From Ignavibacteria bacterium (GTDB taxonomy: Bacteria; Bacteroidota; Ignavibacteria; Kapaibacteriales; Kapaibacteriaceae): a DNA stretch of 59,857 bases. Below the pieces are notes generated by a model. It saw only the letters and a list, made by a program, of their open reading frames with translations, was not told the origin of the DNA and searched no databases. A program made the position numbers and the translations under genes. The stretch covers positions 1 to 59,857 of the forward strand of contig CANMBE010000015.1 of assembly GCA_947495975.1 (NCBI GenBank), read 5' to 3'. Numbering within the stretch: the first letter of the stretch is position 1; each line of letters starts with the position of its first letter. Positions 1 to 59,857 of the stretch are shown in pieces.

Positions 1-1074
1 AACGATGCATACGTGGCATCGAACGAATCAAATACAATGGGCTTCTCAGACTTTCGCAGATCGTATGGAATGATTGGCGTTTTCCTTGATGGCGGTGGTT
101 CTGACATGTACAGCGAACGCACACGCAACAACCTTGTTTCTACAAAATCTACATATGGTATTTTTTTTGATCGTGAGTTTGGAACAAAACCTGCCTCAGC
201 GATTCAAACTGTCGACACCGATGATTCCGTAAAGCCCACGCAGATGCCCCTTGCATCATCGATCGATAGTCTCTTTGTACAAGCATCAGCAGCACCATTG
301 CGATTTCAGCTAAATGTAGAACCTGCCCGTAAACGCATTGGTGAGATGGGCGAAGCTGCTCTGAATTCGCTTGAGCAACATTTTCGTACACTGATGCCAC
401 GCGAACGGCTTACACTTGAGAACGTATTGCCTGTGATCTATGCCTCGTATCCCGACTCCACGTCTCGAGTGTTGCGTAGAGGTTTGATGTCTGACGATGG
501 CGCAGTGGTGAACGTCTGTGCCACCATTGCAGGAAAGGTCAAAGACCGCGAATGCGTGCAGACGCTCATTATAGCCACACTTGATTCATCATGGAAACGT
601 AAAAGACTTGCCGCCTATACGTTGGGCGAGATCGGTGATGAAACGGCACGTCCGGCTCTTGTGAATCTTCTAAAAGATCCACATGCCTATGTTCGTCAAC
701 GATCTGCTTTTGCTCTTGGGCGAATGGGAGTAGGATTTGATTCTTTGCGTAGTACGCTTCAAGACGAAGATCAGATTGCTCGCTATGGCGCCGTGGAGGG
801 TATGGTGCGTGGACCTCGGCGATCTATGTCTTCGATCACTACATGGTTACGAAGTGTGACGGATCCGTATGCGCTTGTCTCCGGTCTTCGTCTCTTTATC
901 AGTGCAGATACAACGGCAAAAGATGTAAAGGCGTTCACTGCATGGCATGCTAGTTCACCCGTATGGGTCCGCGAAGCAGCACGCCGTGTAGCGCCCCAAA
1001 TGTCTGCTTTCTGGCACAATAAGATTATGAACCCTCCAGTTGCCACAAAAAAGAAGTTCAAGAAGAAAACGTGA
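1..1074 (+). CDS. HEAT-repeat protein, C-terminal part (5' end outside window)
   Basis: The frame is open from the first base, so the gene probably starts upstream; the first possible start inside the window is a GTG at 13. The N-terminal part (GFSDFRRSYG, FLDGGGSDMYSE) resembles the Gly/Asp-rich repeats of large Bacteroidota proteins that end in HEAT repeats. Around residues 165-260 are clear HEAT-type helices (AAYTLGEIGD, ALVNLLKDPH, RSAFALGRMG). HEAT arrays are scaffolds for protein binding, and no catalytic motif is visible. The C-terminus is very basic (KKKFKKKT). The stop overlaps the GTG of rqcH by four bases, which suggests co-transcription. The fold is well supported but the cellular role is unknown. 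Confidence 0.7.
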   Translation, partial: NDAYVASNESNTMGFSDFRRSYGMIGVFLDGGGSDMYSERTRNNLVSTKSTYGIFFDREFGTKPASAIQTVDTDDSVKPTQMPLASSIDSLFVQASAAPLRFQLNVEPARKRIGEMGEAALNSLEQHFRTLMPRERLTLENVLPVIYASYPDSTSRVLRRGLMSDDGAVVNVCATIAGKVKDRECVQTLIIATLDSSWKRKRLAAYTLGEIGDETARPALVNLLKDPHAYVRQRSAFALGRMGVGFDSLRSTLQDEDQIARYGAVEGMVRGPRRSMSSITTWLRSVTDPYALVSGLRLFISADTTAKDVKAFTAWHASSPVWVREAARRVAPQMSAFWHNKIMNPPVATKKKFKKKT

Positions 1075-2672
1075 TACGTCACCCCTACACTCTTGAACAC
1101 GTTGCAGCGGCACTCAACACCCGATGGAAAGGGGCTCACCTGGTTGAAGCCTGGTCACAGGAAAAGTTCATTGCAACTTTTGTCTTTGCACGAGGCGATG
1201 AACTTCGAACATTCCATGTTGATGTTTCACCAGATGGCGGAACGATCGTAGAAAGAGACCATGCACGAAGAGCGCGCACGAACACAATAGACATATTTGA
1301 TGATGTCATCGATGATGAAGTTGTCATGGTCACCAAACATCCAGATGACCGCATCATCACCATTTGGTTTGCTGATCATCACCTTCATATTGAGTTGTTT
1401 TCATCCGGCAAGGGCAACATCGTACTTGTGAATCAGGGAATAATCTGCGATGCACTTCGCGAGCGATCTACGCGAGTGAAGTCGACATTCCTTGTGCGCA
1501 CGTTTGTTGGAAAGGAGCCCCTTACCGAATCTGGTCAAACATGTGCACAATCCATGTCCAATTCATCTCTTCGATTGGGCCCACACTATGCCGAAGAGAT
1601 CTGTCATCGATGTAATGTTGTTGATACTGCACTTGTTGAGACCTTCAGCGATGATCAGCGTCTAGAGATTCTCAATACTGCCAACAGTCTTATACGCGAG
1701 TGTGTGGCTTCCACAACATTTCTCCTCCTTCGCAGAGGTGAAGAGATTCTGTTTTCGCTCGTTGAACTTCATGGTTGGACCGTTGCAGACACGTTCTCTG
1801 ATGTACTCGAAACAATTCGTATAACTCTTTCTGAGCGCCGGCGCAGTAAGCTGTTTCATGATAAACAACGCGTAGCCTTGAAGTTGCTAGAGAATGACCT
1901 GAAGAAACTTCAGCGAAGTATTGAGGGGATGACGAGTGATGCCGCTAAGGAAGGTAGGTCCGATAAGTATCGATTGTGGGCAGATCTCTTGCTGTCTCAA
2001 CAAGAAGGTTTTCGCACGGGGCTACGCACCATCACACTTGAAGATATTACAGGCGTCAACATTACGATTCCGCTAAACGTCAACAAGTCTATAATTGATA
2101 ATGCTAACCTGTATTACGATAAGGCCAGATCATCTGCCACGGCAGCACGTTCCCGTGAAGATCGTTTGCCAACCGTTCGAAAGCGTCGAGACGATGTTGC
2201 GCTGAAGATCGAGACGCTTCGATCTGCCACGGTGATCTTTGAACTACAGAATGTAGGACCGTCTGTGAATACTCCAACGCTACCAAATCGTGACGAATCA
2301 CATGGACGCTTTCGCGTCTTTTTTATCGATGACGATCACACGCTCTATGTCGGAAAAAATGCCGCCAACAATGACGAACTCACAATGCGTTTTGCAAAGC
2401 AAAATGATTGGTGGTTTCATGCCCGTGGCGCAAGTGGATCGCATGTTGTTCTTAGAGGCGTTACTTCTGAAAAGATTCCTAAGCCGATTCTAGAGAAGGC
2501 TGCTGCAATTACAGCGTATTATTCTCAAGCGCGGAATGCATCGTACGTTTCCGTTGTCTACACTCAGCGCAAATATGTACGCAAACCCAAGGGGTCGAAT
2601 GTTGGCGCAGTTGTCTTGGAGCGAGAGCAGACCGTGATGGTGAAGCCGTCTCTTACTATCTCAGAATCCTGA
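1071..2672 (+). CDS. rqcH: NFACT family protein, RqcH-like ribosome quality control factor
   Basis: This belongs to the NFACT family (bacterial RqcH, eukaryotic Rqc2/NEMF), formerly annotated as fibronectin-binding proteins. Family members bind stalled 50S-peptidyl-tRNA complexes and recruit tRNA-Ala to add C-terminal alanine tails that mark the peptide for degradation. The N-terminal NFACT-N region is followed by a charged coiled coil (about residues 255-380). The C-terminal NFACT-R domain is clear around residues 415-520, with WWFHARGASGSHVVLR and the usual YYSQARNASYVSVVYTQ and RKPKGSNVGAV segments. At 533 residues it is slightly shorter than typical (about 560-580). The GTG start overlaps the preceding stop by four bases. 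The 3' end overlaps the convergent T9SS gene by 17 bp. Confidence 0.85.
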   Translation: MIRHPYTLEHVAAALNTRWKGAHLVEAWSQEKFIATFVFARGDELRTFHVDVSPDGGTIVERDHARRARTNTIDIFDDVIDDEVVMVTKHPDDRIITIWFADHHLHIELFSSGKGNIVLVNQGIICDALRERSTRVKSTFLVRTFVGKEPLTESGQTCAQSMSNSSLRLGPHYAEEICHRCNVVDTALVETFSDDQRLEILNTANSLIRECVASTTFLLLRRGEEILFSLVELHGWTVADTFSDVLETIRITLSERRRSKLFHDKQRVALKLLENDLKKLQRSIEGMTSDAAKEGRSDKYRLWADLLLSQQEGFRTGLRTITLEDITGVNITIPLNVNKSIIDNANLYYDKARSSATAARSREDRLPTVRKRRDDVALKIETLRSATVIFELQNVGPSVNTPTLPNRDESHGRFRVFFIDDDHTLYVGKNAANNDELTMRFAKQNDWWFHARGASGSHVVLRGVTSEKIPKPILEKAAAITAYYSQARNASYVSVVYTQRKYVRKPKGSNVGAVVLEREQTVMVKPSLTISES

Positions 2673-5600
2673 ACAGTGTGCGCGTGTTATGCACTTCGAG
2701 CAGGTACACGCCTGTTGGCAGCCATCGCACATCATAAAATGTGCTGGTGACTTCAGCACTAGTTTCTACTCTGCGCAGTGCGCCACGTCCATCATAGATA
2801 CGAAACTCAGAATACGGTTTTTGACTTGTTACAATGAGAATGTCAGAGGTTGGTTGTGGTGCGAGAGTCACAGTCTCTTGCTGCTTGAGTTCTTCTACCC
2901 CCACGGTACCGCCTACAACACCAAAAGCCCACTGATGTGGCGCAGAAACGCCCCTACTAAACTTCGTTCGCAGTGTTTGTTCTCTCTTGTCGTAAACGCT
3001 TGATGGCTCCGTGAATGAATTGGCCCAGCCACTTCCTGTGCTCCACCCTTGTCTTGTATACGCGCTGAAGCCTAATCCTGTCACACCGGAAGTGTCAAAG
3101 AGTTTTGATGTATTCGTCCAGACCATTTCTATTTCATGAGCTCTGTCATCTACTCCAAATACATCAAGTATCCAGTATCTATTAGGGATGAAATCTACCA
3201 TTGGTGGCATTACATCTGGTTGCACAAGCATTCGAGTTAGCAGCACCTGTCCACCATCGGCGTTATTCGTCAGATCGAGTTCGTCACCGAGTTCATCGAA
3301 GATTATTCGATGAACATCAGATTGCATTTCTTCAAGGTCGCTTTCCGCGTCTCCTACCAGTGCTCCTGAGCGCACGATAGAAGCGCCAGATTCGCGTACT
3401 CCATCTCTTGCAGCCACTTTGTCAAATACTGCATGAGAGAAACTCTCGTTGAACTGATAATAGAGTAGCAGACCTGGCTCGTCTTTACGTTTTGACTTAT
3501 GCATTCCTCTACGAACTTCACTTTGTGTGAGCTTGCGGTCATAGAATGCTACTTCATCAATGTGACCATTGAAATTTCGCGACGGCCAATCATGATATGT
3601 GCCAAGCTTCAAAACAAGAGTAGCTAGATTTTGCTCAGGCATTTTCATGAAGTCCGTTCTGCCAACTCCATTGACGTAAACCGTTGCACCATTAGAATCT
3701 ACGGTGAGCGCTACATGTGACCATTCACCAGGCTTAACAACAAGCCCTGAGCTCCACCACCAATGTCCGTCTTTCCACAAATAGCCTAGTTCATTTTTCT
3801 CGTTGACAAACTGCATCCCAATCTCTTGCTCACCCCCCTGCTCATCATCTGTGCATAAGATGGCAGAAAAACTTGGCTGCATACCAATAGGTTTTACCCA
3901 CGCAGTAAAGGAGAATTCATTTGTTATACTCGCGATTCGGCTTAGAGTAACATAGTCGTCTGGGTCTGTCAGGTTTACGGCATTGCCTGCTGTTTTATCA
4001 AATCCATCACATTGACTTGGTAACACAACAATTGCTCGCTTTTCTGACGCCGTATCGCTGCCGTGCTCGTTAGAAACAATGAGTGAAACATCATACACGC
4101 CCGGTGTGTTGTAGCGGACGTCTACAATGTGCGCCGATGATGTTGCAGGTTCACCACCAGGGAACAACCATTGCCTATTGAAACCCATGGACTCAAGTGC
4201 GGCTGATCTACATCCGAATCGAATTGGGGTTCTATTGCAGGCAACGGTATCTGCATCCCGAGAGATAAGCGCACGCGGCGATGATTGTGACGATAGGTCA
4301 ATCTGCCACAGTCCACGCAATGTAGCAGCACGTAAAACAGCATGTGGAGCATCGATGTGCAGAAAGTTTATATCGGTGATTGGCATCGCAGTGCCAAATT
4401 TTTGCCATCCATCTTTTGGTGTCCACTGGTAAACACCGAATGACGTGCCTACGTATAGTTCTTCAGTACATCCCCTTCGAGAAATGATGGTCTTGATGGC
4501 AAAAGATGGAAGCCCGGCAGACATATCAGTCCACGTTCTACCGCCATCCGTTGATTCGGCTACCTTCATTTTATTTTGTTGTCCACCGAACGCTACATAG
4601 ATATGATCCGGATCATCATGCGCGAATGCCATATCCTGCATCCCCTGACTCTTATGCACAGACGGAGCTGGAGTAACATCCTTCCAAGATATTCCTTGAT
4701 CGGTGCTTCTCCATAGTCCTTGATCAGCCAGCACCAAAAGATGATTGCCGTCTTCGGGATACATGCGCACACGGTAGACCCAATTAGAGAACTGGCGAAG
4801 TGTTGACCACGAATCTGCATTGTCTCTACTAATAACAACGCGTTGTTTGTCGTGGTCACATGCAACAAGGGTATTGAAATGATGAGGGTCGATGCAAATG
4901 TTCGAAAATGACAAGTAGCCAAGATCGATTCCGAGATCTTGCGCTTGAGGTGGTACAAGCTTTGTCTTTGTGCGCCGCCCACGAACACTCGTCCACGGTT
5001 TAGCATATATCCACTCTGCTGCCAACGGATTCACGTTGGCTCCCATCGCATCGGCGCCTGACCATGCATACCAACCGTCAATAAGCTTCGATGGGTCGTA
5101 TACGGTTGTATCTCGAATGAAGATCGGCAGGTGATATGCGCCAAGGGCCATAACGCGTCCATCGTGCGATTGATCAAAGCCCCATATCTCCATTGCTGAG
5201 ATTCCAAAACTCCGATTTTGAATGGTAGTCCCTCGGTCTAAACTTCGAGTAACACCTCCATCATGTGTTAACCAAAGCGCATCGCCATGAATTGAAACCG
5301 ACTGTATATCATAATGCATGGGTGGCAATACGCTCCATGTTCGCCCACCATCCGTTGAGCGATATGGGAATACACCAGCCGCTACCATAAATGACGTATC
5401 AATAGATGAAACTGCAAACCCCATATCCCAGGTGATTTGCCCAAGACCGTTTCCCGTTGCATCATAGTCAAAGAGATTCACGTTTGTCATTGCGTTTGCT
5501 GGCTCAGGACCGTCCACATTACCGCAACACCGATGTTCAAATGTTGCACCCTCGTCAACCGATACATACAGACCATACACACCGCTTACGTCATCTCTTA

Positions 5601-6651
5601 TTCCTCCACCGATCAATACCGACACAAATCGCGGAGCTGATGTACTGACTGCAAGTAACCCTCGTGCCATTACGTGACCGTTCATCACTTGAGGATATCC
5701 TTCACCTACCACGTCAAACTTTACGCCCGAGCCAGTTGATCGCACAAAGGCGATATGTCCGCCTTGCTGAACCAAGCCATAGACGATCTCGTTTTTCGTT
5801 GGATGCCATTGTACGTCCCACCACGTGCCACTGTAACTACCTGCTGATGCCCACGTTGATCCTCCGTTGGTAGAAAGAAATAGTCTACCGAGTGTTGCAA
5901 TCACTACACGTTTTGAATCTGTTGGCGAAACAGCGCATTGGTCCACGCCAACCGCTGTTGCAAGACCAACATCTCCAACAAGCGGAGTCTTGGTAAAGGT
6001 GAGCCCCTTATCGCTAGAAATAAAAAGTCCAGCATCAGTTGCTGCATAAATAGTGGTGCCAGACATCGCTAGTCGCCATACTGCCTGTATGGGGTGCTCT
6101 AGCGCAACATTTGTCCACGAGGAGCCTGCATTTGTAGATCTCCAAATGCCAGAAGAAATCGTTCCAATAACAACAAGGTCTGGATTGTTCTGTTCAACAA
6201 CGTGGCACCGAACAACACCAATTCCCATCGAACCTGTAGCCATTTTGGCGGCTGAGTCCCACGCAAAAGGTCCAATTGGTGTCCAAACATTTGCGCTAAG
6301 GGTCGCATCATTACGCTTTAACTCAGCAACGTACGCATCAACATCTTTTGTGAACGGAGCAACTCGATCAACGTTTCCATTCGCGTCGGCAAATGCTCTG
6401 CGTTTTGCAATCCATTTAGTTGCTTCGCTCCACTCTGTGCTCAGTGACGATGAAATAGCCGTTGAATCAAGTCGCAGTGCGTTAATCACATCGAATACAT
6501 TACGATGTTCGGCTTTCACCATTTTATACCACCGTGACGAGCGATGAGCCGGTATGGAGCGCCGCGACTCATTCTCAAATTGCTGTGCCGAACAAAAGGA
6601 CAGTTGCCCAATCATACACACAATTAACAGGCAACTCTTAGTCAGCAGCAT
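2656..6651 (-). CDS. Secreted beta-propeller/PKD/LamG protein with T9SS sorting domain
   Basis: This is a large surface or secreted protein of 1331 residues. It has a Sec signal peptide (MLLTKSCLLIVCMIGQLSFC, cleavage probably near SAQ). Residues roughly 145-790 contain many BNR/sialidase-like Asp-box repeats (WRSTNAGSSW, FLSTNGGSTW, YRSTDGGRTW, AESTDGGRTW), the pattern of VPS10/sortilin-type propellers. A PKD domain follows at about 800-880, and a LamG/concanavalin-like domain at about 885-1065 (FSFTAWVKP, GEWSHVALTVDSNGATVYVNG). The last 80 residues form a T9SS type A sorting domain (LAPQPTSDILIV, YDGRGALRR, LPTGVYLLEV). No catalytic sialidase residues are evident, so adhesion or glycan binding is more likely than hydrolysis, which is inference. 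The gene lies 6 bp downstream of the PorE-like gene and may be co-transcribed with it. Confidence 0.8.
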   Translation of the reverse strand: MLLTKSCLLIVCMIGQLSFCSAQQFENESRRSIPAHRSSRWYKMVKAEHRNVFDVINALRLDSTAISSSLSTEWSEATKWIAKRRAFADANGNVDRVAPFTKDVDAYVAELKRNDATLSANVWTPIGPFAWDSAAKMATGSMGIGVVRCHVVEQNNPDLVVIGTISSGIWRSTNAGSSWTNVALEHPIQAVWRLAMSGTTIYAATDAGLFISSDKGLTFTKTPLVGDVGLATAVGVDQCAVSPTDSKRVVIATLGRLFLSTNGGSTWASAGSYSGTWWDVQWHPTKNEIVYGLVQQGGHIAFVRSTGSGVKFDVVGEGYPQVMNGHVMARGLLAVSTSAPRFVSVLIGGGIRDDVSGVYGLYVSVDEGATFEHRCCGNVDGPEPANAMTNVNLFDYDATGNGLGQITWDMGFAVSSIDTSFMVAAGVFPYRSTDGGRTWSVLPPMHYDIQSVSIHGDALWLTHDGGVTRSLDRGTTIQNRSFGISAMEIWGFDQSHDGRVMALGAYHLPIFIRDTTVYDPSKLIDGWYAWSGADAMGANVNPLAAEWIYAKPWTSVRGRRTKTKLVPPQAQDLGIDLGYLSFSNICIDPHHFNTLVACDHDKQRVVISRDNADSWSTLRQFSNWVYRVRMYPEDGNHLLVLADQGLWRSTDQGISWKDVTPAPSVHKSQGMQDMAFAHDDPDHIYVAFGGQQNKMKVAESTDGGRTWTDMSAGLPSFAIKTIISRRGCTEELYVGTSFGVYQWTPKDGWQKFGTAMPITDINFLHIDAPHAVLRAATLRGLWQIDLSSQSSPRALISRDADTVACNRTPIRFGCRSAALESMGFNRQWLFPGGEPATSSAHIVDVRYNTPGVYDVSLIVSNEHGSDTASEKRAIVVLPSQCDGFDKTAGNAVNLTDPDDYVTLSRIASITNEFSFTAWVKPIGMQPSFSAILCTDDEQGGEQEIGMQFVNEKNELGYLWKDGHWWWSSGLVVKPGEWSHVALTVDSNGATVYVNGVGRTDFMKMPEQNLATLVLKLGTYHDWPSRNFNGHIDEVAFYDRKLTQSEVRRGMHKSKRKDEPGLLLYYQFNESFSHAVFDKVAARDGVRESGASIVRSGALVGDAESDLEEMQSDVHRIIFDELGDELDLTNNADGGQVLLTRMLVQPDVMPPMVDFIPNRYWILDVFGVDDRAHEIEMVWTNTSKLFDTSGVTGLGFSAYTRQGWSTGSGWANSFTEPSSVYDKREQTLRTKFSRGVSAPHQWAFGVVGGTVGVEELKQQETVTLAPQPTSDILIVTSQKPYSEFRIYDGRGALRRVETSAEVTSTFYDVRWLPTGVYLLEVHNTRTLFRILR

Positions 6652-6657
6652 GTGTTC

Positions 6658-8763
6658 CTACATCGAGAGGATTTTAAACTCTACACGTCTGTTTCTTTGT
6701 CTTCCTTCTTCAGAAACATTTGGGGCAAGGGGCTTTGTTTTACCGTAGCCAACGGCCTTCATCCGAGCGTCAGCCACACTACGCCCCTGAAGATACAGCT
6801 TGACGGCGTTGACGCGCTCCTGCGATAACACTTTGTTGGCAGCATCTCCACCAACGTTATCGGTATGCCCAGAAAGCTCAATCGTGATCTTTGGACTTTC
6901 TACGAGAAATTGCGCTAGGCGGTCGAGCTCGGCAAATGACTCCTGACGCAGATCAGCCTTGCCAAAATCGAAAAAAAGATTGTTGAGAACGATAGTCTCA
7001 TTTTTTCTAATCGGTACAAGAAAGAGATCTCTTGTGAGCTCTGCGTAATCGGTAAGATTTCTTGTATCAAGCCTATCACTCACAGGATAATATCCTGGCG
7101 CCTCGGCACGGAATCCATACAGGTCACCGGCAGGCAGCACAATCTTATACGCTCCTTGATCGGGCTCAGAGCGTGCTATCCCAATAATCTTGCTCTTGGT
7201 GAGGCTTTCGTATTCAACGTTGGTTGCGATAGGCTTCTTTGTGGAAGCATCAATAACCCTACCACTTACAAGGACAACGGGGTTTGGCTGTACGCCCTTC
7301 GTGAGCTTAATGCGATAGAGATCTGCGCTTCCGTTTTCTGGGTTCATACCGCAGAGATATGCATAGTCCCCACGAGCAGGCACAGTATAGTAGGCATCCC
7401 ACTCAGGAGAGTTGATCGATGGCCCAAGATTTTTTGGTTCACTCCAGCGGGTCCACGTATCATCAAGTCTACGCGTCATCCATATGTCCACGCCACCAAA
7501 TCCGCGCCGCCCGTCGCTCGCAAAGTAAAGGGTTGCTCCGTCGGCAGCAAGAAAGGGCGACATCTCACTGCCCCATGTATTGATGTTTGGACCACAACTC
7601 GTAGGTACCGAAAATGTACCGTCCGATTTACGTCGCGAAAAATAGAGGTCTTTCTGACCCCGAGAGTCATCGCGCTGGATTGCCATCATGAGAACCATGC
7701 CACTTGGATCTAGGCATGACTCAGAAAAACGATGTCGGTTGTAATAATTATCAATCCGCACTTCTTTTGGAATAGACCAACCTTGCGATGTCTTAACGGA
7801 GGATGAAACACCAGCACCCCGTGGCCTACCCGTGTTCGAATACGTATTACCTAACAGTACAGAATTTTCGTCGGGAGAAATACTAATAAGAAAATTTGCG
7901 CCTTCATTGTTTAGGGGGCTTCCCGCGTTTTGTGCCGTACCCCATGACCCGTCCTTCTGTAGATCTGTATACCAGATATCCTCCGTTGTAGTGTCGCCCA
8001 TGTTTCCACTAAACGGATACCTACCAAAATAGAGTCGCTTACCATTGGCAGTAATAACCGGAGACAGATCGCCACCTGAGCAGTTCACTCCAGAACCAAG
8101 ACTAATTCTTGGAACATTGATCGGATGATCATCTGCCAAGACTATGGGTTTAGGCACCTGTTTAATGACGAAATCGTCGACCTCGATCTTCATCTTATTG
8201 TTCAGAACCACACCGAGGTTGCCACCGCTAATGGCGAGGTTCTCAAAGCCAACGATTGTTGTGCCGTCCAAAAGCAGACTCATTCCCGAGCCGCGTTTGC
8301 GTACAATTATTGTATGCCATGTGCCGAGTGGTGGAATACCAACAATTGGGGTCCAACCGATCACATCTGTTTGCTGACCAGCGCGCCCGGTATAAATCTT
8401 GTAATGCCCATCGGCTGAGACAATGACGCCATTGAAATTCTGTGCGTCGCCCGCACCCCAAGCAATTCCATAGCCGTGATTGGTGACGCCGGATATCTGG
8501 CGGACCTTCATTTCTATGTCATAATCGGCATCATAGTCAACAAAGGCACTCGTCTCGATGTACCATTCGTTGGATTGTGGAATTCTGTCAATGGTGTAGA
8601 TGCCGTTTGCAATTGTTGCACTACCATTTGACCAATTGCCAACCTTCCAATGCCCCTTATTGTCAGTAAAATCATCGCGGTAGACCTCGCTGATTCCTTG
8701 CGCCTGGGCCAATAATGAACCTAGCACGAAAACGACAAACGACAGATTAAACACGGAGATCAT
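6658..8763 (-). CDS. PorE-like outer-membrane protein: LamG-like, PD40 propeller, CRD and OmpA domains
   Basis: This 701-residue protein has a signal peptide ending near LLAQAQG. An N-terminal beta-sandwich (residues about 25-200; RDDFTDNKGHW, GTWHTIIVRKRGSGMSLLLDG) resembles DUF1080/LamG folds. PD40/WD40-like repeats follow at about 225-490 (PVITANGKRLYFGR, MSPFLAADGATLYFASDGRR), then a carboxypeptidase-regulatory-like domain (SGRVIDASTKKPIA, about 495-580). The C-terminal OmpA peptidoglycan-binding domain is clear (FFDFGKADL, ELSGHTDNVG, QRNRRVEFKIL). The propeller, CRD and OmpA order matches PorE of the T9SS of Porphyromonas, but the TPR part of PorE is replaced by a beta-sandwich. Its start overlaps the stop of speA by four bases, so they are translationally coupled. 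The architecture is sure; T9SS membership is inference. Confidence 0.75.
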   Translation of the reverse strand: MISVFNLSFVVFVLGSLLAQAQGISEVYRDDFTDNKGHWKVGNWSNGSATIANGIYTIDRIPQSNEWYIETSAFVDYDADYDIEMKVRQISGVTNHGYGIAWGAGDAQNFNGVIVSADGHYKIYTGRAGQQTDVIGWTPIVGIPPLGTWHTIIVRKRGSGMSLLLDGTTIVGFENLAISGGNLGVVLNNKMKIEVDDFVIKQVPKPIVLADDHPINVPRISLGSGVNCSGGDLSPVITANGKRLYFGRYPFSGNMGDTTTEDIWYTDLQKDGSWGTAQNAGSPLNNEGANFLISISPDENSVLLGNTYSNTGRPRGAGVSSSVKTSQGWSIPKEVRIDNYYNRHRFSESCLDPSGMVLMMAIQRDDSRGQKDLYFSRRKSDGTFSVPTSCGPNINTWGSEMSPFLAADGATLYFASDGRRGFGGVDIWMTRRLDDTWTRWSEPKNLGPSINSPEWDAYYTVPARGDYAYLCGMNPENGSADLYRIKLTKGVQPNPVVLVSGRVIDASTKKPIATNVEYESLTKSKIIGIARSEPDQGAYKIVLPAGDLYGFRAEAPGYYPVSDRLDTRNLTDYAELTRDLFLVPIRKNETIVLNNLFFDFGKADLRQESFAELDRLAQFLVESPKITIELSGHTDNVGGDAANKVLSQERVNAVKLYLQGRSVADARMKAVGYGKTKPLAPNVSEEGRQRNRRVEFKILSM

Positions 8764-10655
8764 TCCTCAAGATAGGTGTAGCCGTAGAGTCCAGAGCGAT
8801 AAATGGCTAAGAATTCTTTGCCTTCATGAGCCGAGATACGCTTTTCTTTCACCGACGCACTCACCCATGCTTCCATCGTACGAACGAGTTTTTTGGCATC
8901 GAATTGTACGTAGTCTAGAACATCAGCTACTGTTTCGCCATCGATAATTTGGTCGATCTCATACGACTTATCTTTTACCACAATGTGCACGGCATTTGTA
9001 TCACCAAACAGGTTATGAAGGTCACCGAGAATTTCTTGATATGCACCTACCAAGAACACAGCCATATAATACGGTTCTGTTGCCTTAAATGTGTGAACTG
9101 GTAGCGACGTTGTAAAATCTCGCATACCAATGAAGTGATCAATCTTACCATCTGAGTCGCATGTAATGTCTTGCAACGTTGCCATTCGAGTTGGCCGCTC
9201 AGTGAGACGGTGAATAGGCATGATTGGAAAGAGCTGATCAATTGCCCATGAATCCGGCAATGATTGGAACAGCGAAAAATTGCAGAAATATTTATCCGCG
9301 AGAAGTTTTGATAATGAACGCAGCTCTTCAGGGATCTGCTTCATGTCTGCCAACATTTCATTGATCTTATGGGCAATAGTCCAATACAGTCTCTCTACCT
9401 GTGCCCGCGTGCGCAGGTCAATGAGGCCGAGTGAAAATCTATCAAGTGTTTCTTCGCGTACTTGCTGACAATCATGCCATGCCTCGAGCATCGTTCTGCT
9501 ATTCAAATCGCCAAGCAGGTCATACAGCTCACGAACAAGTTCATGATCCTTCTTTGTTACGCGATCTTTTGACGTCCACGTTGGTACGCTAGTAGTTTCT
9601 AAGACATTAAAAACCAATACTGAGTGGTGCGCTGTGAGTGCGCGCCCTGATTCCGTGATGATGTGTGGATGGGGCAGGTCATTCTTTGTAGCCGTGTCAG
9701 CCAGCGTTGCAATTGCATCGTTGGCATACTCTTGAATAGAGTAATTAATGCTAGAAGCAATGCTACTGCGAGACCCATCGTAGTCCACACCCAGGCCGCC
9801 GCCAATGTCCACGAATTCAATCTTACAGCCAAGATTCATCATCTGGACGTAAAACTGAGACACCTCTCCAAGACCTTGTTTGATCTTTCGAATGTTGGTG
9901 ATCTGCGAGCCAAGATGAAAGTGAATAAGCTTTACACATTCAAGCATGCCGTTCGCACTTACATAGTCTACGGCTTCGAGAAGTTCAGATGCATTGAGAC
10001 CGAATTTAGACTGATCACCACCCGACTCTTCCCACTTGCCACTTCCACTTGATGCCAACTTGATGCGGATCCCAATATTTGGGCGAACCTTTAACCTCTT
10101 TGAAACTTCATTGATGAGTCTAAGCTCACTCATTTTTTCTACAACAAGGAATATTTTCTTACCCATCTTCTGCGCCAGAAGACCGAGTTCAATAAATTCT
10201 TCATCCTTGTATCCATTGCAAATGATGAGCGACTCTTCATTGTCCATGATGGCAAGGACAGCATGAAGCTCGGGTTTGGATCCAGCCTCAAGGCCAATAT
10301 TGAATCGTTTGCCATAGCGCACAATTTCCTCTAGAACTGGACGCTGCTGATTGACCTTGATCGGGTAAACACTGAAATATTTACCAGTATAGTCATACTC
10401 CTCGGCAGCCTTAGCAAAGCAGCCTGCGATTTTTTCAATCCGGTCATCGAGGATATCCGGAAAACGCAAAAGGACCGGCAGACTTACGTCGCGAAGTAGA
10501 AGCTCGTCTACAAGTTCCTTGAGATCGATCTGTGGTCCCTTGGATTTGCGAGGCATTGCAACAACATGCCCCTTAGCATTAATGTTGAAGTACCCTATTC
10601 CCCAACCCGGGATGTGGTAGGCTTCTATTGAGTCTTCAACACGCCATTTGCGCAT
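8760..10655 (-). CDS. speA: Biosynthetic arginine decarboxylase
   Basis: This is a PLP-dependent, alanine-racemase-fold arginine decarboxylase making agmatine, the first step of polyamine synthesis. Its length of 631 residues matches the SpeA family. The N-terminus RVEDSIEAYHIPGWGIGYF is typical of SpeA, and the PLP-binding lysine is Lys100 in FSVYPIKVNQQ. Further matches are the glycine-rich EFVDIGGGLGVDYDGS segment and the C-terminal DSWAIDQLFPIMPIHRL. The start at 10,655 is supported by the strong N-terminal match. A TAnnTTTG box on the minus strand (10,698-10,691) lies about 35 bases upstream and could be its -7 element. The downstream PorE-like gene overlaps by four bases, an odd partner for a metabolic gene. 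Confidence 0.95.
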   Translation of the reverse strand: MRKWRVEDSIEAYHIPGWGIGYFNINAKGHVVAMPRKSKGPQIDLKELVDELLLRDVSLPVLLRFPDILDDRIEKIAGCFAKAAEEYDYTGKYFSVYPIKVNQQRPVLEEIVRYGKRFNIGLEAGSKPELHAVLAIMDNEESLIICNGYKDEEFIELGLLAQKMGKKIFLVVEKMSELRLINEVSKRLKVRPNIGIRIKLASSGSGKWEESGGDQSKFGLNASELLEAVDYVSANGMLECVKLIHFHLGSQITNIRKIKQGLGEVSQFYVQMMNLGCKIEFVDIGGGLGVDYDGSRSSIASSINYSIQEYANDAIATLADTATKNDLPHPHIITESGRALTAHHSVLVFNVLETTSVPTWTSKDRVTKKDHELVRELYDLLGDLNSRTMLEAWHDCQQVREETLDRFSLGLIDLRTRAQVERLYWTIAHKINEMLADMKQIPEELRSLSKLLADKYFCNFSLFQSLPDSWAIDQLFPIMPIHRLTERPTRMATLQDITCDSDGKIDHFIGMRDFTTSLPVHTFKATEPYYMAVFLVGAYQEILGDLHNLFGDTNAVHIVVKDKSYEIDQIIDGETVADVLDYVQFDAKKLVRTMEAWVSASVKEKRISAHEGKEFLAIYRSGLYGYTYLEE

Positions 10656-10700
10656 GATTGGCCATTATAAGTTGCGAGAAAAGCAGACTACAAAACTACG

Positions 10701-10716
10701 CACATATATATTTGTG
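10701..10716. promoter_or_regulatory. AT-rich imperfect palindrome between speA and fur
   Basis: The sequence CACATATATATTTGTG is an imperfect inverted repeat (7 of 8 bases match between half-sites) in the 64-bp divergent gap between speA and fur. It overlaps the fur -7 box. A palindrome at this place could be an operator, perhaps for the Fur-family protein itself. It is not a close match to the classical E. coli Fur box, so the regulator is unknown. Confidence 0.3.
10707..10714 (+). promoter_or_regulatory. Bacteroidota-type -7 box for fur (TATATTTG)
   Basis: TATATTTG matches the Bacteroidota -7 consensus TAnnTTTG. It ends five bases before the ATG at 10,720, so transcription would begin at or within a base or two of the start codon. 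No TTG -33 element is visible at the usual spacing. Confidence 0.4.
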
Positions 10717-10719
10717 CCC

Positions 10720-11187
10720 ATGGCATCTACTCAGGACATCGAAACTCTTAAGATTCAGTTCGCTGATTTCCTCAAACGCAAGAAGTACCGTAGCACTCAG
10801 GAGCGGTATAATGTGCTTGATAGAATAGGCGAAATAGACCGTCATTTTAGTGCTGACGAGCTCTATCTGTACATGAATGGCAAGTCTGACCGGATTTCTA
10901 GAGCCACGATTTATTCCACGCTGGACCTGCTGACGCAGTGTGGAATTCTCATGAAACACCGTTTTCAGGGAGATAGTGCCCATTTTGAGCTTGCTATCAG
11001 AATGCCGGATCATGACCACCTCATCTGCGTTGAATGTGGCAGAATTGTTGAGTTTCGTGAGGAAGGCATAGATTCTGTCCGGAACGTGGTGTGCAACCGC
11101 CTCGGATTCCGTCCAGTTACTCACTCACTTCAGATCTTTGCGGTATGTCACGATCCGCTCACCTGCGAGCACAATACGCAGGACTAA
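10720..11187 (+). CDS. fur: Fur-family metalloregulator
   Basis: This is a winged-helix metal-dependent repressor of the Fur/Zur/PerR family, 155 residues from the chosen start. The DNA-recognition helix is seen in ISRATIYSTLDLLTQCGIL and the metal-site strand in MPDHDHLICVECGRIVEF (HDH plus CxxC). The second cysteine pair is spaced CHDPLTC rather than the common CxxC. An upstream GTG at 10,648 would add 24 residues but would overlap speA and include the promoter, so ATG 10,720 is preferred. Whether it senses iron, zinc or peroxide cannot be told from sequence. topA follows after 12 bp in the same direction, so the two may share a transcript. Confidence 0.88.
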   Translation: MASTQDIETLKIQFADFLKRKKYRSTQERYNVLDRIGEIDRHFSADELYLYMNGKSDRISRATIYSTLDLLTQCGILMKHRFQGDSAHFELAIRMPDHDHLICVECGRIVEFREEGIDSVRNVVCNRLGFRPVTHSLQIFAVCHDPLTCEHNTQD

Positions 11188-11199
11188 CACGGAACCCGA

Positions 11200-13647
11200 A
11201 TGAAGAACCTTGTCATCGTAGAATCCCCTTCCAAGGCTAAAACCATCCAGAAATATCTCGGGGATGAGTTTACCGTAACGTCATGTATGGGCCACATTCG
11301 TGATCTGTTAGGGAACGATAAAGCAATCGATATTGAGAACGATTTTGCGCCTGTCTATGAGATCAATGAAGACAAGAAGAAGCTTGTCTCTGATCTTAAA
11401 AAGCAAGCAAAGGCGGCTGATATGGTATGGCTGGCATCAGACGAAGACCGAGAGGGTGAGGCAATTGCCTGGCACCTTTCGGAGGCGTTGTCCCTTCCTC
11501 CAGAGAAAACTCGCCGTATTGTTTTCCACGAAATCACAAAGCCTGCAATTCTCAAAGCAATTGCTCACCCGCGAGGCATCGACCAGAATCTCGTAAATGC
11601 GCAGCAGGCACGAAGAGTACTTGACCGACTCGTTGGCTACGGACTTTCTCCGGTGCTCTGGCGCAAGATTCAGCGCAACCTCTCAGCTGGACGAGTTCAA
11701 TCTGTAGCAGTGCGTCTTGTAGTAGAGCGCGAACGTGAAGTTCAAGCATTTACCTCATCGAGTCAGTTTAAGATCAGTGCAGAGTTCGACGTAGACGGCA
11801 GGACACTCTCGGCTGAACTACCAAAGCGATTTAGCGATGAAAATGACGCACGAGCGTTTCTTGAAGCGTGTGCCAAGGCGGTCTTTAGCGTTGTTGGCAT
11901 GGAAACAAAGCCTGCAAAGAAGTCTCCCACAGCCCCCTTCACAACATCTACACTCCAACAAGAGGCTAGCAGAAAACTTGGGTATTCACTGATACGAACC
12001 ATGAAGTTGGCGCAGAATCTTTATGAGCAGGGCCTCATAACGTACATGCGAACGGACTCCGTGAATCTGTCCGAGATAGCTATTGAAGCGGCAAAGCATC
12101 AGATCCTCACTGCCTTTGGTCCTGAATACAGCAATCCAAAAGCCTACACCACCAAGGTTGCATCTGCGCAAGAAGCACACGAAGCAATACGTCCAACAGA
12201 TTTCTCTGTGCGCTCGGCAGGAGAAACGGAAGCACATCAGAAGCTATATGAGCTGATCTACAAGCGGACAATGGCATCACAGATGTCTGATGCACGATTG
12301 GAACGCACAATAGCAACAATTTCTATCTCAACTTTGCCAGATACGCTTACTGCTACTGGTGAAGTGCTCATCTTTGATGGTTTCTTAAAAGTCTACCTAG
12401 AAACCACAGACGACGAACAACAGGATGATGAAACATCAAAGATGTTACCACCAATCTCCGTTGGACAGATACTTCCACTGAATGTGATGCTTGCAAAAGA
12501 GCGCTTTGAGCGGCCACCAGCACGGTACACAGAAGCTTCCCTTGTGAAGAAACTCGAAGAGCTTGGCATAGGCCGCCCATCTACGTTTGCACCAACGATT
12601 AACGTTATTCAGGTTCGGAAATACGCTGTCAAAGAAGACCGTGATGGGCGTCAGCGCGAGGTACGACAGTTCATCTTGAAGGATGGTTCTATAAAACGAA
12701 CGGTTGAAATTGAAAACACTGGTGCCGAGCGGTCAAAGCTCTTTCCCACGGACATTGGCTCTGTTGTTACCGACTTTCTCATCACGCACTTTGATGAAGT
12801 ATTGGACTATAATTTTACTGCAACCGTTGAAAAACAATTCGATGAGATTGCACAGGGAACTGTAAAGTGGACGGATATGATTCGTGCATTTTATGAGCCA
12901 TTTCAAGCGGACCTCAAGCGTACAAGCGAAACGGCCGAGCGTCAAAGTGGAGAGCGGAAAATTGGCGTTGACCCCAAGTCAGGCAAGAATGTCTATGTGC
13001 GACTTGCTCGCTACGGGCCCATTGCACAGATCGGTGATGCAGACGATGAGGATAAGAAGCAAAAAGGTCTATCTGGCAGTCTGTCTATCGAAACCATCAC
13101 TCTAGAGCAGGCTCTTGAGCTCTTCAAATTCCCAAGAACCATTGGCATTTTAGAAGAGTTTCCGATGGATGTGAAGCTCGGAAGATTCGGTCCGTACATA
13201 GAACATAACAAGGCATTTTACTCTCTTGCCAAGGAAGATGACCCTTATACGATTGAAGGTCCGCGCGGTATTGAAGTAATCGTTGCTCGCCGGCTCAAGA
13301 TTATTGAAAATACAATCAAGACGTTTGATGAAGATCCAACGGTGAAGATCCTTAAGGGGCGATGGGGTCCATACATCGCTGTAGGCAAGCAGAACGTGCG
13401 CATACCAAAAGGTACAGATGCTGAAGCCCTCACACTTGCCGACTGCCTAGAATTTGCCGCACAACAAGCACCAAAGAAGCCAACGGCTGCCGACAAGGCT
13501 GCTGCCAAGAAGACTGGTGCCAAGAAGACTGCTGTTAAAAAGACCGCAGTCAAGAAGACTGCAGTCAAGAAGAAGGCAGTAAAAAAAACGGCCACTAAGA
13601 AGGTGGCCGCTAAAAAAGCGTCTACAAAAAAGGCTGCTAACGATTAG
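11200..13647 (+). CDS. topA: DNA topoisomerase I with histone H1-like C-terminal tail
   Basis: This is a type IA topoisomerase that relaxes negative supercoils. The N-terminal Toprim domain is seen in VIVESPSKAKTIQKYLG and ASDEDREGEAIAWHL (the acidic metal site). The catalytic tyrosine is Tyr282 in GLITYMRTDSVNLSE. The 815-residue protein lacks obvious C4 zinc fingers; instead it has C-terminal repeat domains (MDVKLGRFGPYIEH, KGRWGPYIAVG), as in Bacteroidota and some other phyla. The last 50 or so residues are a lysine/alanine/threonine tail of repeated AVKKT units, like histone H1 tails, which probably adds DNA affinity. The stop lies only 2 bp from the stop of the convergent glnN. Confidence 0.96.
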   Translation: MKNLVIVESPSKAKTIQKYLGDEFTVTSCMGHIRDLLGNDKAIDIENDFAPVYEINEDKKKLVSDLKKQAKAADMVWLASDEDREGEAIAWHLSEALSLPPEKTRRIVFHEITKPAILKAIAHPRGIDQNLVNAQQARRVLDRLVGYGLSPVLWRKIQRNLSAGRVQSVAVRLVVEREREVQAFTSSSQFKISAEFDVDGRTLSAELPKRFSDENDARAFLEACAKAVFSVVGMETKPAKKSPTAPFTTSTLQQEASRKLGYSLIRTMKLAQNLYEQGLITYMRTDSVNLSEIAIEAAKHQILTAFGPEYSNPKAYTTKVASAQEAHEAIRPTDFSVRSAGETEAHQKLYELIYKRTMASQMSDARLERTIATISISTLPDTLTATGEVLIFDGFLKVYLETTDDEQQDDETSKMLPPISVGQILPLNVMLAKERFERPPARYTEASLVKKLEELGIGRPSTFAPTINVIQVRKYAVKEDRDGRQREVRQFILKDGSIKRTVEIENTGAERSKLFPTDIGSVVTDFLITHFDEVLDYNFTATVEKQFDEIAQGTVKWTDMIRAFYEPFQADLKRTSETAERQSGERKIGVDPKSGKNVYVRLARYGPIAQIGDADDEDKKQKGLSGSLSIETITLEQALELFKFPRTIGILEEFPMDVKLGRFGPYIEHNKAFYSLAKEDDPYTIEGPRGIEVIVARRLKIIENTIKTFDEDPTVKILKGRWGPYIAVGKQNVRIPKGTDAEALTLADCLEFAAQQAPKKPTAADKAAAKKTGAKKTAVKKTAVKKTAVKKKAVKKTATKKVAAKKASTKKAAND

Positions 13648-13649
13648 CC

Positions 13650-15806
13650 TTATTTTACAAAAAGCATCTCTCGGTACAACGGGAGTGGCCAGTGATCATG
13701 AGCCGTAATACGCTCTAGAGCGTCTGCAGCAGTGCGCACTGCATTCATTGCTGGCAGTACATTGTTACGCATGTGAATGGACTTGCTGTGCACATCGTCT
13801 CCGCCAAGTTCGTGGTTCTGCTTGCGAAGTTCAACAATCGCATCAGAGATAGCATCCACTGCAACAGACAGCTCGTCAACTGCCCTCTTGACGGCAGTGA
13901 TTGCAATTCCGCTGGAAGCCATCTCTCGCAGGTGGCGTAGCGCACCAGGCAAGATTTGAGTTTGCGCAATCCACTCGGTTGTTTCTCCTTCAATATTCAC
14001 CGTCTTGAAGTACATGTCAAACATCACTTCCTGTCTGGCTTCAAGCTCGCGTGCACTTAGTACGTTGTACGACGAGAACAGTGTGATATTCTTCTCATGA
14101 TTGAGTGTTTCGATTGCATCTATGGCAGTTGGCAGATTTATGAGTCCACGCTTTTCTGCTTCTTTATGCCACTTGTTAGAATATCCATCACCATTAAAAA
14201 TGATACGACTATGTTTTGCATAGGTGTCCTTCAGAACTTCAGACAGCGCAGCTTCAAATGATTGCTTCTTCTTCATTCGTGCTTCGATCGCTGATGACAG
14301 CGCGTCGATGGACTCAGCTGCAATGGTGTTGAGCACGGTGATTGGGAATGAGATCGACTGCGATGATCCCACCGCACGGAACTCAAACTTGTTACCGGTA
14401 AAGGCAAAAGGCGATGTTCTATTTCGGTCGCCCGCATGTTGAGGAAGTTTCGGCAACACCTGCGTTCCAAGCCCAAGCAACCCAGATCGCTTTGATGAGC
14501 CCCCTTTACCACTGAGAAGCCGCTCGTATACTTCTGAGAGCTGTTCACCAAGAAAGATCGACATAATGGCAGGGGGCGCCTCGTTTGCGCCAAGACGGTG
14601 ATCGTTAGAGGCAGAGGCAACACACGTGCGAAGGAGATCCTGATGTACATCAACAGCACGTATCATAGCAGCGCAAAAGAACAAGAACTGCATATTGTCA
14701 TGCGGTGTCTCGCCTGGCTCAAGGAGATTCTGTCCAAGGTTTGTTGCCATCGACCAATTGACGTGTTTACCAGAGCCGTTGATGCCCGCAAAGGGTTTCT
14801 CGTGAACAAGACAAACAAGACCATATCTGCGGGCGGTGTTCTTCAGCACTTGCATTACAAGCTGCTGATGGTCTGCAGCAATGTTTGCCTGTTCAAAAAT
14901 TGGAGCAACCTCGTATTGTCCAGGCGCCACTTCGTTGTGGCGTGTCTTGATCGGTATGCCTAGAGCATATAGCTGATGTTCTGCATCTGTCATAAACGTC
15001 AGGATTCTATCTGGGATCGATCCAAAGTAGTGGTCCTCGAGTTCCTGGCCGCGCGGTGGACGAGCACCGAACAACGTGCGCCCGCACATGACAAGATCTG
15101 GCCTACGAAAGAAAAACTCTTCGTCGATCAGGAAATATTCTTGTTCGGCGCCCACTGTTGCATCAACGCGCTGTGTTTCAGTATCAGAGAACAATCTCAG
15201 TCCACGCATTGCGGCTTTGTTGATTACTTCCATTGACCGCATAAGGGGCGTCTTGTTATCAAGCGCTTCGCCAGTCCACGATGCAAATGCGGTTGGAATA
15301 CAGAGTACTGCGCCCTTTGGATGACGCATGATGAACGCTGGTGATGTTGGGTCCCACGCCGTATAGCCACGCGCTTCAAACGTTGCGCGAAGTCCTCCGC
15401 TAGGAAAAGATGAGGCATCAGGCTCACCCTGAATAAGCTCTTTCCCTGAGAACTGCGAGATAGCCGTACCGTCACTCGTTGGTGTAACAAATGATTCGTG
15501 TTTCTCTGCCGTTAAACCTGTTAGCGGTTGAAACCAGTGAGTGTAGTGCGTTGCGCCCTTTTCCATTGCCCATGTTTTCATTGCAAGCGCAACGGTATCA
15601 GAGATTGCGGGGTCTAGCGCATCACCTCGCTCCGTTGTTGCGAGCAATGACCGCCAGACCGGTTTTGAAAGTCGCTGACGTAGCTCTTCCATTGTTAACA
15701 CATCGCTGGCAAATACCTCTGTTACAACATCTGACGGTGATGGCACCGTAACACCATCAAGGCGCCAGTTACGACCAACGGAGGCAATGTCTATGGAATT
15801 CGACAT
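13650..15806 (-). CDS. glnN: Glutamine synthetase type III
   Basis: This enzyme condenses glutamate and ammonia using ATP. The 718-residue length and the motifs identify GSIII, the large form common in Bacteroidota and cyanobacteria rather than the ~470-residue GSI. Visible are [15 protein letters not shown] with [10 protein letters not shown], the glutamate-binding region [11 protein letters not shown], the [16 protein letters not shown] segment, and [18 protein letters not shown]. Five bases separate its start from the stop of the Lrp-type regulator gene upstream, so both are probably one transcript and the regulator probably controls nitrogen assimilation, which is inference. It is convergent with topA with almost no space for a terminator. 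Confidence 0.96.
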
Positions 15807-15811
15807 AAGAT

Positions 15812-16267
15812 TTATCGATCAATGGTTAGTGGTATGGAAAGTGTTTCTTTGTGCGAACTCAATACAACATTTGTAGACGTCTTACTTACACCCTTCCACT
15901 GCTGAAGGGCGCTCAGGAGTTGTTCTAGTGCGGCGGTAGATCGTACACGGACTTTTAACAAGTGTGAGGCCGTCCCCGTAACGGCGTGGCACTCTAAGAT
16001 CTCACGGCGTGTGCGGCATTGCCTGCGGAAGTTATCGTAGTTCACGCTGGAGTCGAGATCAACAAAAATGAATGCTAAAACTTCGAGCCCAAAGCTGACG
16101 GCGTCAAGCACTGTTGTATACTCGCGTATTACTCCATCTGCTTCAAGCTTTTTTACGTGTTCGCTTACTGTTGGAACGGATGATCCTACTTGATCTGCGA
16201 TCTCGCTGAGACTCAACCGAGCGTTGTCTTGCAACAGTGAACAGATTTGACGATCAAGGTCTTTCAT
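15812..16267 (-). CDS. Lrp/AsnC-family transcriptional regulator
   Basis: This 151-residue protein has the Lrp/AsnC layout. An N-terminal helix-turn-helix ([26 protein letters not shown] and on to [17 protein letters not shown], split here by a few residues) is followed by the RAM/ACT-like ligand-binding domain ([17 protein letters not shown]). Such regulators sense amino acids and act as feast/famine switches. It is the first gene of a transcript with glnN (5-bp gap) and has a well-formed promoter upstream, so it likely controls glutamine synthetase and itself. The ligand cannot be predicted. Confidence 0.92.
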
Positions 16268-16304
16268 ACAGACAATTCTTGATATTTGTAAGATTATTCT
16301 GGCA

Positions 16305-16334
16305 CAAACTTAACGAACGGAAAATATTTACCAA
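16305..16334 (-). promoter_or_regulatory. Promoter of the lrp-like/glnN transcript
   Basis: On the minus strand TTG (16,334-16,332) is followed after exactly 19 bases by TAAGTTTG (16,312-16,305). This matches the Bacteroidota sigma factor consensus TTG-N19-TAnnTTTG. Transcription would start near 16,298, giving a leader of about 30 bases before the ATG at 16,267. The -33 element lies just ahead of the divergent mtgA start codon at 16,338. Confidence 0.7.
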
Positions 16335-16337
16335 GCT

Positions 16338-17027
16338 ATGTTAACATCTATTTTTGTTTGGACCTGGCGTACATGTCTCGCATTTCTCGTGGGTTCTATG
16401 GCCGTTGTTGCCATTTTTCGTGTTCTTCCTCCCGCGATTACGCCTCTGATGATGTGGCGAATAGCACAGGCACCTTTTGCTGGCACGTCGATGCTCACGA
16501 GGCATCACTGGGTGCCGTATGACCAAATTTCTCCGTCAGTATTTAGAGCTATTGTGGGTGGAGAAGACGCCGGATTTCTCCGGCATCAGGGTGTAGACTG
16601 GAAGGCTGTGGACCGCGCAAAACGTGTAAATGCGGGCCGCGTAAAGAGAGGCAAGCCCCCTCTAGGAGCAAGTACAATTTCAATGCAAACGGCGAAAAAT
16701 GTATTCTTAGTGCCATGGAGATCAATGATTCGCAAAGCGTTTGAAGTCTACTTTGTGTATCTCATTGAAACGCTCTGGGGCAAGAAGAGAATTCTTGAGG
16801 TCTACGTCAATATGATTGAATGGGGCAACGGGGTGTATGGAATTGAGCAGGCTGCAAAGCGAAATTTTGGCGTCAGCGCAATGGATCTTACGCCGCAACA
16901 AGCGTCGTTGTTAGGCGCCATTGTACCGAACCCGCGAAAATTTCATGCAGATACACCAAGCAACTACACGCAAAAGCGTGCGTCCTGGATTCGCGGACGC
17001 ATGAGAGGTGTTGCGTTACCGAAATAG
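16338..17027 (+). CDS. mtgA: Monofunctional peptidoglycan glycosyltransferase
   Basis: This GT51-family transglycosylase polymerises lipid II into glycan strands at the inner membrane. It has one N-terminal membrane segment (about residues 8-30). The catalytic glutamate is Glu76 in GGEDAGFLRHQGVDW (EDxxFxxHxG motif). Other GT51 motifs are GASTISMQTAKNVFL, KKRILEVYVNMIEWGNGVYGIE and QASLLGAIVPNP. The length of 229 residues is normal for MtgA and there is no transpeptidase domain. The 3' end overlaps the convergent pseudouridine synthase gene by 12 bp. Confidence 0.95.
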   Translation: MLTSIFVWTWRTCLAFLVGSMAVVAIFRVLPPAITPLMMWRIAQAPFAGTSMLTRHHWVPYDQISPSVFRAIVGGEDAGFLRHQGVDWKAVDRAKRVNAGRVKRGKPPLGASTISMQTAKNVFLVPWRSMIRKAFEVYFVYLIETLWGKKRILEVYVNMIEWGNGVYGIEQAAKRNFGVSAMDLTPQQASLLGAIVPNPRKFHADTPSNYTQKRASWIRGRMRGVALPK

Positions 17028-18188
17028 GTCGATACATGCTTGCATGTCAGCAGGTATGGGGCTCTCAAATGTCATCCGCTCGTTTGTGACCGGATGTGTA
17101 AAGGCAAGTGATCGTGCATGTAATGCCTGCCTACTGATCTTCGTAAGAGCAATCTGTGCCTGACGTCGGAAGGTGTGATGAATAGCCGTCAGTGCCGACT
17201 CTGCCCCGCCGTAGTCAGGATCTCCAACAAGTGGATGCTTGTTGGCCGATAGGTGCACACGGATCTGATGTGTGCGCCCAGTGCGCAGCTTGCATGTAAT
17301 AAGCGATGCACATGCATAGCGTTCAAGAACCGTTACCTCGGTGGCTGCATATTTTCCACCGCGCTCAACGATTGCACGCAGTTTTCTGTCTCGCGGCGAG
17401 CGGCCAATGTCGCCTTCAATCAACTTCGTGTCATCCTTCACCACACCCCAAGCAAGAGCGATGTATTCTCGCCCTACCGTGCGGTCTGCAAATTGCGTAG
17501 CGAGGCTGAGTGTTGCTTCATACGTCTTTCCGATGACCATCACGCCCGTTGTGTCTCTATCCAACCGGTGGACAATTCCAGGACGCATACCATTGCTATC
17601 AAATTCTCCATTGGCATCAAACAGCACACTGTCTTCTACACCAAAACCTTCATCATCGGAGGCAATGGCCGGTTCTTCTGCTACGATGTCAGGGTCAGTG
17701 ACGTCGCCATCGGGTACGTTATCCTCGCCCCATGACTCACGTCGCTTCAGCACATCTATTGGCTCGCGAAAACCAAGGTGCCACAGCACTGCGTTCACCA
17801 GCGTACCAGCACGATTTCCAAGACCAGGGTGAACCAATATTCCTGCTGGCTTATGAATGACCATCAGGTGTTCGTCTTCAAATGCAATATCGAGCGGGAT
17901 ATCCTGTGGTATGAGTTGCAGCGGCGGTGGCTTCATCACCGTTACACGTATCACGTCGCCCGGACGAATCTTATAATTCGATCTCTCATGCCGTTGATTT
18001 ACAACTACCGAGCCAGCATCAATTGATTTTTGCACGCGAGTGCGGGTTGCATTGAGGATGGCATTCGTAATGAACGAATCAAGGCGTTCTGGTTTTTGCC
18101 GCGCAGGGATGACGAACTCATACACGTGCTCAATGCGCGTGGGGTAGTTCAGGTCTTCTGCTTCAGTGCTATTCTGCTGTTCGTCCAT
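17016..18188 (-). CDS. RluA/RluD-family pseudouridine synthase with acidic insertion
   Basis: This enzyme isomerises uridine to pseudouridine, most likely in 23S rRNA. An N-terminal S4 RNA-binding domain (ERLDSFITNAI, SVVVNQRHERSNYKIRPGD) precedes the catalytic domain with the HRLDRDTTGVMV motif holding the catalytic Asp, followed by GRTHQIRVHLS. RluD-like proteins are about 320 residues. This one is longer because about 55 mostly acidic residues are inserted between NAVLWHLGF and MRPGIVHR. I chose ATG 18,188 (MDEQQNS); an alternative ATG at 18,221 adds 11 residues and overlaps lspA further. The start overlaps the lspA stop (18,169), so the genes are probably coupled. Confidence 0.88.
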   Translation of the reverse strand: MDEQQNSTEAEDLNYPTRIEHVYEFVIPARQKPERLDSFITNAILNATRTRVQKSIDAGSVVVNQRHERSNYKIRPGDVIRVTVMKPPPLQLIPQDIPLDIAFEDEHLMVIHKPAGILVHPGLGNRAGTLVNAVLWHLGFREPIDVLKRRESWGEDNVPDGDVTDPDIVAEEPAIASDDEGFGVEDSVLFDANGEFDSNGMRPGIVHRLDRDTTGVMVIGKTYEATLSLATQFADRTVGREYIALAWGVVKDDTKLIEGDIGRSPRDRKLRAIVERGGKYAATEVTVLERYACASLITCKLRTGRTHQIRVHLSANKHPLVGDPDYGGAESALTAIHHTFRRQAQIALTKISRQALHARSLAFTHPVTNERMTFESPIPADMQACIDLFR

Positions 18189-18771
18189 GGATATGCTCCG
18201 CATCGGAATTGAGGGGGGCATTTTTTACGTGCTTAGGAATTTTGTTGCTGGTGAGAATGAGCAGGACAACGCCCACAGATACGCAGGAATCAGCAACATT
18301 AAAGACGGGGAAATGTGTGTACAGCTCACCAAACCACGTGAGGTCTGGAATATCAACGTGGATAAAGTCTACAACCTTACCATGAAAGAGAGCTTGTTCG
18401 CTGTATGCGATGCCATAAAAAACTCTGTCGATCAGATTGCCAAGTGCGCCAGCCAATATAAGTGTAACGGCCAAGCGTGTAGCCCAGTGGGCACGTGCCA
18501 ATCGGATCACATAGAACACCAAGAAAACCGCAATGGCTATTGTGAGCAGGGTCAGAACAAGCTTCCCGTTGCCCCAACTTATACCAAATGCCATTCCAGG
18601 ATTTTCAACAAACGTAAGCCGAATAACGTTGCCAAAGAGCGGATGAGATTCACCCAGGAGCATACCTTCATGCGTAAAACAAAACAGTGAAAAACCTTTT
18701 ACGGCAAGCTTGGTCACCTGGTCTAGTACTACCAGTATTGCTACGATGATGAATGGGCGATATGCAGACAT
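18169..18771 (-). CDS. lspA: Lipoprotein signal peptidase
   Basis: Signal peptidase II is the inner-membrane aspartyl protease that removes the signal peptide from diacylated prolipoproteins. Four hydrophobic segments are visible. The catalytic aspartates lie in GKVVDFIHVD and FNVADSCVSVG, and the conserved FVENPGMAFGIS and ALGNLIDRV motifs are present. A GTG at 18,804 would add 11 residues, but that start lies inside a hairpin/T-run, so ATG 18,771 is more likely (200 residues). It sits downstream of the DksA-like gene; the order ileS, dksA-like, lspA is conserved in many Bacteroidota. Confidence 0.93.
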   Translation of the reverse strand: MSAYRPFIIVAILVVLDQVTKLAVKGFSLFCFTHEGMLLGESHPLFGNVIRLTFVENPGMAFGISWGNGKLVLTLLTIAIAVFLVFYVIRLARAHWATRLAVTLILAGALGNLIDRVFYGIAYSEQALFHGKVVDFIHVDIPDLTWFGELYTHFPVFNVADSCVSVGVVLLILTSNKIPKHVKNAPLNSDAEHIHGRTAE

Positions 18772-18790
18772 ACGTGCCGAATTATCGGAC

Positions 18791-18813
18791 AAAAAAAAAC
18801 TCACGAAATCGTG
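18791..18813 (-). terminator. Weak hairpin with T9 run between DksA-like gene and lspA
   Basis: On the minus strand a short stem (CACG, loop ATTT, CGTG) is followed by AG and nine T's. It lies in the gap after the DksA-like stop (18,850) and before the lspA ATG (18,771). The stem is only 4-5 bp, so it may be a weak terminator or attenuator that lowers lspA expression, or simply a T run. Confidence 0.35.
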
Positions 18814-18849
18814 GGTGGGAACCGTGCGGCCATTATGTAGGACGATGAT

Positions 18850-19416
18850 TTATTTAAGCGATGCAGTATTCTTTGCCACGATACGATCAATACCGTCATC
18901 TGGACAGCGCTGATGTATCTTATACGAAGCGGAGAGCGTTGTGATCGGCACCGCGAGCAAACGTTCTTTGGAGATAAGAATGCCACACATACGGCAAATG
19001 CCATATGACTTGTCTCCGATGCGGTAGAGCGCTTCCTCTAGCTTACGAAGGTAGTCCTGAATGCGCTGAATCTGAGCGTAGGTCTTCTCTTTTTCAATTG
19101 CCTCAGAGCCTTGCTCTGCCATATGCATTGAGTAGATAGCACTGTCTTCATTGTTTTCGCTGTTGGTGAGATCTTCTAGACGCTCACGAAGCATGCGAAG
19201 TTCTTCGATGGCTTCTTCTTTTGAGTGTTCAATATTGGCGCGGAAGAATGCGAGGTCTTTTTCCGGGTATCTCAAACCCTTTTTGGGCTGAACTGGGAGC
19301 ATCTGTTTATTACTACGTGGTGTGGTTGCTGGAACAAAAACTGCACCGGCGGTCTTAACGACCGCCGATGCAGATGCGACTGTCCCTGCTGACTTCACAG
19401 ACTTCGAATTCGTCAC
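18850..19416 (-). CDS. DksA/TraR-type zinc-finger protein (probably C-terminal part of a frameshifted fusion)
   Basis: The domain is DksA-like. A long helical/coiled-coil region (FFRANIEHSKEEAIEELRML onward) is followed by a TraR/DksA zinc-finger region with CRMCG and HQRC, where the third ligand is probably His instead of Cys. DksA proteins bind the RNA polymerase secondary channel and tune initiation with ppGpp. The assigned GTG start (19,416) is poor. The same frame stays open upstream to 19,596 and encodes a Lys/Ala/Ser/Thr-rich stretch that continues the composition of the H1-like ORF ending at 19,566. A -1 shift at the A10 run at 19,575-19,584 would join both into one protein of about 324 residues. 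Either this is programmed slippage or a one-base indel. Confidence 0.8.
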   Translation of the reverse strand: MTNSKSVKSAGTVASASAVVKTAGAVFVPATTPRSNKQMLPVQPKKGLRYPEKDLAFFRANIEHSKEEAIEELRMLRERLEDLTNSENNEDSAIYSMHMAEQGSEAIEKEKTYAQIQRIQDYLRKLEEALYRIGDKSYGICRMCGILISKERLLAVPITTLSASYKIHQRCPDDGIDRIVAKNTASLK

Positions 19417-19565
19417 GTTCCTACTTGCTGCTGGCTTTGATCGTGCGTTCTTGGCGTCTGCCGAACTGTTTTTCGACGTAGTGGCTTTGGCCGGGGCCTT
19501 GGCCGCTGTCGAAGTCTTGTTTTTTGAAGTCGTTACGGGGCTCTTAGCCTTGTTTGGGCGTACCC

Positions 19566-19823
19566 TTACTTGGCTTTTTTTTTTGCTACGGCCTTCTTAG
19601 CAGGCTTTGCAGCCTTCTTAGCTGGCTTTGCGGCCTTCTTGACTGCCTTCTTGACTGCCTTCTTGGCTGTCTTTTTGGCTGCCTTCTTAGCTGGCTTCTT
19701 AGCTACAGCCTTTTTGGCTGGCTTCGTAGCCTTCTTCGTTGCCTTCTTAACAGCCTTCTTGGCTGCCTTCTTGGCTGGCTTCTTAGCCGCAGGCTTCTTG
19801 GCTGCCTTTTTTGCTGCTGCCAT
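19566..19823 (-). CDS. Lysine/alanine-rich histone H1-like ORF
   Basis: This 85-residue ORF is made almost wholly of AKK, PAKK and AVKK repeats, like bacterial H1-like proteins (Hc1, AlgP, BpH1 types) that bind DNA non-specifically. I start it at ATG 19,823 (MAAAKKAAKKPAAKK); the frame is open further upstream but that part is not of the same composition and covers the ileS 3' end. It ends in AVAKKKAK at a TAA just past a run of ten A's. The DksA-like ORF follows in the -1 frame with a similar K/A-rich lead-in, so this is probably the N-terminal part of a DksA fusion protein. On its own it would be a free H1-like protein. Confidence 0.7.
   Translation of the reverse strand: MAAAKKAAKKPAAKKPAKKAAKKAVKKATKKATKPAKKAVAKKPAKKAAKKTAKKAVKKAVKKAAKPAKKAAKPAKKAVAKKKAK
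19575..19584 (-). promoter_or_regulatory. A10 slippage site between H1-like and DksA-like frames
   Basis: The coding (minus) strand reads GCA AAA AAA AAA GCC AAG TAA. The ten consecutive A's are a classic site for RNA polymerase or ribosomal slippage. Insertion of one A in the mRNA, or a -1 ribosomal slip, moves translation from the H1-like frame into the frame that continues without a stop to the DksA zinc finger. A homopolymer sequencing error would give the same picture. Confidence 0.55.
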
Positions 19824-19854
19824 AGAGAGTACCCCTGATATAGTGAAACATGAA

Positions 19855-19878
19855 AACGCGCACGCCAGTTTGGCGTGC
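19855..19878 (-). terminator. Rho-independent terminator after ileS
   Basis: On the minus strand, just after the ileS stop, a 7-bp perfect stem (GCACGCC / GGCGTGC) with loop AAACT is followed by GCGTTTTCA. The T run is short. It would end ileS transcription before the H1-like/DksA genes, though read-through is plausible. Confidence 0.55.
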
Positions 19879-19884
19879 ATTTTG

Positions 19885-22800
19885 TCAGACGCGCATAATG
19901 CGCACGTTGACTTGGCGCCCGTTGATCTCGAGATCAACTCCTTCGGGTTGTTCCCCCCGCTCGAGCGTTTCGGTCAGCGTTTCCAGCACAATGTATGTTC
20001 GCATGGTTTCCAGAGCCGAAGCGGTGTCATCATCTGACACGAACCGTATGCTGATGCGGTCTGTCACTTCAAATCCGGAATCCTTACGAAACTTTTGAAC
20101 TTTACTCACAAACTCACGCGCTAAACCTTCCCGTAGAAGCGTTTCATCGAGTTCCGTATCGAGTGCCACGGTGAGTCCGCCGTCGGAGGCCACCAACCAA
20201 CCCTCAATATCTTCACTTACGATTTCAACATCCTCAAAATCAATCTGTAACGTTTGCTCTCCTATTGAGAGTGCAAATACAGATGACTGTTCAAGTTTTC
20301 GCACCTGATCATGAGTCAGCGACTTGATCGCCTGCGCTACCACCTGAGTTGCATCCCCATACTTCCTACCAATAATCTTGAAGTTTGGCTTTGCACTGCG
20401 CCGGACAATGTTTGTGTCGTCCGAAACGTATTCAATCTCTTTCACGTTGATCTCCTCTTTGATGATGTCTTCAACTGATTGTAGTTGTCGACGCATCGCC
20501 GGGCTATCCACGGGAAGTAAGATCCTACGCAGTGGTTGTCGCGTTTTGATCTTCGCTTTTTCTCTCAAAGAACGGGCAAGAGAAACAATATGTTGCGCTT
20601 GCCACATGCGACGTTCGAGATCAACGTTGATCAATCCCTCATCACACGATTGCAATATAATACAATGAACCGTGAAATGTTCTTTGTTAGAATTCAATCG
20701 AAGAAAAATTGATTCAGAAAGAAATGGCGCCACGGGGGCAATCAATTCCGCCACGCGAATCAGAACGGTATGAAGAGTCTGATAGGCAGCACGTTTGTCC
20801 TCGTCATATTCACCCTTCCAGAAGCGTCTTCTGTTGCGACGCACGTACCAATTTGATACGTCTTCAACAACAAACTCCTGCACAAGTCTACATGCCTTCG
20901 TTATATCAAAGTCGTCCATCGCAGTTATATGATCACGTATTACGGTGTTGAGCCGGGAGATAATCCAGAGATCAATCTCGGCGCGTTTTTCCACAGGAAC
21001 AATCGGATCTGATGCAGAATAGCCATCGAGATTTGCATACATCGCAAAGAACTCATAGGTGTTGGTGAATGACCTGAAAAGGTCTGCCAGCACTGTTTTG
21101 GCGATATCTTCTTCGTTCCACAACTTTGGTTTATGCACAGGCGAAGACGCCATCAAGAACCACCGAACGGCGTCGCTGCCAAACTTGTCCATCACCTCAA
21201 ACGGTTCTACGGTGTTACCCTTAGACTTGGACATCTTTTGACCCTTCTTATCAAGAAGCAGGTCATTCACAACAACACTTTTGTATGCCGGCTGGTCAAA
21301 AAGTGCGGTGCTGATATTGTGCATGGTATAGAACCATCCGCGCGTTTGATCGATTCCTTCGGCGATAAAATCCGCAGGAAATGCCTTCTCAAAAAGTTCC
21401 ACGTTTTCGAACGGATAGTGGAACTGCGCAAAGGGCATACTCCCAGAATCGAACCAAACATCTACTACTTCTTTTGTGCGTCGGAAGGTCTTTCCATCGC
21501 GCACAAACACAACTTTGTCTACAAAGGGGCGGTGCAGGTCGATTTCAATTCCTGATTCTTCAACGGGAACAAGCGTACCATCTTCTCTTTCGTAGAGTCC
21601 TTTTTTCAGTTCAGCAATAGATCCGATTGCGAACATTTCCTTGGATTCTTCGTGCACCCACAATGGAAGCGGCGAACCCCAGTAACGGTCGCGAGAGATG
21701 GACCATTCCTTTACGTCTTCAAGCCAATTCCCAAATCTTCCTTCGCCAATCTCTGGTGGATGCCACTTAATAGTTTTGTTTAACTCAACGAGTCTATCTC
21801 GGTATGAAGGCGAGGTGATAAACCATGAGTCGCGTGCGTAATAGATGACTGGGTTGTCCGTTCGCCAGCAGTGTGGATAACTATGCACGTAGTCGAACGC
21901 TGCCCGGTAGACTTTGTCCTGAATTTTCAGCGACTTTACAATGTCTCGGTCAGCCCCCTCTTCAACATGATCTGCATATGTAAATGTCTTCACTGCTCTT
22001 CCGGCAAATGCGGCAATCTCGTCCGTAAAGTGCCCATTAGGCGTCACTGGTTGCGGAACCGGCAGGCGGAACGTCTTTGACATCTCAAAGTCGTCCTGGC
22101 CAAAGGCAGGCGCCAGGTGAACCACGCCCGATCCGTCACTGGTGGTTACAAAAGCGCCCGGCAGCACGTGCAGCACATCGGGGAATGTAGCCGAATCGAG
22201 ATCCACGTCTGGGAAGACCTGTTCGTACGTAGACCCCACGAGATCTGCACCCTTGCAATGCCCGATGATTTCAATCTCGCCGTCAAGAATCTCCAAGCGA
22301 GATTCTGCCAGCACCAAGATTTCATCAAAAGAGCGCTCGCCAACAACCCGCGTATTTCGAACCACTACATAGTTGATTGCTGCACCAACGGCAAGTGCGA
22401 CGTTCGCAAAAAGCGTCCACGGAGTTGTTGTCCAAACAAGGATGAACGCACCCTTGGCAGCAGCAAAGGGAGACGTGGTGAGCTTTAACTTGAGATAAAC
22501 GTTGGCATCTTTTACTTCTTTATAATTCAGCGATAACTCATGTGAGGAAAGGGGCGTACCAAGTGTTGGCGATTGAGGTACAACCTTATACCCGCGATAG
22601 ATGAGCCCCTTATCAAAAAACTTCTGCAGAGCCCACCAAACGGATTCTACATAGTCATTGGTGCAGGTGATGTAGGCCGAGTCGAGGTCCAGCCAATGCC
22701 CCATCCTACGAGAGAGTGTGCGCCATCCATTGTCCTGGCCAATGTTGCGATAGACGATCTCTCTGCAGGCTGCATTAAACGTATCTACGCCAAGCACTTC

Positions 22801-23124
22801 GATTTGCGACTTATCGGTGAGACCGAGTTCTTTCTCGGCGCTCAATTCAACGGGTAAACCGTGGGTGTCCCATCCTGCCTGACGGCGCACGTAAAAACCA
22901 CGCATGGTTTTATACCGACAAATGGAATCCTTGATGGTTCTCGCAAAGAGATGATGAATGCCTGGCAGGCCATTTACCGTTGGTGGACCTTCGTAGAAGT
23001 TGAACCACTCGGCATCCTTCCGTGCAAGCTGGGTGCGAGCGAAAACATCATTTTTTTCCCAATATGAGAGGATGTCTTCTTCAAGTCTCGGGTAGGAAAA
23101 GTCGTCCGGCAAAGGTTCAAACAT
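19885..23124 (-). CDS. ileS: Isoleucine-tRNA ligase
   Basis: This class I synthetase charges tRNA-Ile and edits valine. The HIGH-type signature appears as GPPTVNGLPGIHHLFART, the KMSKS loop as GQKMSKSKGNTVEPF, and the tryptophan-rich core as GWDTHGLPVE. At 1079 residues it is of the long, eukaryote-like type (IleRS2), usual in Bacteroidota; that type is known to be less sensitive to mupirocin, which is established for the family and not shown here. The C-terminal region has no CxxC zinc motif. A good promoter (TTG-N20-TAACTTTG) lies about 35 bases upstream. The order ileS, dksA-like, lspA downstream matches other Bacteroidota. Confidence 0.96.
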   Translation of the reverse strand: MFEPLPDDFSYPRLEEDILSYWEKNDVFARTQLARKDAEWFNFYEGPPTVNGLPGIHHLFARTIKDSICRYKTMRGFYVRRQAGWDTHGLPVELSAEKELGLTDKSQIEVLGVDTFNAACREIVYRNIGQDNGWRTLSRRMGHWLDLDSAYITCTNDYVESVWWALQKFFDKGLIYRGYKVVPQSPTLGTPLSSHELSLNYKEVKDANVYLKLKLTTSPFAAAKGAFILVWTTTPWTLFANVALAVGAAINYVVVRNTRVVGERSFDEILVLAESRLEILDGEIEIIGHCKGADLVGSTYEQVFPDVDLDSATFPDVLHVLPGAFVTTSDGSGVVHLAPAFGQDDFEMSKTFRLPVPQPVTPNGHFTDEIAAFAGRAVKTFTYADHVEEGADRDIVKSLKIQDKVYRAAFDYVHSYPHCWRTDNPVIYYARDSWFITSPSYRDRLVELNKTIKWHPPEIGEGRFGNWLEDVKEWSISRDRYWGSPLPLWVHEESKEMFAIGSIAELKKGLYEREDGTLVPVEESGIEIDLHRPFVDKVVFVRDGKTFRRTKEVVDVWFDSGSMPFAQFHYPFENVELFEKAFPADFIAEGIDQTRGWFYTMHNISTALFDQPAYKSVVVNDLLLDKKGQKMSKSKGNTVEPFEVMDKFGSDAVRWFLMASSPVHKPKLWNEEDIAKTVLADLFRSFTNTYEFFAMYANLDGYSASDPIVPVEKRAEIDLWIISRLNTVIRDHITAMDDFDITKACRLVQEFVVEDVSNWYVRRNRRRFWKGEYDEDKRAAYQTLHTVLIRVAELIAPVAPFLSESIFLRLNSNKEHFTVHCIILQSCDEGLINVDLERRMWQAQHIVSLARSLREKAKIKTRQPLRRILLPVDSPAMRRQLQSVEDIIKEEINVKEIEYVSDDTNIVRRSAKPNFKIIGRKYGDATQVVAQAIKSLTHDQVRKLEQSSVFALSIGEQTLQIDFEDVEIVSEDIEGWLVASDGGLTVALDTELDETLLREGLAREFVSKVQKFRKDSGFEVTDRISIRFVSDDDTASALETMRTYIVLETLTETLERGEQPEGVDLEINGRQVNVRIMRV

Positions 23125-23158
23125 GGTCAGAGTGCGTCGCTGATGTGCATAGAAAGAA

Positions 23159-23189
23159 CAAAGTTACGGACGTGAAGAGGCAGAACCAA
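23159..23189 (-). promoter_or_regulatory. Promoter of ileS
   Basis: On the minus strand TTG (23,189-23,187) is followed after 20 bases by TAACTTTG (23,166-23,159), matching the Bacteroidota -33/-7 consensus. The implied start site near 23,152 gives a leader of about 28 bases before the ATG at 23,124. Confidence 0.65.
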
Positions 23190-23198
23190 CGAAGTGCT

Positions 23199-24749
23199 TT
23201 ATGTATCGCTGCTATCACGTACTGGAAACGTCACACTGATTGTTGTCCCCTTGCCTTCAGTGCTCATGGCTTCTATGGTTCCATCGTGCGCATCAACAAT
23301 CCATTTTACAATCGACAATCCCAGTCCGGTACCCAGAATGTTCTGTGACCGAGCTTTATCCACTCGAAAAAATCTGTCGTAGATAAATGGAAGTTGGTCT
23401 TGAGGAATGCCTATACCAGAATCGGCAACAACAACGCGCGCGCGTCCTTCAGCTAAGTCGAGCTCAATACGTACACCTCCTCCAACGGGTGTGTACTTCA
23501 CCGCATTTTCTATGACATTCAGAAGTGCCTGATGAAGACGGATACGGTCGCCCGTTATAGAGATATGGGGGCTGATGTTCGTCACGAGGTCAATATGCTT
23601 TGTCTCTGCAATCAACATCACATCGTCACACACATCGGCAAGCAAGGCGCTTAGGCGCACGTGTTCTCTGAGAATTGTGACCTGGCCTGTTTCGGCGCGC
23701 GACAATTCGAGCAGGCCCTGCACCACGTGAGTTAGGCGTTCAACTTCCTCAAGACAGCTGCCAAGTGTTACACGATATTCTTCCTCTTTCAATGGCCTGC
23801 GCAGCGCAACTTCAAGTTCACCCATGAGAATGGCAAGGGGCGTCTTGAGCTCGTGCGATGCATCCGATGTGAACTGCCTGATCTGTGCAAATGAAGTCTC
23901 TAGGCGCGCAATCATCTCGTTCAATGTTTCGCTTAGGCGCGCAATTTCATCGTTTGTGGGGGGCACTTCCAGGCGCAGGCCTAGATTGCTTGCCGTGATC
24001 TGCCGCGCAGATCGTGTAATGGTATCTACTGGCCGCAGAGATCTGCCTGCAATAAACCAGCCCATGCCAACGGACAATAAGAGTGCCACCGGCAATGAGT
24101 ACAACATGAGAGAGAACAGCCGTCGCAGTGTAATGTCAACTTCAGCTGCAGGATATGCCGCGGTAACATCTGCTACATCGCCGCGCGAGAGCACAACACG
24201 GTACCGATTGCCCCGCAACCAATAATATGTGTAGATGTGATCGTCAATAATTGTTGCGCCTTGCGATGCAAACCAATCAAAACGCGGCAGGCTATCGGTG
24301 ACGAGGTTTTCTGACCTCCAGGCCACCACACCATTTTTGTCTACTACCTGCATGACGTAATTGGATGAGTTGAGCAACATGTGCTCATACACCGCAGACC
24401 ACACTGGTTCTAACTCAGGTGCAGAAGAGTCAATTATGGCCACGGGCCCAACAAAATCCCTTGCAGTCGTCCGCTCAAGTACGGAAAACATGTCGCGGGC
24501 GCGCTGCTGTCTCTGTGATCGGCGTCTAACGGGGGCAAGAGGCTTCCTGGCTTGTGCCTGCTCTCTGCGCAATACGGAAAGCAGGGACCCGCCGGCCCTG
24601 GTAAGCGAGGCGTCGAGGTTCTGATACAGCTCGCTGGAGACGGTAACGTAGGCAATGGCCGCAAAGGCAATCAACGTTACGGCCACCAAGGCTGCATAGG
24701 TAAGGGCAAGACGGGCTCTGAGCGTAAACTTCACGGGTCGAACATACAC
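23199..24749 (-). CDS. HAMP-domain sensor histidine kinase
   Basis: This 516-residue membrane-bound two-component sensor has a first membrane segment at about residues 15-38, a periplasmic sensor region at 40-208, and a second membrane segment at about 211-234, followed by a HAMP linker. The phospho-accepting histidine is His299 in SDASHELKTPLA. The HATPase region shows the N box (NVIENAVKYTP), G1 box (VVADSGIGIP), F box (YDRFFRVDKARS) and G2 box (GTGLGLSIVKWIV). No response regulator gene is adjacent on either side (ileS downstream, murI divergent), so the partner is outside the window or unlinked. The signal is unknown. Confidence 0.92.
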   Translation of the reverse strand: MYVRPVKFTLRARLALTYAALVAVTLIAFAAIAYVTVSSELYQNLDASLTRAGGSLLSVLRREQAQARKPLAPVRRRSQRQQRARDMFSVLERTTARDFVGPVAIIDSSAPELEPVWSAVYEHMLLNSSNYVMQVVDKNGVVAWRSENLVTDSLPRFDWFASQGATIIDDHIYTYYWLRGNRYRVVLSRGDVADVTAAYPAAEVDITLRRLFSLMLYSLPVALLLSVGMGWFIAGRSLRPVDTITRSARQITASNLGLRLEVPPTNDEIARLSETLNEMIARLETSFAQIRQFTSDASHELKTPLAILMGELEVALRRPLKEEEYRVTLGSCLEEVERLTHVVQGLLELSRAETGQVTILREHVRLSALLADVCDDVMLIAETKHIDLVTNISPHISITGDRIRLHQALLNVIENAVKYTPVGGGVRIELDLAEGRARVVVADSGIGIPQDQLPFIYDRFFRVDKARSQNILGTGLGLSIVKWIVDAHDGTIEAMSTEGKGTTISVTFPVRDSSDT

Positions 24750-24777
24750 ACAGTGAACGAACCATGGAACGAGATTC

Positions 24778-24785
24778 TATCTTTG
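24778..24785 (+). promoter_or_regulatory. Bacteroidota-type -7 box for murI (TATCTTTG)
   Basis: TATCTTTG matches TAnnTTTG and ends five bases before the ATG at 24,791, the same spacing as at fur. No TTG at the usual distance upstream was seen. If used, the murI transcript would be leaderless and the longer ATG 24,764 start would be excluded. Confidence 0.4.
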
Positions 24786-24790
24786 CTGAT

Positions 24791-25621
24791 ATGTTATTTG
24801 ATTCTCGACCCATTGGCGTCTTTGATTCCGGCATCGGAGGTCTTAGCGTCTTGAAACATCTTGTGCGTCTTTTGCCACAAGAACGATTCGTGTATCTGGG
24901 AGATACGGCGCGTGTTCCATATGGCAACAGATCAGCAGAAACTGTTCGTCTGTATTCATCACAATGCGCATCGTTCCTGCTTACACACGATGTAAAGATG
25001 ATTGTGGTAGCATGTAATACTGCCTCGGCGCTTGCACTCGATACACTTAGAGCAACCTGTAGTGTGCCAGTCATTGGTGTTATTGAACCTGCTGCTCGCA
25101 GATCCACAAGCGAAACAGTAAATGGACACATCGGTGTGATAGGCACACGCGCCACAATTTCGTCTGACAGCTACGCTCAATCTATCGAGGCTCATTCTGA
25201 CGGGCGCTCACTCTTTGTGCATAGCCAGCCCTGTCCACTTTTTGTGCCCCTTGTAGAAGAGGGCTGGCTAGACTCTCCTGCCACGCGCCTCATCGCCGAA
25301 GAATATCTGCGCCCACTCATTGCGAATGGAATCGATACGCTCGTGTTAGGTTGCACGCACTATCCATTGTTGGGTCCAATGTTGTCATCACTACTACCAT
25401 TGGTAAAACTTATCGACTGTGGTGAATGCGCAGCGCACGATGCTTTTGATGCTCTGGGTGCTGTCCATCAGGATGTTTTACACACTCCTCAGATCTCTCT
25501 GTATGTTACCGATCACACTCCTGCTTTTACATTAATGGCGCGCCAGTTTTTAGGAATGCCTATTGACGAGCCAGTGCGCGTCAGTATCGACAACCTTGCA
25601 CGAAGGACATCCGAACGATGA
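24791..25621 (+). CDS. murI: Glutamate racemase
   Basis: This cofactor-independent racemase makes D-glutamate for peptidoglycan. The paired catalytic motifs are visible: GVFDSGIGGLSVL, VVACNTASALAL with one catalytic Cys, and LVLGCTHYPLLG with the second. I prefer ATG 24,791 (MLFDSRPIGVFDS), which places the first motif at the usual position and fits the TAnnTTTG box five bases upstream; ATG 24,764 would add nine residues. The stop overlaps the start of the first permease gene by four bases, opening an operon of at least four coupled genes. Confidence 0.95.
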   Translation: MLFDSRPIGVFDSGIGGLSVLKHLVRLLPQERFVYLGDTARVPYGNRSAETVRLYSSQCASFLLTHDVKMIVVACNTASALALDTLRATCSVPVIGVIEPAARRSTSETVNGHIGVIGTRATISSDSYAQSIEAHSDGRSLFVHSQPCPLFVPLVEEGWLDSPATRLIAEEYLRPLIANGIDTLVLGCTHYPLLGPMLSSLLPLVKLIDCGECAAHDAFDALGAVHQDVLHTPQISLYVTDHTPAFTLMARQFLGMPIDEPVRVSIDNLARRTSER

Positions 25622-26538
25622 TTACCTATCTACTTCGCAAGTTTCTCTACACCATTCTCGTTTTAGTAGGTGTGGTTGTAGTGACGTTCTTTATTCGACC
25701 ACCGGGCGATCCCGCACGGGTGTTGTTGGGTCAGCGTGCTGACTCAGCATCAGTCTCGGCCATGCGGGAGCAACTTGGACTAGACAAGCCCCTTCCCGTG
25801 CAGATTGGACGTTACATGATCAACCTTGTCCAAGGCGATCTTGGCAGGTCCATCGCTACAAATCGCTCAGTTTCAGAGACAATTTGTGAGCGCCTGCCTG
25901 CAACGGCGCTGTTGGCGCTCACAAGTATTTTCATTGCCACAATCTTGGGCATTCTTCTTGGCGTAACAGCAGCCTGGAAGCCAAACACGTGGATAGATAC
26001 GCTTACCATGTCTACATCACTGCTAGGCATTTCACTGCCGGCTTTTGTTGTGGGACTTCTGTTTGTGTTGCTCTTTGGTGTGGTGCTGGAGTGGTTTCCA
26101 AACAGCGGTTATGTTGATCGCGGACCAGAGTTTCTTGTTCTACCTATGATTACGCTTGCCATTCGCCCCCTCTCGATCATCGCCCGCATTACACGCGCTA
26201 GCATGCTTGATGTGCTGGGTCAAGACTATGTACGTACCGCTAGAGCTAAGGGGCTTTCTAGTCGCACAGTTTTTCTAAAGCATGCGCTGCGCAATGCGCT
26301 AAACCCTGTGGTTACAACAGTAAGCGCTTGGTTTGCAGGTCTGCTTGCAGGTACATACTTCATTGAGTTCATTTTCAATTGGCCGGGAATTGGACTAGCG
26401 GCGTTTAATGCGATTGAAAAGCTCGACTATCCGATGATTCAGGGCACTGTATTATTTACGGCTGTAGTTTTTGTTGCAGTTAACACCCTAGCTGACATAG
26501 TCTATGGCTATATCGATCCGAAAGTGCGACTCTCATGA
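25618..26538 (+). CDS. ABC transporter permease, DppB/OppB type
   Basis: This is an inner-membrane permease of a peptide/nickel-type ABC importer, 306 residues with six membrane segments. Family signs are the N-terminal FLYTILVLVGVVVVTFF helix, the segment PGDPARVLLGQ, and the EAA loop around DYVRTARAKGLSSRTVFLKH. It overlaps murI upstream and the second permease gene downstream by four bases each. No substrate-binding protein or ATPase gene is in the window, so the substrate is open; link to cell-wall peptide recycling is only suggested by murI. Confidence 0.9.
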   Translation: MITYLLRKFLYTILVLVGVVVVTFFIRPPGDPARVLLGQRADSASVSAMREQLGLDKPLPVQIGRYMINLVQGDLGRSIATNRSVSETICERLPATALLALTSIFIATILGILLGVTAAWKPNTWIDTLTMSTSLLGISLPAFVVGLLFVLLFGVVLEWFPNSGYVDRGPEFLVLPMITLAIRPLSIIARITRASMLDVLGQDYVRTARAKGLSSRTVFLKHALRNALNPVVTTVSAWFAGLLAGTYFIEFIFNWPGIGLAAFNAIEKLDYPMIQGTVLFTAVVFVAVNTLADIVYGYIDPKVRLS

Positions 26539-27581
26539 CAACAACAACCAGCGAAAGTTTGGGCCGGCTAGCGTGGAGGCGTCTGCGCAAGAACCGAGGC
26601 GCTGTTATCAGTATGATTGTGCTCGCCATTATGATAACGATGGCTCTGGCAGCACCGTTCATAACTCCATTTGACCCCACAACGCAGATTCTGGAGTACA
26701 GCGTTCAGCCCGCAGGCTTCCGTGGTAAGGTTATCTTCAAGCGCAACCTTGCAGATGCAAACACTCCATCAATCTTGGCTGTTTCATCGTACCGAGAAGA
26801 AGGCGATTCTGTTTTCTACACAGATCCTGCCGGCGAGCCATACCGTATTGCACGGTCAACACTCGTTGGCACAGAGCCTCATGAATATTATGCCGAGCCA
26901 CTTTTCCTCTTGGGTACCGATAGGTTTGGCAGAGATCTCTTTACTCGTCTTGTCTTTGGAATGAGAGTCTCGCTCAGTGTTGGTCTGATCTCCCAATCCA
27001 TCGCCCTTGCAATTGGAATATTTCTAGGCGCACTGGCAGGATATTACCGCGGCTGGGTGGACGATGTCATCATGTGGCTCGTCAATGTTGTGTGGTCCTT
27101 TCCAACGATTCTTCTTGTTGTTGCATTTAGTGTGATCCTCGGAAAAGGATATTGGCAAACGTTTGTTGCTATTGGCATTTCGTCGTGGGTAGATATTGCG
27201 CGAATTGTCCGCGGGCAATTCTTTTCCATTCGCGAACAAGAGTATGTGGAGGCCACGCGCGCGCTTGGTTATGGATCCATGCGTACTATTTTTCGGCACA
27301 TGCTACCTAATGCTGCTGGACCGATCATTGTTCTCTCAACGGCTGGTTTTGCAACAGCTATTATCGCTGAAGCATCTCTCAGCTTTATTGGGCTTGGTGT
27401 TCAGCCCCCTACTCCGTCATGGGGTCAAATGATCAAGGACGGATACGGATACATCGCCCTAGGAACCAACTGGGGCATGACGTTATTCCCAAGCCTTGCG
27501 ATGGCCATTGGTGTGCTGGTGCTTAATGTTTTTGGCGATGGCCTGCGAGACGCTTTAGACCCTAAAACCTCGCAACGATGA
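26535..27581 (+). CDS. ABC transporter permease, DppC/OppC type, with enlarged periplasmic loop
   Basis: This is the partner permease of the gene before it. The first membrane helix is at about residues 20-40. The hallmark LGTDRFGRDLFTRLVFGMRVS and the EAA loop QEYVEATRALGYGSMRTIFRH are present, as is IAEASLSFIGLGVQPPTPSWG. At 348 residues it is longer than usual (about 290-300) because roughly 55-60 extra residues lie in the first periplasmic segment between the first helix and GTDRFGRD. Start and stop overlap the neighbours by four bases. Confidence 0.9.
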   Translation: MTTTTSESLGRLAWRRLRKNRGAVISMIVLAIMITMALAAPFITPFDPTTQILEYSVQPAGFRGKVIFKRNLADANTPSILAVSSYREEGDSVFYTDPAGEPYRIARSTLVGTEPHEYYAEPLFLLGTDRFGRDLFTRLVFGMRVSLSVGLISQSIALAIGIFLGALAGYYRGWVDDVIMWLVNVVWSFPTILLVVAFSVILGKGYWQTFVAIGISSWVDIARIVRGQFFSIREQEYVEATRALGYGSMRTIFRHMLPNAAGPIIVLSTAGFATAIIAEASLSFIGLGVQPPTPSWGQMIKDGYGYIALGTNWGMTLFPSLAMAIGVLVLNVFGDGLRDALDPKTSQR

Positions 27582-28639
27582 TAGCCGAAATACTGAAGAG
27601 CAAGCAATTTCCACCAGTGCTACTGCTTTTTGGTGAAGAAGACTTGCTTGTGGAAGAAGACGCACAGCGTTTGTACAACGCCGCCTCAGAGCTCGATACC
27701 ACGGGCATGAACTGCGATGTGCTCGACGGCGAAGGATTATCGCTCGATGCTGTGTTGTCCATTGCGCGATCTTTCCCAATGATGTCAGAGCGGCGCGTTG
27801 TGTGGGTGCGTAGAGCCGACAAGCTTACGGCAACAAAGGGTAAAAAAGGGGCTGATCACTTACAGCAATACCTTGATGCGCCACCAACGTCAACTTTTTT
27901 GTTGTTAACAGGCACGTTAGCGCCAGCACATGGAATTTCTGCTGCGCTCAAGAAAAGTGCAGCAACGGCAAAGCGAAAAATTTCAGCATTGAAGTATCCA
28001 TTCAACGTGTTACTGACGCATGTTCTGTATGGCGAATATCCTCGCATGCGCGAGGCACAGATAGGCACCTGGTTGCGCTCTCGTGCAACACAACTTGGAT
28101 TTACGTTGCCGCAAGAAGCAACACAATTGATCGTTGCAAAGTCAGGCACATCCTTGCGAGACTTATCGATGGAACTTGAGAAGCTTGCAACGTTTCTTGG
28201 GCCGCGCAAGGAAGCCACGCTCGAAGATGTGCATGCAACGGTTGGAAGTTCCCGCGAATTCAGCGTATTTGAACTTCAGGATGCCGTTGGTAATGCGGAC
28301 ACGGCGCGTGCCATGACTATCATGACAAAAATGATGGAGACGGACCGCCAGGAGATGCTCATTATTGCAATGCTCTCAAAATATCTGACGTCGCTATTTA
28401 GACTCATTGATTTGCGAGGCAATACCGATCAATTCGAGATTGCTCGCACCATTGGCGTTCCACAGTTTGCCATCGGAAAAGCCTTTGATGCACTGGACAA
28501 ACTTGGACCCTCGCGCATTGAGCGTGGCCTGGGGCTTTTGCGCTCCACCGAGGCTACATTGAAGTCCACCTCCACAGATCCCATAACCGTGCTACAATTG
28601 ATGTTAGCACGAATGCTTGATTCCTCCCCCGCGAGGTAA
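27578..28639 (+). CDS. holA: DNA polymerase III delta subunit
   Basis: The delta subunit opens the beta clamp in the clamp-loader complex. It is an AAA+-like protein; the N-terminus LLLFGEEDLLVEEDAQRLY and the segment RSFPMMSERRVVWVRRADKL are typical of HolA, as is LRDLSMELEKLATFLG. No functional Walker A is expected or seen. The length of 353 residues is normal. It is coupled by a four-base overlap to the permease gene upstream. Confidence 0.9.
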   Translation: MIAEILKSKQFPPVLLLFGEEDLLVEEDAQRLYNAASELDTTGMNCDVLDGEGLSLDAVLSIARSFPMMSERRVVWVRRADKLTATKGKKGADHLQQYLDAPPTSTFLLLTGTLAPAHGISAALKKSAATAKRKISALKYPFNVLLTHVLYGEYPRMREAQIGTWLRSRATQLGFTLPQEATQLIVAKSGTSLRDLSMELEKLATFLGPRKEATLEDVHATVGSSREFSVFELQDAVGNADTARAMTIMTKMMETDRQEMLIIAMLSKYLTSLFRLIDLRGNTDQFEIARTIGVPQFAIGKAFDALDKLGPSRIERGLGLLRSTEATLKSTSTDPITVLQLMLARMLDSSPAR

Positions 28640-28659
28640 CGCTCGTAACGATAAGGGGC

Positions 28660-28667
28660 TATCTTTG
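28660..28667 (+). promoter_or_regulatory. Bacteroidota-type -7 box before the NTF2-like gene (TATCTTTG)
   Basis: TATCTTTG fits TAnnTTTG and lies seven bases before the ATG at 28,675 in the 35-bp gap after holA. It overlaps the last base of an AAGGGGCT octamer. No clear -33 TTG is at the usual spacing. It may start a separate transcript for the NTF2-like, PHP and ribH genes. Confidence 0.4.
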
Positions 28668-28674
28668 TGACTGC

Positions 28675-29040
28675 ATGGTCAACCATCATATTCGAACAGC
28701 TGAGCAATGTGCTCAGGAGCAGCTAGATGCATATAACGATCGAGACATCGAGCGGTTTGCTAGCGTCTATGCATTCGATGTTCAATTGATTGATCTAGCA
28801 TCCGGAAATACGTTCTGCAACAGTAAAGAAGCGCTAATTGAGCGATATGGGCCCATGTTCGATTCGCATCCAGATCTTCACTGCAAGCTTTTGAACCGAC
28901 TTGTCTGTTCCCCCTTTGTTATTGACGAGGAAGACGTCTCCGGCATTCACGCCGGTATGTCACTCCATGCCATCGCCACCTATGAATGCCACAACGGATT
29001 CATTCAGCGGGCCTGGTTTGTTCGAGAGGAGCCCTCATGA
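28675..29040 (+). CDS. NTF2-like (SnoaL/steroid isomerase fold) protein
   Basis: This 121-residue protein starts with the typical NTF2/SnoaL helix pattern (AQEQLDAYNDRDIERFASVYAFDVQLIDL) and continues with a middle helix (EALIERYGPMFDSHPDLHCKLL) and strands ending in GFIQRAWFVREE. Similar small proteins in Bacteroidota are annotated as steroid delta-isomerase-like, but the fold serves many roles and no substrate can be named. It overlaps the PHP gene by four bases. Confidence 0.75.
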   Translation: MVNHHIRTAEQCAQEQLDAYNDRDIERFASVYAFDVQLIDLASGNTFCNSKEALIERYGPMFDSHPDLHCKLLNRLVCSPFVIDEEDVSGIHAGMSLHAIATYECHNGFIQRAWFVREEPS

Positions 29041-29891
29041 TAGGCAAATCATTGATCGGCGATCTGCATTCTCACACGAATCGCTCGGATGGACTTCTTA
29101 CGCCACTCGAGCTGGTTGTCAAAGCCGAACAAGCAGGGATGACGGCGTTGGCTATCACTGATCACGACAACATGGACGCCATTCGCATCCTGCGTGAAGG
29201 GGGCTATAATGGTCCACTCCACTTGGTTGAAGGAATCGAGATCTCATGCTTTGAGGCCGGACGCGAGGTTCACCTCCTTGCCTATTATCTCGACCCAAAC
29301 AATGAAGAGATTCAGAAGTACGAGTTATTCTTTAGAGGAGATCGGGAACGTCGTGCTCGCGAGATGGTAGATCGCCTTCGCGCGTCTCGTGTGCAGATCT
29401 CATTTGAGGAAGTGGCAGAATCTGCCGGCAAGGCGCCTATCGGACGTCCGCATGTGGCCAATGTACTGGTACATCGTGGCTTCGTTCATTCTATTCAACA
29501 AGCATTTGACATCTACCTCGATATTGGCAAGCCGGCATACGTCTCAAAGAGCCCCTTCTCAGTCTCCGAAGCCACACAAATGGTTCACCGCGCAGGTGGC
29601 ATAACGTCTGTTGCACACCCTGGTCGCCACTATGCCGAGCCGCATACTTTTTTGACTCTGATGGCAACCGGCATAGATGGCATTGAAGTGTATCACCCAT
29701 CTCATTGGTATGTTACTCGTGAATATTATCGGGTGTTGTGCGAGCAACATGGACTGCTTGTTACCGGCGGTTCAGATTATCATGGCTCACGTGATTATGA
29801 CGAACGTAATTTTGGAGCCTTTGGTATCACTGCAGAACATTTAGAATTGATTCAGACGCGGGTTACTCGGTTCCGCATCCAAAACACCTAA
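29037..29891 (+). CDS. PHP-domain phosphoesterase (YciV/RNase AM type)
   Basis: The 284-residue protein has the PHP metal-binding motifs in order: DLHSHTNRSDG near the start, LAITDHDNMDA, EGIEISCFEAGREVHLL, GGITSVAHPGRH, GIEVYHPSH and LLVTGGSDYHG. This layout matches the YciV/TrpH group, which act as 5'-3' exonucleases or 3',5'-nucleotide phosphatases. ATG 29,037 overlaps the stop upstream by four bases and puts DLHSHT close to the N-terminus, so the longer ORF start at 28,986 is not used. It abuts ribH with a one-base overlap. Confidence 0.9.
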   Translation: MIGKSLIGDLHSHTNRSDGLLTPLELVVKAEQAGMTALAITDHDNMDAIRILREGGYNGPLHLVEGIEISCFEAGREVHLLAYYLDPNNEEIQKYELFFRGDRERRAREMVDRLRASRVQISFEEVAESAGKAPIGRPHVANVLVHRGFVHSIQQAFDIYLDIGKPAYVSKSPFSVSEATQMVHRAGGITSVAHPGRHYAEPHTFLTLMATGIDGIEVYHPSHWYVTREYYRVLCEQHGLLVTGGSDYHGSRDYDERNFGAFGITAEHLELIQTRVTRFRIQNT

Positions 29892-30388
29892 TGGCTCAAA
29901 GCTCAACATCACTGCCTTTGGCTGATGCGATTCCCGATGGCACTGGACTCCGCTTTGGTATTGTTGCTGCCCAGTGGCACAGCGAGATTGTTGACGTGCT
30001 CTTGGAAGGGGCTCTTCACACGCTAACGTCTGCGGGTGTTGCCAATGATGACATTGTTGTTGTTCGCTGTCCGGGCAGCTTTGAAATTCCTGTCTGTGCA
30101 AAAGTGATGGCCACCACTCAAGATGTGCGCGCGATTATTGCGCTTGGTGTTGTAGTGCGAGGCGAGACAGCACACTTTGAATATGTTTCATCGCCTGTAG
30201 CTCACGGCTTAATGAGTGTCTCTATCGAAACTGGTATCCCCTGCCTTTTTGGAGTGCTTACAACTGAAGATGTGCCCCAGGCCCTTGCACGTGCTGGTGG
30301 AATTCATGGCAATAAAGGAGCCGAAGCAGCGCACGGTGCCCTCACAATGGCAAGGGTCGTAAAACACTTGCGTGAGCAAAAACCCTAA
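29891..30388 (+). CDS. ribH: 6,7-dimethyl-8-ribityllumazine synthase
   Basis: This enzyme catalyses the penultimate step of riboflavin synthesis and forms pentameric or icosahedral shells. Motifs include FGIVAAQWHSEIVD, CPGSFEIPVCAKVMA, and IALGVVVRGETAHFEYVSSPVAHGL with the active-site His. The length of 165 residues is normal. The ATG overlaps the preceding TAA by one base, so it belongs to the murI-holA-PHP transcription unit. No other rib gene is nearby. Confidence 0.94.
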   Translation: MAQSSTSLPLADAIPDGTGLRFGIVAAQWHSEIVDVLLEGALHTLTSAGVANDDIVVVRCPGSFEIPVCAKVMATTQDVRAIIALGVVVRGETAHFEYVSSPVAHGLMSVSIETGIPCLFGVLTTEDVPQALARAGGIHGNKGAEAAHGALTMARVVKHLREQKP

Positions 30389-30449
30389 AACCGCCACTGC
30401 CCCGTTCCTACACCAGTCCTAACGATCGTCTCACTCCCGGCACGTTCTT

Positions 30450-32687
30450 ATGCGCCTCATAATCTGCCTTGTGGTACTCTGCCTTATTGGGTGCATTGCT
30501 GCAACAGCTCAGTCCATTCAGTTATCGAACTGGACAACCATGTCTTCCCTAAGAACGGTGCGAAGCGCAGACCTTGATCAATCTGGCCGTATCTGGGCTG
30601 CTACATCGGGCGGCGTTATCGTTGTCAATCGCAGTAGTGGGAAAGTTGACGAATACCGAAATGTACGCGCACTACAAACACTTGACTGTACTGCATTGAT
30701 TTGCGATCGTACTCGTGGAATGACGTTTGTTGGTCAGAGCGATGGCGCGCTTGATATTGCGGATTCGAGCGGAACATGGACAAATGTTTCTGATATCCGC
30801 AGGGCAACACAATACACCCGTCGTCGCATCAATGACTTTACATTACGTGGTGACACTCTTTTTGTAGCCACTGACTTTGGCATAGTCCTCTATAACACAA
30901 AAAACAGCACGTTCATTGAGACAATTGACCGAATTGGTTCACTGCAAGAAAGAACCAAGGTAAGTGGACTCTGCATACTTCGCGATACTCTATGGGCATC
31001 TACTGATTCTGGTGTTGCGGTTGCGCCACTTCGAGTTGGCACACTACGCTTGCCAAGTGTCTGGACAATTCGCGACACGTCTTCCGGACTTTCGGTATTG
31101 AAGATTAATTCCATTAGCGCTAATGACACAACCGTTGCAGTAAGCTCAGACTACGCTGCGTATGTGTGGGCCAATGGTCGGTTTGAGCTGCGCATCGGAA
31201 CCAATCAGGCCATCACCGGACTTAGCCTTTCCAATGGAAGACTGGCAATCAACACAGCAACCGAGATTCGCACAATGGATGGCCCCCTATCAACCACATG
31301 GCCAGGTGAACTCATTGGTCACGCATGGCCAAAGACGTCAACGGAAGATCTGCTCATCGCTTTTGTCCGCGATAAAGCGTTAGCATACATCGACGGCGAC
31401 AGCGCAAGACCTGTTGTAGTGAACTCACCTATCTCTAATCAGTTCGCTCACATGAGCGTTGATACACGCGGTGGTGTATGGGTTGCAACTGATGTAGACC
31501 CTCCGCGCACGGGCCAAGGTGTAAGCTACTTTGATGGTACGTTGTGGAACAACATCACATCTACGAACCAACCGCAACTTGGATCAAATGCGTGTTATCG
31601 AGTGTCTTCGTTGTCTGACGGCACTACGTGGATTGGCACATGGGGTGGTGGAGCGCTTAGATGTCTGCCAACCGATACGGGCATAGTGTATACAAAGTTC
31701 AATCAGTTGAATTCTTCATTGGCAGGAATTTCTGTGGACCCTGCATACGTACTTGTTGCTGAAGTAGCACTTGATAGATATGGTCGCACGTGGATGCTCA
31801 ATGAGCAAACCGTTGATCGAGTAGTGTCTCAATTAGACAATGGTGTCTGGAAATTCTCTTCGAATTGCAGTGATCCACGGAGCAACATCTTTCGGACAAT
31901 TGCCGTTGACAATAACGGTACGGTATGGGCAGGTAGCCCCTCAGGTAGCGGCGTACTGGCCTTTAATGACCGCAACTCACCTGACGCTGACGATGACCTT
32001 TGCAATGTGGTTCGCACAAGCAACACTCAATTGCCTGACAACGTAGTGAGCTGCATACGTGCCGATCGTAGTGGAGCAATCTGGATTGGAACTGCCAAAG
32101 GTGTGGCCGTGATTTCTTCTCCTAGCACCCTCTCAAACACAAGCGTGCCATATGTTCGCCGCATTTCTTCGCTCTCCACTACAGTTGTGAATGACATTTA
32201 CGTTGATGCGCTTAATTATAAATGGATTGCAACAACTGGTGGTGTGTTTGTACTCAATGAAGACGGCACTGAGGTGATTGCGGCAATTACCAAGTCTAAC
32301 ACTCCACTATTGGACGACAACGTACGGACCGTTGCCGTTGATGCGTTATCGGGCCTTGCATACTTTGGAACGACCAATGGCTGCAGTGTTGCTCAGACGT
32401 CTTCACTGCGTCCGCTCGATGCATTTGCAATTCGTTGTTATCCTCAGCCCTTCAAACCAACAGTTGATGGCCAGGTAGTTATTGATGGACTCGCCCCTGA
32501 TGCAGACATCCGTATCATGACTGTTGGCGGCATCCTCGTCTACGCACTACAGGCACGCGGCCGGCAAGCGATATGGGATGGCCATGACGTTAACGGAACC
32601 CTTGTACCTCCTGGGGTATATGTGGTAAGCGCCACGAGCGCAAGCACCAACTCTTCTGCCGCAGGCAAAATTGCGATTATACGTTAG
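30450..32687 (+). CDS. PorZ-like two-component-propeller protein with T9SS sorting domain
   Basis: This 745-residue exported protein has a signal peptide ending near AATAQS. It carries repeated beta-propeller blades of the two-component-regulator (Reg_prop) kind (GRIWAATSGGVIVVNR, GDTLFVATDFGIVLYN, GGVWVATDVDPP, GAIWIGTAKGVAVIS, YKWIATTGGVFVLN). The last 90 residues form a FlgD-like T9SS type A sorting domain (CYPQPFKPTVDG, VGGILVYALQ, GTLVPPGVYVVSA). Length, two propellers and the tail match PorZ, the surface part of the T9SS attachment complex in Porphyromonas. Assignment to PorZ rather than another propeller cargo is likely but not proven. Confidence 0.7.
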   Translation: MRLIICLVVLCLIGCIAATAQSIQLSNWTTMSSLRTVRSADLDQSGRIWAATSGGVIVVNRSSGKVDEYRNVRALQTLDCTALICDRTRGMTFVGQSDGALDIADSSGTWTNVSDIRRATQYTRRRINDFTLRGDTLFVATDFGIVLYNTKNSTFIETIDRIGSLQERTKVSGLCILRDTLWASTDSGVAVAPLRVGTLRLPSVWTIRDTSSGLSVLKINSISANDTTVAVSSDYAAYVWANGRFELRIGTNQAITGLSLSNGRLAINTATEIRTMDGPLSTTWPGELIGHAWPKTSTEDLLIAFVRDKALAYIDGDSARPVVVNSPISNQFAHMSVDTRGGVWVATDVDPPRTGQGVSYFDGTLWNNITSTNQPQLGSNACYRVSSLSDGTTWIGTWGGGALRCLPTDTGIVYTKFNQLNSSLAGISVDPAYVLVAEVALDRYGRTWMLNEQTVDRVVSQLDNGVWKFSSNCSDPRSNIFRTIAVDNNGTVWAGSPSGSGVLAFNDRNSPDADDDLCNVVRTSNTQLPDNVVSCIRADRSGAIWIGTAKGVAVISSPSTLSNTSVPYVRRISSLSTTVVNDIYVDALNYKWIATTGGVFVLNEDGTEVIAAITKSNTPLLDDNVRTVAVDALSGLAYFGTTNGCSVAQTSSLRPLDAFAIRCYPQPFKPTVDGQVVIDGLAPDADIRIMTVGGILVYALQARGRQAIWDGHDVNGTLVPPGVYVVSATSASTNSSAAGKIAIIR

Positions 32688-32831
32688 CAAGAAACGTCGT
32701 GAAGGGTTCATCAAATAACCATTACATAAACCGACTTTGTTATCTGCCAATGAATTGGTATCATCGTTGGCATGGGTGTAACGAGCACAATCAAATGCCA
32801 CACTTTAATTTTTTACTTTCGGAGATGTATC

Positions 32832-33215
32832 TTGAGACGTTCATTATCTGCTGTTTTCGTGTTATTGATTCCAGCTATTTTGTTGTTAGTTACAGGCTGC
32901 GCCACAGTTTTTAAGGGAAAAACTCAAAGCATAGAGGTTGCTTCTAATCCGCCGGGCGCAGACGTTTTTATAAATGGGCAGCTTATGGGTACAACGCCTG
33001 CCACTATTAAGGTAAACGGTACTGTACATCAGTCGCTTGAATTTAGAAAAGATGGCTATCAGTCTCGTGCAGTAATGGTGACAAGCTCAATTGGTGGAGG
33101 ATGGCTTGTTCTAGACATTATTTTCGGTTTAGTTCCTGTTATCGTTGATGCCGCAACTGGAAACTGGAATTCACTTGATGAGAATAGAGTAAATACAACA
33201 CTTGAGAAGAAATAA
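32832..33215 (+). CDS. PEGA-domain lipoprotein
   Basis: This small lipoprotein has a signal peptide ending in the lipobox LLVTGC. It is followed by a PEGA-type domain (IEVASNPPGADVFINGQLMGTTPATIKV) and a hydrophobic C-terminal segment (GGGWLVLDIIFGLVPVIVDAATG). I chose TTG 32,832 because GGAG lies 7 bases upstream and the signal peptide then begins LRRSLSAVF; an in-frame ATG at 32,772 would add 20 unlikely residues. Such proteins are common in Gram-negatives and have no known reaction. It is the only gene between the PorZ-like gene and tRNA-Leu. Confidence 0.75.
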   Translation: MRRSLSAVFVLLIPAILLLVTGCATVFKGKTQSIEVASNPPGADVFINGQLMGTTPATIKVNGTVHQSLEFRKDGYQSRAVMVTSSIGGGWLVLDIIFGLVPVIVDAATGNWNSLDENRVNTTLEKK

Positions 33216-33281
33216 TGTAGAATGAGGGAGTAGCTCCAGTTGCGCAACCTCCGTCAATCTCATTTGCATCGTTATAAAACA

Positions 33282-33316
33282 AAAGCGGTTACGAGAGTTT
33301 ATCTCGTAACCGCTTT
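33282..33316 (-). terminator. Strong intrinsic terminator after tRNA-Leu
   Basis: A perfect 15-bp stem with a 5-base loop is followed on the minus strand by TTTTGTTTTAT. It sits directly downstream of tRNA-Leu (minus). On the plus strand it could also stop transcripts from the PEGA lipoprotein gene. Confidence 0.9.
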
Positions 33317-33323
33317 CTACTTG

Positions 33324-33406
33324 TGCGGAAGAGGGGACTTGAACCCCTATGCCCTTTCGAGCGCCACTCCCTCAAAGTGGTGCGTCTGCCATTTCGCCAC
33401 TTCCGC
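33324..33406 (-). tRNA. tRNA-Leu (GAG)
   Basis: This is a class II tRNA of 83 bases on the minus strand. The acceptor stem GCGGAAG pairs with CTTCCGC, with A as discriminator. The anticodon stem CCACT/AGTGG holds loop TTGAGGG, giving anticodon GAG. The long variable arm and the T arm (AGGGG TTCAAGT CCCCT) are present. No CCA is encoded. It is flanked by a consensus promoter and a strong terminator, so it is transcribed alone. Confidence 0.96.
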
Positions 33407-33415
33407 AGAGGGTCA

Positions 33416-33446
33416 CAAAAGTAGGAAACCTTGCCATGACGGCAAA
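33416..33446 (-). promoter_or_regulatory. Consensus Bacteroidota promoter of tRNA-Leu
   Basis: On the minus strand TTTG (33,446-33,443) is followed after 19 bases by TACTTTTG (33,423-33,416), an exact TTTG-N19-TAnnTTTG match. The -7 box ends nine bases before the tRNA 5' end. This is the best evidence in the window for the Bacteroidota sigma-factor specificity. Confidence 0.8.
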
Positions 33447-33447
33447 A

Positions 33448-35016
33448 TCAGCGGCCTGCTTTGCCGTGCAGCTGAGCGATGATATCTCGGGCTGCTCTTG
33501 CTCCCTGCTCAGTTGCATTTTCTATTGCAGGAGCGCAGTCATTGTCAGTGCCAGCAAAACGTAGGCGTGTAGTTGGTACGCTTGCTTGCTGCGCTGGACC
33601 GTTGTGTGAGCCAACAGTTGGAACAACAACGCCATGTCCCCACCCCCAACAATGCACCTCAATGATGGACTCTCGTTGCTCATCGGTGAGAAACGCTGCG
33701 TACTTCTCAACGGTTGCAGCTGCAAACGCAGCAAAGCTTTCGGAACTCTGCAGCATACTTCGTTGAGACAATTGCAGCGGTACGTAGAGAGAAACAATAT
33801 TGACGTTTGATGCTGATTGAATGCTCATCGGGTCAATGATGTCCGTGTATGTTTCTTCACTGCGCAGATCCCACGTGTCATACGCATCACCACTCGTTAG
33901 TGCAACGAGAGAGCGAATCTGAATAGTAACATAGGGGGCGTATGTGAGCTGACTCAATGCCTTGAGCCGGTTAACACTTGGACGTGCCAGAAGTCTCGGT
34001 AGCTGATATTTTGGTACAGCAATAATTCCATAGCGCGCTACATGTCTCGTTACGGAACCATCGGCCTCAACTGCATCTACTTCCACGCTTGTTTCGGTTT
34101 CATTGATTCGTGCCACAAGAGATGACGGATGAATATTCGTTAGCTGCCTTGCAACACCATCAGTTAATCGCGATGTACCGCCCGCAAAACTATACCGTGG
34201 GTAGCCCAAAGGCGTACCAAATTCAGACTGGTAGAAGTTGAGCAAACAATATGCATTTGTCTGCCGAGAGGCTGCTCCCATCGAAGACCGACTATATGCG
34301 TTGAGAACTTTATCAAGTGTTGCCGAGCCAAACTGTTTGGCGTAATCAGCAGATGACACTGCGTCAAGCTCTCGGTTTTTCGATGAAAGTGTTTGTGCCA
34401 ACGGATACGTTGGAAGATCGTCTGACATGGCAAGAAGCCGGTCTCGAAATCGCTGCATTCCCTGCCGGTCATCTTCATTCTTCACAACTGCACGCAGTGT
34501 GTTGTCTGACCAGAGGTCTCGCACACGTTCGCCACTGGCGAGAATGTGCACATCATCTGGACACTGAACAGACTCAATCTTTGCAGCGCGCATGAGGAGT
34601 TCAATTTCTTCTGTCTTGCTTACGAAATACACGCTTCCAAGCGGAACAGAAACTCCATTCATGGTTTCGCTAACCGCGCTGCCTCCAAGACGATGCTCTG
34701 CCTCGAGCAGCACCGAATTTATTCCATTCAATTGCAACACAAGAGCAGCCGTTAACCCCGAAATGCCACCACCCACCACAATCACATCGTGTTGAGTTGT
34801 TGTGCGTGCAATGGGAAGGGGCTTACCATCACGCAGATATTCGTGTGCAACACGAAACTGTGGAGTGCCTGTGCGCGGTCGTAAGGCGTCGGCAATCTTT
34901 TGAAGCTTGGTGTCTTCCGCACCAGAGCGCTTCTTGTCACAGCCCGGGAGCGGTGCTAAGAACACCGCACCAGAGCCCAGTATGATCGTGTAAAGAAAGT
35001 CTCTGCGTGAATTCAC
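33448..35016 (-). CDS. Tat-exported lipoprotein flavin oxidase (amine oxidase family)
   Basis: The FAD-dependent oxidoreductase is of the monoamine oxidase/phytoene desaturase superfamily, 522 residues. The N-terminus has a Tat-like SRRDFL motif and a lipobox LPGC (Cys26), so the protein is probably exported folded with FAD and lipid-anchored. The dinucleotide-binding motif is VIVVGGGISGLTAAL (Gly82-Gly87), followed by LLEAEHRLGGSA; the C-terminal FAD motif is LRFAGTDND, further on AIENATEQGARAA. It is the last gene of the cluster with DUF1501 and DUF1800. The substrate is unknown. Confidence 0.85.
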   Translation of the reverse strand: MNSRRDFLYTIILGSGAVFLAPLPGCDKKRSGAEDTKLQKIADALRPRTGTPQFRVAHEYLRDGKPLPIARTTTQHDVIVVGGGISGLTAALVLQLNGINSVLLEAEHRLGGSAVSETMNGVSVPLGSVYFVSKTEEIELLMRAAKIESVQCPDDVHILASGERVRDLWSDNTLRAVVKNEDDRQGMQRFRDRLLAMSDDLPTYPLAQTLSSKNRELDAVSSADYAKQFGSATLDKVLNAYSRSSMGAASRQTNAYCLLNFYQSEFGTPLGYPRYSFAGGTSRLTDGVARQLTNIHPSSLVARINETETSVEVDAVEADGSVTRHVARYGIIAVPKYQLPRLLARPSVNRLKALSQLTYAPYVTIQIRSLVALTSGDAYDTWDLRSEETYTDIIDPMSIQSASNVNIVSLYVPLQLSQRSMLQSSESFAAFAAATVEKYAAFLTDEQRESIIEVHCWGWGHGVVVPTVGSHNGPAQQASVPTTRLRFAGTDNDCAPAIENATEQGARAARDIIAQLHGKAGR

Positions 35017-35049
35017 TATGCCGTAATGTACGAGGTTGTGTTCGTAACT

Positions 35050-35078
35050 CTATCGTACCACGGTTAGTGGTACGATAG
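35050..35078. repeat. 12-bp perfect inverted repeat over the DUF1501 stop codon
   Basis: CTATCGTACCAC and GTGGTACGATAG flank the loop GGTTA. The left arm contains the stop codon of the DUF1501 gene (minus strand), the right arm its last codons. No T run follows on either strand, so it is not a typical intrinsic terminator; mRNA stabilisation or processing between the DUF1501 and oxidase cistrons is possible. Confidence 0.6.
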
Positions 35079-36612
35079 TACGGGCACCATTGACGGAGAC
35101 TGTGCAGATATAGGAGCCTGATGAGAGGCCCCGCACAGGGACACGCATGGTACCAGGCATTACTCTGTCTGTATAAATATTCTGCAAGAATCTGCCTTCA
35201 GTTCCATAGATGTCTACCTTTACTATCCCCGGAACAGGCTGATACCATTCCAATGTTGTCTGGTCAGTCATTGGATTTGGCGCCACTCTCACGTCTACCT
35301 GTACTCTGCCCGCATAGGAGTCATCCACGCTTGTGGAGCGCTGCAGAACACCAAGTGGTAGCACACGGTCTTCTAACACTGATTCCGTGTCTTCTGGCGA
35401 ACCGCCGAACCAATTTTCTAGCACATCCGCATACACTCTTCGGTAATCCCATTGATATCTCAGGTCGCCATTGCTATCAAAGTTTTTTAGATCTGGCATT
35501 TCTCCATAAACGCCAGCACGCACGCCATTTCCGAAGACAAACTGCACCGAGGCCGCACCGTGGTCTGTACCGCGACTTCCATTCTCATATGGCCTGCGGC
35601 CAAACTCTGATACCGTCATTCCAACAACGCGATCAGCAAAACCCTGAATCAATGCATCCTGCATGAAGGTTCCGATACCCGTGCTCAACATCTCAAGCAA
35701 ATATGGGTGGAGTCCATTGAGATTTTCATCCTGCTGTTGAACGTGAGTATCAAAGCCACCCATGTATACAAGGTACACCTTTGTCTTAAGGCCGCCACTG
35801 ATGAGGCGCGCCACAAGCTTCATCTGCTTTACAAAGTTGTTAGCGTAATACGTTACTTGGTTAGAGCCCTTATCAAAGGCATCTTTTACTACCGTGGAGT
35901 AACGATCTGATTGCTCTGCAACCAGTCTCACAAAATTAAACTCATGACCAAAGCGAGTATCCTCGGGCATTGGATCCATATCGGGCGATAGCCCTTGACC
36001 CAATTCGAAAAATTTCTGCGGATCGGTAAGTGCAATGCCTGTGTCGCCCTTAGGACTGCGAAGGAGCATGGACAAGGAGCCCCCTATCTGCACCGCAATT
36101 GGATCTGGCGGAAGTACTTCTGGGAAGCCATTGATCTTGTTGGACCAATAGCGGCCAAGCCATCCATCTGCAAGGCGCTTTTCTGGGTCAGATGAATTAA
36201 ATCCACTGAGCCAGATATCTGTAGAGCGGAAGTGCGAAAGATTTGGATTCTCGTATCCAATACCATTAATAATGGCAAGGCGGCCGTCCTCAAACATGCG
36301 CTTGAGGTTGTACGGCGCTTTTGAATCCAGGGACGGGTGCATGTAGACGTTTGACAGCACATTCACTGCCTTAATCTTTGGCACTGCAATGCTCGGACGG
36401 ATCTTGTAATATTCAGGATCATCTACAGGTACAATCGTATTGAGTCCATCATTGCCACCAAACATTTGAATGACAATAAGAATACGATCATCATCTGCTT
36501 GGACACGCTCTCCGAGGTCACCCGGAGAAAATGCTTTTAGCGGGATGCCCCCAAGGACCTGCGTACCAACGGCTGCAGCGGCCGTGGTCGAGAGAAAGGT
36601 GCGACGCTTCAT
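35050..36612 (-). CDS. DUF1501 protein with Tat signal and T9SS sorting domain
   Basis: This 520-residue protein belongs to the DUF1501 family (sulfatase/alkaline phosphatase-like fold). The Tat-type leader is MKRRTFLSTTAAAAVG. Family motifs are LIVIQMFGGNDGLNTIVP, HPSLDSKAP, GYENPNLSHFRSTDIW, MGGFDTHVQQ and GMTVSEFGRRPYENGSRGTDHG. The last 80 residues form a T9SS type A sorting domain (VAPNPMTDQTTLEWYQP, VDIYGTEGRFLQN, LSSGSYICTVSVNG). A Tat leader with a T9SS tail implies folding with a metal in the cytoplasm before crossing both membranes. The gene follows DUF1800 after 37 bp. No reaction is known for the family. Confidence 0.9.
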   Translation of the reverse strand: MKRRTFLSTTAAAAVGTQVLGGIPLKAFSPGDLGERVQADDDRILIVIQMFGGNDGLNTIVPVDDPEYYKIRPSIAVPKIKAVNVLSNVYMHPSLDSKAPYNLKRMFEDGRLAIINGIGYENPNLSHFRSTDIWLSGFNSSDPEKRLADGWLGRYWSNKINGFPEVLPPDPIAVQIGGSLSMLLRSPKGDTGIALTDPQKFFELGQGLSPDMDPMPEDTRFGHEFNFVRLVAEQSDRYSTVVKDAFDKGSNQVTYYANNFVKQMKLVARLISGGLKTKVYLVYMGGFDTHVQQQDENLNGLHPYLLEMLSTGIGTFMQDALIQGFADRVVGMTVSEFGRRPYENGSRGTDHGAASVQFVFGNGVRAGVYGEMPDLKNFDSNGDLRYQWDYRRVYADVLENWFGGSPEDTESVLEDRVLPLGVLQRSTSVDDSYAGRVQVDVRVAPNPMTDQTTLEWYQPVPGIVKVDIYGTEGRFLQNIYTDRVMPGTMRVPVRGLSSGSYICTVSVNGARTIVPLTVVR

Positions 36613-36649
36613 CGGATTTCCTTATCCATCGTGTTCACGTTTAGGGGGC

Positions 36650-38242
36650 TTAACAAAGTTGAAAGTCCGGTGCCTTGGCAATCGCCTTTAACAATTCGCG
36701 CATTGCTCGTGCAGAGGCAGAAGGCACAAGAAGTTTTTCGGCCCATGTATAATCGGGCTGACCTTCCAAGAGTGCGCTCTTGTAGAAATCGAGTCGTGCC
36801 GGAGAGACCGCAACAGGCAATAAGAACTTGGTAACACCAAGAACAAATGCCGCAACGTCCTCATACTTCGAAAACTCGCGAATGAAAACATTAGCACGTA
36901 CATCGGTCATAGAATCAATGAGCTTACGAGCAAACTCACGCCTGCGTGGATAGGTGTTTGTGCTAATCCATGCATGATATCCTGGCCATCCAGCTACGTT
37001 TGGCGGATCAAGCATCACCTGGTCCATCTCGAGCACCCAGAACTGTGGATCAAGTTCTGCAACACCAAACTGACGTTGTAGGCCAACCACAAATTCTACC
37101 GGCGTCTTGATTTGTGCGCCACGAATAGCAGGATCAAAAAAGTGCTGACTTGTAAAAAGCTTCTTCAACATTGGTTTGATTTCAAATCCAGATGTCTTGA
37201 ACTCATTTGCCAATTCGTTGAGGAGCTTTGGATCTACATCATTTGGAGAGCTGTACACGAAATACAGATACGCTTTGCGTGCAATGAATCTGGCAACAGC
37301 ATCAGGCCTGATACGGTGAATGATGTTGATAAGCTCAAACACCTCTTCGTTCAACACCTGAAACTCTGTGTTGTTATCCGGTGTGCGCGCAGCAATCGTT
37401 ACACCTAAGAACTCTTTTGCTCCTGTATCGTGCTTGTTGGCATCAAACCATGTGTTGTAGATACCCTTCGGCGCGGGCTGATCGTTAAATCGTGAAGTCT
37501 TCCATCCAGTCAAAACACGCGCGGCCTGCTGAACATCACCCTCGGTATACCAGCCTATGCCTGTTGTGAAGAGCTCAAGCAATTCTCGACCGTAGTTTTC
37601 ATTCGGCCTACCAACTTCATTGTACGTACCACCAAGGTAGAAGACCATGGCATTATCAACGGTAACATCAAGAGCCATGCGTGGGAAGTTGCCCAAGCGA
37701 TTGCTACGAAGCATTCGATACTGGCGATAGTGCATTTGTGGCACCATGTACGTTTCATCAAATGAAAACTCCGTAGCCCAGTGGCTCATCCAAAACATTG
37801 TGATGCGTTCAATTGCTGTGGCATCTCCCATCATGCGGTTTAGCCACCAATTTGATAGCAGACGGTGGTTAGAACTCCACCAACCTTCAATCGCAAAGCG
37901 AGTTTCTAAATCTGCACCCTCTGGATTTTCTGTATAGTCCACAAGCGTCTGCGTTGCTGGGTCCAACCATTGTGCAAACTTGATATCTGGCGTTGGACTT
38001 CCTGGATCGTCGGGTCCCAAGAGCTCATCTACAAGAACACCTGCTTGCTTACCAACATGACTGAGCGCAACCGGCATAGAAACGGCAAAGCCGAGCCTGC
38101 GGTACAAATGGAGCACGTCATCAAGCGTGAGAGGTGTGGTGTTCGGCTCAAGGCCGGCTTGCACCATTGGAGCAGAGTGTAATTCTCCCCCACCGCGTTT
38201 TGAAGCGCGCACCAGACTAGAAAAGAGGTTTCTTCTGTTCAT
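36650..38242 (-). CDS. DUF1800 protein
   Basis: This 530-residue protein is of the DUF1800 family, nearly always encoded next to DUF1501. Signs are LTLDDVLHLYRRLGFAVS near the start, RITMFWMSHWATEFSFDE, the GRELLELFTTGIGWYTEGDV motif, and the C-terminal LKAIAKAPDFQLC. The N-terminus MNRRNLFSSLVRASKR has a twin arginine but only a weak hydrophobic segment. Its ATG overlaps the stop of the tandem-OmpA gene by four bases. The biochemical role is unknown; exported polymer-processing has been proposed for the pair in other bacteria. Confidence 0.9.
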   Translation of the reverse strand: MNRRNLFSSLVRASKRGGGELHSAPMVQAGLEPNTTPLTLDDVLHLYRRLGFAVSMPVALSHVGKQAGVLVDELLGPDDPGSPTPDIKFAQWLDPATQTLVDYTENPEGADLETRFAIEGWWSSNHRLLSNWWLNRMMGDATAIERITMFWMSHWATEFSFDETYMVPQMHYRQYRMLRSNRLGNFPRMALDVTVDNAMVFYLGGTYNEVGRPNENYGRELLELFTTGIGWYTEGDVQQAARVLTGWKTSRFNDQPAPKGIYNTWFDANKHDTGAKEFLGVTIAARTPDNNTEFQVLNEEVFELINIIHRIRPDAVARFIARKAYLYFVYSSPNDVDPKLLNELANEFKTSGFEIKPMLKKLFTSQHFFDPAIRGAQIKTPVEFVVGLQRQFGVAELDPQFWVLEMDQVMLDPPNVAGWPGYHAWISTNTYPRRREFARKLIDSMTDVRANVFIREFSKYEDVAAFVLGVTKFLLPVAVSPARLDFYKSALLEGQPDYTWAEKLLVPSASARAMRELLKAIAKAPDFQLC

Positions 38243-40233
38243 CGCTCCCTCAATGGAGTTGTGATCGTCAATGACACTGTCCGGCAGTAGAACCGGCCTT
38301 CAGGCAATTCGTTACTATAAGGCAGAACGGCTGGTCCAACACCCTTTACCTCAGAAATTCTGAGTGAAGGGGCTATCAAACGTACGAAACGTTCAACAGA
38401 TTGAGCTCTATCGGTAGAGAGAGTCATGTTGTGTTGAAGCTCTCCAAGGCGGTCCGTTGAGCCTACAATGGAAGCTACACTTCCCTCACTGGATGAGGAT
38501 TGTACAACACGTCGCATCATTTCTTTATTCTGTTCAGAGATATCTGCTCTATCAAAGTCAAACACAATAAGACTGAGTCTGCTTACTTCAAAATTGCTCA
38601 CTGTTTTCACAACAGGAAAACGGGTGGTTGCATTCACGGGCGAGCCCTCTCTTTGAACTATCTCCAACACTGCATCTAGCGTGTCAGTGGCGCCAATCAC
38701 AGGACCAAGCTTGTCGGTCATCTCTTGCGTGAGGTCAAAACTTATCTGTGCGGGTGGGGCCTCGCCCCCTGCCCGCTCACCAATTCTGCGCTCGCGGTGG
38801 TTAACGTTCAGTGACCAGGTCCGAGACTGGCTTGGGTTGCGCACGATAACGGCAAAATCATGATGTGGCTGCACAGGCACGTACTCATTGAAACGGGTGT
38901 GCACCACGGGGTCTAGCACGATACCGTCGTTTGCGCTGAGTTCAACACGACGATTCTCTTCAATTCCTTGAGCGTAGTCTTCATTGGAAAACAGGACCGG
39001 ACGTTCAGTAGTACGAACAACAAATCTGTTCTCGCTTAATCCCCATCGCTGCTGCATAAAGGCAACTACGCTTTCTGCTCTAGCCAACGCAAGTTTTATT
39101 CGCTGATCCGATGTACTTGCCTCAATGCCATCCGTTGTACCCGTTACTGTTAGCACCGAGCGAGGATTTTTCTTCATGCGAGCGCCAACAATGTCAAGCA
39201 TCCGGTAATAGATCGGAAGTGTCTGTTTTGGTAACTGAAATTCATTAAACGAAGCAACATCATCTGAGCCTACATACTGAGAGCGCAGTGACGTTGACGC
39301 GCTGTCAAAGAAGATGTATGGTAACAGTGGATAGGTCTGCGTAACAACCGTCTCTCTCATCTCAAGTGGCTGAGATCGTACAGATGCTATGACGGCAGGT
39401 ATTGGTTCTGGCTCTGCCGGAGGAGGTGGCGGCGGAGGTGCTTCAACAACCAGGGGCGGAGGAGTTGGCTCTGGAGCAGGTATCTCATCGCTAAACATTC
39501 GATACCGCAGTTGTAGTCCAGCGCCAGCAAATGACTGTTTCCAGTTTGCCATTGATGAGATTGAGTTTAGACCATACCGGTAAAAGACTTCGGGACATAG
39601 CTCTACGTATTTTGATAGAGTAATGACGGCTCCCAAAGCACCTGAAATACCTATCGCAGTTCCTAGACCTGGGAAGTCACCCTGTCCTGTTGAGCGCCTT
39701 TGTGTGCCATCTGGAAAGAGTATTCCTGAGGGTGACGTGATCTCTTCTGTCTGCTGAAATTTTGCACTTACCAGTGGATTCCCAGCGTCGAAGGATGCTC
39801 TGATGTATAGTGGTATAGACTCAACAGGGCGAGACCTTAGGCCCAACTCAACAGCAACGTAACCCAGTGACGTGGCAAACACATGGTTGCGGCTCATTGG
39901 CACATACGTGTTTGTGTTAGGATCTAACACTTCAAATCCGTCAACAGTTATTGTTGAGAGTCGTGCTGGACGAAGTGAATACACCACAGCACCAGAAAGT
40001 TCTAACGCATCGCCAAAAAGTGAATATTCCCCGGATATGCCAGCAAAGAAGCCGCTTGAATTGCCATTTGGGAATTGTCCACAATCTGTGCTTCCAGAAA
40101 TAACTGGAATAGTGGACGTGTTCATTACGAACTGATAGCCGCCTTTAACCCCAATTGATGGGACTTGGGCATGCCCAATGCTCAAAGCAATGAGAGAGGA
40201 AACTGCTATTGACAGGACGCGATCACACTTCAT
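38239..40233 (-). CDS. Outer-membrane protein with two OmpA-like domains (copy 1)
   Basis: The 664-residue protein has a signal peptide (ending ALSIGHAQ), an N-terminal beta-barrel-like part (about 25-240), and a proline-rich linker (PTPPPLVVEAPPPPPPP). A first OmpA-like module follows (YRMLDIVGARMKKNPRSVLT, GIEENRRVELSA), then a middle domain with RTWSLNVNHRERRIGE, and a second OmpA module (IVFDFDRADISEQN, VGSTDRLGE, GRFYCRTVSLTI). Two paralogs with the same layout lie at 43,244-45,202 and 50,231-52,303. It overlaps the DUF1800 start by four bases and follows lysE by 25 bp. A peptidoglycan-binding, outer-membrane role is inferred. Confidence 0.82.
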   Translation of the reverse strand: MKCDRVLSIAVSSLIALSIGHAQVPSIGVKGGYQFVMNTSTIPVISGSTDCGQFPNGNSSGFFAGISGEYSLFGDALELSGAVVYSLRPARLSTITVDGFEVLDPNTNTYVPMSRNHVFATSLGYVAVELGLRSRPVESIPLYIRASFDAGNPLVSAKFQQTEEITSPSGILFPDGTQRRSTGQGDFPGLGTAIGISGALGAVITLSKYVELCPEVFYRYGLNSISSMANWKQSFAGAGLQLRYRMFSDEIPAPEPTPPPLVVEAPPPPPPPAEPEPIPAVIASVRSQPLEMRETVVTQTYPLLPYIFFDSASTSLRSQYVGSDDVASFNEFQLPKQTLPIYYRMLDIVGARMKKNPRSVLTVTGTTDGIEASTSDQRIKLALARAESVVAFMQQRWGLSENRFVVRTTERPVLFSNEDYAQGIEENRRVELSANDGIVLDPVVHTRFNEYVPVQPHHDFAVIVRNPSQSRTWSLNVNHRERRIGERAGGEAPPAQISFDLTQEMTDKLGPVIGATDTLDAVLEIVQREGSPVNATTRFPVVKTVSNFEVSRLSLIVFDFDRADISEQNKEMMRRVVQSSSSEGSVASIVGSTDRLGELQHNMTLSTDRAQSVERFVRLIAPSLRISEVKGVGPAVLPYSNELPEGRFYCRTVSLTITTPLRER

Positions 40234-40258
40234 ATGGCTGTAGGTTACGGAAAAGTGC

Positions 40259-40975
40259 TTAAATGGGCGAGATCATTTTACTAATCTCTGACCATTCCGT
40301 CTTGGAAAGGATGCTATAAAGATAAAAGGCCCCGAAGCCGATGAGGGTAACTCCGGTGACCTGTTGAATACGATGCACGAACTTTGGAGTCATGCGTTCT
40401 CGGAAGGCCAGGACGAGTTTCACAAGCGTCATAAGCCACCCCATGTTACCCACGCCAAATCCAATAGAGAATAACATTGCGTTGACAAATGACTGTTCAA
40501 AGATGTCCATTTTCTGAATGAACGTTGTCATTGCCATCACCGCGGGCACAAACGTAGGATTAGCAAGATTGGCAACGGCAAATCCAACACCAACAAAAAA
40601 TGGACCGTTCGATGAAACTCGTGAGAGGATTGCTTCACCCCGTGCCGACTTCACAGCAGGGTCTCGTTTAAATGGGTGCTCACGAACTTGCGAAACACCA
40701 AAACCAACCATTACACCAACAACAAGGAGTTGAATACCAAGTGTAACGAGTGGGTTGCCCCCTTCAAGAGAGCGTAGGAAGTCTACTACGGCAGAACTTG
40801 CCCACATGGCAAGCGCGCAATAGAGCACGTCAAAGAGTCCAGCGCCAAGCGCAAGTTTTATTGATTGGCGCCATCCATCACGCAGTCCCGTTCTGAGCGC
40901 CGCCATACCAATTGGCCCCGGCGGAATAGCAAGCACGTAACCAACGAGTATACCGGCAAGGAGGGCAACGATCAT
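40259..40975 (-). CDS. LysE-family amino acid exporter
   Basis: The 238-residue membrane protein has about six hydrophobic segments. The LysE/RhtB signature is clear at the N-terminus (LVGYVLAIPPGPIGMAALRTGLRDGWR) and the middle part has the usual asparagine/proline helix (VANLANPTFVPAVMAM). Family members export lysine, threonine, homoserine or other small molecules; the substrate here is unknown. It is 25 bp upstream of the tandem-OmpA gene and may be the first gene of that cluster. It is divergent from the APC permease. Confidence 0.88.
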   Translation of the reverse strand: MIVALLAGILVGYVLAIPPGPIGMAALRTGLRDGWRQSIKLALGAGLFDVLYCALAMWASSAVVDFLRSLEGGNPLVTLGIQLLVVGVMVGFGVSQVREHPFKRDPAVKSARGEAILSRVSSNGPFFVGVGFAVANLANPTFVPAVMAMTTFIQKMDIFEQSFVNAMLFSIGFGVGNMGWLMTLVKLVLAFRERMTPKFVHRIQQVTGVTLIGFGAFYLYSILSKTEWSEISKMISPI

Positions 40976-41028
40976 ATCTGGCTAAGATAGCAGTATGTTA
41001 ACTTAGACACATTATTTGGAGACAGAGA

Positions 41029-42489
41029 ATGGCGGTACTCTCGCCTCAGAACCGTAAGGGGCTGGTGGCTACTCTTGGACTTTTTACTACCGTTTCACTG
41101 GTAGTGGGTGGGATGATTGGCTCTGGGATTTTTCGCAATCCCTCAACGATGGCCAGCATTCTCCACTCGCCAGAGCTCTTGCTGGGTGTCTGGGTTGTAG
41201 CTGGTCTTGTTACAATGTTTGGGGCATTAACAAATGCTGAAATAGCCGGACTCATCCCCATCACTGGAGGTCAGTACCAATATTTCAGAGTGATGTATGG
41301 AGACTTCATGGCCTTTCTTTACGGCTGGGCGCTCTTCGTTGTGATTCAATCTGGATCAATCGCCTCTATAACATTTGTCTTCGCTGAATATTTCAACTCG
41401 GTCACACCATTGTGGCAGCTTGACGATGCCACGTCATCTGCCTGGGCTCTATCGCTTCCTTTTGCTACGATTTACCCGCTAAAACAAATCGGCGTAAAGC
41501 TCCTCACCTTTGGAGCGGTGGCAGTGTTAACAACCATCAATGCGTTTGGAGTGAAGGAGGGTGGAAGGGTACAAGGCCTCTTTACGGTTGCAAAAATTGC
41601 AGCAATACTCTTCCTCATTGTAATGGCATTTACAAGCACCAGTGGTAGCGTTGGGAACATTGTTGTGCACTCAACCGCCGCTGTTCCTGTTGGCACTGCG
41701 CTCATCTTTGCGCTTGCAATGGCAATGAACAAAGCCTTATGGTCATACGATGGGTGGAACAACCTTACATATGTCAGTGGCGAGGTCAAAAATCCACGTG
41801 TTACAGTGCCTCGCGCGCTGATGATTGGCACGGCCATTTGCATCGCAGTGTACGTGCTGATCAATCTTGCCTACCTCACCATCCTACCAATCGATGCGCT
41901 CAGCGCATCATCAGCAGTTGCGCGCGATGCTGCATTTATTATGATGGGAACCTTTGGTGCCGTCTTTGTTTCCGTTGCCGTTATGGTCTCCACCGTTGGC
42001 ACATCAAACGGTACCATTCTTGCAAGTTCGCGCGTGTATTATTCGATGGCAAATGAAGGTATGTTTTTTAAGGGAGCGGGAGTTATCCATGGGAAATTCC
42101 GTACACCTGTGCGGTCACTTGCATTGCAGCTAGGCTGGACAACGGTACTCATCTTTTCTGGTACGTTTGACATGCTCACAGACATGCTCATATTCGTAAG
42201 CTGGGGATTTTATGCATTGGGCGCATATGGTGTATTTGTGCTTCGGCGCAAGATGCCGGATGCACATCGCCCGTACAAAACGTGGGGTTATCCTTTTGTG
42301 CCTATCATCTTCATTTTGTTTGCCGTAACGTTTCTTGTTTTCACAGTTTTTTCAGACATCGAGAACTATAACAACGGAAGCGCCCCAGTTGTTAACTCAC
42401 TCTGGGGCGTAATACTGCTCTCTTCGGGAATACCATTTTATTGGTGGTTCAAAAAACGAGGCCGAGGCTTACGTTCAGAAACGACATAG
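41029..42489 (+). CDS. APC-family amino acid permease
   Basis: This 486-residue transporter has about 12 membrane segments. The first helix with VSLVVGGMIGSGIF and the following ITGGQYQYFRVMYG segment match the LAT-type branch of the APC superfamily, as does WSYDGWNNLTYVSGEVKNP. It moves amino acids across the inner membrane, with specificity unknown. The gene faces the outer-membrane barrel gene and overlaps it by 41 bp at the 3' end. Confidence 0.92.
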   Translation: MAVLSPQNRKGLVATLGLFTTVSLVVGGMIGSGIFRNPSTMASILHSPELLLGVWVVAGLVTMFGALTNAEIAGLIPITGGQYQYFRVMYGDFMAFLYGWALFVVIQSGSIASITFVFAEYFNSVTPLWQLDDATSSAWALSLPFATIYPLKQIGVKLLTFGAVAVLTTINAFGVKEGGRVQGLFTVAKIAAILFLIVMAFTSTSGSVGNIVVHSTAAVPVGTALIFALAMAMNKALWSYDGWNNLTYVSGEVKNPRVTVPRALMIGTAICIAVYVLINLAYLTILPIDALSASSAVARDAAFIMMGTFGAVFVSVAVMVSTVGTSNGTILASSRVYYSMANEGMFFKGAGVIHGKFRTPVRSLALQLGWTTVLIFSGTFDMLTDMLIFVSWGFYALGAYGVFVLRRKMPDAHRPYKTWGYPFVPIIFILFAVTFLVFTVFSDIENYNNGSAPVVNSLWGVILLSSGIPFYWWFKKRGRGLRSETT

Positions 42490-43132
42490 TTTCTTCACCA
42501 TCTGATTTGCCAACCAAGTTTGTCATGTTATACTTGAGTTCAATGAATGGCTTTAATCCGCCTAGATTGAACTCAACACCCCCTGTGAACGCTGCGCCAC
42601 CACGAGCGGTCTTGGGCTCCAACTCTTGTCCTTGGCCAACAATCAGATTCTCAAAGATGTCACTGCGCGTTGCGATTGAAACGCTCTTATACGTATACAT
42701 TGCTTCGGCAGAAATATATGGCCGCACAAGTCTTTTGATCGGAATGAATGTGAATCCCGCATAAAATGGAACGAACGTCGTAACCGTTTGTAACAGGCAT
42801 CTTGTGCCATCATCAAGGGTTGCTGTTTGATCCTGACCGGGGAACTGAGTGAACTGCAAGCCCCCTGAGAAACTAAAGGCATCGTTGAGGCCGAATCGCA
42901 ACTTTGCACCCAAATGAAATCCGAGGCTCGATGCCGATTGGTAGGCGGCGCCGATACCTAGAGTGTCAAGAGTGTTATAAACCTGCTCAATAGAAGCACT
43001 CGGGATACTTGGGCCAAGATAGACCCCAATGGAAAATGGCTCACCCCCACTGTCATCAGCGGCAAACAGCGGAAGTGCGGCTGTCACTGCTACTATGAGC
43101 GCCGAAAGAAAGAGACGAGGTGCGTAGTGCAT
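42449..43132 (-). CDS. Small outer-membrane beta-barrel protein
   Basis: This 227-residue protein has a signal peptide (FLSALIVAVTAALPLFA) and alternating polar/hydrophobic strands ending in the aromatic terminus FLNVSLGLVF, typical of outer-membrane barrels recognised by BamA. Phrases such as FSIGVYLGPSIP and GFHLGAKLRFGLND fit the porin-like OMP beta-barrel domain of Bacteroidota. ATG 43,132 (MHYAPRL) is chosen because the signal peptide begins there; the frame is open to 43,306 but that part is not protein-like. It is divergent from the second tandem-OmpA gene. Confidence 0.8.
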   Translation of the reverse strand: MHYAPRLFLSALIVAVTAALPLFAADDSGGEPFSIGVYLGPSIPSASIEQVYNTLDTLGIGAAYQSASSLGFHLGAKLRFGLNDAFSFSGGLQFTQFPGQDQTATLDDGTRCLLQTVTTFVPFYAGFTFIPIKRLVRPYISAEAMYTYKSVSIATRSDIFENLIVGQGQELEPKTARGGAAFTGGVEFNLGGLKPFIELKYNMTNLVGKSDGEETMSFLNVSLGLVF

Positions 43133-43231
43133 GCCAATACCCTCATGAAATCCATTTGTAAAAGACGAAAGTACGCCATTGCCCGTTGTCCACACTGACC
43201 GATAGGTCAACGAGTGTGTTCCCAAGTAATG

Positions 43232-43239
43232 TAGTTTTG
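43232..43239 (+). promoter_or_regulatory. Bacteroidota-type -7 box for the second tandem-OmpA gene (TAGTTTTG)
   Basis: TAGTTTTG fits TAnnTTTG and ends four bases before the ATG at 43,244, so the transcript would be leaderless or nearly so. No TTG at the usual spacing was found. Confidence 0.4.
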
Positions 43240-43243
43240 CCGC

Positions 43244-45202
43244 ATGAATCGTGCCACAAGTTGTATCCTCGCTGCCCTCCTCACCACGGGAGTTGCGTCT
43301 TCTCAAGTCATACCGCCCACGCGAATTGGGATCTCTGGAGGGTTAACGCTTAGCCCCCTATCGCCATCTGTTAGAACATGGCGAAGCTTTTCTAGTATCC
43401 AACCACAATTCGCACTCTTTGAGACGAATGATTCCTGGAGATTTACAAATGGTAGTATGGGACTTGGTGCAGGGGTGGGTCTGCTGTTCGGATTTCCGAT
43501 AACGCCTAACATCCACATTAGCGGCAGAATTGGCTACAACAGCATGTTGGGCTCGGCATCTGCACAACAGATCATTGCTCCAACAACAGTTGATCACACA
43601 ATCGATGTGTTTTCATCGACACTTGAGATTACGCCCGCAGCAGAATTTTATGGTCTCTTTGGATCGTTTTCCCTGCATCCCTTGGTAGGTCTTGAGTTCG
43701 GAATTCCGTTGGCAACATGCGTTACGCAAAAAGCAACGGCAACATCTCAGAACACAACAACCACACAGACGTTTGCCGATGCTTCTGACATTCCAGACAG
43801 GTCTGTGCGTGCAGCACTCCTTATTGGGTTAGGCTATACATTGCGTCTCGACAGCTTCTGGTATATGCAACCAGAGATCTCCTACCGCATTGCGTTGTCC
43901 GATGTATCATCGAACGCTGCGTATGCACCAACATCGTTTTCACAAATTCGCATTGGTGTAAACATCTTCTTTGGTTTTCCCGACAAGCCAGATGCGCCAC
44001 CCTCATCCAGAGGCATGAGTGCTACCATTGATCGCATTACTGCCTACGACCGTGATGGCAGAGAGGTGAACGTAAACGCTCTCAATGTTGAAGATGTACG
44101 CTACAACGAAATGTTTCCGCTTGTGCCGTATGTTTTTGCAAGTGAAAAGGGTCTTCCTGATTCAAATTCACAAGTCGTGAATTTCATGTCTGAAAAGGGT
44201 GGTTTCCAACCCGAGACTTTGCCTCTCGATGCCATTGAAGTGAATCGTAATTTTCTACAGATCATCGGCACGCGGATGATAAAGTACCCACAGGCAACGC
44301 TTACCATAACGGGCACAACCGCTGGTGCGTCTGAAGCAAAGCTGGGCAGCCTTGCACAGCGCAGAGCCAATTGGGCAAAACAGTATCTGGTGAGTGCATT
44401 TGGACTTGATTCATCGCGCATTGCAGCGCGCTCATCGGCAACACCATCAAAGCCGTCTTCTACAATAGACCCAGACGGAATTGTTGAAAACAGAAGAATT
44501 GAGTTTGCATCAAACGTGCCTGACGTGCTTGCGCCTGTGGTTATTACTGCTGACAACCAACGTGTTTCATCTCCGGATGTTGTGACGTTTCACCCCAAGG
44601 TTGACACAGACGATTCATTGAGTACATGGTCCCTTACCGTGATGCAGGCAGGGCGCCCATTGCGCGAGATCAACGGCATTGGCCACCCAGCCCGTGTGAG
44701 TTGGCCGATCAGACCAAATGAACTTTCTACTGCACAGGTGCCGGTAGATTATGAGATGGTGTTTCGTTCGGTGAAGGGAGACAGTGCCGTGGCAACGGGT
44801 TCTATCCCCGTAGACTATGTTTCGAGCATGCGCAAAAAGACAGAGAACCTGCCGGACCGCACCATAGATAAGTATTCTTTGATCTTGTTTGACTTCGATA
44901 AGGCAACGCTTACTGAGGATAACTCTCGCATTCTTGAACAGATGGTTCTGCCCAACATCACGTCAACGTCAAAGGTCACTATCATTGGTTACACGGACCG
45001 TATTGGTAACGATGCCTATAATGAGAAACTATCGCGGGAACGCGCAGAGACCGTTAAAGTGTTTCTACAAGCGCGAGCAAGTGACGCAACGTATAGCATT
45101 AACGGAGTTGGCGAAGCCACAGAGATCTTTCCCAACGATATTGCTATAGGACGTCAGCTTTCCCGCACAGTTCAGGTCATTGTAGAAACTCCGCGGCGCT
45201 AA
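43244..45202 (+). CDS. Outer-membrane protein with two OmpA-like domains (copy 2)
   Basis: The 652-residue protein has a signal peptide (ILAALLTTGVASSQ), an N-terminal barrel-like part (about 25-245), a first OmpA-like module (NFLQIIGTRMIKYPQATLTI, GIVENRRIEFAS), a middle domain (TWSLTVMQAGRPLREING) and a canonical C-terminal OmpA module (LILFDFDKATLTEDN, IGYTDRIGNDAYNEKLSRER). Its layout equals that of 38,239-40,233 and 50,231-52,303, but it lacks the proline-rich linker. The OmpA modules should bind peptidoglycan in the periplasm. The dxs gene follows 39 bp later. Confidence 0.85.
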   Translation: MNRATSCILAALLTTGVASSQVIPPTRIGISGGLTLSPLSPSVRTWRSFSSIQPQFALFETNDSWRFTNGSMGLGAGVGLLFGFPITPNIHISGRIGYNSMLGSASAQQIIAPTTVDHTIDVFSSTLEITPAAEFYGLFGSFSLHPLVGLEFGIPLATCVTQKATATSQNTTTTQTFADASDIPDRSVRAALLIGLGYTLRLDSFWYMQPEISYRIALSDVSSNAAYAPTSFSQIRIGVNIFFGFPDKPDAPPSSRGMSATIDRITAYDRDGREVNVNALNVEDVRYNEMFPLVPYVFASEKGLPDSNSQVVNFMSEKGGFQPETLPLDAIEVNRNFLQIIGTRMIKYPQATLTITGTTAGASEAKLGSLAQRRANWAKQYLVSAFGLDSSRIAARSSATPSKPSSTIDPDGIVENRRIEFASNVPDVLAPVVITADNQRVSSPDVVTFHPKVDTDDSLSTWSLTVMQAGRPLREINGIGHPARVSWPIRPNELSTAQVPVDYEMVFRSVKGDSAVATGSIPVDYVSSMRKKTENLPDRTIDKYSLILFDFDKATLTEDNSRILEQMVLPNITSTSKVTIIGYTDRIGNDAYNEKLSRERAETVKVFLQARASDATYSINGVGEATEIFPNDIAIGRQLSRTVQVIVETPRR

Positions 45203-45241
45203 AGAGCCCCTTCCCCTTTTTGCAGAACAGAGGACATCACG

Positions 45242-47170
45242 TTGGACTACAGGTTTCTCAATAGTATCGAAACGCCAGAAGACCTACGCAAGCTTCCTGA
45301 AACGGAGTTGCGTCATGTCAGCGATGAGGTTCGTGAATTTCTCATTGACACCATCACGCGTGTAGGCGGACACTTTGGCGCGGGCCTCGGCACAGTTGAG
45401 CTTACCGTTGCGTTGCACTACGTTTTTAACACACCGCACGATAAACTTGTTATTGATACAGGGCACCAGGCATATCCGCATAAGATCCTCACTGGCCGCA
45501 GAGAATCATTACAAACAATTCGTCAGCGAGGGGGCTTGTCCGGTTTCCTCAAGCGCACCGAAAGCATCTATGACGATTTTGGTGCCGGACATGCCACAAC
45601 ATCAATCTCTGCTGCATTGGGAATGGCTGCTGCTAGAGATCAACTCAAGGAAGATTACAAGGTTGTAGCTGTCATTGGTGATGGCGCCATGACCGGCGGA
45701 CTTGCCTATGAGGCAATGAACAACTGTGGCATATTGAAGAGCGACATTCTTGTTGTACTCAATGACAACAACATGTCCATTGCTCCCAACGTGTGGGCGT
45801 TGTCAAATTATTTCTCTGAGATCTTCGCATCGCCTGCAGGCAGAAAGTTGCGCGAGAGAGTTGTGGGAATGACGGAGCGCATGGACAGTTTTGGCGATCG
45901 TATACGTTCACTGGCCCACCGCCTTGAAGGTGGGATGAAGGCCGTGATTACTCCTGGCATGTTATTCGAAATGTTAGGCTTTAAATATTTTGGGCCAATG
46001 AATGGGCATAACGTTAATCAGCTCGTTACCATGCTGCAGGGCATACGCGAGATGAAGGGTCCAATCCTACTTCATGTAATAACGCAAAAAGGCAAGGGGT
46101 ACGGACCTGCGGAGCGCGACAAACAATTCCTCCATGCTATAGGCAAAGTAGATAAGATTACCGGCAAAGCACCTGCTTCGCCCCCTCCTGCAATTGCTTC
46201 TCCGCCGTCATATCAAAAAGTTTTTGGCGAGGCAATGGTGGAGATTATGTCTACCAATCCACGCGTTGTGGGCATCACCGCTGCCATGCCAGATGGTACG
46301 GGGCTTGACATTGTGCAGAAGCAGTTCCCTGACAAAGTCTACGATGTGGGCATTGCAGAGGGTCATGGAGTTACTTTTGCCGCCGGCCTTGCAACACAGG
46401 GTATTGTTCCTGTTGTTGCCATTTATTCGTCGTTCTTACAGCGTGCGTTTGATCATATTGCGCATGACGTAGCGCTGCAGCATTTGCACGTTGTGTTTGC
46501 ACTGGACAGATCGGGTGTCGTTGGCGCCGATGGCCCAACACACCACGGCGTATTAGACATGGCGTATTTGCGTGTTATACAAGGCATGGTAGTGATGTCG
46601 CCAAAGGATGAGCAAGAATTGCGCGACATGCTATACACCGCCATACACTCGTACACTGCTGGCCCCGTAGCTATCCGTTATCCACGTGGCAGTGGCGTGG
46701 GTACTCCGATACGTCCGATGAGTTCCATTGAAATTGGCAAGAGCGAAACGCTACGTCACGGCAAGGACGTTGCAATTATTGCTATTGGCAAGATGGTATC
46801 ATATGCCATAAAGGCTGCAGAGATTTTAGCAGAGCAGGGCATTGATGCAGAGGTTGTGAATGCACGATTTGTAAAGCCCTTAGACGTAGCTATGATAGAT
46901 GATGTAGCAAAACGGATAGGTAGGATCATTACCGTAGAAGACGGACAGATTCAGGGCGGGTTTGGAAGTGCCGTTGCCGAGCATCTCGCCCAGTATCATG
47001 CTACCAACGTCGACTTCAAGATCCACGGCATTGCAGACATCTATGTAGACCATGGGACGCAGGAAGAGCAACACGCAGAGCTGCTCCTTGATACGAACGG
47101 CATAGTAGCCGTCACAAAAGATTTTCTCACAAACAGTTATCAGATACCCCAAATCAATCGTATTTGGTAA
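45242..47170 (+). CDS. dxs: 1-deoxy-D-xylulose-5-phosphate synthase
   Basis: This thiamine-diphosphate enzyme joins pyruvate and glyceraldehyde 3-phosphate in the first step of the MEP isoprenoid pathway. Motifs include HVGGHFGAGLGTVELTVALH-like residues near the start, DTGHQAYPHKILTGR, the ThDP site VIGDGAMTGGLAYEAMNN with NDNNMSIAPNV, and RSGVVGADGPTHHG with TVEDGQIQGGFGS near the C-terminus. The length of 642 residues is typical. The start is TTG (45,242), which fits the family N-terminus (DYRFLNSIETPEDLRKL); no nearby ATG does. The stop overlaps the tRNA-Lys promoter box. Confidence 0.96.
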   Translation: MDYRFLNSIETPEDLRKLPETELRHVSDEVREFLIDTITRVGGHFGAGLGTVELTVALHYVFNTPHDKLVIDTGHQAYPHKILTGRRESLQTIRQRGGLSGFLKRTESIYDDFGAGHATTSISAALGMAAARDQLKEDYKVVAVIGDGAMTGGLAYEAMNNCGILKSDILVVLNDNNMSIAPNVWALSNYFSEIFASPAGRKLRERVVGMTERMDSFGDRIRSLAHRLEGGMKAVITPGMLFEMLGFKYFGPMNGHNVNQLVTMLQGIREMKGPILLHVITQKGKGYGPAERDKQFLHAIGKVDKITGKAPASPPPAIASPPSYQKVFGEAMVEIMSTNPRVVGITAAMPDGTGLDIVQKQFPDKVYDVGIAEGHGVTFAAGLATQGIVPVVAIYSSFLQRAFDHIAHDVALQHLHVVFALDRSGVVGADGPTHHGVLDMAYLRVIQGMVVMSPKDEQELRDMLYTAIHSYTAGPVAIRYPRGSGVGTPIRPMSSIEIGKSETLRHGKDVAIIAIGKMVSYAIKAAEILAEQGIDAEVVNARFVKPLDVAMIDDVAKRIGRIITVEDGQIQGGFGSAVAEHLAQYHATNVDFKIHGIADIYVDHGTQEEQHAELLLDTNGIVAVTKDFLTNSYQIPQINRIW

Positions 47171-47175
47171 CTTTG
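47168..47175 (+). promoter_or_regulatory. Bacteroidota-type -7 box of tRNA-Lys (TAACTTTG)
   Basis: TAACTTTG matches TAnnTTTG, begins at the dxs stop codon (TAA), and ends 11 bases before the tRNA 5' end. A -33 TTG at the usual distance is not seen. Confidence 0.5.
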
Positions 47176-47186
47176 TGGCTGTCTAA

Positions 47187-47260
47187 GATCCCGTAGCTCA
47201 GCTGGTTAGAGCATTTGACTTTTAATCAAAGGGTCCTGGGTTCGAATCCCAGCGGGATCA
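47187..47260 (+). tRNA. tRNA-Lys (TTT)
   Basis: This is a 74-base cloverleaf. The acceptor stem GATCCCG pairs with CGGGATC, with discriminator A. The D arm is GCTCAGCTGGTTAGAGC. The anticodon stem TTTGA/TCAAA has loop CTTTTAA (anticodon TTT), and the T arm is CTGGG TTCGAAT CCCAG. No CCA is encoded. The tRNA stands exactly at the edge of the foreign-looking 12.3-kb segment; no duplicate of its 3' end was found further right, so tRNA-directed integration is not shown. Confidence 0.97.
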
Positions 47261-47418
47261 CAAAGTGTGATTGATCAGGATAGATGGGGATACATGAAAA
47301 TGGCTGAATCCCCTACTAACAAGCAGATTCAGGCATTATTGAAGATAGTCGATACATCCTGATCTGACCTGCTCCCCAAAAACACTACCAACAGAAATGA
47401 TAGTTTGGTAGTCGAAAG
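47261..47418. other. Non-coding stretch with nested inverted repeats next to tRNA-Lys
   Basis: No gene is seen in this stretch. It holds several inverted repeats: GATCAGGAT (47,273-47,281) with ATCCTGATC (47,356-47,364); GGGGAT with ATCCCC inside; CTGAATC (47,304-47,310) with GATTCAG (47,326-47,332); and ACTACCAA with TTGGTAGT close to the IS end. A segment TGACCTGCTCCCC near 47,366 resembles the tip of IS3-type ends and could be a second, older IS remnant. Confidence 0.45.
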
Positions 47419-47485
47419 TGACCTGCCCCCGTTTGTTGGTCCACCTGTAATGTTAGTCATTAAGCAGCGAACCTAAAAATGGTTG
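47419..47485 (-). mobile_element. IS3-family end remnant (67 bp)
   Basis: The 67 bases from TGACCTGCCCCCG are identical, except for one base, to 59,705-59,771, where they form the end of an IS3-family element. The copy includes the terminal TG and the transposase stop plus the last codons (…PTIFRFAA on the minus strand). It breaks off at 47,485, where truncated arsC begins. The outer tip is intact against the tRNA-Lys side, and the inner part of the IS is lost. Confidence 0.75.
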
Positions 47486-47679
47486 ATGAGCTTCCTGCGG
47501 TGACGTGGGACCTTGCCGTTACGGTCTGCGACTCCGCCCGCGAGCATTGTCCGGTGCTCCCCGGCTCACGTATGACGCATATCTCCTTTGACGATCCGCC
47601 TCGACTTACGCAGGGCATGAGCGACGACGATGCATTACCTGTGTACCGTCGGGTGCGCGATGAAATCGCCGCTATGGTG
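47479..47679 (+). pseudogene. arsC: Arsenate reductase (thioredoxin type) fragment
   Basis: This is the C-terminal half of an LMW-phosphatase-type arsenate reductase. The relay cysteines (VTVCDSAREHCPVLPG), FDDPPRLTQGM and [12 protein letters not shown] are well preserved. The N-terminal half with the catalytic CxxxxxR loop is missing, because the gene is cut on the left by the IS remnant; the apparent ATG lies in IS sequence. After AMV the reading frame runs into acr3 sequence in another frame. It cannot be an active enzyme. Confidence 0.8.
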
Positions 47680-48185
47680 CACAGATCAACATCAGCGTCC
47701 CACAAATCGCCGAGAGCGTTGCGATCTACCTTGGCATTCCTCTCGCCGCAGGAGCGATCACACGATTCGCCATGGTGCGCTTGCGTGGCGAAACATGGTA
47801 TGAGCAGAAGTTCCTCCCAGCGATTAGTCCACTGACGCTTATCGCGCTTCTTGGTACCATCATTCTCATGTTCAGTCTGAAGGCAACCACGATGCTTGCG
47901 TTGCCGCTCGACGTTGTGCGGATCGGTGTGCCCCTTACCGTGTACTTCCTCGTGATGTTCGGTGTGAGTTGGTGGTTGAGCAGGCGCATGGGAACAGATC
48001 CCGAGAAGACCACGACGTTGGCGTTTACAGCTGCATCGAACAACTTCGAGCTCGCAATCGCCGTGGCCATCGCTGTCTTTGGCCTCTCGTCGAGTCAGGC
48101 CTTTGCGGCCGTGATCGGCCCCCTCATCGAAGTCCCCGTGATGCTCCTCCTGGTGAACGTGGCAAACCGCTGGCGGCGCGGGTAG
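47680..48185 (+). pseudogene. acr3: Arsenite efflux transporter ACR3, C-terminal fragment
   Basis: In the frame ending at 48,185 the sequence reads as the last ~165 residues of ACR3. The key matches are [75 protein letters not shown] and [19 protein letters not shown]. The first half, including the conserved Cys helix, is absent; the join to arsC lies near 47,680 and implies a deletion spanning the end of arsC and half of acr3. The C-terminal sequence is still intact, so the deletion may be recent. Confidence 0.82.
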
Positions 48186-48269
48186 ACGTTTGGCGATTTT
48201 GTCGACTTTCCGTATCTACGAGCGTAGACAACGTACCAACCGCTCGAGCTGTGAATTTCGGAGATCGTT

Positions 48270-50228
48270 ATGTCGCGCCTTTCCCTCATTATCTGCCTCG
48301 TTGCACTGTCGATCATGCCGGTGCGGGCAAGCACCTACTATGTGAGCATCACTGGCAACGATGCAAACAACGGCACGCACCCCTCAACAGCCTGGCGCAC
48401 GCTACGGCCCACGATGAATGTCGACTTCAATGCAGGTGATTCACTGCTGTTGTATGGCGGTGAGACGTTCACCGGCAGACTGTACTTCGATGACAAGGAT
48501 GCCAATAGCGCTGTTGATCCGTTCGTGATCAGCACATATGGAACGTCATCGCGAGCGACGATTCTCGCTGAGGATGGGTACGGAATCTACGTGTACAACT
48601 CACAGGGCATTCACATCGAGAACCTGATCATCAAGGGTTCCGGGATGAATAAAAACACAAAGGCCGGCGTTGAGTTCTTTCTAGATGTCGCAGGCGATGT
48701 GAAGTACAAGAACATCGTGCTGAAGAATCTCGTGGTCTCCGACTTTGGTCAGGCCGGCGTGCGTGTTGGCGCATGGCAAGGTAACTCGGGCTACGAGAAT
48801 GTCTTGCTCGAGGATCTTGATGTACACGACAATCTGTACGATGGAATTCAAGTGTATGGCTTCTTCTCACAGGTTGGATACCCACATAAGAACGTAACGA
48901 TTCGACGTTGCAAGGCCTACAATCATCCTGGATTCGCCGACCCCAAGAGTATTCGTGGCAATGGCATTGTCGTGAGCAACACTGATGGAGCACTCATAGA
49001 GTATTGCGTTGCCTATGAGAACGGACGCGACAATGTGCATTGTGGTGGGCCAGGGGGCATCTGGGCCTATGATGCAAACAATGTGACGATTCAATTCAGC
49101 GAGAGCTATCGCAATGCAACGAATAGCTCGTGTGACGGACTTGGTTTCGACCTTGATGGCGGTGTCACGAACTCCGTGATTCAGTACTGCTATTCACACG
49201 ACAACGCTGGTGGCGGCTACCTGCTCGGGCAGTATGATGGCGCACGACCGTGGGCCAATAACACGTGTCGCTACAACATCAGCGTGAACGACGGCCGCAA
49301 GAATGCAAGTGCAATCACAGTGTTCAAGGGTGGCACCACAACGACGATCCGTGATGCATATATCTACAACAACACGATTTACACCTCGCCCTCAGCATCA
49401 AATCCCGAAGTCGCTGGCATTGGCATCACGAAATGGAATCCTGGCATTGAGAATGTTCGGATCTACAACAATGTGATCATCACGACAGGCAACGTTCCAC
49501 ATGTTCGTGTGCCTGTCGAGTATGAAGCTCACCTCGCAGGTAACGTCTACTGGTCACCATCGTCATCCATCACGATTGACTTTCAGGGAACGATCTATCG
49601 CGATCTCAACTCACTCCGTCTTGGAGCACAACAGGAGAGCGTTGATGGCAAGCCAACGGGATGGATCGGCGATCCACGCCTTGTGCAAGCTGGGTACGCA
49701 AGCGTTCTTTGGCCAGCTGCACCAGAGACAATTCCAGCGTACGCGATCAGCTCTCCGTTATCTCGCGCATTCAATGGCGGTGTCGATGTACAACGCTTGC
49801 TTGGCAAAAGCGTTGGTACACGTGACCTCGCGGGCAATGACATCCCAGCGTACGGCCTGTACGATGTAGGAGCAATCGAGTACGTGGGCGACACCACAGG
49901 AAGCTGGATGAACGATACCACAGGGGGCGGCACAGACACCACCGACAATGGTGGAGGAACATCTGTGTATGATGCCACCGGACGGCTTGTATCGGGCGTG
50001 TTCCCAAATCCTACGAATGGAGCATTCACACTTGTCTCGCCGATCCTCGATCATGCCAACAGTGTCGTTGTAACGTCGCTCCTCGGAGAGCGCATTATGT
50101 CGCTTGCGCCGCAGGGCCTTCGTATCAGTATCGATGGCACACATCTCGACGGCGGCATGTATCTCGTTCGTTTGCTCGATCGACACGGCAGCATGCTCTC
50201 GCAGCATACAGTAGTGCTTGCCAAGTAA
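48270..50228 (+). CDS. Right-handed beta-helix surface protein with T9SS sorting domain
   Basis: The 652-residue exported protein has a signal peptide (LIICLVALSIMPVRAS). The mature start YYVSITGNDANNGTHPSTAW is typical of parallel beta-helix/pectate-lyase-like proteins, followed by PbH1-type coils (GIYVYNSQGIHIENLIIKG, YENVLLEDLDVHDNLYDGI, NVTIRRCKAYNH, IEYCVAYENGRDN, VIQYCYSHDNAGGG). The C-terminal 80 residues form a T9SS type A domain (FPNPTNGAFTLVSP, LLGERIMSL, LDGGMYLVRLLDRHG). It probably binds or cleaves a polysaccharide. A GGAG lies nine bases before the ATG. It is convergent with the third tandem-OmpA gene, two bases apart. Confidence 0.85.
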   Translation: MSRLSLIICLVALSIMPVRASTYYVSITGNDANNGTHPSTAWRTLRPTMNVDFNAGDSLLLYGGETFTGRLYFDDKDANSAVDPFVISTYGTSSRATILAEDGYGIYVYNSQGIHIENLIIKGSGMNKNTKAGVEFFLDVAGDVKYKNIVLKNLVVSDFGQAGVRVGAWQGNSGYENVLLEDLDVHDNLYDGIQVYGFFSQVGYPHKNVTIRRCKAYNHPGFADPKSIRGNGIVVSNTDGALIEYCVAYENGRDNVHCGGPGGIWAYDANNVTIQFSESYRNATNSSCDGLGFDLDGGVTNSVIQYCYSHDNAGGGYLLGQYDGARPWANNTCRYNISVNDGRKNASAITVFKGGTTTTIRDAYIYNNTIYTSPSASNPEVAGIGITKWNPGIENVRIYNNVIITTGNVPHVRVPVEYEAHLAGNVYWSPSSSITIDFQGTIYRDLNSLRLGAQQESVDGKPTGWIGDPRLVQAGYASVLWPAAPETIPAYAISSPLSRAFNGGVDVQRLLGKSVGTRDLAGNDIPAYGLYDVGAIEYVGDTTGSWMNDTTGGGTDTTDNGGGTSVYDATGRLVSGVFPNPTNGAFTLVSPILDHANSVVVTSLLGERIMSLAPQGLRISIDGTHLDGGMYLVRLLDRHGSMLSQHTVVLAK

Positions 50229-50230
50229 GA

Positions 50231-52303
50231 TCAGCGAATCGGCGTTCGTAGCAAGATCTCGACCGTGCGATTGTAGAGTCGCGTCTCAGGCAACTGATTG
50301 ACGAACGGTGGTCTTGCAGATGAGCCGGCCTCCCCTTCGCCTAGGATAGCCCGCTTCGCTCCCCCAGCGATTGTTGCGGACGCTTCGCGTGCACGCAGAA
50401 TTGAGAGTTCGGCATTCCGCGTTGCATCACCTTTCCTATCAGTAAAACCTGTGATCGTGATTGATGTGCGTGGCGTAATCTCAGGGTTGATGTAACGGTC
50501 TATGATAGACGACTGGACAGCAAGCATTCTACCGGTGCCGTACTCGAACTGCGTCAGCATGAAACGACTCTCAGTGCTATCAGCATCTCCGGAGTACCGC
50601 CTACGTGCTTGTACGTCGTATCGCACAGGCAATACTGATGACGCAAATGCCGAATCCGCTTGGCGTCTCACGAGAGCATTATACTGGACCCTCCTGACAC
50701 GTTGGAGCGGATCGGAGAAGCGAACATCAATGCGCTGAAGATGCGGCCCTTCTCCAGCTTCAAGCCAATCATCAACATCTCCGACATCTGCCTGCAGGAC
50801 TTGTCGCACAGAGTCCTGATCAGTGTTCCACCAGGTCTTCAACGTCGCGCCACGAACGTCCGTGGCAATAACAGATGAGCTCATAGGTGGCAGTGTCATC
50901 ACTCGTGTTGTATCAGCGACGACGACCGGATCGAGCACAGCAGCTATGGTCGAAGACAGCTCGACACGTCTGTTCTCCTCATATCCATCACGTCGATCTT
51001 GTACGTCGGGCATCGATGTGACCGCAGCTGTTGGCGAGCGGATACCAGATACGATACTGATCCGCTCCGATGCTATCTGCCACCTCGATGTGAGATACTG
51101 TACAACCGTCTCAGCACGTCTCTTGGCAAGACGCACATTCCCTGTTTCGACTCCCTGATCATCAACGTATCCAGCTACCGTGAGTCGAGCCGATGGATAC
51201 TCATCGCGGAGTCGACGTCCAACGATGTCGAGAATGTGATAATAGACCGCCAGCGTTCGGTCGGCCACCGACGCCTGTTCGGCGCGCTTCTGATAGACAA
51301 CTGCACGTTCATGAAAGGTCGAAGGATCAACATTCCCAGCATAGCGCTCTGGGATCTGTGCAGACCCAACATCGAAGAACACGAATGGCAGCAACGCGTG
51401 AATATCAACATCAAATTGCTCATCTATCCGCACCACGATTGTGCCAGCCGGAGATGGGGCCATTGCAATCAGGTTTGTCGTAACCGCGAGAGGGCGAGAG
51501 ACAGGAATCGGATTGTCAATATGCTGCGTATCCATTTGTACAGGCTTGGGTATCGACTTCCACATCGCCAGGAGGTCGAGTCGCACCCCTCCAAGAGAGA
51601 GCACGCGTGTTCCATCACCCGCGAGAGACGAAAGCGGTAACTCGACCATCAGTCGAGCACGGAGATCAATGTTGTCCGACATTGGAAGGTACACGCCGAC
51701 GCCAAGCTGCGCCGATAGCCAGGACGACACGACACTTGCCACTGTTGTATCGACAGTGAGACGTTCTCGTGTTCGGGTATCACTAAACACGGCCGTCGTT
51801 GGTGAAAGCAACTGTTCAGCCTGGCGCAATCGTGCATACAGCGGCAGATAACCTCCAACACCGCCAGCGAAGTGCAAGCCCGGCGCGGACGATAGTGGCG
51901 CCCATGCTGCAAGCAAGCGCGTCTCAACACTGCCTAACGCGAGCGCGAGCGACGTCTCCGTGAGTGTCGTGATCACTGTCGCCTGATTATCTGTGCCATC
52001 AAGTGCAAAACCAATCGACTCTGTACGAGCAAGGCGAAGCTGACCATATGAGATGCCAAGCTGTGCTTCGAGCGATAATGCGGGCGCAACGTCACGGACA
52101 AGCACACCACGCAATCCGAGCGCCCATCCGCTCGTCGGATTCAACGTCTGACAACATGTCGGGAACGATGGAAGCTCGCTCAATGTCGACCGCGGCATCA
52201 GCATGCTACCAGTGAGCTCCGCACCGCCACGCCATGGTTGTGCGACCATGCAATGCACGCATATCACGACGAGAGCAGCTATGGTGGCAAGCATTCGGCG
52301 CAT
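50231..52303 (-). CDS. Outer-membrane protein with two OmpA-like domains (copy 3)
   Basis: This 690-residue protein has a signal peptide (TIAALVVICVHCMVAQ), a barrel-like N-terminal part (about 25-260), a first OmpA-like module (YYHILDIVGRRLRDEYPSA, LAKRRAETVVQYL, GYEENRRVELSS), a middle domain and a second module (TSITITGFTDRKGDATRNAE). It has the same order of parts as the core copies at 38,239 and 43,244, but sits in high-GC DNA, so the island donor was probably a relative. Four bases separate it from the 1589-residue T9SS gene upstream, so the two are one transcript. Confidence 0.82.
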   Translation of the reverse strand: MRRMLATIAALVVICVHCMVAQPWRGGAELTGSMLMPRSTLSELPSFPTCCQTLNPTSGWALGLRGVLVRDVAPALSLEAQLGISYGQLRLARTESIGFALDGTDNQATVITTLTETSLALALGSVETRLLAAWAPLSSAPGLHFAGGVGGYLPLYARLRQAEQLLSPTTAVFSDTRTRERLTVDTTVASVVSSWLSAQLGVGVYLPMSDNIDLRARLMVELPLSSLAGDGTRVLSLGGVRLDLLAMWKSIPKPVQMDTQHIDNPIPVSRPLAVTTNLIAMAPSPAGTIVVRIDEQFDVDIHALLPFVFFDVGSAQIPERYAGNVDPSTFHERAVVYQKRAEQASVADRTLAVYYHILDIVGRRLRDEYPSARLTVAGYVDDQGVETGNVRLAKRRAETVVQYLTSRWQIASERISIVSGIRSPTAAVTSMPDVQDRRDGYEENRRVELSSTIAAVLDPVVVADTTRVMTLPPMSSSVIATDVRGATLKTWWNTDQDSVRQVLQADVGDVDDWLEAGEGPHLQRIDVRFSDPLQRVRRVQYNALVRRQADSAFASSVLPVRYDVQARRRYSGDADSTESRFMLTQFEYGTGRMLAVQSSIIDRYINPEITPRTSITITGFTDRKGDATRNAELSILRAREASATIAGGAKRAILGEGEAGSSARPPFVNQLPETRLYNRTVEILLRTPIR

Positions 52304-52307
52304 GTGG

Positions 52308-55300
52308 TTACCGGTGAATCACAAGGAGTTCTCGGCAGACGCAGCCGGACGAACGAAGCGTAGCGACGTAGACACCCTGCAGTAGGGGCAACGTCATCGT
52401 GTGTTGCGCGCGACCTTGGGGGGAGACAACAACAGACGCTGAGGATGCGATCCGACCATCGAGATCCAAGATCTCGAGTCGATGTACACCTGGTTCACAC
52501 GCGGCAACATCGAACGTCACGACATCACGCACGGGATGCGGATGCGCGCGCAGTGAGGGCACAGCATTGAAGACCAGCAGTCGGCGAGCACCATCGGGCG
52601 TCTCACAGAGAGAATCAAGTACAAGCTCACCAGCAACTCCGGCTCCAGGCACTTCAACACATCCGTTGTTCCAGACGATGTCCTGAAGCGTGAGTGGCGT
52701 TCTGCCCGGATAGCCAATGAGTGCTCGACCACGAAGAACCGTGAGTGTGTCAACATCACCGGTTGCACCGCGGTACGGAAGCTCCAGCACGAGAACACGT
52801 TGTCGCAGACCATTACGAACCTCAACCGTGTTCTGCATGATCGCGCCATAGTCAAGTCGAGGAAATGGCTCGAACAACGACTCGTCATACGTAAGCGTGC
52901 AACGAACAGTCGTCTGCTCGCAGGTTAATCCCTGGCGGGCCCCCTCTAACAGCAACGGAATTGCAACTTCGTCACGAATCGGCGGCGTGCGCACTGTGTC
53001 GATGCGGATGGTTGGGACCACTGCAGCCGAACCAGTCTCGAGCAGAATACTCGCGACACGCAAACATCCGCGCACATCTGTTACGTGTACGCGATAGATC
53101 GTGCGGCCACGCGGTTGTACAGCAACCGCGTTCGTATCGACAGCAACAATCACCGGTCCGCTTGTATCGGGGTCGATCTCGTCGGCATACCATACAACTG
53201 ACCTAATGCTGCTTGATGTGGCGATGTCGGCAACGATTACTACAGAGTCGCAAGGACAGCTTGACGTCTGCGTGCGCAGGTCAACACGTGGTGGATCATA
53301 CACGGCAAGGACAAGTGAATCACGTGTCCTACACGCACCGTCTGTGACAACATCGAGATACACCGTTTGAACCCGAACAGAAGGCACAAGAGCAGTAGGA
53401 ACCTGCAGTATTGCATTGAACGGCACCAACGGAACGATGGAGATTGTATCACCACCAACCGTCCACACAGCCACACCTGACTGCCATGCACCTTGCACTC
53501 TCACGCGCACATCCGGTGCATCGCCGGCTCCACAGACGATCACGGTATCTGGCAGAGGATCAAGCACTGGCGGTCGACCGATCGTGATACGCATCGTATC
53601 AACAGCTGATACCCCTGCACCTGCATCATCAGTAACGCGCAGGATGATATCCATCGTGGAGTCCGTTTGTGCGACTGCGTTCCATGGCTCGTTTGTATCT
53701 GGGATGCTTACAGCCGAGGCGGGCTCCCATGCATAGACGAACGGTGCGATGCCACACGTTGCCACAGGTGCTGGCACCCGAACATCAATCGCGCCTCGAT
53801 TCGCAGCACACACTGCGGTGTCGCGCAGAATTAGGTTTGGCCGTGTCGCTACACACACGTCAACTGTATCAGTTGCACGACAACCTTGCGCTGTAATCAC
53901 GTCGACAATGCAACGGGTATCTTCGTTCACTCGCACGGAGACGCGTGCCCCCTGCATCACGATTCCGTTGTCGATTGTCCACGTTACACTGCTTACAGCA
54001 GCATCTGTTGTGACGATGGCATCAAGCGCAACACTATCACCTCGACACACAGTGTCGGTAGCACACGAGGGCGACGCAACCGCATCAACTCGTATGGAGT
54101 CTGCACGTCGCACCACAGTTGCTCCCGCGCCACGACAACCCTCGGGCGTAACGACAGTTGCTGTGAGGACAATCGAATCAATGCTTGATGGGAGTGTGAT
54201 GCGCGGCGTGAAGGATGTTGCGTCATCAACAAGTGTTGACGGTTCCCAGCGAATTGTTGATCCGAGCGACTGAGCTGTTCCGCCTACCCTAATCGTTGCA
54301 TCGCCTTCCGCGCATGCATACACAACGGGCTCAAGCTCTACGGTTGGGCACGGCGCAATGGCAACGTCGATGGTGTCGAACACGGTGATATTGCGAGCGT
54401 CGGAGACCTGGAGCACGTAGGTTGTGGTTACCGATGGTCGTGCCTCTGTTGTTGCAGTGGTGGTCGAGGTAGGGTTCGTTAGACCCGTTGTGGGAGTCCA
54501 TACATAGCGGAACGGTGGAACACCGCATTGCGTATCGAAGCCGATCATGCGGCGAGCGGTATCGCATGCACAAATCACGAGATCCGGTCCGGCATCAGCA
54601 ACTGGCCGATCGCTCACTTCCACCGTGAACTGACGCACCGACGTACATGCTGAAGGACGCCTACTATCGGTTACACGAAGAACATACGTTGTGGTAACCG
54701 TCGGCCGTACGCGAATGCTCGGAGATGTCGTTGACGTAACGATCGACGAGCTACCGCCCGATGCCTCCGACCATTGATATCGATATGGAGGGTCTCCCCC
54801 ATCGATGCGTAAGCTATCGCCAAGCACAACCTCCGGCACTTCGCCTTCAACACAGCTCACAACAGCTCGGTCGGAGCCAATGGTGATACGCGGTAGATCA
54901 TGGACGATCACAATCACCGAGTCGATAGTCTTGCACCCGAACTGATTCGTCACCACGAGATCGAGAAGAATGCGTCCAGCCGTGGCGCAACGAAGTCCAA
55001 CAACGGGCAGGTTGCGCGCACCATAGATGGTGCGTCGACTTACCTCATCCCGACCAGACCATTGATACGTGTATCCAGGTCCGACCGGCGCACGAACGGT
55101 TACCGATGTATCCCGTCCTTCACATATACGCAGGGTATCAAGAACGTCCACCACAGGAAGCGGATGAACACGTATACGTACGCTGTCGACTGCTTCACAC
55201 CCATTGGTATCGACCACGAGTACACGCAGCACTACGGTCCCAGTATCTGCGACGCTGTACCGCACTGTGCTCTTCGTGGTATCCGTTCGTGCCTGGGCGC

Positions 55301-57077
55301 GACCACGTGCAACGTCCCATCGGATCGAACGAATGCGAAGCGAATCAGGCACACGCGCCTGCGCCACAATGTCTTGTCCGACACATAGAGAGGTCGACAG
55401 TGCGCTCACGTTGAGCACCACCGGCTGACTCACGGTGAATGTCATACTCGAGGTGTCAGTGAAGCAACCAAGGCGTGTCGAAACTACTCGCACCGTGTAC
55501 TGACCGGGCTTTGTGAATCGCCGCGTTACGCGCTTGCCTTCTGCGGTTGACTGATCGTGGTCGAAGTACCATGCATACCGAGAGATATCAGCCGAATCCT
55601 GGCTCTCTGCGATGAACGTCAGCTCACGTCCGAGACAATACGGAGTATCCGCCACACGAATCGTTGTGCGAAGATTTGCGAAGTCGGATCCAGCAAGAAA
55701 GCCATACGAATCAAACGTCGACAAGCCATAGAAGATGCCGACAACACCTTTCCCACTGCGCGCGTTAACAGTGTGGACACCCTCTGGCACATTGATCGTG
55801 ACGCATGTACGCGTTGCGTCGATGGGCGTTGTGTTATACACGCGAGGCAACGTGGTCTTACCTACAAGCGACGATAGTGCGAGTCCGTTAAGCGCAATCT
55901 GATTTATGTCATTCGCATCAGCAATCAACGCTAAGTAGAGATTCTGCTGCCAGTTATTGACCACCAGTGGCTGCGTGGATGTTGGCGGTACAAAGGCGTT
56001 GACCGTGAAGTACTTGGTGCGCTGTTCAATTGGTGGAATGATCACCATGAACGGATCGCCGACACCCCGCACGAGATCGAAACCGTCCGTCCAGGACATC
56101 GCGTACAGCGCGACAAGTGCAGGCTTATCAGTTTCAATAGTATGGAACGTCTGCGCATTTACCGTGTACTCAAGGAAGCCCCCTGTCTGCGCAATCGATG
56201 CAACAGTTCCATCAAAGGTCACCGTCGTTGCCGGCTCAGATGCGATTATGCGCACCACATGCTTGGTAGCATAGGCAACCGGGGGCACAACGAACGTCTT
56301 CCCCAACGAGCGCGTCGGTGGTATCTGCTCGACTAAGTGATCACGCGTTTGATTCGACGTAAATGGCACCGTAGTTCGCTGATGTCCGCTAAACACCGCA
56401 ACCCCACTGCATGATGATCCACCAGCGACCACCCGAATCTGGGTACCAGTCAGATCGTCTGGCGAACGTACTGTTTGAAACTGGTACACATCGCCGCGGT
56501 TCAGTGTGATCTGAAACGGCGTATTCGCCGGACGCGATCCACCGCCTGTGCGTTTGATCTCTGCTGTTGGCGTGATCTCCACCACCGTTCCGTCTTGATA
56601 GCTCACAACGGCTACCTGACTCGACCAATTAGCACTCGCATAGTGACGATACGAAGGCACAACGTAGCGATCGCCAAGCGCTGGCACCGGGTAGACGATC
56701 GTAGCATCGGTGCTCGTCGAGAGTGTATTGAATAGACTCAGCGAGATTGGCCGATCGCTGGTAACACGTATCGCTTTGCCGACAGAGATCACGTCGCTCG
56801 TGGTTATGGTCGCTCCCGCGGCCACCACCGGATACGCCACGTTTCCGTCGTTTGGAATTGCTACAGTAGCGAGCAGGGTGTTTCCCATGTAGATCTTGGC
56901 TGTAGCTGACGTATCAGCACCCAGGAACAGATACGTCGACGGCACACCAGAGTTCTGCATAAAGGTCAGCCAGAAGTCAGTTCCGTTTGTCGATGGTACC
57001 TGGGCGAGCGCAGTCGATGTGCTCAGTAACCAGCACATACCAACGATACGTATCACGTGATGGCGTAGCCACACCAT
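52308..57077 (-). CDS. Giant IgGFc-binding/PKD-repeat protein with T9SS sorting domain
   Basis: This exported protein has 1589 residues from the ATG at 57,077; the frame is open to 57,170 but the signal peptide (IVGMCWLLSTSTALAQ) fits the later start. The N-terminal domain of about 300 residues matches IgGFc_binding (TDFWLTFMQN, DRPISLSLFNTL, VVEITPTAEI). Many PKD/Ig-like repeats follow (YAWYFDHDQSTAEGKRVTR; TTTYVLRVTDSRR; YVWTPTTGLTNP). The last 80 residues are a T9SS domain (HPHPVRDVVTFDV, LEILDLDGRI, LLQGVYVATLRSS). It is likely a cell-surface adhesin. It is co-transcribed with the tandem-OmpA gene downstream. Confidence 0.82.
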   Translation of the reverse strand: MVWLRHHVIRIVGMCWLLSTSTALAQVPSTNGTDFWLTFMQNSGVPSTYLFLGADTSATAKIYMGNTLLATVAIPNDGNVAYPVVAAGATITTSDVISVGKAIRVTSDRPISLSLFNTLSTSTDATIVYPVPALGDRYVVPSYRHYASANWSSQVAVVSYQDGTVVEITPTAEIKRTGGGSRPANTPFQITLNRGDVYQFQTVRSPDDLTGTQIRVVAGGSSCSGVAVFSGHQRTTVPFTSNQTRDHLVEQIPPTRSLGKTFVVPPVAYATKHVVRIIASEPATTVTFDGTVASIAQTGGFLEYTVNAQTFHTIETDKPALVALYAMSWTDGFDLVRGVGDPFMVIIPPIEQRTKYFTVNAFVPPTSTQPLVVNNWQQNLYLALIADANDINQIALNGLALSSLVGKTTLPRVYNTTPIDATRTCVTINVPEGVHTVNARSGKGVVGIFYGLSTFDSYGFLAGSDFANLRTTIRVADTPYCLGRELTFIAESQDSADISRYAWYFDHDQSTAEGKRVTRRFTKPGQYTVRVVSTRLGCFTDTSSMTFTVSQPVVLNVSALSTSLCVGQDIVAQARVPDSLRIRSIRWDVARGRAQARTDTTKSTVRYSVADTGTVVLRVLVVDTNGCEAVDSVRIRVHPLPVVDVLDTLRICEGRDTSVTVRAPVGPGYTYQWSGRDEVSRRTIYGARNLPVVGLRCATAGRILLDLVVTNQFGCKTIDSVIVIVHDLPRITIGSDRAVVSCVEGEVPEVVLGDSLRIDGGDPPYRYQWSEASGGSSSIVTSTTSPSIRVRPTVTTTYVLRVTDSRRPSACTSVRQFTVEVSDRPVADAGPDLVICACDTARRMIGFDTQCGVPPFRYVWTPTTGLTNPTSTTTATTEARPSVTTTYVLQVSDARNITVFDTIDVAIAPCPTVELEPVVYACAEGDATIRVGGTAQSLGSTIRWEPSTLVDDATSFTPRITLPSSIDSIVLTATVVTPEGCRGAGATVVRRADSIRVDAVASPSCATDTVCRGDSVALDAIVTTDAAVSSVTWTIDNGIVMQGARVSVRVNEDTRCIVDVITAQGCRATDTVDVCVATRPNLILRDTAVCAANRGAIDVRVPAPVATCGIAPFVYAWEPASAVSIPDTNEPWNAVAQTDSTMDIILRVTDDAGAGVSAVDTMRITIGRPPVLDPLPDTVIVCGAGDAPDVRVRVQGAWQSGVAVWTVGGDTISIVPLVPFNAILQVPTALVPSVRVQTVYLDVVTDGACRTRDSLVLAVYDPPRVDLRTQTSSCPCDSVVIVADIATSSSIRSVVWYADEIDPDTSGPVIVAVDTNAVAVQPRGRTIYRVHVTDVRGCLRVASILLETGSAAVVPTIRIDTVRTPPIRDEVAIPLLLEGARQGLTCEQTTVRCTLTYDESLFEPFPRLDYGAIMQNTVEVRNGLRQRVLVLELPYRGATGDVDTLTVLRGRALIGYPGRTPLTLQDIVWNNGCVEVPGAGVAGELVLDSLCETPDGARRLLVFNAVPSLRAHPHPVRDVVTFDVAACEPGVHRLEILDLDGRIASSASVVVSPQGRAQHTMTLPLLQGVYVATLRSSGCVCRELLVIHR

Positions 57078-57196
57078 GCCATGCCCCCCCTGCGCGGATG
57101 ATCCCTTACGAGTCTGCCCTACGAGACCTAAAGAGTGCGTATAAACTACGAAACAGACGTACATTGCCAACTCAACTCACGTTGCCTAGGAACGCT

Positions 57197-58792
57197 GTGC
57201 GACTGAACATCCGAACCTTTGCCACATGTTGTGCACTGCTCTTGTTGCTGCATATGCACGTTGCAGCACAAATCCCTGCTGGATCAGTGCCGGCAACGCC
57301 ATCAACGATGTACTATGCCGGTGGATCGTGCGCGTTCTACTCTTCGACCGGCGCACTGCTCATGTCAGTCAATGCCGCAGAAGCACAGTGGTCGTGCAGC
57401 CCAGCTCGAGCCGCATGGGCCTTCGTAACACCGACGTCGGGGGGATACTACGAGTTCCCAAGCTATACAACGGAGCCGATGCGAGAGGAACGATGGAAGC
57501 TTCTCTCATCCTTCTTCCTCCCCACGAACGATACCATCTATTCCGAGTATGTCTTGCTCGATGGAGTAGGATCGACTGCGCCACTTCTCTACCATCCACG
57601 CAGTATTGTACGAATCGACAACTACGATGGTAGCGACGTGTACACTCTTGGCAGTGACGTGACGGTTGAGGGGCGCATGATCAAGCAACAATCTGCTCGC
57701 GTCTCACGTACCGTGAGCATCACACCTGGTAAGCGTGGGAATGGTTCTCCGAACGGACTGATGAACACGTCGCACACGTCATGGACACGCGTTACCTATG
57801 TGCCAGATCGTTCAACTTGGACAGTTCCCGAATCGGTGTTCCCACCTCGTACCGTACGTCCCCTCCCCGGTGTTGAGGGCATTCTTGCACGACGCGAACC
57901 TCTGACGATTCAGGCTGTAGGGATGAGCATCACGAGTGGACACAATGTGAGCGGTGGGCTTGTCGATCAAAAGAACTTTCCTCCAGCAGCCCCCTATATG
58001 CGAGGATACTGCGAGCTCCTTGCTGATGAACTGAATGCACAGGGTCGCTCAGCTGTTACACTGCATAATAGCTCGTGCTCTGGCAAGACGATCGATTGGG
58101 CAGCGAACTACATCGTACCACTGGCGGTACCTAATGCGCCCGACCTCATCATTCTCGACATGGGTATGAATGACATCTGGGGTCAGACTACGCCAGCACA
58201 GTTTCGTCGCAACGCACAACGCTGCATTGATAGTGTGCGCAAACATCTGCCGAACACCGAGTTTCTTCTGCTTGCAAACATGATTCCTGATACGGCGGGG
58301 GCTGGAGCACCACGGGACGGCGCTGCGATCCTTCGTGCATTTGCAGCAGAACTACGATCGCTTACAACACAGCGCGGCGTTGCCATGCTGGATATGACGA
58401 CATTGAGCGAAGCTGTGTTTGCACGAAAGGGCGTCGTATCTTGTCTTGCAAACTCACTCCATCCGAATGACTATTTCGCACGATGGTATGCGCAGGCGAT
58501 GCTGGCGTTCATCGAATCACCTGCGACTTCAGTTGATCAGGTGCGCGATGTGACTAACCTGACAGTGCGTGAGGACGTAGACGCAGTTGCACTGTCTGGC
58601 CTTCCAGCAGGGTGCCGCGGTACAATGTCGCTCATTGACCTCCGCGGAACCATCATACATCAGACGTCGATCGATGCACTGAACGATGAAAGCACGCGCA
58701 TTCGTATCCCGCAACTATCGGCCGGACTCTACATGATAGTTGTGGAGCTGTCGAATGGCGGAGTCCTTCGGACGATGTTCCATAGCTTGTAA
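57197..58792 (+). CDS. SGNH/GDSL hydrolase with T9SS sorting domain
   Basis: This is a secreted hydrolase of 531 residues from GTG 57,197 (VRLNIRTFATCCALLLLLHM, signal ending VAAQ). An N-terminal beta-rich region (about 25-235) precedes the SGNH domain: block I VGMSITSGHNVSG with the catalytic Ser, block III DMGMNDIW, and block V NSLHPNDYFARW with the catalytic His. The family cleaves esters of lipids or acetylated glycans. The tail has a T9SS-like domain (LIDLRGTIIHQ, LSAGLYMIVVELSNG). The ORF is open to 56,987 but that part overlaps the divergent gene. It precedes the Cache lipoprotein by 8 bases. Confidence 0.82.
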   Translation: MRLNIRTFATCCALLLLLHMHVAAQIPAGSVPATPSTMYYAGGSCAFYSSTGALLMSVNAAEAQWSCSPARAAWAFVTPTSGGYYEFPSYTTEPMREERWKLLSSFFLPTNDTIYSEYVLLDGVGSTAPLLYHPRSIVRIDNYDGSDVYTLGSDVTVEGRMIKQQSARVSRTVSITPGKRGNGSPNGLMNTSHTSWTRVTYVPDRSTWTVPESVFPPRTVRPLPGVEGILARREPLTIQAVGMSITSGHNVSGGLVDQKNFPPAAPYMRGYCELLADELNAQGRSAVTLHNSSCSGKTIDWAANYIVPLAVPNAPDLIILDMGMNDIWGQTTPAQFRRNAQRCIDSVRKHLPNTEFLLLANMIPDTAGAGAPRDGAAILRAFAAELRSLTTQRGVAMLDMTTLSEAVFARKGVVSCLANSLHPNDYFARWYAQAMLAFIESPATSVDQVRDVTNLTVREDVDAVALSGLPAGCRGTMSLIDLRGTIIHQTSIDALNDESTRIRIPQLSAGLYMIVVELSNGGVLRTMFHSL

Positions 58793-58800
58793 CACGTTTA

Positions 58801-59328
58801 ATGTTTCTCAACGACACCACCATGCATATGCGTCTTTCCTTACGATTCGCCGCCGCGCTTGTAGCCCTGATCATCACAAGCTGCTCAAGCGACAACGCCG
58901 TAACTCCCGATACGATTCGCATGCGCGAAGTTGAAGCAGCCGTGACAACATTCGTCGACAGCTTGCAGAAGAGCTTCCCGGATGACTCGCTGGTAAGCAA
59001 TCGCATTGCGGCATATCTCGAACGCCATCCGTCGTACTTCTTCGGCTCGACGATTGCCGTGATGAACGCCGACACGTCGGTGCGACTGAGTCCGTACTGG
59101 TATCGCTCGGGCACATCGCTGGCCTTCGCAGACCTTGCTGTTGCGAGCTATCAGATTCGCACAAAGGGATGGTTTACGGAACCGATCGCGAAGCGTGCAG
59201 CGGTATGGACAGAACCATACTTCGATGCAGGGGGCGGCGAAATCTGGATGCGGACGTATTCCGTGCCAGTGATTATCAGTGGCAAGATCGTAGCGATTGC
59301 AACAACGGATCTTGCTGTTACACCGTAA
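58801..59328 (+). CDS. Solitary Cache-domain lipoprotein
   Basis: This 175-residue protein has a lipobox (LIITSC) and then only a Cache/PDC sensor-like domain: FFGSTIAVMNADTSVRLSPY and the hallmark WTEPYFDAGGGEIWMRTYSV followed by GKIVAIATTDLAV. Cache domains normally form the extracellular sensor of chemoreceptors and kinases; here no membrane helix or signalling domain follows. It may bind a small ligand for a partner protein. An internal ATG (58,822) would give a shorter signal peptide. Eight bases separate it from the SGNH gene upstream, so they are co-transcribed. Confidence 0.8.
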   Translation: MFLNDTTMHMRLSLRFAAALVALIITSCSSDNAVTPDTIRMREVEAAVTTFVDSLQKSFPDDSLVSNRIAAYLERHPSYFFGSTIAVMNADTSVRLSPYWYRSGTSLAFADLAVASYQIRTKGWFTEPIAKRAAVWTEPYFDAGGGEIWMRTYSVPVIISGKIVAIATTDLAVTP

Positions 59329-59340
59329 CAGCAAACATCA

Positions 59341-59704
59341 TTACTCGATGATGATCGGTATGGCCGTGCTTGCATTCGTTGTGCGGATGCGCACGAGATA
59401 CATCCCTGTGCTCAGACTCGATGTGCCAACGTGATATGTGGGCGCTTCGACCCATACTTGCGAGACAACCACAACACCACGGACATCCACGACGTCGACG
59501 AGATATGGTTCTGCTGTTGTGCGACGGAGCATGATGTGTGATGACGCAGGTTGTGGTGTTACACTGATTGAACGGCGCAGCTCATCGTCCATCACAGATG
59601 TTGTGTCATCTGGCTCGTCAGGCTCGACGCGGACCAATACCGGACGTCGGTAGAGCGTGAGATCGGGAGCGAGGACGTTGGTGATGGTACACGTGTACAC
59701 ACCT
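59341..59704 (-). pseudogene. T9SS cargo gene 3' stump, cut by the IS
   Basis: On the minus strand the frame reads the end of an Ig-like domain (GVYTCTITNVLAPDL), a linker rich in Asp/Glu/Pro, and a T9SS type A tail (SVTPQPASSHIML, VVDVRGVVVVSQ, LSTGMYLVRIRTTNA). The 5' part is missing because the IS3 end begins at 59,705. A GTG inside the IS end (59,730) keeps the frame open but no signal peptide exists. The rest of the gene should lie beyond the IS if the insertion is simple. Confidence 0.75.
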
Positions 59705-59857
59705 TGAACTGCCCCCGTTTGTTGGTCCACCTGTAATGTTAGTCATTAAGCAGCGAACCTAAAAATGGTTGGTTGAATTGATTCGGGTGCCGGAGGACGA
59801 TACCCGAGACTGCTGTGCGGACGTTTGGTGTTGTAGAAGCGTCTCCATTGTTCGATC
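59705..59857 (-). mobile_element. IS3-family insertion sequence, right end and part (continues beyond window)
   Basis: The element end starts with TGAACTGCCCCCGTTTG, a typical IS3-family terminal inverted repeat with terminal TG. The transposase C-terminus is read on the minus strand towards this end. A second copy of its last 67 bp lies at 47,419-47,485 in the same orientation. The other end and any target duplication lie outside the window. Confidence 0.8.
59746..59857 (-). CDS. IS3-family transposase, C-terminus (partial)
   Basis: The last 36 codons are visible: IEQWRRFYNTKRPHSSLGYR, then PPAPESIQP and a short tail ending at TAA (59,746-59,748). RPHSSLGYRPP is the hallmark that follows the catalytic Glu in IS3-family DDE integrase domains. 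The N-terminal part (OrfA and DDE core) is outside the window. Confidence 0.88.
   Translation of the reverse strand, partial: IEQWRRFYNTKRPHSSLGYRPPAPESIQPTIFRFAA

Follow-up and report, generated by a model that had tools for sequence, protein, structure and literature searches.

A single gene lying between ileS and lspA on the minus strand of the DNA analysed here (a stretch of 59,857 nucleotides, referred to as the window) probably gives rise to at least two proteins by means of a programmed -1 frame transition, a reading that includes conserved RNA helices and an attenuator-like hairpin (HP2) within the coding sequence. From comparison of the sequences, the frame transition itself is very probably programmed, selection having maintained the -1 relation at a conserved slippery run with RNA helices around it. 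Reading without a shift would stop within a few codons of a run of ten A residues and release a free H1-like nucleoid protein; shifted reading would cross a linker rich in K, S, T and A, enter a DksA-like domain of the RNA-polymerase-binding type and so produce a fusion. The shift may be brought about by polymerase slippage at the A10 run, by ribosomal -1 frameshifting on A_AAA_AAA aided by a second hairpin (HP1), or by both. In addition, a conserved GTG may start DksA alone, and HP2 with its U-rich tail would serve as an intrinsic attenuator.

The genome holding the locus is 2.18 Mb in size and the window corresponds to its contig C15. We take the window to belong to a member of the Kapabacteria, as most of its close relatives among named records bear titles of Candidatus Kapaibacterium, Ignavibacteria or Bacteroidetes MAGs and a few bear others. 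The gene order on the minus strand is ileS (ending at 19885), the H1-like ORF, the DksA-like ORF, an lspA-like gene and an rluD-like gene, the names ileS, lspA and rluD being our own reading of the translations. The features of the locus, in the direction of reading, are the following.

19859..19879 (-): terminator-like hairpin in the gap between ileS and the H1-like ORF, found by the terminator scan
19566..19823 (-): H1-like K/A-rich ORF of 85 aa with an ATG start and the stop TAA at 19568-19566; putative unshifted product
18850..19596 (-): -1 frame ORF, open for 248 codons, comprising the spacer and the DksA-like domain to its stop
19575..19584 (-): A10 candidate slip site, where the H1 frame reads GCA AAA AAA AAA GCC
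19546..19575 (-): HP1, predicted 30-nt interrupted hairpin beginning at the last A of the run, with the H1 stop codon inside
19511..19517 (-): 5' arm of P2, a long-range helix predicted from covariation in the family alignment
19414..19416 (-): conserved internal GTG, a possible start of DksA alone, from codon conservation
19399..19405 (-): 3' arm of P2, just downstream of the GTG
19341..19373 (-): HP2, predicted hairpin of 14 bp resembling a terminator or attenuator, located within the reading frame of DksA
19331..19340 (-): U-rich stretch following HP2, with 7 T among 10 nt
18850..19251 (-): DksA/TraR/YteA-like domain with a zinc-finger-like end (PF01258, TIGR02890 and TIGR02420 matches)
18791..18813 (-): hairpin of 4 bp judged by eye and then T9, where the unit may have its 3' end; the stem is too short for the terminator scan and is absent from its list

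The H1-like ORF begins at an ATG with AGGGG 8 nt upstream in the window; GGAGGT or GAGGT takes this place in other loci of the family, and in the family loci inspected GGAGGT or a similar motif lies about 6-8 nt away. The ORF ends in V-A-K-K-K-A-K-stop. That the A10 run is followed by a -1 frame open from 19596 into the DksA-like domain had been noted in the original prediction from the sequence of this one locus, and this was confirmed here, an A run followed by an open -1 frame recurring in 23 of 23 genomes of the family. The predicted fusion of about 324 residues also agrees with a hand count of 324 aa, made up of H1 residues 1-83 and 241 residues of the shifted frame.

For the 85-aa protein, no domain or family match was obtained at E 0.1 with Pfam- and NCBIfam-type models, and the label H1-like rests only on its K/A/P-repeat composition. 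Searching the genome with the H1-like repeat pattern returned three matches, all within this ORF, and no second such gene. The DksA part scored 27 bits against PF01258, above the cut-off of 24.9. It lay under the cut-off for TIGR02890 (69.1 bits), for the NCBIfam DksA equivalog TIGR02420 (43.9 against 115.5 bits) and for NF033459 (45.9 against 105 bits). Its domain resembles that of the DksA/TraR/YteA proteins, from which the present protein differs in its long H1-like/K-rich N-terminal part and in having three Cys rather than four. Four zinc-binding Cys are expected in a DksA/TraR zinc finger; three were counted in the alignment of the window protein and, by eye, in its relatives. In the window the shortfall sits at 18853-19000 (-).

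Conservation of the arrangement was assessed in a sample of the window's family comprising 23 genomes of seven genera, all of which possess the DksA gene. An A run at constant phase is present in every one of these, being A10 in 22 and A11 in one (homopolymer lengths as given in public assemblies), and a zero-frame stop lies no more than 10 nt from the run in all 23. At 22 of the 23 loci a K/A-rich ORF lies in the frame from which a -1 shift is required; at L014 the contig begins 18 nt before the run, so the H1 frame is not visible there. Complete H1-like ORFs with an ATG were identified at 19 loci, incomplete ones being explained at L007 and L014 by contig edges and at L023 by Ns within the ORF. 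At L002 (G004:C49) the H1 ORF is broken by a frame change upstream of the run, which is either a mis-assembly at the repeat or real.

The spacer between the run and the GTG varies from 129 to 162 nt and takes eight different lengths (43-54 codons), and the offset from H1 to DksA is -1 in all 22 loci where it is visible. Across all 23 spacers there is no stop in the -1 frame, with between one and six stops in each of the other two frames. As a single shuffled spacer would be open with a chance of 0.04-0.39, no one genome proves that the spacer is held open, but the agreement of many genomes does. Codon usage was also examined. In the rest of the H1 ORFs (22 loci) Lys is encoded 574 times by AAG and 72 times by AAA, so that AAA-AAA-AAA at the slip site goes against the codon preference; L007 is the sole locus of the family that prefers AAA. 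In each of 12 pairs, which overlap, the spacer had fewer synonymous differences than the domain (e.g., 0.18 vs 0.83), and this low synonymous change points to constraint on the nucleic acid. Spacer differences at codon positions 1, 2 and 3 numbered 22, 17 and 33 over five separate pairs, a weak third-position excess (chi-square about 5.6, p about 0.06, summed by hand).

Runs of at least nine A or T are rare, with ten matches, corresponding to seven separate runs, on both strands of the 2.18-Mb genome. These seven runs were all covered by a check for split genes using open frames of at least 80 aa, and apart from the A10 none was seen to divide a gene between successive long frames. Two of the seven, namely the A10 and the T9 after DksA, belong to this gene and are no more than 800 nt apart.

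The DksA-like domain was found in 112 of 123 genomes of the order, and the arrangement could be classified in 86 of the 89 domain-bearing genomes from outside the family. The other three are G025, which is a fragment, and G032 (L028/L064) and G046 (L025/L055), which were seen as in-frame in a separate scan. The -1 arrangement was found again in two further lineages, f7 (L149 and L151, two of nine loci, with A10) and f9 (L168, L170 and L172, three of twelve loci, with A9). Scanning the other 81 loci of the order revealed no shifted K/A-rich ORF; these have DksA either alone or preceded by a longer in-frame N-terminal part that is K-rich to varying degree. For labelling of the domain tree, in-frame and short forms were told apart by a 200-aa length rule, with L182 and L196 (labelled short), and also L024 and L213, being cut by contig edges. 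On this tree, a quick one, the shifted label needs three changes and the well supported branches force at least three, which may represent three gains or a combination of gains and losses. The joining of two parts of one gene by a -1 transition, as originally proposed, is thus supported in seven genera and two further lineages. Two comparisons suggested at that time, a search of homologs for in-frame fusions and for a conserved A run of changing length, gave the following results: K-rich in-frame fusions occur in relatives, and the run is A10 or A11 in the family and A9-A10 in f7 and f9.

Both f7 and f9 have A_AAA_AAG as their zero-frame heptamer, and a stop codon follows it directly in four of the five loci (CAG in L149). 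All three f9 loci have a hairpin that ends 1 nt 5' of the A9 run, with 8 bp in two of them and one A-A mismatch in L168, and the upstream fold is better than that of shuffled sequences (p 0.013, 0.000 and 0.040). Folds upstream of the run in the window's family gave p 0.07-0.85 in 22 loci, none reaching 0.05. A small hairpin 3' of the run, starting about 4-5 nt after the heptamer, is also present in three of three f9 loci and is no better than shuffles (p 0.12-0.27). Folding revealed no flush 3' hairpin like HP1 in either f7 or f9. A hairpin just 5' of the run promotes polymerase slippage in an IS630 element of Roseiflexus, according to the accessible part of PMC5009743, and by analogy the f9 hairpin has the geometry of stem-loop-promoted polymerase slippage; such a 5' stem-loop is a feature of some slippage genes only. 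It may be that f7, f9 and the window's family arrive at the same outcome by different means.

The original prediction missed the folded segment between the run and the domain, which comprises HP1, P2, HP2 and the conserved internal GTG/ATG. HP1 was predicted by folding in 20 of the 23 family loci, with a short form in L012 and no hairpin at that place in L014 and L016. At p <= 0.05 its fold surpasses that of shuffled sequences in only 14 of 23 loci; neither of the two 38-nt windows that follow does so in any of the 23, nor does the upstream segment in any of 22. The helix of HP1 is interrupted (4-3-4) and begins 0-1 nt after the run and 2-3 nt after the first heptamer. Covariation was evident, with 85% of cells paired and five of 11 pairs changed on both sides, in an alignment of 16 equal-length rows that flatters HP1 by leaving out L012, L014, L015, L016, L018, L019 and L020, where its length or place differs. 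HP1 does not stand out against windows lying further along the same gene, as these are dominated by HP2.

The P2 helix pairs 19517-19511 with 19405-19399 and encloses the GTG; 91.9% of its cells are paired and three of seven pairs have changed on both sides. HP2 has 13-17 bp in all 23 family loci, with folding energies of -22.7 to -33.9 kcal/mol, and both sides have changed in 11 of the 15 pairs of its consensus. Taken jointly, P2 and HP2 are paired in 93% of cells, and 14 of their 22 pairs have changed on both sides, a level reached by none of 500 shuffles, and versions slid out of register pair in at most 50%. Among 13 terminator-like sites in 7.5 kb (7.6 expected in shuffles) HP2 has the most pairs. 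Its sequence has the make-up of an intrinsic terminator, a stable GC-rich hairpin and then a U-rich tract, from which termination is predicted; across the family the tail has 3-7 T in 10 and is U-rich rather than a pure U run. Bases GGGACAG before HP2 can pair with CUGUUUC of the tail in many members, lengthening the hairpin (19388-19331 (-)). We also noted CGTC (19478-19475) and GACG (19414-19411 (-)) as a candidate helix hiding the GTG, with 62 nt from CGTC to GTG in most of the 23 loci; judged by eye its columns hardly vary, and this helix is unproven.

The RNA model R2, covering the GTG-HP2 region, matched the locus at E <= 2.5e-16 in all 23 family genomes, every one a training row, and the model R1 did so at E <= 0.03 in all 23, with 16 being training rows. 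Among the matches listed, no comparable second copy of these structures was found in the 123 genomes. Three extra R2 matches were examined, two of them being terminator-like sites and one lying in a K/A/E-rich coding region, and the next-best R2 match (G004, E 5e-7) looks like a terminator close to where another ORF ends. The one extra R1 match examined (L231, f4) is terminator-like and lies between two genes on the opposite strand. Rfam returned four sub-threshold matches with E up to 5, none of them relevant. Outside the family, no uninterrupted 13-pair helix of the HP2 type was seen among the best hairpins in the 330 nt before the domain at 86 loci, where the strongest hairpin (-23.1 kcal/mol) is interrupted.

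The codon at 19416 is GTG in 18 family loci, ATG in four and GCG in one (L005). GTG accounts for 64 of 260 valine codons elsewhere in the DksA frame. The changes at this codon amount to only two independent events, one ATG clade and one GCG genome, and the flanking bases are conserved too. An AGGA lies only 2-3 nt before the GTG, which by the usual Shine-Dalgarno rule is too close. The codon pattern gives moderate support to a start codon at 19416, and DksA alone may be a third product made from the conserved GTG/ATG. The GTG had been described as poor in the original prediction; this holds for the Shine-Dalgarno spacing only and is at odds with the conservation of the codon. Similarly, the proposal that the likely product is one protein stands as far as the fusion is concerned and is too simple in that DksA may also be made by itself.

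With a start codon possible at this position, the locus could be read as two ordinary neighbouring cistrons, translation of the H1-like protein beginning at its ATG and that of DksA at the 19416 GTG, in which case there would be no fusion and the A10 run and HP1 would be incidental or used otherwise. The GTG or ATG found in 22 of 23 loci, the purine-rich AGGAA-like stretch nearby in most of them and the occurrence in several relatives of DksA without a K-rich part are all in keeping with this. It is nonetheless improbable given that in all 23 genomes the -1 frame has no stop over the 43-54 codons before the GTG, with length changes that keep the frame, that relatives carry in-frame fusions, that the same -1 join recurs at A9-A10 in two other lineages and that the Shine-Dalgarno spacing of the GTG is poor. 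That the split stems from decay of the gene or from a MAG artefact, as a frameshift error or a pseudogene, is hardly credible. Metagenome assemblies can err at homopolymers and L002 does have a broken H1 ORF, but the arrangement is seen in 23 of 23 genomes of seven genera and in two further lineages, 20 of the 23 are separately titled records from various projects, and the RNA helices covary and the domain is strongly conserved. Sequencing error or decay is considered ruled out by the conservation in all 23 genomes and in the two other lineages.

Two alternatives concern the RNA. HP1 together with the T10 of the opposite strand might be an intrinsic terminator for an antisense RNA, with the A run conserved for that purpose. 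A hairpin flush with T10 does have terminator geometry, and the R1 match in f4 is terminator-like and read on the other strand. We nevertheless regard this as very unlikely: HP1 is interrupted where HP2 is near-perfect, it is absent from the terminator scan list, f7 and f9 retain the -1 run without a flush 3' hairpin, and the open -1 frame and the constant phase are left unexplained. Alternatively, the segment from HP1 to HP2 could be mainly a regulatory RNA, such as a small RNA derived from a 3' UTR or a protein-binding attenuator, that is readable in the -1 frame by chance. The covariation of P2 and HP2, the low synonymous change and the terminator-like nature of HP2 agree with such a role; the open frame and the net length changes that keep the coding phase make it unlikely that this is the main role of the segment. 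Regulatory-RNA and coding roles are compatible, and this reading is a rival only to coding as the main role.

Returning to the programmed -1 transition, its mechanism may be polymerase slippage, ribosomal shifting or both. The original prediction that slippage would supply both a free H1-like peptide and the fusion is supported with regard to the two products; as to how they are made, a ribosomal -1 shift fits as well. The locus has a run of about nine or more A/T within coding sequence at conserved phase, as in slippage genes, and it also has a heptamer of the form X_XXY_YYZ in the zero frame, A_AAA_AAA in the family and A_AAA_AAG in f7 and f9. Polymerase slippage is favoured by the length of the run, 9-11 where seven would be enough for a ribosome, by the recurrence of the run in f7 and f9, where no flush 3' hairpin accompanies it, and by the 5' hairpin in f9. 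Ribosomal shifting is favoured by the heptamers A_AAA_AAA and A_AAA_AAG together with the 3' hairpin HP1, which speaks for the ribosome since a 3' hairpin would not yet exist with the polymerase on the run. Stimulators of -1 frameshifting generally begin 5-8 nt after the heptamer, as stated in the accessible portion of PMC4066793, and HP1, abutting the run, has a spacing shorter than this. By eye, an SD-like AAGG, an optional element of ribosomal -1 frameshifting, precedes the run in the alignment of part of the family only.

The position of HP2 suggests how the frame choice might be coupled to transcription. A ribosome halting after the run would leave nearly 200 nt of RNA free, HP2 would form, the RNA would end and only the H1-like protein would be made. 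Ribosomes in the -1 frame or starting from the GTG would melt P2 and HP2 and allow a long RNA. This coupling of translation and termination through HP2 is our own hypothesis. More specifically, and tentatively, the gene may be a slip-gated attenuator in which the shift at A10, in the transcript or by the first ribosome, decides whether a ribosome trails the RNA polymerase and prevents termination at HP2. If this were true, each RNA would be either short, encoding the histone-like protein only, or long, encoding the histone-DksA fusion, and one homopolymer would set a chromatin protein against a regulator of RNA polymerase. Since RNA polymerase is the target of DksA-like factors, it might be that the gene senses the behaviour of the polymerase and regulates itself.

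The word DksA occurs neither in the accessible text of a survey that covered frame transitions across 1106 prokaryotic genomes (PMC3711429) nor in the examined part of a large review (PMC5009743). A literature search on DksA with slippage, frameshifting, H1-like parts or Kapabacteria, covering few subscription papers, returned no title or opening of an abstract describing this arrangement. It is not common for a non-mobile bacterial gene to carry a conserved programmed frame transition; dnaX, copA, mxiE and spa13 are examples in the accessible parts of the literature. The arrangement described here joins a nucleoid-type protein to an RNA-polymerase-binding domain.

A close parallel is dnaX, which likewise yields a short and a long product from one gene by a shift. 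As given in the portion of PMC1088944 that was available, this occurs by polymerase slippage at an A9 run in Thermus thermophilus and by ribosomal frameshifting in Escherichia coli, that is, one outcome reached by different mechanisms in two species. The shift yields the short product in dnaX, whereas here it is required for the long fusion; the two also differ as to gene, embedded P2/HP2 structure and terminator-like hairpin. In this respect mxiE and spa13 of Shigella are similar to the present gene, their longer product needing slippage (PMC1088944, PMC5009743), and slippage in spa13 also affects expression of the next gene (PMC5009743); these are other genes with another run context, and the accessible passages mention no embedded terminator-like hairpin. 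The copA gene of E. coli is a chromosomal gene whose N-terminal part is freed as a small protein by the choice of frame, as predicted for the present one, but in copA the shift makes the small protein and here it would make the fusion (PMC5009743, in part). The transposase genes of Roseiflexus IS630 and of IS1447 have a hairpin directly 5' of the slippery run, as in f9, according to the available parts of PMC5009743 and PMC6211511; they belong to mobile elements, and the hairpin in the window's family lies 3' of the run. Beside these systems, the present gene occurs in three branches of one order with differing flanking hairpins (flush 3', 5' and none evident), one of the branches having a conserved terminator-like hairpin within the coding sequence. 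It offers a natural comparison for the origin of slippage signals and a case in which the choice of frame could decide the length of the transcript.
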